Origin: Chloroflexota bacterium
GTDB taxonomy: Bacteria > Chloroflexota > Dormibacteria > Dormibacterales > Dormibacteraceae
Direction: 5' to 3'
NCBI GenBank assembly: GCA_005883575.1
Contig: VBFH01000041.1
Span: forward strand, 1 to 41,453
DNA length: 41,453 nt
The notes beneath the pieces are model-generated. The model searched no databases. It saw nothing but the letters and a program-made list of their open reading frames with translations, and was not told the DNA's origin. Below are positions 1-41,453 of the stretch, piece after piece; positions within the stretch are counted from its first letter, which is position 1; each line of letters begins with the position of its first letter. The position numbers and the translations under genes are program-made.

Positions 1-11
1 CCGATCGCCTG

Positions 12-1454
12 ATGGGACTACCCAAGCAGGTCGCCGACGAGCTCCGCCGCGTCGTCGGCCGCGAGTCGGTCATCGATTCGCCCAACGATCTCCGCATCTT
101 CGAGCGCGACGGTTCGATCGAAGGTGCGATGCCCGACGCGGTCGTGCTCGCGTCGACGACGGAGGACGTCGCCGGTGTGATGAAGGTGGCGGCGAATCAT
201 CGCATCCCCGTGGTGCCTCGCGGCGCCGGCACCGGTCTTTCCGGTGGCGCGGTCACGATCCGCGGCGGCATTGCGCTGCAGGTCACGCGCATGCGCCGCA
301 TCCTGGAGATCGATCCCGTCGCGCAGACCGCCCTTGTCGAACCTGGCGTGGTCAACCAGGAGCTCTCGCTGGCCGCCGCGCAGCACGGCCTGTTCTATGC
401 GCCCGACCCTTCCAGCCAGAAGGCGTGCACCATCGGCGGCAACGCGGCCGAAAACTCGGGCGGTCCGCACTGCCTGTACTACGGCGTCACCACGAACCAC
501 GTCCTCGGGATGGAGGTCGTTTTGGCGGACGGGTCGGTGCACTGGGTCAACGGCGACACCCCCGACCGAATAGGCCTCGATCTGTGCGGGATCCTCGTGG
601 GCTCCGAAGGAACCCTCTGCGCGATCACGAAGATCAAGGTGAAGCTCCTGCGCGTGCCGCCAAGCATCGCAACGCTGCTGGCCGCCTTTCCGAGCATCGA
701 GACCGCAAGCCAGGCCGTGTCGGCGGTGATCGGTCACGGCATCGTACCCGCGGCCCTGGAGATGATGGACAGCGTCACCGTCGGCGCCGTCGAGGCTCAC
801 TATCACGCCGGTTACCCGACCGACGCAGGCGCCGTCCTGCTGGTCGAGGTCGACGGCATCGCCGAGTCGACCCGCGAGCTCACGGCCGCGATCAGCAAGA
901 TCCTGGGCGAGAACCGGGGCTACGGCCTTCGCGAGGCGCAGACACCCGCGGAGCGCGAGCTGCTGTGGGCCGGACGCAAAGGCGCGATCGGCGCGCTCGG
1001 CCGGATCAAGCCCAACTACTACCTGCACGACGGCGTGGTGCCGCGCTCGCGACTGCCCCAGGTGCTTTCGGCCGTCGGCGAGATCGGCGAGCACTACAAG
1101 CTGCCGGTGGCCAACGTCTTTCACGCCGGGGACGGCAATCTCCACCCCAACATCCTTTTCGACCTCCGCGACCGCGAGGTGCTGCATCAGGTCGAGTCGG
1201 CCGGCGAGGAGATGCTCCGCGCCGTGGTCGAGCTCGGCGGGGCCCTGTCCGGCGAGCACGGCATCGGCCTCGAAAAGGCCGCATACATGCCCTGGATCTA
1301 CAGCGACGACGACCTCGACGCGATGCACCGCGTGAAAGACGTCTTCGACGCCGGCGGCACCTTGAACCCCGGCAAGATCTTCCCCGACCCTTCGCGCAAG
1401 GCGGTTCATCTCGCCGGGCGCACCGGGCGGGCCATCGAGGCCAAGTGGTGGTGA
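12..1454 (+). CDS. glcD: FAD-linked 2-hydroxyacid oxidase, GlcD-type subunit
   Basis: Catalytic flavoprotein of a glycolate/2-hydroxyacid oxidase, expected to oxidise a 2-hydroxyacid to the 2-oxoacid using FAD. The 480 residues match the usual GlcD length. An FAD_binding_4 domain covers about residues 37-175, with the Gly-rich VPRGAGTGLSGGA segment and the CTIGGNAAENSGG segment. A FAD-oxidase C domain follows to the end, with its usual HGIGLEKAAYMPW signature. The start ATG overlaps a TGA at 10-12, so an upstream gene may end at the window edge. Its own stop overlaps the next start as GTGA, and glcE and glcF follow in the same way, which supports a heteromeric complex. The substrate could be glycolate, D-lactate or another 2-hydroxyacid; sequence alone does not decide. 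Confidence 0.93.
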   Translation: MGLPKQVADELRRVVGRESVIDSPNDLRIFERDGSIEGAMPDAVVLASTTEDVAGVMKVAANHRIPVVPRGAGTGLSGGAVTIRGGIALQVTRMRRILEIDPVAQTALVEPGVVNQELSLAAAQHGLFYAPDPSSQKACTIGGNAAENSGGPHCLYYGVTTNHVLGMEVVLADGSVHWVNGDTPDRIGLDLCGILVGSEGTLCAITKIKVKLLRVPPSIATLLAAFPSIETASQAVSAVIGHGIVPAALEMMDSVTVGAVEAHYHAGYPTDAGAVLLVEVDGIAESTRELTAAISKILGENRGYGLREAQTPAERELLWAGRKGAIGALGRIKPNYYLHDGVVPRSRLPQVLSAVGEIGEHYKLPVANVFHAGDGNLHPNILFDLRDREVLHQVESAGEEMLRAVVELGGALSGEHGIGLEKAAYMPWIYSDDDLDAMHRVKDVFDAGGTLNPGKIFPDPSRKAVHLAGRTGRAIEAKWW

Positions 1455-2524
1455 ACGCGCCGGCGATTGAGAAACCAGCCAGCGCTGAGGCATTGGCCAA
1501 GGCGCTGCATGAAGCCGCCTCGCATAGGCTTGCTGTCATCCCGGTCGGCGGCGGCAAGGCACGCGGCATGGGCGACATTCCCAAGAGTTGCGACGTCGAG
1601 CTGCACACGACCCGCCTCGACCGCGTGATCGAGCACTCGCAGGCCGACATGGTGGTCAGCGTCGAAGCGGGGATCACGCTCGAAGCTTTGCAGGCGGAGC
1701 TCGGCAAGGCGGGCCAGTTTCTGCCCCTTGATCCTTTCAACTCGCCCGGCCACACCATCGGCGGCTTGCTCGCAACTGGATGGACCGGGCCGCTTCGGCT
1801 GCGATTCGGGTCGCCACGCGACTTCCTGATCGGCGTCCGCGTCGCCCTGCCGGACGGAAAGCTCGCGACCGGCGGCGGTCGAGTGGTGAAGAACGTCAGC
1901 GGCTACGACATGATGAAGCTGCACTACGGCGCGCTCGGCTCGCTGGGCGTCATCGTCGCCGCGTCGTTCAAGGTGTTTCCCAAGCCGCTGCACGACGTGA
2001 CCGTTACGAGCGAGGGTGGTTGGGATGACGCCGACCGGGCGCTTGCGATGCCTGTCGCGCCTTCGGCCCTCGAGATCTTCTCTGACGGCCGCATCCTTGC
2101 GCGCTACACGGGCAGCCGCGACGCGGTCGACCGCGTGGTCGGCGACCTTGATTGGACAATCGAGGAGCCTTCGATCTGGGAGCGCCACTCGAGGCGAGCG
2201 CCGGCGCGATGGGCTCGCATCGCCGCGCCGCGGTCTGTACTCCGCCGCCTGGTCGAGGCGCTTCCGCGGGGCGCGGGCTGGTGGGCCTCGCCCGGCACCG
2301 GAGTCGCGCACTGGGCGATCGCGTCTGACGCGCCTTCGGTGCTGGACATGCGAGCGAGGACCGCATCCGCGGGCGGAACGCTCGTGATGCTGGACGCGCC
2401 CTATGACTTCATGCGCGAAGTGGGCGCCTGGGGCACGCCGCCGAAAACGATCGAGATCATGCGCCGCCTCAAAGCAGCCTTCGATCCCGACGGCGTCTTG
2501 AACCCCGGAAGGTTTGTGGTGTGA
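1451..2524 (+). CDS. glcE: Glycolate oxidase FAD-binding subunit GlcE
   Basis: Second FAD-binding subunit of the glycolate-type oxidase, 357 residues and somewhat shorter than GlcD. The N-terminal half keeps the FAD_binding_4 pattern (VIPVGGGKARGMG, then HTIGGLLATGWTGP and the VVKNVSGYDMMKL segment typical of GlcE). The C-terminal third is weakly conserved, as usual in this subunit, and ends in the family tail FDPDGVLNPGRF. The frame is open far upstream inside glcD, but that part is antisense-like, Arg-rich nonsense. The GTG at 1451, which overlaps the glcD stop as GTGA, is the natural start, and two other GTG codons sit just upstream. Its stop overlaps the GTG of glcF identically, so the three genes are probably translationally coupled. 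Confidence 0.9.
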   Translation: MNAPAIEKPASAEALAKALHEAASHRLAVIPVGGGKARGMGDIPKSCDVELHTTRLDRVIEHSQADMVVSVEAGITLEALQAELGKAGQFLPLDPFNSPGHTIGGLLATGWTGPLRLRFGSPRDFLIGVRVALPDGKLATGGGRVVKNVSGYDMMKLHYGALGSLGVIVAASFKVFPKPLHDVTVTSEGGWDDADRALAMPVAPSALEIFSDGRILARYTGSRDAVDRVVGDLDWTIEEPSIWERHSRRAPARWARIAAPRSVLRRLVEALPRGAGWWASPGTGVAHWAIASDAPSVLDMRARTASAGGTLVMLDAPYDFMREVGAWGTPPKTIEIMRRLKAAFDPDGVLNPGRFVV

Positions 2525-3708
2525 CCGCTCCTTTCGCGCGTCTCTCCGACGACGACCTTGCCACCTGCGTCCACTGCGGCCTGTGTCTCGACGCATGTCC
2601 TACCTTTCGGGTCACCGGACTCGAGACCGAGTCGCCGCGCGGCCGCATCTACCTCATGACCCAGTGGAAACGCGGAACGATGCCCTTTGATGAGGAGCAG
2701 GTCAAGCACATCGACCTGTGCCTCGGTTGCCGCACGTGCGAGGGCGTGTGTCCCTCGGGTGTTCCGTACGGCAGGATCATCGAGGCCGGCCGCGCCGACG
2801 TCGAAGACGTGCGCAGGCCATCGCCCAAGCGCGCAGGCAGCCGCATCGCCCTCCGACAGCTCGTCGGCCATCCCGGGCGGCTGCGCCTGGCGGGTGCTGC
2901 CGCGCGGGCGGCGCAACGACTCGGTCTCACGTCGGTGGCCCGCTCCGGGCGGATGCTGCCCCGATTGCAATCGCAGTTCCGCCGGCCGCCGGGCGACGTC
3001 GCGCACGCGCGGGGCGAGGCGAGATATCGCGTGGCTTTTCTCGTCGGCTGCGTGATGCCGATCCTTTATCCGCAATCGCATGAGGCGGCGGTTCGACTCC
3101 TCCAGCTCGCGGGATGCGACGTCTGGTTTCCGGCCGGCGAGCGATGCTGCGGTGCGCTTTTCGCGCACAACGGCGATCTGAAGGGGGCGGCGCGTCTGCG
3201 CGAGGCCAACATGCGCGTCTACAGCGCGGGCAAGTTCGACGCCCTGGTCGTCGACTCGGCCGGATGCGGCGCGCACTTGAAAGACTTCTACCCGGACCTC
3301 AAAGGCCGCGTCAAAGACCTGACTGAGTTGCTGGCCGAGGTTGGCCTGCCGGAGCCGGAGGGCAAGCTCAACCTCCGCGTCACCTACCAGGACGCCTGCC
3401 ACCTCGCGCATGCGCAGCGGATCAAGAAACAGCCGCGCGACCTGATCCGCTCGATCCAAGGAGTGAATTACATCGAGATGCGCCATGCGGAGATGTGCTG
3501 CGGAGCGGCCGGTCTCTACAGCACGCTGGAGCCCGAGATGTCCAATCGGATCCTGGAGGAGAAGCTCGACGACGTGATGGCAACCGGTGCGGACGTAGTC
3601 ACGGTCGCCAACCCTGGATGCCAGATGCAGCTCGAAGCCGGGCTGCGGAGCCGTGGGTCGGCGATGCGAGTCGAGCACGTCGCCGAAACGCTGCTCCGCG
3701 CCTACTAG
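2521..3708 (+). CDS. glcF: Glycolate oxidase iron-sulfur subunit GlcF
   Basis: Electron-transfer subunit that passes electrons from the flavin subunits to the respiratory chain. Two 4Fe-4S motifs lie at the N terminus: C16, C19, C22, C26 (CVHCGLCLDACP) and C67, C70, C73, C77 (CLGCRTCEGVCP). Two CCG cysteine-rich domains follow, with the signatures ERCCGALFAHNG and EMCCGAAGLYST and their accompanying single cysteines (SAGCGAHL, QDACHLAH, NPGCQMQ). At 395 residues the length is normal for GlcF. The GTG start overlaps the glcE stop. The gene ends the glcDEF operon, faces the convergent PP2C gene, and has a small hairpin just after its stop. Confidence 0.93.
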   Translation: MTAPFARLSDDDLATCVHCGLCLDACPTFRVTGLETESPRGRIYLMTQWKRGTMPFDEEQVKHIDLCLGCRTCEGVCPSGVPYGRIIEAGRADVEDVRRPSPKRAGSRIALRQLVGHPGRLRLAGAAARAAQRLGLTSVARSGRMLPRLQSQFRRPPGDVAHARGEARYRVAFLVGCVMPILYPQSHEAAVRLLQLAGCDVWFPAGERCCGALFAHNGDLKGAARLREANMRVYSAGKFDALVVDSAGCGAHLKDFYPDLKGRVKDLTELLAEVGLPEPEGKLNLRVTYQDACHLAHAQRIKKQPRDLIRSIQGVNYIEMRHAEMCCGAAGLYSTLEPEMSNRILEEKLDDVMATGADVVTVANPGCQMQLEAGLRSRGSAMRVEHVAETLLRAY

Positions 3709-3714
3709 TTCACA

Positions 3715-3731
3715 TCCCCACCTCGTGGGGA
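3715..3731. terminator. Short hairpin between convergent glcF and PP2C genes
   Basis: A perfect inverted repeat of 7 bp (TCCCCAC and GTGGGGA) with a 3-nt loop lies 6 nt after the glcF stop in the 63-nt convergent gap. Neither side has a T-run, so it is at best a weak terminator or an mRNA 3'-end stabiliser. It resembles the G/C-box hairpins at 10.7 kb. Confidence 0.35.
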
Positions 3732-3771
3732 GGTCGGCGGCGCGGCCGTCGGGCGGGGACGATCCCTAACG

Positions 3772-4548
3772 CTAAAGCTTTAGTTTCGGCAAGACCGCTG
3801 TCTTCGTCACGTCGACTTCGACACGCGCCACGGCCAGGGTCACGTTGTCGGGCGCGCCGAGCTCGCGGCATCGCTCGATCACGCGCTCCGCCCCACGGTC
3901 GAGGTTCCCGTCCTTCAGCAGCAGGCGCCCCATCTCCTCCACACTCACACCCGCCGTCTCCACCCCGTCGCTGCACAGCACCACGGCATCGCCTTCCTCG
4001 AGCTCCATCTTGTCGGTGAACGGCTGGATCTGCTCCCACACACCGACAGCGCGGGTGAGCCGGTGCTTGAGCGGATGGTTCTCGGCCTCCTCGGGCTTGA
4101 TCAAGCCGAGCCGGACCTGCTCGGCCGGCCACGAGTGGTCCTGGGAGATCTGCTTGGCGAGACCGTTGCGAAACAGGTAAGCCGGGCTGTCGCCGACGTT
4201 GAGCAGCGCTACCTCACCCGAGCGGATCGCCGCGACCACCATCGTGCTGCCCATCCCAGACCAGTCGGGGTTATCGCGCGCGGCGTTGAAAACCGCGGTG
4301 TTCGCCTCCTTGCAGGCACGCTTCAGGCGATCGACGTCAGGTCCCTCCTGCCCGTCCTCTGACAGCACCTTGGTCACGGTCTTGACTGCGATCGAGCTTG
4401 CGTGCTGACCTGCCGCGTGGCCGCCCATCCCATCGCAGACCACGATCAGGGTGTCGAGGCCGGCCTTGTTGCGCCAGACCGTGACCGAATCCTCGTTCTC
4501 CTCGCGCTCGAGGCCGGGGTCGGTGGCCCACGCGATCTTTAGACGCAT
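3772..4548 (-). CDS. PP2C-family protein phosphatase (PstP/PrpC type)
   Basis: Soluble metal-dependent Ser/Thr phosphatase of 258 residues, the length of the minimal bacterial PP2C domain. Family motifs are in order: an early NEDS (residues 18-21), VVCDGMGGHAAGQ around residue 40, GSTMVVAA, VGDSPAYLFRNG, LCSDGVE and the C-terminal DNVTLAVARV. The aspartates that bind the two Mn/Mg ions (in CDGMGG, CSDG and DN) are present. There is no receptor or membrane segment. It starts 27 nt after the stop of the FHA protein gene on the same strand, so the pair is probably co-transcribed. PP2C and FHA genes usually sit with a Ser/Thr kinase and cell-division genes, but no kinase is in this window. Its targets are unknown. 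Confidence 0.92.
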   Translation of the reverse strand: MRLKIAWATDPGLEREENEDSVTVWRNKAGLDTLIVVCDGMGGHAAGQHASSIAVKTVTKVLSEDGQEGPDVDRLKRACKEANTAVFNAARDNPDWSGMGSTMVVAAIRSGEVALLNVGDSPAYLFRNGLAKQISQDHSWPAEQVRLGLIKPEEAENHPLKHRLTRAVGVWEQIQPFTDKMELEEGDAVVLCSDGVETAGVSVEEMGRLLLKDGNLDRGAERVIERCRELGAPDNVTLAVARVEVDVTKTAVLPKLKL

Positions 4549-4575
4549 TGGTCTAGTAAACGAAAAGAACCGGCA

Positions 4576-6153
4576 CTAGTCTCCGAGAACCGCGAAGTGG
4601 ACTGAGTTCTGACCCACGGTCAAGCGGTCGCCGTGGTTCAGCTGCTTCTCCTGGACCGACTCGCCGTTGACGAACGTGCCGTTCGTGCTGCCCAGGTCGA
4701 CGACCCAGAACTCCTCGCCCCGACGCTCGAGCCGCGCGTGGTGGCCGCTGGTCGCGGGGTCGCGGAGGATGACGTCGTTGTCGGGTGAGCGGCCGAGCCG
4801 CACGGCCCGATCCGCGGCGCGGTGGGTATGACCGGCGTCCGGACCGGATTCGATGGTGAGCTCCGCCTGTGGACCGGCGGCGACACCAGCCGCGGGCTGA
4901 GGCCGCGCGGGCATCGCCATCGTCTCCGGGACCAGGGGTGTCGCTGGGGCTGAGGGCGGCGGCTGCCACGCCGGCATCAACGTGGTCGGCTCACGCTCGG
5001 CGCCGCCATCCATGGGCGGCGGAGCGACCATGGTCGCGGCGACGTCGAGGCCGTTGTCGGCCGAAGGACCGCGCCAGGGCGGCGGTGCGAAGGGCGGAGG
5101 TGGGGGTGGAGGCGCGACCGCTTCCTCGGGCGCGGCCTGCGCGCCGGCGGCGAGGTCGGCGTCGGTTGACTCTTGCGCTGCCGGCTCGATCGGGGCGACC
5201 GGAGCCGCGGACGCCGCCGGCGCCGACCATACGGGTGCGGGAGGCACGTTCCACGGCGGGGGCGGCGCGCTCGCGGGCGGCTGCTCCAGAATTTTGACCG
5301 GTTCCGGAGCGGGCGGCGCAGCCGGCGCACCCCAGGAGGGCGCCGGCGGAGCGGCCGGTTCCTCGGTCTTGGGGATGTCCCAACCCCCTGGTGCCGCACC
5401 GGGCACATCCCATGCCGGAGCGACGGTGGGAGGAGATGCGGGAGCTCCAGGCGGCGGGCCCCAATCGCCCGCAGGCGCCGCTGGCGCGGCGGGCGGAACG
5501 TCCCAACCGCCCGCGGCGGGAGGGTTCCAGGATGGCGCGGTGGGTACCGCGGGAGGCGGGCCGGCCGCCGGCTCGGCCGAGGGTGCCCCCCACGCCGGTG
5601 GCGGAGCGGGAGGCGCTCCCCACGAGGGAGCGCCTTCGGACGCGGCCGGAGCGGACGCCGGCGCACCCCACGATGGCGGGGGCGCGGACGCCGGCGGAGG
5701 CGCAGCGGCGGGCGATCCCCACGTCGGCGCGCCGGCTACTGGCGGCGGCGAAGGTGGGGCGCCCCACGACGGCGCGGCGGCGGGTGGCGGCGGAGGTGCG
5801 GACGGCGCTGCCGGTGGAGGCGCTCCCCACGCCGGGGCCGGGCCGGCGGGCGGAGGGGGCGCGGCCGGAGAGGCAGGCGAGCCCCATCCGCCTGCGCCCG
5901 CTCTGGCTGGAGCCGGTGTGCCCCAACCGCCGCCCCCTGGAGGGGCGACCATGGTCGGAGCTACGGAGGCCGGCCGGGCCGGCGTCGGCGGCGCCCACGT
6001 GGCCGCAACACCGGCGGTCTGGTTGGCCGGGGCGGCCGGCCGGACGGGAGGGGCCGACTTCTTCCTGCGGCGGCGGCGAGTCCTCAGGTACAGCAGGGCG
6101 ACGACGATCGCTGCTACCGAGAGCATGATTGTCAGCAGGTTCTGGTCTGGCAT
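4576..6153 (-). CDS. Membrane-anchored FHA-domain protein with Trp/Pro-rich linker
   Basis: A 525-residue phosphothreonine-reader protein. One transmembrane helix (about residues 7-22, followed by an RRRRRKK stop-transfer patch) anchors it, probably with the C terminus in the cytoplasm. Residues about 40-420 are a disordered Pro/Ala linker in which Trp recurs in short units such as SWGAP, AWGAP and GWDVP. The C-terminal FHA domain (about 430-520) shows RLGRSPDNDVILRD, then SGHHARL, then LGSTNGTFVNGE, so the phosphopeptide-binding Arg, Ser, His and Asn positions are kept. The ATG has a plausible GGAGG ribosome site upstream. It is expected to recruit Thr-phosphorylated partners at the membrane, reversed by the adjacent PP2C. 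The role of the linker is unknown. Confidence 0.88.
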   Translation of the reverse strand: MPDQNLLTIMLSVAAIVVALLYLRTRRRRRKKSAPPVRPAAPANQTAGVAATWAPPTPARPASVAPTMVAPPGGGGWGTPAPARAGAGGWGSPASPAAPPPPAGPAPAWGAPPPAAPSAPPPPPAAAPSWGAPPSPPPVAGAPTWGSPAAAPPPASAPPPSWGAPASAPAASEGAPSWGAPPAPPPAWGAPSAEPAAGPPPAVPTAPSWNPPAAGGWDVPPAAPAAPAGDWGPPPGAPASPPTVAPAWDVPGAAPGGWDIPKTEEPAAPPAPSWGAPAAPPAPEPVKILEQPPASAPPPPWNVPPAPVWSAPAASAAPVAPIEPAAQESTDADLAAGAQAAPEEAVAPPPPPPPFAPPPWRGPSADNGLDVAATMVAPPPMDGGAEREPTTLMPAWQPPPSAPATPLVPETMAMPARPQPAAGVAAGPQAELTIESGPDAGHTHRAADRAVRLGRSPDNDVILRDPATSGHHARLERRGEEFWVVDLGSTNGTFVNGESVQEKQLNHGDRLTVGQNSVHFAVLGD

Positions 6154-6240
6154 CCGGTGGAAGGCCTCCCTTCTCGCCTATTGAGGCAATCGATCGTTAA
6201 TCAGGCGCTCTTTGCGTAGTGCAGAAGTATGCCACCGCGC

Positions 6241-8868
6241 TCACGATTCGCTACTCGGCTTGGCTCCGTTCTCGATCACAAGCCTGCCCGACGCGACCCC
6301 GGGCACGGTCACGTCCGCCTCGAGGGAGTGGGCCCCCGCGCCGAGAGGTTCTCCGGTCACCACGTGCACGACCAACCGCCGGCCCAGCGGCATGTCGAGG
6401 CGCTTGGGCAGGGGCGCGAGACCGGCGTTGGTCTCGATCTGCAGCTGGTGACCGGTGACGAGCACGCCATCGAGCCGCAGACCGGTGACGCCGACGAGCA
6501 CCGCGGGGCGCGTCCGGTTGTCCAGCGCGAAGCTGACGCCTCGTTGCTCGGGGCGAAGGCTGTGGAGGTCGGCCAGCCGCTCGGCCAGGTAGCGTGGGAT
6601 CTCTGGACGTGGCCGGCTCGGCGGCGTCATCGAGCTGACGGTGAACGAAAGCTCGGCGCGGTCGATGACCTCACCTGATACCGTCAGCGAGGCCTCCATC
6701 CGGTACTCTCCTTCCGACGCGAGCGGAAGGCTCAGGGTGGTCGCGCTGACCGCCGGCTCCAGCGGAGTCGGGACCTCGACCTCGACCAAGCCGGCGTACG
6801 ACTTCTTCTGGACCGCGTCGCGGACCCGATCGAACCCGCGTGAACCGGCCGCCTTCTCGCGCACGATCGACCAGCGCACGACGCCTCGACCGCCCACCGC
6901 TGAATCGTCGTTCACGACCACCAGCCGAGCCGCGAACGGAACGCGCGGACTCTGCACGATGCCGAACGGCCGGCGCGGCTCGAAGGCCAGCGGCTCGATG
7001 ATCACGCGCGTCGCCTTGAACGCGATGGTGAGGGCATCGAGGGCGCGCTTCGGCCGGCGTGCTCCGTCGAGCAGGCCAAACCCTATGCCTGGAAACGGAT
7101 CGACCAGGTGAAACGCAAAGGCGCCCCAGCACGACTCGAACTTTCGCGTTCGTAAGTGCTCCGCGGCGTAGCGAATCACGTCCGCCTGGTACCGCTGCGA
7201 CGCCTCGATGTACGCGTCCAGGCTGCGGTAGGCGGAAGGAAGTCCCGCGCCTCGTTCCGCCCAGTTGACAGGCTGGAAGCCCGCGTGGCGCCACGCCGGA
7301 TCGTCGTCGGCTACGGGCCAGTGCGTTCCAATGCGTTCCCACACGGGCGAATCGGCGCTGGGCAGCGATTGCGCGCCAAACGCGCTGACCATCAATGGTT
7401 CGGCCAGTCCGATGTCACGCCACGAACCGTCCGCCCAGCCCTGCATCAGATGAAGGTCGGCATCACCTGATGCCGCGACTGCCGGCCGCGTCCCGTCGAG
7501 GCGCTCGAAGGAGGCCTTGAGCTCCTGGTCGATGGAATGGTTCTGCCGGACAGCGTGCACGTCCCCAAGGTCCAAGTTCGTCGAGAGCCACGGCGGCTCG
7601 TCATGCGCCGTCCAGAGCGCGATCGACGGATGGTTCTGGAGCATCGCCACCATCTCCGCCTGCTGCTCGCGCGCGGCGGATTCGAAAAAACGCGCCTCGT
7701 CGGCACGCGCGTGATACACGTACGTGCCCGTGAGCGGAAGGTCCTGGAGCACGAGCATCCCCGCCTCATCCGCCTTTTTGTAGAACTCCAGCGGCAGCAC
7801 GTTGGCGACGACCCTGATCGCGTCGAGGTTCGCTTGCTTGGCCGCGGCAAGATCGGAGGCAAAGATCTCAGGCGTCAGCTCGTCGAGCCGGTAAGAGGGC
7901 GCGTAGCAGGCACCGCGCAAAAACATCGGGCGCCCGTTGACGCGAAAGCTCCAGCGGCGCGGACCGATGTCCCACGTGAGCTCACGGAATGCAAATCCAT
8001 CCTCCACGCGCGATGACTCGGCCCCGTCCCCGGTTCGCGCCACGAGCTCGGCGCGGTAGACGGGTTGGGCGCCAAAACGCCATGGCTCCCACCGCTGCGC
8101 GCCGGGAAGGGCAAGGCGCATCGCCATCGTCTCCTCGGCGCCGCCCGCCAGGTGCACCTCGCGGCGCAGTCGCAGCGCGTCACGGCCGGGGACCGGCACG
8201 ACGAGCTCAACCTCGCCGTCCATGTTCCTTCCGTCGAGGTTGCGAAGCCTCGCCTGGACCTCGAGCCGGCCGTCTCCCGCCTCGAAGCTCGGCTTGATCC
8301 GCATCCAGTCGACCCCTATCGGCCCGACGTACTCCAGCTGCACCGGCTGCCACAGGCCCAGCGGGACCTCGGGTTGATAGGGCTCGGGAAGGCTCGAATA
8401 AGCCGACGCCGGATAGGGCTTGAGCTCGCCGTCGTTGAAGATGCCCATGATGTGGCGCTTCTTCTCCGGCTGCCTCTCGAGCGGCGACTCGCAGCAGATC
8501 ACGAGTTGGTTCTCGGGCTTCAGGTACGGCGTCAGGTCGAATCCAAACGGCGCGAAGTAGCCGTAGTGCGAGCCCAGTAGGCGTCCGTTAAGCCACACGT
8601 TGGTGGCGAGGAACGCGCCACCGATCCGAAGCACCACACGCCCCGCGTGATCGGGTCGCGGAAATTCGGTGCGGTACCAGATCGACTGACGGCCCTCGCG
8701 GGCGGCGAGCTGCCTTGGCACCTCGATCGGCTTCCATCCCGTGCCGCGCCCGATGGTGAGCCGCTCCGCCTCGCCTTCGCCCAGCGGCATCCAGATGGCT
8801 TCCCATCCGGTCAGCTCCCGCCTTCCTGCGGCGCGCTGCGGGAGCGGCATGAAGAGGGAATCGCTCAT
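6241..8868 (-). CDS. Glycoside hydrolase family 2 protein, nucleophile replaced
   Basis: GH2-type glycosidase homologue of 875 residues. The N-terminal jelly-roll sugar-binding domain (about 60-190) holds GGAFLATNVWLNGRLLGSHYG. Ig-like domains and a TIM barrel (about 320-620) follow, then C-terminal beta domains. The acid/base region reads NHPSIALWTAHDEPPW with the Glu kept at residue 424. At the usual nucleophile motif (V-S-E-F-G-x-Q-S) the sequence reads VSAFGAQSLP: Ala496 stands where Glu is expected, a single-base difference (GCG versus GAG). It may be inactive, a binding protein, or carry a sequencing error. The frame is open further upstream, but the ATG at 8868 overlaps the galK stop as ATGA and is the clear start. 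Context suggests beta-galactoside use. No signal peptide is seen. Confidence 0.85.
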   Translation of the reverse strand: MSDSLFMPLPQRAAGRRELTGWEAIWMPLGEGEAERLTIGRGTGWKPIEVPRQLAAREGRQSIWYRTEFPRPDHAGRVVLRIGGAFLATNVWLNGRLLGSHYGYFAPFGFDLTPYLKPENQLVICCESPLERQPEKKRHIMGIFNDGELKPYPASAYSSLPEPYQPEVPLGLWQPVQLEYVGPIGVDWMRIKPSFEAGDGRLEVQARLRNLDGRNMDGEVELVVPVPGRDALRLRREVHLAGGAEETMAMRLALPGAQRWEPWRFGAQPVYRAELVARTGDGAESSRVEDGFAFRELTWDIGPRRWSFRVNGRPMFLRGACYAPSYRLDELTPEIFASDLAAAKQANLDAIRVVANVLPLEFYKKADEAGMLVLQDLPLTGTYVYHARADEARFFESAAREQQAEMVAMLQNHPSIALWTAHDEPPWLSTNLDLGDVHAVRQNHSIDQELKASFERLDGTRPAVAASGDADLHLMQGWADGSWRDIGLAEPLMVSAFGAQSLPSADSPVWERIGTHWPVADDDPAWRHAGFQPVNWAERGAGLPSAYRSLDAYIEASQRYQADVIRYAAEHLRTRKFESCWGAFAFHLVDPFPGIGFGLLDGARRPKRALDALTIAFKATRVIIEPLAFEPRRPFGIVQSPRVPFAARLVVVNDDSAVGGRGVVRWSIVREKAAGSRGFDRVRDAVQKKSYAGLVEVEVPTPLEPAVSATTLSLPLASEGEYRMEASLTVSGEVIDRAELSFTVSSMTPPSRPRPEIPRYLAERLADLHSLRPEQRGVSFALDNRTRPAVLVGVTGLRLDGVLVTGHQLQIETNAGLAPLPKRLDMPLGRRLVVHVVTGEPLGAGAHSLEADVTVPGVASGRLVIENGAKPSSES

Positions 8869-9773
8869 CCGGCGTTGGTGTACGCGCCGTCTGCCGTGGA
8901 GCAGAAGAGGACTGGTTGCTTGATCGTGCTCTTGAAGGACTCGGCCTGCAATCGGTCCACCAGGGCCAGGATGCTGCCGCCAAAGCCCGCGCCCATGATG
9001 CGAGCGCCGTAACACCCACCGGCCGCCCAAGCGCGCTCCACCAGCGCGTCGACGTTCGGTGTGGAGACTTCGAAATCGTCGCGCAAGCTCATGTGCGATT
9101 CCTTGAGCAGCTGTCCGATTCGGCTGAAGTCACGAGCCCGCAGCGCGTCGACGAATGCATGCACGCGCGCGATCTCGGAGTCGACGTGTCGCCGGCGCCT
9201 TGGATCTCCCAACTCCGCTTCGCGCCGGCGCTGGTTGTACGGCGTGTCCGCGAGCGAGCGATGCTCGCCGGAGTCGATCACCCCGATCGCGAGCTCATCC
9301 GGAAAAGGGACCACCTGATACTCCAGGGTCGCGCAATCGAGCAGGAGCGCGCTGCCGCGCCTTCCAAGCGCCGACGCGAACTGGTCCATCACTCCGACCT
9401 GCACACCAGTCGCCTTCTGCTCCGCACGCTGACAAGCGAGCGCCGCCTGCTTGCCGTCCATCTCCGGTTTGAGGCCTGCGGCGACGGCGACAAGCAGCGC
9501 CGCCGACGAGCTGATGCCCACGTTGGGCGGCACCTCCGACCTCACGTTGACCGCCTGCGGATCCACGCCGAGCTCCTCCCCGAGGGCGCGCACGTAAGCG
9601 AGGCCACCCCGGACGTCGCTGTCGATCGACCACTCGCCTGCCCCGTGGCCGGAAACCTCGGTGAACCGGTCGACGGCCGCCGGGAGCACAACCCCGCCAA
9701 GGTAGTCGACATGCTCGCCGATCAGGTTCACCCGGCCCGGCGCGCGCCCACGCCATTCAAACCTTGATTTCAC
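8865..9773 (-). CDS. galK: Galactokinase
   Basis: GHMP-family kinase expected to phosphorylate alpha-D-galactose at C1 with ATP, the first committed Leloir step. It has the galactokinase signature GRVNLIGEHVDYLGG (R14, E20, H21, D23), the ATP-binding motif NVGISSSAALL (about 84-94), the catalytic Asp130 in VMDQFAS, and the C-terminal GHMP motif GARIMGAGFGGS. At 302 residues it is clearly shorter than typical galactokinases (about 380), with shortened regions after the first motif and before the last. All core motifs remain, so it is probably functional. The GTG start lies 15 nt inside the end of galT, and its stop overlaps the GH2 start. A related sugar substrate cannot be excluded. Confidence 0.9.
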   Translation of the reverse strand: MKSRFEWRGRAPGRVNLIGEHVDYLGGVVLPAAVDRFTEVSGHGAGEWSIDSDVRGGLAYVRALGEELGVDPQAVNVRSEVPPNVGISSSAALLVAVAAGLKPEMDGKQAALACQRAEQKATGVQVGVMDQFASALGRRGSALLLDCATLEYQVVPFPDELAIGVIDSGEHRSLADTPYNQRRREAELGDPRRRRHVDSEIARVHAFVDALRARDFSRIGQLLKESHMSLRDDFEVSTPNVDALVERAWAAGGCYGARIMGAGFGGSILALVDRLQAESFKSTIKQPVLFCSTADGAYTNAG

Positions 9774-10671
9774 GAAGCTCGGCGGCGGTGTCCTCGGCCC
9801 TCGCGTCGAGGATGTAGGCGCCGGCCCCGAGCTCGGAGCCAGCGAGGTACTTCAGCTTGTCGCGCGTCCGATTGGGGGGATAGAACTCGATGTGGAAGTG
9901 ATGGTGGCCGTCGCCGCGTCCCGGCGGCCGCTGGTGCATCGCCATCACATAAGGAAGAGGCTTGTTGAAGAGGCGATCGTATTTCTGCAGCAGTTCTTTG
10001 AGAGTGCGCGCCAACGATGCGTCGTCTTCGTCGCTCAGGTCGATGAGCCCGCCGCGATGTGTGACCGGCGCGAGGTGGACCTCGTACGGCCAGCGCGCAA
10101 ACTCGGGCACAAACGCGATCCAGCGCTCATCGCCTAGGACCCTGCGTACGCCGTTCTTCTCCGATTCGATGACGTCGCAGTACAGACAGCGCCCCGTCTT
10201 GCGCTTGTGCCTCGCCTCGGCCGCGAGCTCGCGCTGCAGGACAGGCGGCACGAATGGGTAGGCATAGATCTGTCCATGCGGATGGCTGAGGGTGACACCG
10301 ATCTCTTCGCCGCGATTCTCGAAGACGTACACGTATTTGACGTTGGGCAGCCGGCTGAGCTCGTCCGTCCGGTCGCGCCAGACCTCGATCAGGTCGCGGA
10401 TGTGATCGACGGTCTGCTGCCCGAGGGAGGAGTCATGGTCGGGCGTGTAGCAGACGACCTCGGCCCGGCCCTGGTCGCCCGCGTAGGAAGGGAATCGGTT
10501 TTCGAAGACCGCGATGTGGTAGTCGGGCTCGGGGATCTCGGTCTCGGGTTGACCTGGCCGCGTCGGGCACAGGGGGCAGTGCTCCGCGGGCGGATGGTAG
10601 GTGCGGTCCTGGCGCCAAGGTGCGACCGTGACCCACTCCTTGAGCAGCGGATTCCAACGCAGCTCGCTCAA
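9757..10671 (-). CDS. galT: Galactose-1-phosphate uridylyltransferase
   Basis: HIT-superfamily nucleotidyltransferase of the Leloir pathway, exchanging UMP between UDP-glucose and galactose-1-phosphate. The active-site HPHGQ is at residues 129-133, with His131 as the expected uridylylated nucleophile. A zinc-type CPLC pair sits at C32 and C35, and the second half keeps a YCDVIESE segment and the [10 protein letters not shown] pattern near the C terminus. Length (304) is close to bacterial class I enzymes. It leads a galT-galK-GH2 operon. UDP-galactose 4-epimerase and mutarotase are not in the window, so the pathway needs genes from elsewhere. Confidence 0.93.
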
Positions 10672-10702
10672 ATTTTCTTTTCGTAATAGATGAGGTAGCG
10701 CC

Positions 10703-10790
10703 CGTCCGGCTTCCGGACGACTCTTTTCCCCACTCTGGGGGGAGCTCCCTTCCCCGCTCGGCGGGGAAGCCAGTCCCGTCGCGAAGCGAC
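10703..10790. repeat. Cluster of three small palindromes in a 147-nt gap
   Basis: The gap between the galT start and the next gene holds three perfect stem-loops in a row: 10703-10719 (7-bp stem CGTCCGG/CCGGACG), 10749-10769 (9-bp stem, core TTCCCCGC/GCGGGGAA, loop TCG) and 10778-10790 (5-bp stem GTCGC/GCGAC). None is followed by a T-run. The arrangement resembles REP/BIME-type intergenic palindromes. The third hairpin with its CCCG lead and ACCG trail resembles the leuC-leuD insert at 22.75 kb. No gene is seen in the gap. Confidence 0.5.
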
Positions 10791-10818
10791 CGGACCGGAC
10801 GGAGGAATCCCCGAAGCC

Positions 10819-11265
10819 TTAATCGGCGAGAGCACGATGCACCGCCTCCGCCGGCGTCTTCACCACGTCGAGCCCCTCGACGTCCCACGTGTCGAGCCCG
10901 AATACCGAGCGGCCCAAACGCCGCGCGAGCGCGATCTCGCTGAGCGTGCCCCATCCGGGGCCGATCGCGATCACGCTGTCCGCCGCGGTGACGATCACGG
11001 CATTGCGCGCCTGACCCAGCCCTGTCGCAATCGCGATCGTGAGATGGGCGTTCACTCCACCGCGATCGGAGTCCGGCAGGATGCCGACCACGGTGCCACC
11101 CGCGCCGGCCGCGCCTTCGCTCGCGGCGCCCATCACGCCGCCGAACCCTCCGTTGATGACGACCGCGCCGTTCTGAGCAAGCAGCTTGCCGACCTCGCGC
11201 GCGGCGTCGAGCTGTGATGGCGTTGCCTCGGAGGCTCCGCACACGGCCACGTAACGGCGATGCAT
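10819..11265 (-). CDS. TIGR00725-family LOG-like (Rossmann-fold) protein
   Basis: A 148-residue cytoplasmic protein of the SLOG superfamily, related to the lysine decarboxylase-like/LOG proteins. The N terminus shows AVCGASEATPSQLDAAREVG, then the nucleotide-binding stretch VVINGGFGGVMGAASEGA around residues 36-53. The LOG-type PGWGTLSEIALARR motif is near residue 115, where canonical LOG enzymes have PGGxGTxxE. Length fits TIGR00725 rather than full cytokinin-activating LOG enzymes. Its substrate is unknown; family members probably bind or hydrolyse a nucleotide. It stands alone on the minus strand, divergent from the structured RNA locus next to it. Confidence 0.8.
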   Translation of the reverse strand: MHRRYVAVCGASEATPSQLDAAREVGKLLAQNGAVVINGGFGGVMGAASEGAAGAGGTVVGILPDSDRGGVNAHLTIAIATGLGQARNAVIVTAADSVIAIGPGWGTLSEIALARRLGRSVFGLDTWDVEGLDVVKTPAEAVHRALAD

Positions 11266-11309
11266 CGAGCGAGAAGTTTATTCGGTACTATTTGCGACGA
11301 AGTTCAACG

Positions 11310-11505
11310 CCCGTGGGGCAAGGAGGTGAGGCGAAGCTTGGATAAACCGAGTCGTGGTGCCAGCCGCCTCGTTTGCCAGCTAGGAGTTCGGGAGGACGAA
11401 ACCCTCTAGGGCTTCTGATCCGCTACTCGACTTCTGGAGTCGGAGGCGGTAGCACTGCGAACGTAGACACTTGAGGGTCGGGGCAGTCCCGACCCTCAGC
11501 TTTTT
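11310..11505 (+). ncRNA. Structured RNA leader ending in an intrinsic terminator
   Basis: A 263-nt gene-free stretch with strong RNA-like pairing on the plus strand. Helix GGCAA/TTGCC (11317-11321 with 11373-11377) encloses GAGGCG/CGCCTC (11328-11333 with 11365-11370), which encloses CTTGG/CCGAG (11337-11341 with 11347-11351). A second domain pairs GCTAC/GTAGC (11422-11426 with 11449-11453) around CGACT/AGTCG (11428-11432 with 11438-11442). A perfect terminator follows at once. It could be a free-standing small RNA or a riboswitch-like attenuator for the thioesterase gene, whose ATG is only 23 nt after the T-run and lacks a clear ribosome site. I do not recognise the class. The 5' end is a guess. 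Confidence 0.55.
11472..11505 (+). terminator. Rho-independent terminator
   Basis: An 11-bp perfect stem (11472-11482 with 11488-11498, TGAGGGTCGGG against CCCGACCCTCA) with a 5-nt loop GCAGT, followed by GC and five T. It is the strongest intrinsic terminator in the window. It closes the structured RNA segment and sits directly before the thioesterase gene. Confidence 0.88.
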
Positions 11506-11528
11506 CTCCCCACTACGATTTCACTCTC

Positions 11529-12014
11529 ATGGCCAAGGATTTCTCCGCGCGGTTGAACGAGATGCCCGAGGGCTGGCTTCAGGCGATGGGCGTGACCATC
11601 ACGCTCGCGACCAAAGACGAGGTGCGCGCCGAGCTGATCACGGGCGCCGAGCACATGCAGGGATACGGAATCGTGCACGGCGGCGTGCATTGCGGTCTGA
11701 TCGAATCGCTCGCATCGATCGGCGCCGCGCTCTTCGCGCTGCCGCGTGGGCAGCACGTGGTCGGTCTCGAGAACAACACCAGCTTCATCCGCGCGGTGCG
11801 TGCGGGCGTCAAGCTGCGCGCCGTCGCGACACCAATCAGCCGCGGCCGGCGCACTCAGGTATGGGAGGCCCGGGTCATCGATGAAGACGACCGGGTCGTG
11901 GCCACAGGCCGCGTGCGGCTTCTCTGCCTCGAGGCCGAACAGGCGCTCGCGGGCGAACAGGTCAAGGGGGTCCTGCACCCGGAGCAGACGCCTGGCTCCC
12001 AGTCACATAGCTGA
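11529..12014 (+). CDS. PaaI-type hotdog-fold thioesterase
   Basis: Acyl-CoA thioesterase homologue of 161 residues. The 4HBT/PaaI motif is at about residues 49-59 (GIVHGGVHCGLIES), where PaaI enzymes have HGG followed by a helix with an acidic residue. The later strand segment HVVGLENNTSFIRAV is also typical. It should hydrolyse an acyl-CoA to free acid and CoA; aromatic acyl-CoAs are common PaaI substrates. Two acyl-CoA ligases are elsewhere in the window but not adjacent. No convincing Shine-Dalgarno precedes the ATG, and a terminator ends 23 nt upstream, so expression may depend on terminator read-through or on a leaderless promoter. The last 53 nt overlap the convergent neighbour tail-to-tail. 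Confidence 0.85.
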   Translation: MAKDFSARLNEMPEGWLQAMGVTITLATKDEVRAELITGAEHMQGYGIVHGGVHCGLIESLASIGAALFALPRGQHVVGLENNTSFIRAVRAGVKLRAVATPISRGRRTQVWEARVIDEDDRVVATGRVRLLCLEAEQALAGEQVKGVLHPEQTPGSQSHS

Positions 12015-13551
12015 GGATGATCTCGTCGATCAGTCGCTCCACCGGCGCGAGGTCGTCGGTGAACACCTGGTCGTGATAGGGCGAGACACGTAGGCGCCCG
12101 TCGCTGAGCACGCTCTGCGCGACCGTTTGTGCCAGGGGTTCGCTCACCAGGCCGAGGTTGTGCTCCACGTCGACAACGGTCACCGGCTCGGTCGTTCCGT
12201 AAACGAGCGTGTTGTTGAAAGCGGGCACGTCGACCAGGAAAACACTCGGGTAGACGGCGGACATGGTGCTGGCGATGGCGTCGACGAGGCGGTAGTCGGT
12301 CGCGGTCCGGCCGGCGTTCACGACCGCGACTCCGCCCGGGCGCAGGTGGTCGCGCACCTCGCTGAAGAACTCACGCGTCGTGAGGTGAAACGGAATGTAC
12401 GGCTGGCGGTACGCGTCCATCACGATCACGTCGTACTTCGCGTCCGTTGTGTCGATCCAGTAACGCGCGTCGGCCACGACCGGATGCACGTTCGGCTCGT
12501 TGAGGTGAAAGTAGCGATGCGCTACGTCGAGGATGTCGGGATCGATCTCGACGCCTGTGATCTCCACGTCCCGGCCGAAAGCCGCGGTGTACTGCCGCGC
12601 GGCGGTGCCACCGGCCAGCCCGAGGATCGCAACATCCTTCGGCCGCAGCTCTGAGCCCTGCGCGGGTCGGAATGAGTTCGCGACGACCATGTAATCCCAC
12701 GGGCCGCCCGTGAGCAGGCTGCTGGTGTCATAGATGGAGTGGATCGCCTCACCCTCATTGAGGATCAGCTCGGTCCTGGTCCCTTCTTGCACGACCTGGA
12801 TGTAGCCGTAGGCCGATTCCTTTTCGTAGACGAGCTGGCCGACCTGTGGCGGCTTGATCCCCGAGGGCAGAAAGATCCACGCGAGGATGACCGCCGCGGC
12901 AAAGGCAGCGTAAAAGCGGCGCCGCGGCCAGGGCCATAACCCCATCACCGAGACGCCCACAAGAACCAGTCCAAACCCTTCCAGCGTCGGCCGCGTGCCG
13001 TAGCTCGGAATGAACCAGAACACGGGCAGAAACGTGCCGAGAATGCTGCCGGCGGTCGAGAGCGCGTAGACCCGGCCGGCGGTGTTGCCTCCGGTCTCGA
13101 CGTCTTTCAGCAGCAGCCGGATGGCGAAAGGGCTCACGCAGCCAAGGAGGATCACCGGCGCCGCGAAGAGGATCACCACGGCGAAGAGCGTTCCGGCGAC
13201 AAGGCCCGCGCTCAGCTCCTTGAAACCCTGCTGCGACACGAGCAGGATCGGATAACTGACGAGAGGGATGACGCCGATCCACAAGCCCGCCCAGGCGGTG
13301 ATCTGAAACAGCACCTCTTCACGTGGGTGCCGGTCGGCGAGGCGGCCTCCGATCACGTAGCCGGCAGAGAGATAGATGAGGATCAGGCCGATCAGCACGC
13401 CCCAGACGTAAAGGCTGGTGCCGAAGTAGGGAGCGAGCAGACGCGACGCGCCGAACTCGACTCCGAGCGACGCCATGCCGGAGATGAAGACCAGCGGCAG
13501 GAGCAGGCGCCTGCTCGAAAGATTGGTCAGGTCGGTTGCTCTGCCGCCCAC
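11962..13551 (-). CDS. Membrane-fused spermidine-synthase-like protein
   Basis: A 529-residue protein with an integral membrane N-terminal half (several helices across about residues 15-240) and a Rossmann methyltransferase-like C-terminal half (about 245-500) of the SpeE superfamily. In place of the canonical GGGDG loop it has LGLAGGTAARQY. The acidic VEIDP strand end is kept, and the aminopropyl-acceptor region reads MDAYRQPYIPFH rather than a D-S-S/T-D-P motif. It is therefore unlikely to be a simple spermidine synthase; the substrate is unknown and could be membrane-associated. The GTG start lies 25 nt inside the end of the J-protein gene, so translation may be coupled. The 3' end overlaps the convergent thioesterase gene. 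Confidence 0.82.
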   Translation of the reverse strand: MGGRATDLTNLSSRRLLLPLVFISGMASLGVEFGASRLLAPYFGTSLYVWGVLIGLILIYLSAGYVIGGRLADRHPREEVLFQITAWAGLWIGVIPLVSYPILLVSQQGFKELSAGLVAGTLFAVVILFAAPVILLGCVSPFAIRLLLKDVETGGNTAGRVYALSTAGSILGTFLPVFWFIPSYGTRPTLEGFGLVLVGVSVMGLWPWPRRRFYAAFAAAVILAWIFLPSGIKPPQVGQLVYEKESAYGYIQVVQEGTRTELILNEGEAIHSIYDTSSLLTGGPWDYMVVANSFRPAQGSELRPKDVAILGLAGGTAARQYTAAFGRDVEITGVEIDPDILDVAHRYFHLNEPNVHPVVADARYWIDTTDAKYDVIVMDAYRQPYIPFHLTTREFFSEVRDHLRPGGVAVVNAGRTATDYRLVDAIASTMSAVYPSVFLVDVPAFNNTLVYGTTEPVTVVDVEHNLGLVSEPLAQTVAQSVLSDGRLRVSPYHDQVFTDDLAPVERLIDEIILSYVTGSQASAPGAGPP

Positions 13552-14408
13552 TTGCGGGTCCTTTCGTCCATGGGAACGGGCAGCTGGACCCGCACCTCCG
13601 CGTACATATCGCCGACTGGACCGCCCTTGGGGTCGGGCAGCCCAAGTCCGCGCAAGCGGATCTTGGTCCCATTCTGAGTCTCGGCCGGGACGTTGAACTT
13701 CACCTGGCCGCCCTTCAGTGTCGGCGCCGAGACCTCACCGCCGCGGAGAGCGACGTGAAGCGGCACCGGAACCGCCACGCGCACGTCCTGGCCCTCGCGG
13801 GTGAAGACCGCGTCCGGTGCGATCTGGACCGTGGCTCGAAGGCCCGGCACCCGCAGCACGGTTCCCTCCTTCACGCCCGCGGGCACCTTGACCTCGACTC
13901 GCCGCCCGCCTGGCAATTCGACGGTGCGGCTGGTGCCTCGATAAACCTCGGCGAGGCTGACGGTGATCGGCGCCTCGACGTCCACCGGCTGCTGGCGGGT
14001 GCGACCGCGCGCGTTGCCGAAGATGGAGCCGAAGATATCGCCGAAACCGCCTGTCTCGCCGAAGAGATCCTCCATGTCCTCGGGCGTGACGGTGCGGTAC
14101 TCGACCCTAGGGCCAGTGTCGGTGCGGAAGCCTCCACCACGACGCTGGCCCTGCCCGGGCTGAACACCTGCGGCCTGCGCCGCGGCCCAGTCGGCGCCGA
14201 ACTCGTCATACAGCTTTCGCTTCTTGGAGTCGGAGAGGATCTCGTGGGCCTCTGAGATCTCTTTGAATCGGGACTCGGCCTGCTTGTCCCCCGCGTTCAG
14301 GTCGGGGTGATGCTTGCGCGCGAGCTTGCGGAAGGCAGCCGAGATCTCCTTCTGCGTGGCCGTCCTCGGCACGCCGAGCACGTCGTAGTAGTCCTTGGTC
14401 TTAGCCAT
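13527..14408 (-). CDS. CbpA-type J-domain co-chaperone
   Basis: DnaJ-like Hsp40 of 293 residues. The J-domain (about 5-70) has DYYDVLGVPRTAT and the HPD tripeptide at 34-36, needed to stimulate DnaK ATPase. A Gly/Arg-rich spacer (about 75-110) leads to two C-terminal substrate-binding beta domains. There is no CxxCxGxG zinc-finger module, so it belongs to the CbpA/class B type rather than DnaJ proper. DnaK and GrpE are not nearby. The ATG overlaps the end of the GNAT-like gene by 8 nt. The stop lies inside the start of the membrane SpeE-like gene, giving a compact minus-strand operon with the metallophosphoesterase. Confidence 0.92.
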   Translation of the reverse strand: MAKTKDYYDVLGVPRTATQKEISAAFRKLARKHHPDLNAGDKQAESRFKEISEAHEILSDSKKRKLYDEFGADWAAAQAAGVQPGQGQRRGGGFRTDTGPRVEYRTVTPEDMEDLFGETGGFGDIFGSIFGNARGRTRQQPVDVEAPITVSLAEVYRGTSRTVELPGGRRVEVKVPAGVKEGTVLRVPGLRATVQIAPDAVFTREGQDVRVAVPVPLHVALRGGEVSAPTLKGGQVKFNVPAETQNGTKIRLRGLGLPDPKGGPVGDMYAEVRVQLPVPMDERTRKWAAEQPT

Positions 14409-14754
14409 TCACAATGTTTGTTACCCGCTTGTGGTGCTCGACGAATCCGGGGCGCCAGACATAACCCAGGGCCTCGTTGACGTGGAGCATCGGCGCGTTC
14501 TCGGCGTTGTCGTCCTCGACCTCGCAGTGGCGGTCTGGCAGCTTCGCCCACGGTCCGTGGACCCATCCCAGGAATGGGATCGAGCGACCGTCGCGGTTTG
14601 CCAGAAAGCGCCTGTATTCGTAGCCGCGGCGCGGGGGCTCCCACCGATCACGGAGCACCACCGGGTCTTGCGGCATCGCGGGATACGAGGCGGCCATCCC
14701 GTCCGCCGTCAGCTCCGCCTCGTCCAGCACCGCCCGCCGGTAGGTGACGTCCAC
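14401..14754 (-). pseudogene. GNAT acetyltransferase remnant lacking the CoA-binding core
   Basis: A 117-codon frame from a GTG 11 nt after the metallophosphoesterase stop. The N-terminal part (YEYRRFLANRDGRSIPFLGW) looks like the substrate side of a GNAT domain. The end (DDNAENAPMLHVNEALGY) is the conserved last strand and helix of GNAT enzymes. The segment between, which should hold the acetyl-CoA pyrophosphate loop (R/Q-x-x-G-x-G/A), is missing: FLGW is followed within about 20 residues by the DNAENAPM motif. It probably arose by an in-frame internal deletion, because the reading frame and its overlap with the J-protein start are intact. It may be an inactive remnant or a repurposed small protein. 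A start further upstream would overlap the preceding gene and is less likely. Confidence 0.6.
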
Positions 14755-14765
14755 GACACGAGACT

Positions 14766-15389
14766 TTAAAGACCGACGATTCGCGGCATGATCCCGTCCC
14801 GGTCGATCTCGAGGACGCCGATAGAAGGGGGCTCGTAGCGGAGGAGGTGCCGCGCGAACTGCAGCCAGCACCACTCGAACCAGCCCGGTCCCTGCGTAAG
14901 ACGGCGTCTCGCAGTGGCCGGGGTCCACTGGTGCACGCCACCGGGATTGAACAGCAGCACGCCGTCAAGGCTGCACATGTGCGCGCTGTGCGTGTGCCCG
15001 TAGACGATCACGTCCGCGTCCGGAAATTTGCGCCGCAGGTGGCGGGGAAGGCCCCGGTGGGGATGGAAGAATCCCAGGCTCAAGGTCCACAGCAGGGTGT
15101 TCGGCTCCTCCAGCCAGCGCGATCTGTGGCCGTGCACGACCACGATTCGCCTTCCCTCCACGGTCAGCTCGCGCGCCGGCGGCAGGTCGCCTAGAGCTGC
15201 GTCGTGGTCGCCCCGCACGGCCTCGACGGGCGCAATGCGGGAAAGCTCCTCCAGCGTCGAGCGTTCACTGATGTCGCCCGCATGAAGGATCAAGTTCACG
15301 CCCTCGAAGACGGTGAAGACCCGAACGGGAAGCTCGTCGATGAACTCCGGGCAGTGCGTGTCGGCGATGACACCGATTCTGGTGGTCAA
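14766..15389 (-). CDS. Calcineurin-like metallophosphoesterase (YfcE/MJ0936 type)
   Basis: Dinuclear-metal phosphodiesterase of 207 residues, the usual size of single-domain YfcE-like enzymes. The motif ladder is complete: IADTHCPEF (D10, H12), LHAGDIS (D39), VRGDHDAA (GDHD at 60-63, in place of GNHD), VVVHGHRS and VIVYGHTHSAH, followed by FNPGG. The Asn-to-Asp change in motif III is the only oddity. The substrate is unknown; relatives hydrolyse artificial diesters or 2',3'-cyclic nucleotides. Translation appears to start at TTG, since no ATG or GTG precedes the RIGVIADTH strand. It leads the operon that continues with the GNAT remnant and the J-protein. Confidence 0.88.
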   Translation of the reverse strand: MTTRIGVIADTHCPEFIDELPVRVFTVFEGVNLILHAGDISERSTLEELSRIAPVEAVRGDHDAALGDLPPARELTVEGRRIVVVHGHRSRWLEEPNTLLWTLSLGFFHPHRGLPRHLRRKFPDADVIVYGHTHSAHMCSLDGVLLFNPGGVHQWTPATARRRLTQGPGWFEWCWLQFARHLLRYEPPSIGVLEIDRDGIMPRIVGL

Positions 15390-15443
15390 GGATTCCGACC
15401 TAGCTTATCCCCGAGCGACAAACTACCATTTTTGGCCTTGACC

Positions 15444-15473
15444 TTGACAGATTGGTAAGTCGTGCCTTCTAAT
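15444..15473 (+). promoter_or_regulatory. Sigma-70-type promoter for a leaderless operon
   Basis: TTGACA at 15444-15449 (perfect -35) is followed after 18 nt by TCTAAT at 15468-15473 (five of six matches to TATAAT). The expected start of transcription, about 7 nt later, coincides with the ATG at 15481, which has no usefully spaced Shine-Dalgarno. The mRNA is therefore probably leaderless. It drives the DUF4097-DUF2089-MFS operon. Confidence 0.7.
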
Positions 15474-15480
15474 TAGGGGC

Positions 15481-16245
15481 ATGCAAGACCTACAGCGTGA
15501 AATCTTGAACCAGGTGGTGGCGGGAACCATCTCGGCCGAGGAAGGGGCGGCGCGCCTGGAGGCCCTGGATTCGGCCGCGCCGACAACGCCCGCGCCTGCG
15601 GCCGCTGCGGCATCTCCGTCAGACGTCGTCAAGCAGGTCAAGGTCATGTCTCGCTTCGGCAACACCGAGATCATCGGCGACCCGACCGTGGCCACCGCGG
15701 TCGCGGACGGTCCCCACCGCGCCCACCAGGACGGAGACACGATGGTCTTCGAACAGACCCCGGTCAGCGAGGACCCGAGCTTCGAGTTCGTGCGGCCCCA
15801 GGGACGCGTGGTCATCAACGGCTTCGGCTTCGGCCGCAAGCTGACGGTTCGCGTGAACCCCTCCCTGCCGCTGAATGCGAGCGTCCAGGCGGGAAACCTG
15901 CGCATCGAAGGCGTTCACAGCCGCCTAGCCGCGGACGTGCAGGCGGGCAACTGCAAGGTCCATGACTTTCGGGCTCCGATCAACCTGTCCGTCGCGGCGG
16001 GCAACGTTGAAGCACAGGGAAGTCTCGACTCCGGCACCAGCTCGATCCGCTGCGAGATGGGCCAGGTCAAGGTGGGCCTGGCCAGGGAATCGAGCGTGCG
16101 AATCAGCGCCCGCACGACGATGGGCAAGGTTGCCATCGAGGGCGACGGCATCAGAAAAGGGAGCAACGAGGTGACCGTCGGCACGGGCGCCGGCACCCTC
16201 GAGCTCGAGTGCACGATGGGCAACGTCAAGGTGAGCGTCGGCTGA
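15481..16245 (+). CDS. DUF4097-like beta-repeat protein with SHOCT-like N terminus
   Basis: A 254-residue protein. The first 30 residues form a SHOCT-like short helical pair (REILNQVVAGTISAEEGAARLEALD), then an Ala/Pro linker. From about residue 50 onward there are repeated short beta strands typical of DUF4097/adhesin-like beta-helices (recurring 'VQAGNLRIEG', 'VQAGNCKVHD', 'VAAGNVEAQG' and 'MGNVKV' units, roughly 20 residues apart). There is no signal peptide. The function of such proteins is unknown; they often sit beside DUF2089 or PspC-type regulators and may sense the cell envelope. It is first in the operon, immediately after a strong promoter, and its stop overlaps the next ATG by one base. 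Confidence 0.8.
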   Translation: MQDLQREILNQVVAGTISAEEGAARLEALDSAAPTTPAPAAAAASPSDVVKQVKVMSRFGNTEIIGDPTVATAVADGPHRAHQDGDTMVFEQTPVSEDPSFEFVRPQGRVVINGFGFGRKLTVRVNPSLPLNASVQAGNLRIEGVHSRLAADVQAGNCKVHDFRAPINLSVAAGNVEAQGSLDSGTSSIRCEMGQVKVGLARESSVRISARTTMGKVAIEGDGIRKGSNEVTVGTGAGTLELECTMGNVKVSVG

Positions 16246-16625
16246 TGGCGCGCACTCAGACCCGGCGCCCACCCTCGAGCTGCCCGGTGTGCAACCACCG
16301 CCTGGCGACGACGCGCCTCAGCTGCCCCGCCTGCGACACCGAGCTGTCAGGTGCCTTCACGCAGTGTGAGTTCTGCGTCCTCACCGACGAAGACCGCGAG
16401 GTGCTGCGGGTCTTCCTCGCGTCGCGGGGAAACATGAAAGACCTCGAACGGCACCTTGGCGTCAGCTACCCGACCGCACGAGCGCGCTTCGACACGTTGC
16501 TCGGCAAGCTCGGGATCGAGCGTCCAGCCGCTCCCGCACCTTCACGGGTGGAGCTGATGGAGCAGGTGGCTCGCGGAGAGATCGACGTCGACGAGGCGCT
16601 GGCGCGCCTCAACAAAAACGGCTGA
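16245..16625 (+). CDS. DUF2089-family zinc-ribbon/HTH protein
   Basis: A 126-residue small regulator-like protein. Two CxxC pairs (C13/C16 and C27/C30) form a zinc ribbon, with a third pair CEFC at 41-44. A helix-turn-helix-like region follows (ASRGNMKDLERHLGVSYPT, about residues 60-78) and reads like a DNA-binding recognition helix. The tail (VELMEQVARGEIDVDEALARL) repeats the SHOCT-like pattern found at the N terminus of the preceding protein, suggesting that the two interact. The frame is open slightly upstream, but the ATG at 16245 overlapping the previous stop (TGATG) is the natural start. It may regulate its own operon; that is inference. Confidence 0.85.
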   Translation: MARTQTRRPPSSCPVCNHRLATTRLSCPACDTELSGAFTQCEFCVLTDEDREVLRVFLASRGNMKDLERHLGVSYPTARARFDTLLGKLGIERPAAPAPSRVELMEQVARGEIDVDEALARLNKNG

Positions 16626-16636
16626 GGAGGAGCGAG

Positions 16637-16822
16637 ATGATCCCGATGGAACCCGGCCCGGAAGACTTCGCGAGGATGCTGTCCGAGCAGCGCGCCCGCA
16701 TGGACGAGGCTCGCGCCATCGCCCGCTACGCGCACTCGCGCACCGGGCTGCTGACGAGATACCTGCGCCGCCTGGCGGACCGGATCGACCCTACCGGCGC
16801 GTCGCGCCGCGAGATCCGCTAG
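16637..16822 (+). CDS. Small hypothetical protein, 61 residues
   Basis: A short charged, helical protein with no family I recognise. It has a strong GAGGAGG ribosome site 9 nt before the ATG and sits 11 nt after the DUF2089 gene and 4 nt before the MFS gene on the same strand, so it is very likely translated. Residues 10-40 (EDFARMLSEQRARMDEARAI and on) are predicted helix, with a basic second half (RYLRRLADRID). No membrane segment. A second ATG three codons in is an alternative start. Confidence 0.65.
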   Translation: MIPMEPGPEDFARMLSEQRARMDEARAIARYAHSRTGLLTRYLRRLADRIDPTGASRREIR

Positions 16823-16826
16823 GCAC

Positions 16827-18110
16827 ATGGCGGGCGTTGTGAGCCAAACGCAAGCGATGGAAGAGCTGGTTCCTTCCCCGATCGATGCCACGCTGCGTCC
16901 ACGCCGGTGGACGGTCCTCGCATCGGGCCCGTTCCGCAAGCTTTGGGTGGCGACGACGCTGTCGCTGTTCGGCGACTTCTTCAGCTTCATCGCCATGGCG
17001 TGGCTCGTCCTGCAGCTGACCGGTTCCAGTCTCGCCCTCGGCACTGTCTTGGTCGTCCAGGCATTGCCAAGAGCGGTGCTCATGGTCGTCGGCGGCGCGC
17101 TGGCCGATCGCTTCTCGCCACGCCTGACCATGCTCGGGTCGATGGGGCTGCGCGCCGTCTTCGTCGCGCCCCTTGCGGTTCTCGTCCTCACCGGTCGGGT
17201 GCAGATGTGGGAGGTCTACGGAATTGCGGCGGTATTCGGCATCGTCGACGCGTTCTTCATGCCTGCTCGCAACTCGATCCTCCCCATGGTTGTCGACGAC
17301 CAACAGCTCGAGCCTGGTAACGCGGTCCTGAATGTGACGGCGCAAACCTCCGTCATCCTCGGCCCCGTGCTGGGCGGTCTCATCGTGGCCGGCCTCGGGA
17401 TCGGCTCGGCGTTTGCGGGGGACGCGGCGTGTTTCGCGCTTGGCCTTCTTTTCATCCTATGGCTGCCCGCAGCCGCCCGCACTGCGAGCGGCGAGGCGCA
17501 CCCCGGCGGTGGGCTCGGCGGACAGATCGAGGCCGGCCTCCGCTACGCCTGGGCTGACTTCGGCATCCGCGCGACACTCATCGTCGTCGCTGTCGTCGAT
17601 TTCGCCGCCAACGGCGCCCTGGGCGTTGGGCTTCCGACCCTCGCCCACGGGCGATTCGGCGCCGGCGCCGCGGGCCTTGGAATCCTGCTTGGGGCATGGG
17701 GAGTCGGCGCCACCGCCGGCGCCCTCGGCTCAGGCTTCGTGCCGCCGCCAAAGCGTTTCGGTTGGTTGATGGTGCTCCTATGCCTGTGGCTCGGACTCGG
17801 GGTCGGCGGGGTCGGCCTGCTCCCTTCGCTCCCGCCGGCGGCCGTCGCGATGGGTCTTTGCGGCGTCGCCACGGGGGTCGTCAACACCTACGGGGTGAGC
17901 TGGCTGCAGCGCCGCACCGACGCCGCCATGCAGGGACGCGTGATGTCCATCGTCATGCTCGCTTCCATGGGCCTCACGCCGGTCGCGTACGCGGCGTCAG
18001 GCACGGTCGCCGACGTCAACCCGACGCTGCTTTTCCTGATCGCCGGTGGTCTGATGCTGCTGTGCGCTGCCGGCACCGCCGCCAGCCCGCGCGTCCGCGC
18101 GCTTCGCTAG
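16827..18110 (+). CDS. MFS transporter (MFS_3/EntS-type exporter)
   Basis: A 427-residue membrane transporter with about 12 hydrophobic segments from residue 30 to 415. Motif A between helices 2 and 3 reads GGALADRFSPR. The opening FRKLWVATTLSLFGDFFSFIAMAWL is typical of the MFS_3 (DUF894/enterobactin-exporter-like) group, which mostly exports drugs, siderophores or small metabolites. The substrate is unknown. It is the last gene of the plus-strand operon behind the DUF2089 regulator, so its expression may depend on that system. The ATG is 4 nt after the previous stop. An in-frame ATG at codon 11 is an alternative start. Confidence 0.88.
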   Translation: MAGVVSQTQAMEELVPSPIDATLRPRRWTVLASGPFRKLWVATTLSLFGDFFSFIAMAWLVLQLTGSSLALGTVLVVQALPRAVLMVVGGALADRFSPRLTMLGSMGLRAVFVAPLAVLVLTGRVQMWEVYGIAAVFGIVDAFFMPARNSILPMVVDDQQLEPGNAVLNVTAQTSVILGPVLGGLIVAGLGIGSAFAGDAACFALGLLFILWLPAAARTASGEAHPGGGLGGQIEAGLRYAWADFGIRATLIVVAVVDFAANGALGVGLPTLAHGRFGAGAAGLGILLGAWGVGATAGALGSGFVPPPKRFGWLMVLLCLWLGLGVGGVGLLPSLPPAAVAMGLCGVATGVVNTYGVSWLQRRTDAAMQGRVMSIVMLASMGLTPVAYAASGTVADVNPTLLFLIAGGLMLLCAAGTAASPRVRALR

Positions 18111-18116
18111 CTCGGG

Positions 18117-19781
18117 CTACCTGATCCCTGCGGCCGCCAGCCCGGCCGCGTGCGCGGCGCCCGCGTCTTGCCCGGCGTCCAGGGCCTGGACGGCGGCCCC
18201 GGCAAAGGCGTGCGAGCGGTGCTGGTCGAGGTTCAGGTCGATGTTCGCGAGTGCGAACCACGCGCAGTAGGTCTGGCGCCCGTACGCCACGTTTTCGGGA
18301 GGCCTGCTCATCGCTGCGGTCGCCCACTGCACGGCGGTGGTGACGTCCTTCCCTGAAGCGAGCGCTTTGAAGGCGCCCTGGGCCGCGGCGTGGCAGGCGC
18401 TCGCCGGCGCCCCTCCCCTTTTCGCCCAGGCAAACCACTCGGCGTAGGAGCGGTCCTCTGCGGTCGGGCCCTGCGGGCCTTTCGCCGCCCTCGCCTGCTC
18501 GACGACCTGCCAGGTCGGCTTGGCCGTGGCGGGTTGCGTGGGCGCGGCCGGCGCCGGGGGGATCTGCGCCACAGGCAGCTGCCCGCCGGCGGTGGGAGGC
18601 GCAGGTGCTGACGGCGGCTGGGGCGCGGGATGGGCCGCAGGCTGCGCGGTCGCATGCGGGATCTGCTCTTTGGGCGAGAACCAGGTTGGCGTGCCGGGCT
18701 CGGCGGCCAGCGGCACTCGCGGCGCCCACGCCGGGACCTGGAGCGGGGCGGGCTGCTGCTCTCGGGGGGCGGCGGGCCCGGCCTCTGCCGCGGTTTGGGT
18801 GGGGGCCCACGTGGGTCGTGATGGCGGTCCGGCCTGCGCCGGGGCGACCGGGACTTGCTGGACTCCAGGAATCGTTTCCGGCTCGGTCGGCGGTGCCGTC
18901 TCGATCTGCGGGGCAGGAACTGGTGCCGGCCGAGCGGGTGGAGCTGGCGGCGGGGGTGGGGCTGCCGGCTGTGTCACCTGCCGGGCCGGGGCGGCGGGCG
19001 CACTCACCTCCGGCGCCGGCGTGATGGTGGGAGGGGTGGAGGCCGCGACCGGCGGCGGTGTGATGTGCGCCACGGGGGCGGCCGGCGTGGAGTCGAACGA
19101 GTCCGGCCAGCTCGGGATCGCCTGGGCGGGAGTCGCCGGCTCTTCCAGTTCGGAGGGAGGCGGCCAGGCCGGCATCGCGCGCTCGGTCGGCGGCTCTGGC
19201 GGCCAGATGTCGGTCTCTTCGGGAGGCGCCGGCGGGGATTCCGCGCGGGGCGGCCAGGTCGACTTGAGGGCGTCGGCGGCGACCGCCTTCGGTGGGTCGG
19301 TCAGGGGCGTGGCGGTCACCTCCGCTGCAGGCTCCTCCGCGGTCACCTCCTCCGTGGCCGCCTCCTCGGCGGCGGCAGGGGCCGGCGGCTCGCTCGCGAC
19401 GGCGTCCGACCATCGAGCCTTCTTCTCAGCGGGTTCGGCTTCGGGCTCGGGAGACGCCTCCTCCACCTCGGCGAAAGCCTCGCCGGGAGAAGTGGGCACG
19501 GTCTGAGCCCACTCCGGCGATTTGTTTCCAGGTTCGCCGTCGGTCGAGCTTTCGGGCTCGGCCCAATCGGGATCGCCTTTCCCCAACGGGAGCGGGGGTG
19601 GCAGCGCTTCGTCCGCTGTCGCCTGAGAGTCAGCCGCGTCGGCGCTGTCTTCGGCGGGAGCGACCGGCTCCGTTTCCGCCCAGACTCGCGCCGTCTCCCG
19701 AGTCGGGAGGGCGGCTACCGGTTCGTCAGCTGCGACCTCAGGCGGCGTTGAGTCGTCGGACACGGGCGGTTCAGTCTCCAA
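18117..19781 (-). CDS. Pro/Ala-rich protein with duplicated C-terminal WFA motif
   Basis: A 554-residue protein of unknown function. Residues 1-430 are low-complexity and disordered: an acidic Glu/Pro/Ala N-terminal third, then a Pro/Ala/Thr region with scattered Trp. The C-terminal 110 residues are different and contain two copies of one motif: RSYAEWFAWAKRGG (from 444) and QTYCAWFALANIDL (from 503). Each is followed by a His-Ala-rich helix with a Gly-Ala pair, then AL-x-x-G-x-D and an Ala-rich helix. No signal peptide or membrane helix. It follows the E1-alpha gene by 12 nt on the same strand and faces the convergent MFS gene. Its composition resembles the FHA protein linker at 4.6-6.1 kb, but there is no FHA domain. 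Confidence 0.7.
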   Translation of the reverse strand: METEPPVSDDSTPPEVAADEPVAALPTRETARVWAETEPVAPAEDSADAADSQATADEALPPPLPLGKGDPDWAEPESSTDGEPGNKSPEWAQTVPTSPGEAFAEVEEASPEPEAEPAEKKARWSDAVASEPPAPAAAEEAATEEVTAEEPAAEVTATPLTDPPKAVAADALKSTWPPRAESPPAPPEETDIWPPEPPTERAMPAWPPPSELEEPATPAQAIPSWPDSFDSTPAAPVAHITPPPVAASTPPTITPAPEVSAPAAPARQVTQPAAPPPPPAPPARPAPVPAPQIETAPPTEPETIPGVQQVPVAPAQAGPPSRPTWAPTQTAAEAGPAAPREQQPAPLQVPAWAPRVPLAAEPGTPTWFSPKEQIPHATAQPAAHPAPQPPSAPAPPTAGGQLPVAQIPPAPAAPTQPATAKPTWQVVEQARAAKGPQGPTAEDRSYAEWFAWAKRGGAPASACHAAAQGAFKALASGKDVTTAVQWATAAMSRPPENVAYGRQTYCAWFALANIDLNLDQHRSHAFAGAAVQALDAGQDAGAAHAAGLAAAGIR

Positions 19782-19793
19782 ATCGCCGTCAGT

Positions 19794-20825
19794 CTAGCGA
19801 TGAGCGTTTGATCTTGTATCCAGTTTGACCCCACCCTGGGCGAAGAGGTTTTTCATCGCGTCCTCGGGCACCGGGTCCGGCTGCTCCTCCGCCCAGTCAG
19901 CCGCGTCCGATGCCTCCTTGTCGCACCTCGACTGGACATCAGCCGCCCCATCTGGGGTGATCCAACCGCGTTCGATCAACCAGCCGGTGAAGCGAGCGAT
20001 CGGGTCGTGACCTGCGGCCTCGTCAACCTCTTCGGGCGTGCGGTACTTCAGGTGGTTGTCCTCCGACGTGTGGGCGTTGATCCGCCAGATCTTGGCGTCG
20101 ATCAGCGTCGGTCCCTTGCCACGCCGGGCACGCGTGACCGCCTCGCGGCACGCGGCGTAGCAGCCCGGCACGTCGGTGCCATCGAGAGTCGCACCCGCGA
20201 TCCCATAGCCGGCGGCGCGGTCGGCAACGTCAGGGTTCGCCATCTGCAGCCGGATCGGGACCGAGATCGCGTAGCTGTTGTTCTCACACACGAAGACGAT
20301 GGGCAGTCGGTGTACGGCCGCGAAGTTGACCCCTTCGTGGAACTCGCCCTGGCTCGTCGCCCCGTCGCCGAACGTGCACAGCGTGACGCTGCCTTCTCCC
20401 TTGAGCTTGGCCGCGTACGCGATGCCGGCGGCTTTGGGGATCCAGCTTGCGACCACCTGCGAGACCGACGCGATCTTCAGCTTGCGGTAGCTATAGCAGC
20501 CGCCGGGGATGTTCCTCCCCGCGGAGAGTGGATCACCCGCCTTGGCAAAGACAGCCAGCATCCACTCCTTCATCGTCAAGCCGCGCACGATCGCATTCGC
20601 CAGGCCGCGGTAGTGCGGCACGAGCCAGTCGTCGGGACCGATCGCAGCAGTCGACGCGACCTGGATGCCCTCATGTCCGCGGCTCGAGCCGACGAATGGA
20701 GCCCGGCCCTGCTTGACGAGGATGTGCATGCGGTCGTCGAGCGCCTTGGCCATGCACATCCAGCGGTGAAGGTTCAGGTACTCCTCGCGGGTGGCGGCGC
20801 CGGCGCGCGTGGTGGTCGCCATCAC
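19794..20825 (-). CDS. 2-oxoacid dehydrogenase E1 alpha subunit (orphan)
   Basis: Thiamine-diphosphate-dependent E1 alpha chain of a pyruvate or branched-chain 2-oxoacid dehydrogenase, 343 residues and full length. The ThDP motif runs from GDG at 153-155 to NN at 182-183 (GDGATSQGEFHEGVNFAA onward). The substrate-side SSRGHEGIQVA and the VPHYRGL segment are also present, as is the phosphorylation-loop-like region near residue 190 onward. E1 alpha normally needs an E1 beta partner encoded next to it, then E2. Here neither neighbour is E1 beta or E2, so partners must be elsewhere. The start is GTG (20825) overlapping the upstream stop as GTGA, or the adjoining ATG at 20822. It is co-directional and overlapping with the LeuA-like gene, so it may act on a 2-oxoacid made by that operon. 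Confidence 0.9.
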   Translation of the reverse strand: MMATTTRAGAATREEYLNLHRWMCMAKALDDRMHILVKQGRAPFVGSSRGHEGIQVASTAAIGPDDWLVPHYRGLANAIVRGLTMKEWMLAVFAKAGDPLSAGRNIPGGCYSYRKLKIASVSQVVASWIPKAAGIAYAAKLKGEGSVTLCTFGDGATSQGEFHEGVNFAAVHRLPIVFVCENNSYAISVPIRLQMANPDVADRAAGYGIAGATLDGTDVPGCYAACREAVTRARRGKGPTLIDAKIWRINAHTSEDNHLKYRTPEEVDEAAGHDPIARFTGWLIERGWITPDGAADVQSRCDKEASDAADWAEEQPDPVPEDAMKNLFAQGGVKLDTRSNAHR

Positions 20826-22210
20826 GTGGTCGATTTGGGCAGGAACGCGGTCGCGATGTCGACCACTTCGTCCGCGGTCAGTCCCATCCGGTTCAGGTGA
20901 TCGTAGTAGCGGCGGTGAAAATCCGAGAAGTCGCTGCGCTCGGCGCGCTCCTCGCGGATGCGCTTGACCTCGGCGAGCACCATCGCGACCAGTTCCGGCT
21001 CGGGGCTGATGCCCGCGTGGCGCAGCGCGTGCTCGATGACCAGCGCGCCCGAGTGCTTTCCGTAGACGTAGGTGATGTCCGCGCCGAGGTCGGCGGGCGG
21101 GATGAACTGATAGATCGCGGGATGGATGAGCATGCCGGCGGTGTGGATCCCCGACTCGTGGCTGAAAACGTTGAGGCCGATGCCCGGCTCGGTCGGCTGG
21201 ACCGGAATGCCGCTCATCCTCTCAAGGTGGCGCGCCAGGTCGCGCAGCTTTTCGTACTTGAAGTTTGGGATCTCGATGCCGAAGAGATAGCGCAGCTGCA
21301 GAAGGACCTGGTGCATGGGCGCATTGCCGGTGCGCTCGCCGATGCCGTTGACGCTGGTCGTGAAGACCTCAGCGCCAGAGCCGAGCGCCATCACGGTATT
21401 CCACGCGCCGAGGCCGAGGTCGTTGTGGAAGTGCACGACAAGCGGGGCATCGGGCGCGGCGGCCTTGATCGCGGGGATGTACTCGCGGACCGAGAATGGC
21501 GAGTAGCAGCCGACGGTGTCCGGGGTGGAAGGCCGCGTCCCCCCCGCCTTCAATCCCTTGCGATGGATGTCGCCGATGTAGTCGACGTCGGCGCGGCTGC
21601 CGTCCTCGCCACCGAACTCGATCGACGTCGCGCCCTGCTCGCGTGCGTATCGGATCGCCTCGCACATCATGCGGAGGTTGGCCTCGCGGTAGTAGGAGAC
21701 CGGGAGCTCGAGCCACTCCGACTCGGGGATCCCATCGCGGTGCAGCAGGGTCTTGCCGAGCTTGTACTTGACGTGCAGGTCGGAGGCTGACGTGAAGATG
21801 AAGTAGGTGACCTCGTCGCGCTCGTAGCCGAGCTTGTCGATCACGCGCATCGTGGCGTCGATGTCGCCCTTCGTCGAGCGCATCATGCACACGACCTCGA
21901 TGTCGGGCCGGAGCTCACCGCGCTTGCGTCCGCCGAGGACAAGGCGCAGCGTCTCGCGCTCGCCTTCGGACACGGACGGAAAGCCGACGTCCATGATGTG
22001 GACACCGATGTCGGACAGCATTCGCGCCAGCTCGTACTTGTCCTTGGGCGTGATCGCAACGCCGGGCATCTGCTCGCCGTCGCGAAGCGTGTCGTCGTAG
22101 ATACGGATCCGGTCTGGCGGAGGGAACTTCAGGTCATGGGCGAACCGTTGGGGGTCGCGAGCCAGCTCCTCGAGCGGCTCCTGAAGCTCAACCGGTTTTA
22201 GATCATCCAC
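20822..22210 (-). CDS. LeuA/homocitrate-synthase-family acyltransferase
   Basis: HMGL-like TIM-barrel enzyme that condenses acetyl-CoA with a 2-oxoacid. It has DDTLRDGEQMPG (R43, D44), the metal-site HFHND (H260, H262), the NGIGERTGNA loop (289-297) and the HESGIHTAGML/VYGKHSG segments. At 462 residues it lacks the LeuA C-terminal allosteric domain and instead has a helical tail of about 100 residues. That layout matches homocitrate synthase or related enzymes as well as isopropylmalate synthase or citramalate synthase. The GTG start overlaps the end of leuD by 8 nt. With LeuB-, LeuC- and LeuD-like genes it forms a full 2-oxoacid elongation set. The true 2-oxoacid substrate is not decided by sequence. 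Confidence 0.85.
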   Translation of the reverse strand: MDDLKPVELQEPLEELARDPQRFAHDLKFPPPDRIRIYDDTLRDGEQMPGVAITPKDKYELARMLSDIGVHIMDVGFPSVSEGERETLRLVLGGRKRGELRPDIEVVCMMRSTKGDIDATMRVIDKLGYERDEVTYFIFTSASDLHVKYKLGKTLLHRDGIPESEWLELPVSYYREANLRMMCEAIRYAREQGATSIEFGGEDGSRADVDYIGDIHRKGLKAGGTRPSTPDTVGCYSPFSVREYIPAIKAAAPDAPLVVHFHNDLGLGAWNTVMALGSGAEVFTTSVNGIGERTGNAPMHQVLLQLRYLFGIEIPNFKYEKLRDLARHLERMSGIPVQPTEPGIGLNVFSHESGIHTAGMLIHPAIYQFIPPADLGADITYVYGKHSGALVIEHALRHAGISPEPELVAMVLAEVKRIREERAERSDFSDFHRRYYDHLNRMGLTADEVVDIATAFLPKSTT

Positions 22211-22745
22211 GAGTCGGCGACATCCGGCGCCGCTCTTCCAGCCGCTTGCGCACCCACGGGACCAGGCCGCCCATGCGAAGGAGGTCGCTCATGAACTTGG
22301 GGAAGGGCTCGGCGCGATATTCATCGCCCTTTGTGAAGTTGCGGATGATGCCTTCTTCGAGGTCGACTTCCAGCTCGTCGCCCTCCTCGACGGCTTCAGC
22401 CGCTTGCGGCGACTGGAGGATCGGGTAGCCCATGTTGATCGCGTTGCGAAAGAAGATGCGCGCGAACGAGTCGGCGATCACCAGCGAGATGCCGACGCCG
22501 CGGATCGCCACGGGCGCGATCTCACGCGAGGAGCCGCAGCCGAAGTTGGAGCCGCCGACCAGGATGTCGCCCTGCGCGACTCCTGGCGCCCACGTCTCGT
22601 GACCGGGCACTCCCTCCATCGCATGCTTGCCCAGCTCTTTCTCGTCGAGCGAATAGATCGCGTACTTGGCCGGGATGATCTGGTCGGTGTCGATGTTGTC
22701 ACCGAATTTCCACGCCTTGCCGCGAATGACTTTGGGGAGAGTCAT
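22203..22745 (-). CDS. leuD: 3-isopropylmalate dehydratase small subunit (LeuD-like)
   Basis: Swivel subunit of an aconitase-family dehydratase, 180 residues. It has the GSNFGCGSSREIAPVAIRG loop (substrate binding), followed by IADSFARIFFRNAINMG, as in LeuD/HacB of the short type. It pairs with the large Fe-S subunit upstream. The frame is open 41 codons further upstream, but the MTLPKVIRGKAWKF start at 22745 is the true N terminus. An exact copy of the first 13 codons lies 155 nt upstream at the leuC stop. The ancestral start was therefore probably at 22900, overlapping leuC as ATGA. The present ATG is separated from leuC by the inserted segment, which may change its translation. Confidence 0.9.
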   Translation of the reverse strand: MTLPKVIRGKAWKFGDNIDTDQIIPAKYAIYSLDEKELGKHAMEGVPGHETWAPGVAQGDILVGGSNFGCGSSREIAPVAIRGVGISLVIADSFARIFFRNAINMGYPILQSPQAAEAVEEGDELEVDLEEGIIRNFTKGDEYRAEPFPKFMSDLLRMGGLVPWVRKRLEERRRMSPTRG

Positions 22746-22900
22746 TGTGGTCGTCCCGCGTCGCCCGGCTTTGCCGGGCGACCGCACCGACCCACGAAAG
22801 CCGACATCGATACGAGTCCCTCGGGGGGGTTCCGCAGGGGGGGCCTGACCCCCCTGCGCTTTTTCCACGCCTTGCCGCGAATGACTTTGGGGAGAGTCAT
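22707..22900 (-). repeat. 39-bp exact direct repeat flanking a 116-bp insert at leuC-leuD
   Basis: 22707-22745 and 22862-22900 are identical over 39 bp. Each encodes the LeuD N terminus from its ATG (MTLPKVIRGKAWK). Between them lie 116 bp of G/C-box sequence with two strong hairpins: 22760-22782 (10-bp stem GTCGCCCGGC/GCCGGGCGAC, TTT loop) and 22833-22858 (10-bp stem with six G:C pairs). From the upstream ATG a 52-codon frame runs through the insert and ends in a TGA that overlaps the functional leuD ATG. Ribosomes leaving leuC could thus be passed through a short peptide to leuD. It looks like a small palindromic element with a long target duplication. Confidence 0.85.
22833..22865 (+). terminator. 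G/C-rich hairpin with T-run (plus-strand reading)
   Basis: A 10-bp stem (22833-22842 with 22849-22858, CGCAGGGGGG against CCCCCCTGCG) is followed on the plus strand by C and five T, the form of an intrinsic terminator. All genes here are on the minus strand, so it would stop antisense transcription. In the operon mRNA it is simply a stable hairpin. Confidence 0.35.
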
Positions 22901-24186
22901 CGGATCGCCGCGGGCATCTTCTTGAGGACTTCGCTCGGGTGCGAGATCACGCCGGTGACCGCGCTCGCGGCGGCGACGGCGGGATTCGACAGATAGACCT
23001 GCGCCTTAGGGTGGCCCATGCGGCCCGGAAAGTTGCGGTTGGTGGTGCTCAAGCAGACCTCTCCCTCACCGAGCACGCCCATGTGCCCGCCAAGGCACGC
23101 ACCGCACGTCGCCGTGGTCCAGGCCGCGCCGGCGGCGAGGAATGTGCCGATTAGCCCCTCCTTCTCGGCCTGGATCGCGACCTGGTGCGACGACGGCGTG
23201 ATGATCAGCCTGACACCCGGTGCGACCTTGTGGTTCTCCAGCACCGCCGCCGCGCGCCGGAGGTCTGTGATTCGCGAGTTGGTGCAGGAACCGATGAAGA
23301 CCTGGTCGAGCTTCGTGCCGGCGACCTCGGACAGGGGCGCGTAGTTGTCCGGCGACATCGGCTTGGCGACGCCGAGCTCGACCTTCTCGGCGTCGAACTC
23401 GAAGACCTTCTCGTACTCCGCGTCCGGATCCGATGTGACCGACGTGTATTCACGCTTGGCGCGAACGTCGAGATACTCCTTGGTGACGCCGTCGAACTCC
23501 ATGATTCCGTTCTTCGCGCCCGCCTCGATCGCCATGTTGGTCATGGTCAGACGCGCTTCCATGTCGATGTGGCGGAGGGCTTCGCCGGTGTGCTCCATCG
23601 CCTTGGACCGCGCACCGTCGACGCCGATCTGACCGATCACGTACAGGATCAGGTCCTTCGCCTCGACCCATTCCTTGAGGCGGTTGCGGTAGACAAACTT
23701 CAGCGTCTCGGGGACGCGGAACCATAGCTCGCCCAGCGCAAGCACGCAGGCCAGGTCGGTCGAGCCGATGCCGGTGGCGAAGTTGTTGAGGGCGCCGTAC
23801 GTGCACGAATGGGAGTCCGCGCCGACGATCAGCTCGCCTGGCAGCACGAGCCCGTTCTCGGGCAGCACCGTGTGGCAGATGCCGCCCTGGCCGACCTCGA
23901 AGTACCACTTGATGCCCATGTCATGCGAGAACTCGCGGGTCAGGCGGCCGAGCGTCGCGCTGGCGGCATCTTTCGCAGGCTGGAAGTGGTCCTGGGTGAC
24001 CGCGACACGGTCCGGATCCCAGATCTTCTCGGCGCCCATCTGCTCCCGCATGATCTTTCCGGCAGGCGGGATGGTGAGGTCGTGGCCCATCGCGAAATCG
24101 ACCTTGGCCAGGACCAGGTCGCCGGGCCGCACGCTGTCGCGCCCAGCGCCGCGGGCCAGGATCTTCTCCGTCATCGTCATGCCCAT
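22897..24186 (-). CDS. leuC: 3-isopropylmalate dehydratase large subunit (LeuC-like)
   Basis: Aconitase-superfamily Fe-S large subunit of 429 residues, the size of the archaeal-type LeuC/HacA group rather than the 470-residue E. coli form. The three 4Fe-4S cysteines are C301 (IGSCTNSR) and C361/C364 (TATCGACLGG). The substrate/solvent segments VTQDHFQPAKD and GADSHSCTYGALN are present. It isomerises a 2- to a 3-hydroxy dicarboxylic acid together with LeuD; homologues of this size also serve homocitrate, citramalate or 2,3-dimethylmalate. The ATG at 24186 is 13 nt after the leuB stop. Two more in-frame ATGs (codons 3 and 5) are alternative starts. Its stop overlaps the duplicated leuD start as ATGA. 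Confidence 0.9.
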   Translation of the reverse strand: MGMTMTEKILARGAGRDSVRPGDLVLAKVDFAMGHDLTIPPAGKIMREQMGAEKIWDPDRVAVTQDHFQPAKDAASATLGRLTREFSHDMGIKWYFEVGQGGICHTVLPENGLVLPGELIVGADSHSCTYGALNNFATGIGSTDLACVLALGELWFRVPETLKFVYRNRLKEWVEAKDLILYVIGQIGVDGARSKAMEHTGEALRHIDMEARLTMTNMAIEAGAKNGIMEFDGVTKEYLDVRAKREYTSVTSDPDAEYEKVFEFDAEKVELGVAKPMSPDNYAPLSEVAGTKLDQVFIGSCTNSRITDLRRAAAVLENHKVAPGVRLIITPSSHQVAIQAEKEGLIGTFLAAGAAWTTATCGACLGGHMGVLGEGEVCLSTTNRNFPGRMGHPKAQVYLSNPAVAAASAVTGVISHPSEVLKKMPAAIR

Positions 24187-24199
24187 CGGCGTCTGCTCT

Positions 24200-25223
<1,024 letters not shown>

Positions 25224-25231
<8 letters not shown>

Positions 25232-26738
25232 TTGCGGTTTCCTTCTCGCGGAGCTTGTAGCGCTGGATCTTGCCGGTCACGGTCTTGGGCAGCTCAGCGA
25301 CGAACTCGATCACGTGCGGGTACTGGAAGCGTTGGAGCCGGGACTTGCAGTGCTCCTGCAGCTCGGCGACGAGCGCGTCGCCGGTCACCGCATCGTTCTT
25401 CGCGATCACGAACGCCTTGATCCTCGTGAAGCCTTCCACCGACAGGCCGACCACGGCGCTTTCGGCGACCGCGGGATGCTCGAGAAGCGCGGACTCGATC
25501 TCGATGGGCGAGACCCAGAGGCCGCTGACCTTGATCATGTCGTCGGAGCGGCCTTCGTGCCAGTAGAAGCCGTCGCCATCGACCCTGTAGCGATCGCCGG
25601 TGAAGAACCATTCGCCGAGGATCGAACGCTTTGACTTTTCGTGCTGCGCCCAATAAAGCGCAAGGGCACTGTCGCCCTTGACGTAGAGGTCGCCCGCCTC
25701 ACCCTTGGGCGCCGGCTTCCCTTCGTCGTCCAGGATCTTCAGCTCGTAGCCTGGCACCGGCTTGCCGCTGCTTCCGGGCTTCAGGTCGTCGAGGCGGTTC
25801 GAGCAGTAGATGTGCAGCAACTCAGTCGAGCCGACTCCGTCGAGGATGGTCAGGCCGAACGTGTCCTTCCAGCGACGCCAGACCTCGGCGGGCAGCGCTT
25901 CGGCGGCCGCCACGCAGTGCCGGACGCTCGACAGGTCGCGACTCTTCGCGCCCTCGAAGTTGAGGATTGCGTTGTAGAGCGTCGGGGCGGAGAAGAAGAG
26001 CGTGGGCCTTTGTTTCTCGATGGTGTCGAGGACAGTGGCCGGTGTGTGCCGGCCGGCGTGCAGCACCGTCGATGCACCCGCCCAATAGGGAAAGGTGAGG
26101 TTGTTGCCGAAGCCATAGGCGTGAAATAGGCCGGTGGTCGAGAACGTCGTGTCCCTTTCAGTGATGCCGAGGACCTGCTCCGCGTAGGTGACGCAGGTGT
26201 AGGGGATGTCGTGCTGGAGATGGACCACCGCCTTCGGCTTGCCGGTGGAGCCGGAGCTGTAGAGCCAGAAGGCCATGTCGTCGCGGCGCGTGGGCGCGCC
26301 TGCGATCTCGGGGCCCGGCTTGATCTGGTCGGCGCGGAGAAGACGCGGTTTGCTCGCGGCTCGGCCGGCCGCGGACTGGAGCTTCTCTCCGGTGTTGACG
26401 TCGACGACGATCAGCCTGGCCAGGGAGTCATCGATGTAGTGGTCGTAGTCCTCGCTGCGCTGGAGGAGGGGGTTGACGGGGACGGGGATTGCGCCGATGC
26501 GAATCGCGCCGAGGAAGGAGGCGACCCAGCCCGGGGAGTCGTAGCCCACGAGCAGGACACGCTCCTCACGGCGGACGCCGAGGTCGAGGAGGGCGCGGGC
26601 GGCCCCGTTGGTCAGCTGGAAGAGATCGGCGTACGTGATGTCGCCGGAGGCGGAGTGGATGGCGATCTTGGCGGCCCGGGCGGGGAGGTTGCGCTCGATC
26701 AGGTCGGCGCCAACGTTGTAGCGGTCGGGCAGATCCAC
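25224..26738 (-). CDS. Benzoate-CoA ligase-family acyl-CoA synthetase
   Basis: AMP-forming ligase (ANL superfamily) that activates a carboxylic acid to its CoA thioester with ATP. Motifs: the P-loop YSSGSTGKPKAVVHLQHD (A3), DGVGSTELLHIY (A5), GEWFFTGDRYRVDGDGFYWHEGRSDDMIKVSGLWVSPIEIE (A7-A8, quoted by parts) and the catalytic Lys in PKTVTGKIQRYKL. The ABH-like N terminus and the HDIPYTC segment fit the benzoate/4-hydroxybenzoate-CoA ligase group. At 504 residues the length is typical. The GTG start follows a 142-nt promoter region with an AT-rich patch. It leads the operon with leuB, leuC, leuD, the LeuA-like gene and E1 alpha, an unusual partner for leucine-type genes. Its substrate may be aromatic or another small acid. 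Confidence 0.88.
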
Positions 26739-26880
26739 TCAGGCAATCTTGGCACGTAAGGGACGATTTCTGTGAAGAGGGTAACAAGGGTTGGGTCTGG
26801 CGGCTGGTAGGATCGCGAATATAATATAAATTTACTCGTTTACGCTAGACTTCTCGAACATCTTTTTGTAGACTTTCCGC
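26739..26880. other. Divergent intergenic region with AT-rich patch
   Basis: A 142-nt gap between the divergent ligase operon and the DUF222-HNH remnant. The stretch 26820-26834 (TATAATATAAATTTA) is far more AT-rich than anything near it and contains a perfect TATAAT on the plus strand, but no -35 box at proper spacing. It is the likely promoter area for one or both sides. No other structure is seen. Confidence 0.4.
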
Positions 26881-27480
26881 ATGCTCCACATGGTGCCGGA
26901 GGACGCTGACACCGCTTATCGTCTCCTCTAGATCCGGCAATGCATCGACCAGCTGGAGCTGGCCTTCTCGGAGCTGGCGGCCGAGTTCCAGGAGAGCAAG
27001 CACTGGGACCACCGGGGCGCCACCAGCGCCATCGATTGGATGCGTCAGGGGCTCGAGCGCGTTGCGGACGACCGCTCCGCCGACCGAGTCGAGATAGCCG
27101 GTGAGGTAGAGCGAGCCGTCGGTCGCGGTGCTCATGTGCAACGTCCGAAACATCCAGGTGCAGCTGAGAAGGACTCGGTTGTGATCGATGTCGGCCAAGC
27201 CGAGCGCACGATCCGCGGCCCCAAGCGACGAGCGCTGATCGCGCGCGACCAGCACTGCCAGTGGCCGGGATGCGAGCGGCCGGGCTCATGGTGCGACGGC
27301 CATCACATCGTCTTCTGGATGGTCGGAGGCGGCGATGAGCTCGAGAACATGGTCTTGCTCTGCAGCCGTCACCACTGGAAGGTCCATGAAGGCGCCTGGC
27401 AGCTGATCCGGACCGACCAAGGCAAGATCATCACCAGCCCGCCACGAACGATGTTCAGCCCGCCAAGGGGGCCAGACTAG
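26881..27480 (+). pseudogene. Broken DUF222-HNH (13E12-type) gene with internal inversion
   Basis: The plus strand from ATG 26881 encodes the start of a DUF222 protein, interrupted by TAG at 26929-26931. The frame then continues IDQLELAFSELAAEF and ATSAIDWMR, the DUF222 N-terminal helix. From about 27040 to 27150 the minus strand instead encodes the DUF222 middle segment (RTLHMSTATDG, then GYLDSVGGAVVRNALEPL). The plus strand resumes with VVIDVGQAERTI and the HNH domain (CQWPGCERPGSWCDGHHIVFW, LCSRHHWKVHEG). An internal piece has been inverted and much of the DUF222 region lost; a full gene would exceed 400 codons. The plus frame stays open through the inverted part, so an HNH fragment from ATG 27040 (146 residues) could still be made. 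Confidence 0.8.
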
Positions 27481-27486
27481 GAATCG

Positions 27487-27990
27487 ATGACGGTCGAGCG
27501 CAGATCACGTCGTTTCTCTTCCGCTCGGCTCGAGCGCGTGGCGCGCCGTTTGATGAACGCCTCTTCCCTCTGCTCCCTCGCGACCGTATCGCCGGGCGGT
27601 CGCGCGCACATCAACCACATGTACTTCGCGTGGAATGACCGCTTCGACGTGTTCTGGATCTCCGATCGCGATTCGACTCACTCGCGGAACGTTGTGCGCA
27701 ACAGCTCGGCGGCGGTGACGATCTATGCGTCGAACCAGATCTGGGGCAAGCCCGATCGGGGCATCCAGCTCCTTGGCACAGCGCACGAATCGACCAGCCG
27801 CGACTCCAGGAACGCCTATGCGCGCAGGTTTCGTGACTTCGATCCCGAGGAGAACGACCTGCCCTACTACCGTTTCAGGCCGCGCGCGGTGAAGCTCTTC
27901 GACGAGCGCTCCCTTGCAGGCGGCACGATCGTCACTGCGCGCGTAACCCGCGACGGTCTCGCCTGGTCGAAGACCGAGGTCTGGGTCTAG
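27487..27990 (+). CDS. Pyridoxamine 5'-phosphate oxidase-fold (FMN/F420-type) protein
   Basis: A 167-residue split-barrel protein of the PNPOx-like superfamily. The N-terminal helix MNASSLCSLATVSPGGRAHINHMYFAW (about residues 23-49) and the FWISDRDSTHSRNVVRN segment match the flavin-binding strand and the substrate loop of small PNPOx-like proteins. Such proteins are often FMN- or F420-dependent reductases or binding proteins and rarely true PNP oxidases. The substrate is unknown. It starts 6 nt after the HNH remnant on the same strand and is convergent with the acyl-CoA ligase gene downstream, with an 8-nt gap. No clear ribosome site is seen before the ATG, so it may depend on read-through from the remnant. 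Confidence 0.78.
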   Translation: MTVERRSRRFSSARLERVARRLMNASSLCSLATVSPGGRAHINHMYFAWNDRFDVFWISDRDSTHSRNVVRNSSAAVTIYASNQIWGKPDRGIQLLGTAHESTSRDSRNAYARRFRDFDPEENDLPYYRFRPRAVKLFDERSLAGGTIVTARVTRDGLAWSKTEVWV

Positions 27991-27998
27991 ACTCCCGG

Positions 27999-29576
27999 CT
28001 ACTGGCGGACGATAGCCGCAGCGCCCTTCCTCAAAACAAACTTCTGGATCTTGCCCGTTGCGGTCTTGGGCAGCTCCGGCACAAACGTCACCCCATGTGG
28101 CGCCTTGAAGTGCGCCAGACGGTCACGGGTGAACGCGATCAGCTCCGCCTCCGTCGCATTCGTACCCGGCTTGAGCACGACGTAGGCAAACGGCGCCTCG
28201 CCCCACTTCTCATGCGGCAGGCCGACGATCGCTGCCTCCTGCACGGCCGGGTGCCGGAGCAGCACGCCCTCGACCTCGATCGAGGAGATGTTCTCGCCGC
28301 CGCTGATAATCACGTCCTTGATCCGGTCGCGGATCTCGACGTAGCCGTCCGGATGCAGCACCGCCGCGTCGCCGGTCTGGAACCAGCCGTCGCCCATCAC
28401 CTTCTGCGTCGCCTCGGGGTCGTTGTAGTAACCCGTCATGATCACGTTGCCGCGTGCCACGATCTCGCCGAGGGTCTGACCGTCGGCCGGGACGTCGCGG
28501 CCTTCGCCGTCAACGACGCGCAGCTCGCAAGCGCCGATCATCTCGACGCCGGTTCGCGCCTTGATCACCGCGCGGTCGCTCGCGGACATCGAGCCGTGCT
28601 CCGGGCGCGGCTCACAGATGGTCAAGAAGGGAGAGGTCTCGGTGAGGCCGTAGACCTGGGTCACCTCCCAGCCGAACTCGCCCTCCATGCGCTCGATAGT
28701 GGCAGCCGCCGGAGGCGCACCGGCGGTGACCACGTGCACCCCGCCCGGAACCTCGCCACGTACCTCATTCGGCGCGTTTGCCAGCGCGATCAACACTGTC
28801 GGCGCCGCGCACAGCCAGCCAACCTTCTCTTTCCGGATCAGCTCGAATACGCGCGCCGGCTCGACCTTGGGCAAGCAGATGTGGCGCCCGCCCACCGCGG
28901 TGATGATCCACACGAACGTCCACCCGTTGGCGTGAAACATCGGCAGCGTCCACAGGTACGTGTCGTCGACTGTGATGTGGAAGTGGACGAGCGTGTCCAT
29001 GACGTTCATCCAGGCATTGCGATGCGTGATCATCACGCCCTTGGGCTTGGCCGTCGTGCCGCTGGTGTAGTTCAGCGAGAGGAGGTCGTCCTCCTTGACG
29101 TCGACGCCCTTGAACGACGGCTTGGCGCGCGCGATCTCGGCGTCGTACTCTCGCCAGCCGGTGCGACCCTCGGCGGGTCCCAGGACGACAAAGTGCTGGA
29201 CTCCGCGTAGCTGATCGCGAACCCCGTCGACCACGGCGACGTAATCGGGATGGACGCACAGCACCTTGGCCCCCGAATGCGACGTGATGTAGACGAAGTC
29301 CTCCGCCGTCAGTCGGAAGTTGATCGGCACGAGAACCGCCCCGATCTGCGGCACCGCGTAGAACGATTCCAGCTGCTCATGCGTATTGGGCGCGATGTAC
29401 GCGACGCGATCACCCTTCCCCACTCCCATCGCCTGCAGCGCCGCGGACCATCGGTCGCAGCGCTCGAAAAACTGCTCGTACGTCATCCGCAGGTCGGCGT
29501 CAACGACGCCCTCGCGGTCTCCGTACAGCTTGCGGGTGCGCCGCGCGAACTCGAGAGGCGTCAGCGGCGTTTCCAT
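27999..29576 (-). CDS. Acyl-CoA synthetase (medium-chain/fatty-acid type)
   Basis: AMP-forming fatty-acyl-CoA ligase of 525 residues. P-loop LNYTSGTTAKPKGVMITHRN, the QVYGLTETSPF A5 motif, GWFQTGDAAVLHPDGYVEI, the IKDVIISGGENISSIEVEG hinge region and the catalytic Lys in PKTATGKIQKFVLRK are all in order. The N terminus (LTPLEFARRTRKLYGDREGVV) and overall layout match the FadD3/AlkK-like medium-chain or branched-substrate group rather than long-chain FadD. A strong AAGGAG site precedes the ATG, overlapping the stop of the upstream small gene. It is probably co-transcribed with that 109-residue protein. It is distinct from the benzoate-type ligase at 25.2 kb. Confidence 0.9.
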   Translation of the reverse strand: METPLTPLEFARRTRKLYGDREGVVDADLRMTYEQFFERCDRWSAALQAMGVGKGDRVAYIAPNTHEQLESFYAVPQIGAVLVPINFRLTAEDFVYITSHSGAKVLCVHPDYVAVVDGVRDQLRGVQHFVVLGPAEGRTGWREYDAEIARAKPSFKGVDVKEDDLLSLNYTSGTTAKPKGVMITHRNAWMNVMDTLVHFHITVDDTYLWTLPMFHANGWTFVWIITAVGGRHICLPKVEPARVFELIRKEKVGWLCAAPTVLIALANAPNEVRGEVPGGVHVVTAGAPPAAATIERMEGEFGWEVTQVYGLTETSPFLTICEPRPEHGSMSASDRAVIKARTGVEMIGACELRVVDGEGRDVPADGQTLGEIVARGNVIMTGYYNDPEATQKVMGDGWFQTGDAAVLHPDGYVEIRDRIKDVIISGGENISSIEVEGVLLRHPAVQEAAIVGLPHEKWGEAPFAYVVLKPGTNATEAELIAFTRDRLAHFKAPHGVTFVPELPKTATGKIQKFVLRKGAAAIVRQ

Positions 29577-29591
29577 GTGCTTTCATTCTCC

Positions 29592-29921
29592 TTATGAATT
29601 GAGCATCAGCGCGAAGTCGGTGGTCTTGATGCCACCCACGAACGCGCGGTGTGCCTTCGGCTCGAGCTCGACCGAGCGCTCGTAGACGAAGGCATAGACG
29701 TTGTCGATCGTCCAGTCGCCGTATCCCTGGATGCGCAGCCCGTAGCGAAGACCTTCGTCAGCGAGGCCGCGCTGGAACAGGTCCGTCGCGCGGGCGTAGA
29801 TCGCTTTGAGGACCTCCAGCTGCATGCTGAGCTCGGCGATGGTCCTGGCGTCGCCCTCCTCCTCCACCAGCTGCTCGACCTGCGCTTCGAGGTCGGCGAT
29901 CTCCTTCTGGTAATCGTCCAC
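29592..29921 (-). CDS. Small hypothetical protein with N-terminal coiled coil
   Basis: A 109-residue protein I do not recognise. Residues 3-45 (acidic, heptad-like, e.g. EIADLEAQVEQLVEEEGDA) should form a helix or coiled coil. The second half (GLRIQGYGDWTIDNVYAFVYE, about 62-82, quoted by part) is more globular, with conserved-looking aromatic residues. No signal or membrane segment. It starts at GTG and its TAA overlaps the Shine-Dalgarno of the acyl-CoA ligase gene 15 nt downstream, so the two are probably translated from one mRNA. It lies 35 nt after the pyrophosphatase gene on the same strand. Confidence 0.65.
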   Translation of the reverse strand: MDDYQKEIADLEAQVEQLVEEEGDARTIAELSMQLEVLKAIYARATDLFQRGLADEGLRYGLRIQGYGDWTIDNVYAFVYERSVELEPKAHRAFVGGIKTTDFALMLNS

Positions 29922-29956
29922 CCCCCACCAACTCCATGGTCGAGTTTACTGCGCGC

Positions 29957-31984
<2,028 letters not shown>

Positions 31985-32060
31985 CTAACTCCCTCTAACC
32001 GCGGATGCGGAACTGAATCCCGCGGAGCGATAGGTTAAAGGAACCGGAAGCCGGCCATTC

Positions 32061-32333
32061 TCACCAGGCGAGATCGAACGCCTGCAGCTTGCCGGTCGCG
32101 TTTGACCACTGCGCGTCCACCCGGTCGACGCGGGCCGAGCGCGGCCCTTCCTGGGCCAAGCGCTTGAGCTCCTCGAGAGCCTCGCGTGGACCCTCAGCCA
32201 CGAGCTCCACCGTGCCGTCGTCGTTGTTTCGGACCCAGCCGTGAAGGCCGAGCTGCCGCGCTTCGCGCTGCACGAAATAGCGAAAGCCGACACCCTGCAC
32301 GTCGCCTCGGACGACGGCGTGCAATCGCTCCAT
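32061..32333 (-). CDS. acyP: Acylphosphatase
   Basis: Small hydrolase of carboxyl-phosphate bonds, 90 residues, the usual length. The substrate-binding loop GDVQGVGFRYFV (residues 10-21) contains the catalytic Arg18, and the catalytic Asn is in GWVRNNDDGTVEL (about 32-44). The frame stays open about 130 codons upstream into the divergent gene's region, but that part is not family sequence, and the ATG at 32333 is the right start. It may be co-transcribed with hppA downstream. The physiological substrate is not known for most bacterial acylphosphatases. Confidence 0.93.
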   Translation of the reverse strand: MERLHAVVRGDVQGVGFRYFVQREARQLGLHGWVRNNDDGTVELVAEGPREALEELKRLAQEGPRSARVDRVDAQWSNATGKLQAFDLAW

Positions 32334-32399
32334 GGTCTGGAGGTTACCCGTCTCCCCATCGGGAAAAAGGGCGAAGGGAGAGGGGCTTAAGCTTGCACG

Positions 32400-33161
32400 A
32401 TGCCCATTTCCAGCATCGTCGCAATCGGCGACGAGCTGGTCGGCGGCTTCACACTCGACACCAACTCCCACTGGATGGCGGAGCGCCTCCGCCTGCTCGG
32501 CTACCCCCTCAAGCGCGTCACCCAGATCCGCGACAAGCCGCGGGAGATCATCGATCAAGTCGCCCGCGAGCTCGACGACCCAGACGTCACCGATGTTTTT
32601 CTCAGCGGCGGGCTGGGTCCGACGCCGGACGACCGGACGTTCGCGGCTCTTGCCGAGGCACTCGGCAAAGAGCTGATCATCTGGGAAGAGACCCGCGCGC
32701 GGATTGAGCGGCGGGTGCAGCGAATGCACTCTATGGGGTTGCTCGAGTCACCGGAACTGACCGAAGGCAACCTGCGCATGGCGCGGATCCCGGCCGATCC
32801 GGCGCACGTGTTCAAAAACCGGCGCGGCATGGCGCCGGGCGCCATCTACAAGGCGAAGGGCAAGCGCATCTTCGTGATGCCCGGTGTGCCGATGGAGATG
32901 AAGGGAATCTTCACCGAAGAGATCGAGCCAGAGTTTCTCTCCGCGGGATCCGCCGCCACCGTGCGCGAGCTGCGGTTCACCTTCGCGGTGGAAGCTCGCT
33001 TCTATCCACTGATGCGCGAGCTGGAGGAGAGCTATCCAGATGTTTCGGTGGGCTCGTATCCGAACTTCGAGACGAAGGAGCTCGTGATTCGCGTCCTGGG
33101 CGGCGATCCGAAGCGTGTCGAGGAAGCGCTGGAAGTGATCAGAAAGAGAGCGCCGGCCTAG
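32400..33161 (+). CDS. CinA-type molybdopterin-binding-domain protein
   Basis: A 253-residue stand-alone MoCF_biosynth/CinA N-terminal domain. IGDELVGGFTLDTNSHWMAE (residues 9-28), VFLSGGLGPTPDDRTF (66-81) and VMPGVPMEMKGIF are the classic CinA/MogA-fold motifs for nucleotide or molybdopterin binding. It lacks the C-terminal CinA deamidase domain, which is about 160 residues when present. Such proteins act in ADP-ribose or NAD repair in some species and are of unknown role in many. It is the only plus-strand gene after 28 kb. The ATG lacks an obvious strong ribosome site, and the 3' end overlaps the convergent sigma-factor gene by 4 nt. Confidence 0.85.
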   Translation: MPISSIVAIGDELVGGFTLDTNSHWMAERLRLLGYPLKRVTQIRDKPREIIDQVARELDDPDVTDVFLSGGLGPTPDDRTFAALAEALGKELIIWEETRARIERRVQRMHSMGLLESPELTEGNLRMARIPADPAHVFKNRRGMAPGAIYKAKGKRIFVMPGVPMEMKGIFTEEIEPEFLSAGSAATVRELRFTFAVEARFYPLMRELEESYPDVSVGSYPNFETKELVIRVLGGDPKRVEEALEVIRKRAPA

Positions 33162-34330
33162 CTTCCAAGCTTTCGCATTAGCAGCGACCGCTCAGCCGGG
33201 TTCTGGCAGAGTTCCAACGCGCGCAGCCGCGATTCTCGCGCCAGCGCAGTCTCCCCGAGCTCCTCGAGCAGCTCCGCGCGCGTTGCGTGAAAGAGGTGAT
33301 ACCCGCCAAGGGAGATGGCCAGGTCATTGACCTCGCCCAGCGCGACCTGCGGTCCACGCACGTGGCTCAGCGCCACCGCGCGATTAAGGCGAACGACAGG
33401 GGTGTCGCTCAGGCGCAGGAGCGCGTCATAGAGGACGACGATCTGCGCCCAGTCGGTCGCGACCCAGGACCTGGCCTCCGAATGGACGGCGGCGATCGCG
33501 GCCTGGAGCTGATACGGCCCCGGCATGTTCATCCCGGCCGCGCGACGCAGGACCTCGACCGCCTCGGCGATCGCAGCCTCGTCCCACAGCGAGCGATCCT
33601 GCTCGGGCAAAAGCACCATCTCGCCGGCGGCGTCAAATCGCGCGCGGGCGCGGGCGAGGTGCAGCTTCATGAGCGCGACCAGGCCGAGGACCTCAGGCTG
33701 GTCGGGAAGCAGGCGGGCGGTCAGGCTCGCCAGCCAGAGCGCGTCCTGGGCCAGGTCGCGTCGCGCGGCCACATCCGGCCCGCGACTCAAGTAGCCCTCG
33801 TTGAACATGAGATATAGCACCGCCAGCACCGCGTCAACACGCGGTACCAGCTCGGCCCCTTGGGGCATGCGGTAGGGGATGTTCGCCTCGACGATCTTGC
33901 GCTTGGCGCGGACGATCCGCTGGGCCATCGTCCGCTCAGACACGAGGAACGCGGCGGCGATCTCCCGGGTCGTAAAGCCTGCGACGGCCCTGAGGGTCAA
34001 CGCGACCTGCGCCTCCTGGGCCAGCGCCGGGTGGCAGCACGTGAATATCAACCGCAGGCGGTCGTCCACCTCAGGCGCGTCAGCGGGCAACGCCGAACGC
34101 TCCAGCAGCGCCACCTTCTCCGCGTAGCGCTGATCCCGACGCAGGAGGTCGATGGCCCGCCGACGCGCGGTGGTCATCAGCCATGCGCCCGGCCGGTCCG
34201 GAATGCCCTGCTCGGGCCACTTTTCGAGCGCCGCGAGCAGGCTGTCCTGGACCACCTCCTCGGCGATGTCGAAGTTGCCGATCACTCGCACCATCGCGCC
34301 CGTCAGCTTCGCGGCCTCCTCGCGGAACAC
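33158..34330 (-). CDS. ECF42-type RNA polymerase sigma factor
   Basis: Extracytoplasmic-function sigma factor of 390 residues with sigma-2 (about 5-70, VIGNFDIAEEVVQDSLLAAL and PGAWLMTTARRRAIDLLRRD) and sigma-4 (about 95-150, LRAVAGFTTREIAAAFLVSE) regions. A long C-terminal TPR-like extension of about 230 residues (MFNEGYLSRGP onward) is typical of the ECF41/42-like groups with an extra regulatory domain. The DGPF-domain gene next upstream is the hallmark partner of ECF42. There is no anti-sigma factor, as expected for this group. GTG 34330 gives a slightly short N terminus. Coding potential continues about 15 codons upstream (TLAETRAATDAALTAV), where only CTG or GTA could start, so the true start is uncertain. 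Confidence 0.88.
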   Translation of the reverse strand: MFREEAAKLTGAMVRVIGNFDIAEEVVQDSLLAALEKWPEQGIPDRPGAWLMTTARRRAIDLLRRDQRYAEKVALLERSALPADAPEVDDRLRLIFTCCHPALAQEAQVALTLRAVAGFTTREIAAAFLVSERTMAQRIVRAKRKIVEANIPYRMPQGAELVPRVDAVLAVLYLMFNEGYLSRGPDVAARRDLAQDALWLASLTARLLPDQPEVLGLVALMKLHLARARARFDAAGEMVLLPEQDRSLWDEAAIAEAVEVLRRAAGMNMPGPYQLQAAIAAVHSEARSWVATDWAQIVVLYDALLRLSDTPVVRLNRAVALSHVRGPQVALGEVNDLAISLGGYHLFHATRAELLEELGETALARESRLRALELCQNPAERSLLMRKLGS

Positions 34331-34374
34331 CGCCGTGAGCGCCGCGTCGGTGGCTGCGCGTGTCTCGGCCAGGG

Positions 34375-34719
34375 TTACGCGTCGCCCACGACCGGCCGGA
34401 CCTCAACGCTCGTCTGGCCGGGCCACGTCTTGGCGATCTCCAGGGCCTCGTCGAGGTCGGCGACCTCAACCTCCGCGTAGCCCCCGATGACCTCCTTGGA
34501 CTCGATGAACGGACCGTCGGTCACCATCGCCGTGCCGTCCTTGAAGCGCACCGTGGTCGCGGTGTGCGGCCCCTTCAGCTCGTGGCCGCCGACGATCTTG
34601 CCGGCGCGGCCGTACTCCTCGAACCAGCGACCGATTCGCTCATAGGCGGCCGCCATCTCCGGATTCTTCGCCCGCTCCTCCGGCTCCATCGTGCCGCCGA
34701 ACAACAAGACGTATTTCAT
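34375..34719 (-). CDS. DGPF-domain (YCII-related) protein, ECF42 partner
   Basis: A 114-residue protein of the YCII/DGPF fold. MKYVLLFGGTMEPEE at the N terminus and GTAMVTDGPFIESKEVIGGYAEVE in the centre (by parts; DGPF at residues 67-70) are the signatures. The fold is a ferredoxin-like dimer with a putative catalytic Asp-His pair. In ECF42 loci one or more DGPF proteins sit next to the sigma factor and are its targets. Here one copy is present, ending 44 nt before the sigma-factor gene's GTG. The function is unknown, though a stress or regulatory role is plausible. It has a good AGGAGG-like ribosome site. Confidence 0.9.
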   Translation of the reverse strand: MKYVLLFGGTMEPEERAKNPEMAAAYERIGRWFEEYGRAGKIVGGHELKGPHTATTVRFKDGTAMVTDGPFIESKEVIGGYAEVEVADLDEALEIAKTWPGQTSVEVRPVVGDA

Positions 34720-34779
34720 GCAGTACCTCCTGCCCTGATGACGATCAGCCCGGCTCGATTTCGACAGCTAGGAGATCGC

Positions 34780-35589
34780 TCAAGAACCGGTGAACTCCGG
34801 CTCCTGCTTGCTGAGGAAGGACATGATGCCGATCGCCGCGTCGGTGCTCAGAGCGGCCCGGGCGAAGTTCTGCGACTCGATCTCCAACGCCTCGTCGAGC
34901 CGCAGGTCCCCACCGCGGCGCACCGCGTCCTTGATCATGGCGATGGCAAACGTCGCCGCCCTGGCCAGCCTGCCGGCCAGCTCGTCGACCGCAGCCTGGA
35001 ACTCCTCGGGCGCCGGGGCTCGGTCGACCCAACCGACCGCCTCCGCTTCCTTTGCTGAAAGCCGCGTCGACTCGATGAGGTAACGCGTCGCGCGTGCCTG
35101 GCCGATCAGTCGCGGCAGACGCTGGGTGCCGCCGGCGCCGGGGATGATGCCGAGCGCGGACTCGGTCTGGCCGATCCGCGAGCGTCCATCCTCGACCATG
35201 ATCCGGAAGTCGCAGCAGAGCGTGAGCTCGCTGCCTCCGCCGAGCGCATGGCCGTTGATGGCCGCGATGACGGGCTTCGGGCAGCGCTCGATGGAGTTGA
35301 AGTGGTGGTTCATCCGGCGCATGAAAAGGGCGATCTGGTCGGCGGCGTCGGGGTCGCCGCGGTCGATGCCCGCCAGCGACGTCAGGTCCGCTCCGACGCT
35401 GAAGTACTTCTCGTACTCCGACGTCAGGATGACGGCGCGGACGGAAGGGTCGGAGCCGAGCTCGTCAAACGCCGCAGCCAGCTCGGCCATCAGCTCTTCG
35501 GCGATCGAGTTGTTTCCCTTGCGGTGCATGACGACGCGCGCGATCCCGCCTTCGCGTCGGACATCGAGGAGCTCGCCCTGCTTGTCCAA
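34780..35589 (-). CDS. Enoyl-CoA hydratase/isomerase family protein
   Basis: Crotonase-fold enzyme of 269 residues that hydrates or isomerises an enoyl-CoA. The oxyanion-hole segments are VGADLTSLAG and AINGHALGGGSELTLCCDFR. The two catalytic acidic positions are ELTLCCDF and TESALGIIPGAGGTQRLPR, matching classic hydratases where Glu residues act on the alpha-beta double bond. It starts at TTG, one nucleotide after the SDR stop. With the SDR and MaoC genes just upstream it forms a beta-oxidation-like cluster. It may be a hydratase for a specific acyl-CoA; the substrate is unknown. Confidence 0.9.
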   Translation of the reverse strand: MDKQGELLDVRREGGIARVVMHRKGNNSIAEELMAELAAAFDELGSDPSVRAVILTSEYEKYFSVGADLTSLAGIDRGDPDAADQIALFMRRMNHHFNSIERCPKPVIAAINGHALGGGSELTLCCDFRIMVEDGRSRIGQTESALGIIPGAGGTQRLPRLIGQARATRYLIESTRLSAKEAEAVGWVDRAPAPEEFQAAVDELAGRLARAATFAIAMIKDAVRRGGDLRLDEALEIESQNFARAALSTDAAIGIMSFLSKQEPEFTGS

Positions 35590-35590
35590 C

Positions 35591-36430
35591 TTATGCCGTG
35601 AACAGCGGGATGCCGCCGGCCACCTCGATCACCGCGCCCGTGATGTAGCCCGCCTCCTCCGTGCAGAGGAACGCGATCGTGTTCGCGATGTCCTCGGGCT
35701 GGCCGAAGCGCTTGAAGACGGTTCGCGACCTGAAGCGGTCGTACATCGGGTTGTTGGCGGCTGCGGCCTTGCCGGCCTCGGATTCGATGATGCCCGGCGC
35801 GATGGCGTTGGAGGTGATATTGTGGCGGCCGCCTTCGAGCGCCGCGGTCTTGGCCAGACCGATCAGGCCGGCTTTCGTCGAGGAGTAGCTCGCCTGGCCG
35901 AATCCGCCCAGCGTGCCGGCGACCGAGGACATGAAGATCAGCCGGCCCCACTTGTTGTCGACCAGGTAGGGCCAGACCTCCCTCGTGCAGTTGAAGGCGC
36001 CCGTCAGGTTCACCTTCACGTCGCGGTCCCACAGCTCGTATGACTGGTTGGGGATCTGCGCCGCATGGTCGAGGGTGGCGGCGTTGTTGATCAAGATGTC
36101 GATCTTGCCGAATTCGGCTTTGACCTTCTGGAACACCTCTCTGATCTGGTCGCGATTGGTCACGTCCATCTTGATGGCGAGCGACTTGCGTCCCATCTTG
36201 CGAATCTCTTCGGCGGTGGCGTTGGAGTGCACCCAGCCCTGCGAGACGGCGACCTGAGCGAGCATGCTGCCCTGCGACTCGGCGGTCTGCTGGAGGTTGG
36301 GGTCGTCCTCGACGAGGACGTCCGTGATGACGACGTCGGCGCCCAGGCTCGCAAGCGTGAGCGCGTCCTGGCGCCCAAGTCCGCGCGACGCGCCGGTGAC
36401 CACCGCAACTCGGCCGGCCAAGTCAAACAT
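35591..36430 (-). CDS. Short-chain dehydrogenase/reductase
   Basis: Classical NAD(P)-dependent SDR of about 279 residues. The cofactor motif VVTGASRGLGRQDAL lies near the N terminus, then NNAA, MSSVAG (catalytic Ser) and YSSTKAG (catalytic Tyr-x-x-x-Lys). The N-terminal Rossmann region carries an insert of about 35 residues (EDDPNLQQTAESQGSMLAQV and on) compared with the usual beta-ketoacyl reductases, reminiscent of the peroxisomal multifunctional enzyme 2 dehydrogenase. The start is taken at ATG 36430 because AAGGGAG precedes it at good distance; an ATG six codons upstream (36448) is in frame. Together with MaoC it could carry out hydration and oxidation of acyl-CoAs. Confidence 0.88.
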   Translation of the reverse strand: MFDLAGRVAVVTGASRGLGRQDALTLASLGADVVITDVLVEDDPNLQQTAESQGSMLAQVAVSQGWVHSNATAEEIRKMGRKSLAIKMDVTNRDQIREVFQKVKAEFGKIDILINNAATLDHAAQIPNQSYELWDRDVKVNLTGAFNCTREVWPYLVDNKWGRLIFMSSVAGTLGGFGQASYSSTKAGLIGLAKTAALEGGRHNITSNAIAPGIIESEAGKAAAANNPMYDRFRSRTVFKRFGQPEDIANTIAFLCTEEAGYITGAVIEVAGGIPLFTA

Positions 36431-36444
36431 TCTTTTCTCCCTTG

Positions 36445-36798
36445 TCATGGATCGAACTGAGCATTGGACTTGGTCAGAACTGCCTCCCCGCGCTGGTTGA
36501 CGGCTTTGACGTCGAGCTTTCCTTCCCCCGCGGGAGCGGCGCTGAACGTGACCGTGTCGCCGGGCAGGACCATCCCCGCGAAGCGCACGGACAGCCGCCG
36601 AAGCCGAGCCGGTCCGCCCGCGGCGTCAGCCGCGACGGTAGCGGCGATGCCCATCTGCAGCATGCCGTGCGCGATCACGCCCGGCAGTCCGACCGAGCGG
36701 GCGACATCATCATCGAGGTGGATCGGGTTGCGGTCACCGGACGCCTCCGCGTACGCCGCGATCTGCTCTTTCGTGAAGGTGACGCGGCGCTCCGTCAC
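36445..36798 (-). CDS. MaoC-family dehydratase (C-terminal-type, catalytic half)
   Basis: Hotdog-fold (R)-specific enoyl-CoA hydratase of 117 residues. The hydratase-2 motif is present: YAEASGDRNPIHLDDDVARS and the GVIAHGMLQMG helix, with the catalytic Asp and His in DRNPIHLDD. The GTG start overlaps the stop of the upstream MaoC-like gene as GTGA (36795-36798). Such split pairs, one catalytic MaoC and one non-catalytic partner, usually form a heterodimer, as in mycobacterial HadAB or ChsH. The frame is open 54 codons further upstream but reads as the antisense of the partner. Confidence 0.9.
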   Translation of the reverse strand: MTERRVTFTKEQIAAYAEASGDRNPIHLDDDVARSVGLPGVIAHGMLQMGIAATVAADAAGGPARLRRLSVRFAGMVLPGDTVTFSAAPAGEGKLDVKAVNQRGEAVLTKSNAQFDP

Positions 36799-37181
36799 GA
36801 ACGAATCACAAACAGAGCGCGCGAGCGGCAAAGCGGCGCACCATCGGCGTCCGTGGTGTCCGTCTCGAAGCTCACGAAGCGCATGCCACGCCGACTTGTA
36901 TCGGAGGCGACGCGCGCACGTGATGTCAACGTTTCGCCGATGCGCGGGTGGCGGTGCCACTGGAACTCCTGCTCCGCGTGAAGAAGCCTCGCGAAGTCGA
37001 CTGCCGCCTCCTCGTCACCGAACAGCTGCGGCGCGGTCGTCCCAAGCGAATACACAGTCGCGAAGGTCGGAGGGACCCCGCCGGATGGGTCAGCGCCAAT
37101 CGCCCGCGCGAACGCGGCGACCCGCTCGGGTTCGATCTCGAACTCCACCGCCGGGTAAGTTCGCCCGGCGACCCCGACCAC
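36795..37181 (-). CDS. MaoC-like N-terminal dehydratase partner (FAS1_DH region)
   Basis: A 128-residue MaoC_dehydrat_N domain protein. VGRTYPAVEFEIEPERVAAFARAIG-type N terminus (by part), QLFGDEEAAVDFARLLHAEQ and EFQWHRHPRIGETLTSRARV are the recognisable segments. It lacks the DxNPIH catalytic motif, so it is the structural partner of the overlapping downstream MaoC gene, as in HadA/HadC-type dimers. It begins at GTG 9 nt after the stop of the transglutaminase gene, suggesting that this lipid/acyl set is transcribed from the same operon as the MoxR-DUF58-transglutaminase genes. Confidence 0.85.
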   Translation of the reverse strand: MVGVAGRTYPAVEFEIEPERVAAFARAIGADPSGGVPPTFATVYSLGTTAPQLFGDEEAAVDFARLLHAEQEFQWHRHPRIGETLTSRARVASDTSRRGMRFVSFETDTTDADGAPLCRSRALFVIRS

Positions 37182-37190
37182 TCGAAAAGG

Positions 37191-39575
37191 TTAGGGCCTC
37201 GTTGGTCGGAAGCGCGAGAGGACGCGGCGGAGAAGCATCGGGCGCAGAGCCGACCACGCCTCCATGATCGGCGCGCGGGACGTCGACGCGACGTCCGGAG
37301 GCGCATAGGCGGCCACGACGAAGCCTTTGGCCAGCGCACTCATCGGTTCGGAGGTCTCCGGGAACGTCCGCTGGACCCGCCGCCCGACCTCCAGAGGAGT
37401 CTCGCCGGGCCGGCGTTGAGCGCCGGCGAGGCTGGCGAGGGTGAGGGTCCGCCTCCACACCGCCATCACGGTTCGCGGTCGCAGGTACCTCGAGGCGACG
37501 ACGATCAGCAGGAGCAGCAGCGCCAGGAGGCTCGCGGCGATCCGGGTCAGGGCAGTGGCGTCCAGCGAACCAACGCGCAGGCCAGGACCCGCGAGGCCGC
37601 TGTTGGGGTCTTCGCGCTCTCCTCGCGGCAGACCGTCGGTCGGAGTGGCGCCCGACCCGACCACGCCCCCGATGCTCGAGGGGTCACAGCCCTCGTCGCT
37701 GCGGCAGGCGTTGGGACCGGTCTGGCCCCGCTGGATAGTCTGGTAGACGCTCTGGCTGTCGGCGGTCGGCTCGAACGGAATCCAACCGTAGTTCGGGAAG
37801 TAGACCTCCACCCAGGTGTGCGCGTCCTCCCCGCGGACGACGAAGGCGTTCAGCGTGGTGTCGAACGAGCCTGGTCCGAAGCCGTTGACCAGCCGGGTGG
37901 GGATGCCGAGCGAGCGAAGCATGTCCCCCATCGCGGTCGCGAAGAACTCGCAGTAGCCCTTGTGTGAGGTGAACAGGAAGTAGTCGATCGGATCCTCGCC
38001 TTCGGGCGTCTTCGCCTCGAGTGTGTACGTGAAGTTGCTGCTGTTACGCAGGTACGACTCGATGGCAGCGGCCATGTCGTATGGAGTCTTGGCCCCCGCC
38101 GCGTCGACGATGCTCTGCGCCAGCGTGTGGATCTTGTCGAGGATGAAAGGATTGCGGTAGCCGCGCTGAGGCAGGACGTAGTACGGACGTAGCCAATCGG
38201 GGTAGGTTGTGCCGGCCGCCTGCAGCTCGCTTGTCGTCGCGGTCGAGTACTCGACCGTCGCGCTGTACTGGCCCGCCGAGGTCGTGGGCTGAACGCTGCC
38301 GAGCCTGTCGATCGAATAGATGATCGCGCTCTGCTCGCCAACCTCGAGCGGAACCTGCGAGCCCATGGTGACGCGATCGATCTTGTAGAGCAGACCGGGG
38401 TAGAACACGATGTCGTTGTTGCCCGCCGGCGGCCGCAGCATCCTGACCTGGACGCCGGCTGCCGCGAGCTTCTCGTATTGCTCGCCGTAGACGTAGGTCT
38501 GATTCTTGCCGACCAGCTGGCTGAGACCCTTGGTGTTGGGGTACCGCCACTCGCCACCCAGCGTCAGCGTTTCGTCGACGCCGCGGAAATACCGCGGCCC
38601 GGCGTAGTCGCCGACGACCGTATACGTGAAGACGATGTCGCGGGTCCTCTGCAGGGGGCCAGATAGCCTCACGTCCGTCGTGAAACCCGTCACGCCGCTC
38701 GCGCTGCGTCCGGCGCTGAAGAAGCCAGGGTGGCTGAGCCGCTGCTGGAGCTGGGCCCAGCTCGAGAACATGCCCGACTCGACGTCCAGCGTGCGATCGA
38801 TCGTCGAGAGAGGCGGCAGGAGGATGCACAGCACGACGAGGGCCGCCATCGCGACAAGACCGCTCTCCCAGAAATCCCAACGTGCGTCTCCAGTGAGCTT
38901 CACCCCGGAGCGCGACGCGTTGGCGATGGAGGCCGTGTAGTTGGTCCACAGGAGAAGGGCGAGGGTGAGGACGATCATCGCGAGCACGTAGCCGTTCTGG
39001 TCCTGGGGCACGTTGAGTACGTTCGTGGCGAACGCGGCCGCGCCGGGGATCAGTCCCAGCATCGGCTTGCGCCAGCGCAGCACACACCAGCTGAGCCACG
39101 CGCCCGTGACCCACATCAACAGGCAGATGAGCACCAGGTAGAAGGAGGGGTCCTGGGCCGCGGAGCCGTCGGTGATGCGCTGCCACCAGAGGCTGACGAA
39201 CTGAAGGCCGGGCACGTCGGTCGGATGCCGGAGATGGACCTGCGGCCAGGCGCCGACGTACGCCACGACGGGCGAGAGGACGAGGCCGATGCCCAGCGCG
39301 ATCGCGTCGCGCAGAGGGGTGAGCGCGAGCACACCCATCAACAGAGCCCCCGCGAGCGCGATCGGGGTGATGACATCGATTCCGTCGACCCAGTTGACCG
39401 TGGACGTCGAGCGAGCGACGGTGAGGGTCAGCAGGAGCACGAGCAGCATCGACCAAAAGCGCCCGGCGCCCATCGATTCGCGCATCCGCTCCCACAGCAT
39501 CCACTGGCGCCCGGCGGTGTCCTCGAAAGCCGCCTCCGGGCCGATCAGCCGGGTGTCAGGCGATACGTATCGCAT
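37191..39575 (-). CDS. TgpA-type membrane transglutaminase-like protein
   Basis: A 794-residue integral membrane protein with about six N-terminal helices (residues 35-260), a large extracytoplasmic part with a transglutaminase core (about 480-600) and a C-terminal membrane helix (about 680-700). The catalytic Cys is in HKGYCEFFATAMGDML and the His in RGEDAHTWVEVYFPNYGW. The third position reads FEPTAD where Asp is usual. A DUF4129-like tail follows the last helix. Homologues are essential or cell-envelope related, with unknown substrate. It sits between DUF58 upstream (20-nt overlap) and the MaoC pair downstream. The MoxR-DUF58-TgpA trio is a conserved set thought to act in envelope assembly. 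Confidence 0.88.
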   Translation of the reverse strand: MRYVSPDTRLIGPEAAFEDTAGRQWMLWERMRESMGAGRFWSMLLVLLLTLTVARSTSTVNWVDGIDVITPIALAGALLMGVLALTPLRDAIALGIGLVLSPVVAYVGAWPQVHLRHPTDVPGLQFVSLWWQRITDGSAAQDPSFYLVLICLLMWVTGAWLSWCVLRWRKPMLGLIPGAAAFATNVLNVPQDQNGYVLAMIVLTLALLLWTNYTASIANASRSGVKLTGDARWDFWESGLVAMAALVVLCILLPPLSTIDRTLDVESGMFSSWAQLQQRLSHPGFFSAGRSASGVTGFTTDVRLSGPLQRTRDIVFTYTVVGDYAGPRYFRGVDETLTLGGEWRYPNTKGLSQLVGKNQTYVYGEQYEKLAAAGVQVRMLRPPAGNNDIVFYPGLLYKIDRVTMGSQVPLEVGEQSAIIYSIDRLGSVQPTTSAGQYSATVEYSTATTSELQAAGTTYPDWLRPYYVLPQRGYRNPFILDKIHTLAQSIVDAAGAKTPYDMAAAIESYLRNSSNFTYTLEAKTPEGEDPIDYFLFTSHKGYCEFFATAMGDMLRSLGIPTRLVNGFGPGSFDTTLNAFVVRGEDAHTWVEVYFPNYGWIPFEPTADSQSVYQTIQRGQTGPNACRSDEGCDPSSIGGVVGSGATPTDGLPRGEREDPNSGLAGPGLRVGSLDATALTRIAASLLALLLLLIVVASRYLRPRTVMAVWRRTLTLASLAGAQRRPGETPLEVGRRVQRTFPETSEPMSALAKGFVVAAYAPPDVASTSRAPIMEAWSALRPMLLRRVLSRFRPTRP

Positions 39576-40746
39576 CCCTGGTCCTCACGAGGCGGGCGAA
39601 GTCGTCACCGGCCCGGACGACGTACAGGTCGACGTCCTGGCCGAGGTCGAAGCTCGGGTTCTGGTCCGGTCCGCCGAAGCTTGCCGCGTCGAGGTAGAAG
39701 ACGATCAGGCTCGAGCGCCGGCCGCGAACAGCCTGGAGCAGACGCACCCAGGCCGGGTCTGGGCTCGGAGTGATCACCGCGATCGCGCGTCGCGGCAGCC
39801 GGCGGATGCGGTCCCAGGCGAGGGTCTGGGTCAGCGACGTCCTGCCGTCTGCCTGGCAGACCGCGAGGTAATCGAGGATCAGTCGATCCTGGCGCACCGC
39901 GCGGTGCGGCTCGAGGATCGTGCCCTTGGAGTCGTTGGCCACCAGGCCCACCTGCCTGCCGCGGCTGTGCACCTGCGAGGCCATGGACGCAGCGAGGCTT
40001 ACCGCGTACTCGACTGTCGACTCCTCGCCCTCGCCGAAATGGACGCCGCGGTCGAGGTCGAGCAGGATCCACAGGTCGGTGGTAAGCGGCTGCTCGAACG
40101 TCTTCGACATCAGCCGCTGATGTTTGGCCGAAAGCCCCCAGTGGATGCGGCCGAAGCTGTCGCCGGTGTTGTAGTCTCGGACGCCGCCCGTCTCGGGCGG
40201 GTAATCGGACCACGCCCCAAACGCCTGGGTGGTACCGACCTGCTGCGAGCTGGGCGTGATCAGGTCCGGGATGGGACGCACCCGCGGATAAACGAGGATG
40301 GAGGTGCGCTGGCTGAGCTTGACCTCACGATCGAAGAGCCCGAAGGGCTCACGGACGCGCAGCGAGGTCGGCCCGAGGGCCATCCAACCGCGCCTCCGGT
40401 ACACACCGCGCGCCTTCCACCGCACGAGGTCGTGACCAAGGGAGATCACGCGGCCAGGCTGGTAGTCGGGGATCTGGCTGAGGTCGCGCACTTCCACCCA
40501 GGGCGCCGGGATCCAGCCCCTGCGCTCGACCTCGAACACCTCTTCATAGACATCGCCCACCGTCGGGGTTCCAGGGTCCACGCGACGAGTGAGCTTGACG
40601 CCGCGGATGGCAAGCTTCGGCCAAGCCCACGCGACGATGAACAGCAGGGAGAGGGCGTAGGCGAAGTTGTAGGCCTGCCGGATCGCGGTCAGATACGTGA
40701 AGAACAAAAGCAGAGCGAGCGCACCGGCGAGGGCTACTTTGCTCAT
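39556..40746 (-). CDS. DUF58-domain membrane protein
   Basis: A 396-residue protein with two hydrophobic N-terminal segments (residues about 5-20 and 25-45), then the DUF58 vWA-like region. The family motif is clear: VRDYNTGDSFGRIHWGLSAKH (by part) and later TDLWILLDLDRGVHFGEGEE with a MIDAS-like Asp cluster. DUF58 proteins work with MoxR AAA+ ATPases as chaperone-like partners. Its end overlaps the transglutaminase gene by 20 nt, and MoxR lies 21 nt upstream. It is the expected middle member of the MoxR-DUF58-TgpA set. Confidence 0.9.
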   Translation of the reverse strand: MSKVALAGALALLLFFTYLTAIRQAYNFAYALSLLFIVAWAWPKLAIRGVKLTRRVDPGTPTVGDVYEEVFEVERRGWIPAPWVEVRDLSQIPDYQPGRVISLGHDLVRWKARGVYRRRGWMALGPTSLRVREPFGLFDREVKLSQRTSILVYPRVRPIPDLITPSSQQVGTTQAFGAWSDYPPETGGVRDYNTGDSFGRIHWGLSAKHQRLMSKTFEQPLTTDLWILLDLDRGVHFGEGEESTVEYAVSLAASMASQVHSRGRQVGLVANDSKGTILEPHRAVRQDRLILDYLAVCQADGRTSLTQTLAWDRIRRLPRRAIAVITPSPDPAWVRLLQAVRGRRSSLIVFYLDAASFGGPDQNPSFDLGQDVDLYVVRAGDDFARLVRTRDAIRIA

Positions 40747-40767
40747 CGAGGCTTCGTGAGCCGGCGC

Positions 40768-41453
40768 CTATCCGTCGTAAGCCATCTGCGGAACGTGCTC
40801 GCGCTCGAGCAGGCCCGCGACCAGCTTGCCGGCGCTCTGGCCCTGCATCTCTGCGTTCGGCCGGAGGATGATGCGGTGCGCGAGGACCGATTCCGCGAGC
40901 TTCTTGATGTCATCCGGCAGCACGTAGCTGCGGCCCTCGATCGCCGCGAGGGCCTGGCTTGCGTGGTAGAGGTGCAGCGTGCCGCGAGTGCTCGCTCCGA
41001 GCGCGACCTCGGGGTTGCCGCGGGTGCGGCCGACGAGGCGAGCGATGTACTCGCGCAGCTCCGGCTTGACGAACACCTCGCGAACCGCGGTCTGGGCCGC
41101 CCTCAGCTCGTTTGGTGAAACCACGGGCTGAAGCTCTTCCATCGGCGACTCGACCTTGTGCTGATTCAGCAGGTTTGCCTCTTCCTTTTCGCTGAGGTAG
41201 CCGAGCCTGACCTTCATCAGGAAACGGTCGAGCTGAGCCTCGGGTAATGGGAACGTGCCGGAGTACTCGACCGGGTTCTGCGTGGCCATGACCATGAACG
41301 GCTTCGGGAGCACGTGCGTCTCGCCGTCGATGGTGACCTGGCGCTCTTCCATCGCCTCCAGCAGCGCGGCCTGGGTCTTGGGGCTTGCCCGGTTGATCTC
41401 GTCCGCGAGCAGAATCTGGGCAAACACCGGTCCGGGGCGGAACTCGAACTCGT
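40768..41453 (-). CDS. MoxR-family AAA+ ATPase (5' end beyond the window)
   Basis: The C-terminal 228 residues or so of a MoxR ATPase; the frame runs off the right edge and lacks the Walker A region. Visible parts: [12 protein letters not shown] just before Walker B ([20 protein letters not shown]), the sensor-1 [20 protein letters not shown] and the arginine-finger/sensor-2 region ([20 protein letters not shown]). MoxR ATPases are thought to remodel or mature partner proteins with vWA domains, here the DUF58 protein downstream. The GTG at 41427 is internal, not a start. Confidence 0.92.

Follow-up and report, generated by a model that had tools for sequence, protein, structure and literature searches.

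A family-specific structured RNA of soil Dormibacterota with a conserved small reading frame and a predicted switch over its Shine-Dalgarno site

The window, a 41,453-nucleotide stretch of DNA from a Chloroflexota bacterium (GCA_005883575.1, VBFH01000041.1; contig C118 of a 3.6-Mb genome), carries an RNA that, judged by its sequence conservation, is a real and previously undescribed family specific to one uncultured soil Dormibacterota family. We consider it rather probable that this RNA is a stand-alone gene encoding a peptide of 22-24 residues, and that it would gate its own translation by means of two folds that exclude each other. Its transcription, its translation and the order in which it folds are all inferred from conservation, covariation and motifs.

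The RNA and the signals that appear to bound it are the following.
11286-11291, + strand: the RNA's own putative -10 box, TACTAT, with TAnnnT occupying this position in most homologues; the start site is predicted.
11298-11505, + strand: the RNA, from its predicted start to the terminator T-run, conserved in all sampled family members and without a match in Rfam.
11471-11505, + strand: intrinsic terminator, a hairpin and T5, with a predicted probability of about 1 that is unaffected by a ribosome on the frame.

Among homologues the -10 box reads TACTAT, TACACT, TATACT or TAGACT and lies 6-8 nt upstream of the conserved 5' end, and the conservation of this TAnnnT box makes it likely that the RNA is transcribed independently, as about 205 nt starting at about 11298. 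The terminator hairpin (11471-11499, 11-13 bp) is followed by T5 at 11501-11505 and has a predicted probability of 0.89-1.00, whether a ribosome occupies the frame or not; no antiterminator competing with it appeared in the predicted folds. The stretch 11298-11505 is far more stable than its shuffled counterparts (-99 versus -80.2 +/- 5.2 kcal/mol, z -3.63, none of 200 as good). The first-pass annotation had claimed a structured RNA with a strong 11-bp terminator at 11310-11528, and the structure and the terminator are both borne out; the region was also rightly chosen, but the conserved RNA begins slightly earlier, at about 11298.

Two observations concern the edges of the RNA in single relatives. 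The terminator hairpin (GGGCCCGGCT..AGCCGGGCCCTCAGCATTTA) is repeated in tandem in the interval from the RNA to the thioesterase gene in two genomes that share the window's genus (L013, about 1690-1830; L014, - strand, downstream of the RNA). Genome G007 (L015 / L108) lacks the conserved promoter region of the RNA, and a SLOG-like gene there nearly abuts the RNA on its upstream side, through either a deletion or an assembly artefact.

By blastn the RNA was found in 34 of 36 genomes of the genus and family, as a single copy in each; the extra matches in G029 and G036 fall at the ends of contigs, as if a single copy had been split in two. A covariance model built on 33 sequences and run against 400 genomes of the phylum detected a single copy of the RNA in each of the 23 family members, of which two, from genus g10, had been overlooked by blastn; the other 377 genomes, among them the other families of the same class, gave none. 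Scanning 84,980 species genomes with a pattern returned 36 stretches, nearly all labelled as Candidatus Dormibacterota or 'Chloroflexi' soil MAGs, and none from viral contigs; a link to phages was rejected on this ground. At the gathering threshold Rfam, including its riboswitch and raiA models, gave no match to the RNA, and at a relaxed threshold only a 10-bit chance match to a human antisense RNA, consistent with the earlier failure to match it to a known riboswitch or small-RNA class. The available excerpts of the literature on Dormibacterota non-coding RNA hold nothing beyond soil co-assembly work. Since the RNA occurs in every sampled member of the family, it probably serves something basic in its hosts.

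Three elements had been overlooked in the first-pass annotation: a perfect Shine-Dalgarno (SD) sequence, a small reading frame, and a 3' strand, GAGGCGG (11443-11449), that competes with the SD. The first two are located as follows.
11320-11329, + strand: perfect SD sequence AAGGAGGTGA, the complement of the 16S tail GGATCACCTCCTTT, invariant in the aligned homologues.
11338-11409, + strand: small reading frame MDKPSRGASRLVCQLGVREDETL, with a TTG start and a TAG stop, open in all homologues inspected, at 22-24 codons.

As the window's genome assembly does not include a 16S tail, GGATCACCTCCTTT was taken from relatives, where it was read in six genomes of the family, including one of the same genus. 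The AAGGAGGTGA motif occurs 11 times in the window's genome (reversed control, 5) and is thus weak by itself; the evidence lies in its conservation. The small frame, of 23 codons in the window, measures only 66, 69 or 72 nt in the homologues inspected, so that its length changes by whole codons, while its flanks shift by single bases: the SD-to-start distance is 8, 10, 11 or 12 nt, and the stretch from the stop to the long hairpin P2 (described below) varies likewise. TAG, TAA and TGA are all used as stop codon and a stop is always present. In genus g1 a 7-nt insertion, found in eight aligned sequences, falls just past the in-frame stop, and in g10 the TTG start has moved exactly one codon upstream. 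Together, the whole-codon frame lengths, varied stops, g1 insertion and g10 start shift point, at the level of sequence, to selection for translation. The peptide, for example MDKPNRGANRLVCQPGAREDVSL, has the core RG..[RH]LVC..G, with CPPG in a divergent clade, has no match in NCBIfam and, read by eye, is charged and hydrophilic without a membrane segment. Residues vary freely at codons 3-5, 9, 14-15 and 17-22, suggesting that the peptide sequence is only partly constrained and that constraint may fall on the RNA instead.

A rival explanation is a purely non-coding structured RNA acting in trans, which might use its perfect SD to dock on the 16S tail, or might pair with mRNAs, with the frame either incidental or serving only to recruit ribosomes. 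The SD core and the strand that pairs with it are more conserved than most codons, third codon positions within helices are fixed as firmly as the others, and the start codon is both weak and far from the SD. TTG is a poor initiator, and a distance of 10-12 nt from GGAGG exceeds the usual spacing. A frame that changes length by codons only, between flanks that change by single bases, a stop that persists although its identity varies, and a g10 start relocated in frame all speak against this explanation, which we regard as unlikely.

In the consensus fold, a 5' hairpin (11309-11319) is followed by a single-stranded stretch containing the SD and by a long irregular hairpin, P2, which consists of P2a (11352-11360 / 11452-11460), P2b (11364-11370 / 11443-11449) and an apical hairpin at about 11383-11416. 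Its elements are listed below, with pairing given as the share of alignment cells.
11309-11319, + strand: 5' hairpin GCCC-gtg-GGGC, 93% paired, with a change from C-G to U-A at one pair.
11352-11360, + strand: 5' arm of P2a (partner 11452-11460), with compensatory changes from U-A to A-U and from G-C to A-U.
11452-11460, + strand: 3' arm of P2a (partner 11352-11360), from the same covariation alignment.
11364-11370, + strand: 5' arm of P2b (partner 11443-11449), 99.6% paired, with one pair changing from G-C to G-U to A-U.
11383-11416, + strand: two-tier hairpin around the stop codon in the minimum-energy fold, its inner helix GGAGG/CCTCT 96% paired.
11428-11442, + strand: small hairpin that offers the apical helix an alternative partner, 98.7% paired, with zero two-sided changes.

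For the 33-sequence set, 98.3% of P2 cells are paired and six pairs are altered on both sides; none of 500 shuffles reaches the observed covariation score, and controls with slid partners are 42-55% paired versus 98%. At one P2a pair, U-A is replaced by A-U in 10 of 38 sequences. The covariation trend was unchanged after addition of the g10 sequences. Covariation, which had been proposed as a check on the structured RNA, is therefore present. Among the individual helices proposed earlier, the second two-tier hairpin is the one at 11383-11416, and of the nested helices GGCAA/TTGCC and GAGGCG/CGCCTC were recovered, while the CTTGG/CCGAG hairpin was dropped because divergent homologues do not conserve it. 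A closing stem between the 5' and 3' ends (GTTC/GAAC) was likewise abandoned, as its pairing is not kept in divergent homologues.

Two strands define the competition between the folds.
11365-11377, + strand: switch strand CGCCTCGTTTGCC, lying inside the frame, with three alternative partners.
11443-11449, + strand: 3' strand GAGGCGG, the rival of the SD for the switch strand, as indicated by covariation and predicted energies.

The switch strand is complementary to the SD (11317-11328), to the GAGGCG that follows the SD (11328-11333) and to the 3' strand at 11443-11449; the 3' arm of the 5' hairpin overlaps the strand used in the SD-hiding fold. Pairing between the switch strand and the SD region GGCAA-GGAGGUG holds in 99.5% of alignment cells, and this helix shows no two-sided changes because it is nearly invariant. 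In the 5' alternative helix, GAGGCG/CGCCTC has become GAGATG/CATCTC in g10, giving two two-sided changes, both from this one lineage, and the g10 switch strand CATCTC still pairs with the SD and, as P2b, with the 3' strand. One strand thus matches three partners, and where it changed, in a single lineage, all three pairings were kept, so that a switch between hiding and exposing a perfect ribosome site can be tested directly.

Folding energies were compared across 39 homologues, four of which carry GTCGGAGG in more than one copy, the correct copy being used. In 29 of the 39, the P2 fold and the SD-hidden fold are predicted to lie within 3 kcal/mol of each other. In the nascent RNA, from which the 3' strand is still absent, the SD-hidden fold is predicted to be preferred in 28 of the 39, with a median probability of 0.88; for the full-length RNA it is predicted to be favoured by more than 0.5 kcal/mol in 10 of 39, so the balance depends on the species. 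During synthesis, CGCCTCGTTTGCC would fold back on the perfect SD and mask it; once the 3' part is finished, the GAGGCGG strand would capture CGCCTCGTTTGCC to form P2, and the SD would be freed for binding by the 30S subunit. Because most of the frame lies in the 5' strand of P2, a translating ribosome would then have to reopen this helix. A kinetic gate of this kind, with the SD masked in the nascent RNA and exposed once P2 is complete, is the simplest reading of the predicted folds, from which we infer the folding order. A more speculative extension, which we hold only tentatively, is that the RNA represents a new self-gated class in which translation of the tiny frame flips the fold, so that the RNA would report ribosome or initiation status and act in trans by way of its freed 3' half or its peptide.

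Peptide coding by bacterial sRNAs is described in the accessible part of PMC5521070. The RNA resembles dual-function sRNAs of the SgrS/SgrT kind in being a unit of about 200 nt with promoter and intrinsic terminator motifs and a small frame with an SD, but its sequence is unrelated and, unlike in those RNAs, most of the frame serves as one strand of the main helix, so that folding and translation would exclude each other. For a Helicobacter pylori type I toxin mRNA, the available excerpt of PMC6733600 describes metastable structures embedded in the mRNA, and the small frame, the SD predicted to be masked while nascent and the long-range refolding are shared with the RNA found here. In contrast to such toxin mRNAs, its peptide is hydrophilic and not a membrane toxin, it occurs as one chromosomal copy in every species, and its full-length fold is predicted to open, not close, the SD in most species. 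By analogy, the RNA may work like a dual-function sRNA with SD masking, as far as its sequence and predicted folds tell.

The gene that follows the RNA was considered as a possible target, and its features are given here.
11514-11519, + strand: putative -10 box of the thioesterase gene, TACGAT, outside the RNA; in most homologues TA[GC][GC]AT stands 6-9 nt before an ATG or GTG.
11529-12014, + strand: PaaI-type thioesterase gene (Pfam 4HBT, 2.1e-16), apparently leaderless, adjoining the RNA and not part of it.

As had been noted in the first-pass annotation, the thioesterase ATG (11529) lies 23 nt past the T-run without an SD of its own; a ribosome site would be absent because the mRNA is apparently leaderless and has its own -10 box. 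The same annotation had suggested that the terminator may act as an attenuator of this gene, making the RNA its leader, and the gene does follow the RNA in most family members, often no more than about 30 nt past the terminator. Adjacency alone proves little, however, as the whole neighbourhood is syntenic across the family (galT-like gene, optional SLOG-like gene, RNA, thioesterase, spermidine-synthase-like gene). The TA[GC][GC]AT box and leaderless start move with the thioesterase gene where extra DNA parts it from the RNA (L014, L023, L025 and L045), and G021 (genus g6) and G034 (g10) carry an intact RNA before a convergent gene, so that two genera keep the RNA without a co-oriented gene behind it. 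With no antiterminator in the predicted folds and a terminator probability that a ribosome on the frame leaves unchanged, attenuation of the thioesterase gene was rejected as very improbable. Translated-leader attenuators share with the RNA a small frame, alternative helices and an intrinsic terminator, but here the terminator lies outside the alternative pairing, two genera have no co-oriented gene and the neighbour has its own promoter motif. The output of the RNA would most likely be the peptide, or the RNA itself in trans, rather than the next gene, and the case shows that a leaderless neighbour can make a stand-alone RNA resemble an attenuator.

A further alternative is a ligand- or drug-sensing leader, either a riboswitch or a nascent-peptide stalling element, whose output would be read-through or RNA stability. 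A bistable predicted fold and a small frame with the core RG..[RH]LVC..G, or CPPG in the divergent clade, would suit such an element, but the Rfam riboswitch models give no match, two genera lack a regulated gene and the terminator is uncoupled from the switch; we consider this explanation improbable.

The genes on either side of the RNA both look leaderless (11265-11280, - strand; 11514-11529, + strand), with the -10-like motifs TAAACT and TACGAT about 9 nt before the start. Since leaderless mRNAs may be common in the lineage, the perfect SD of the RNA stands out. A long inverted repeat, GGGGAGCTCCCTTCCCCGCTCGGCGGGGAAG, lies at 10740-10775, between the galT-like gene and the SLOG-like one.

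A divergent 6S RNA would account for the size of about 200 nt, the single copy and the long hairpin with an internal loop, and the RF00013 model for 6S RNA has no match in the window or elsewhere in its genome. The same model fails to match the RNA, about 45 nt including the SD fall outside the long hairpin, and six family genomes that carry the RNA also hold separate 6S-like loci on other contigs. A 6S identity was rejected on the missing match and this coexistence, is already largely refuted and is in our view extremely improbable. The idea that the RNA replaces a missing housekeeping RNA was also discarded, as SRP RNA, RNase P RNA and tmRNA all lie elsewhere in the window's genome (tmRNA on contig C51, 144 bits). 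The 6S-like loci in the six genomes match RF00013 with E values of 4e-8 to 7e-5, below the gathering score, and include G020:C1:37628-37804, G032:C35:66530-66643, G028:C124:13241-13416 and G053:C69:13646-13758 (L120-L123); these four fall just under the Rfam gathering score and are probably Dormibacterota 6S RNAs missed by the current model.
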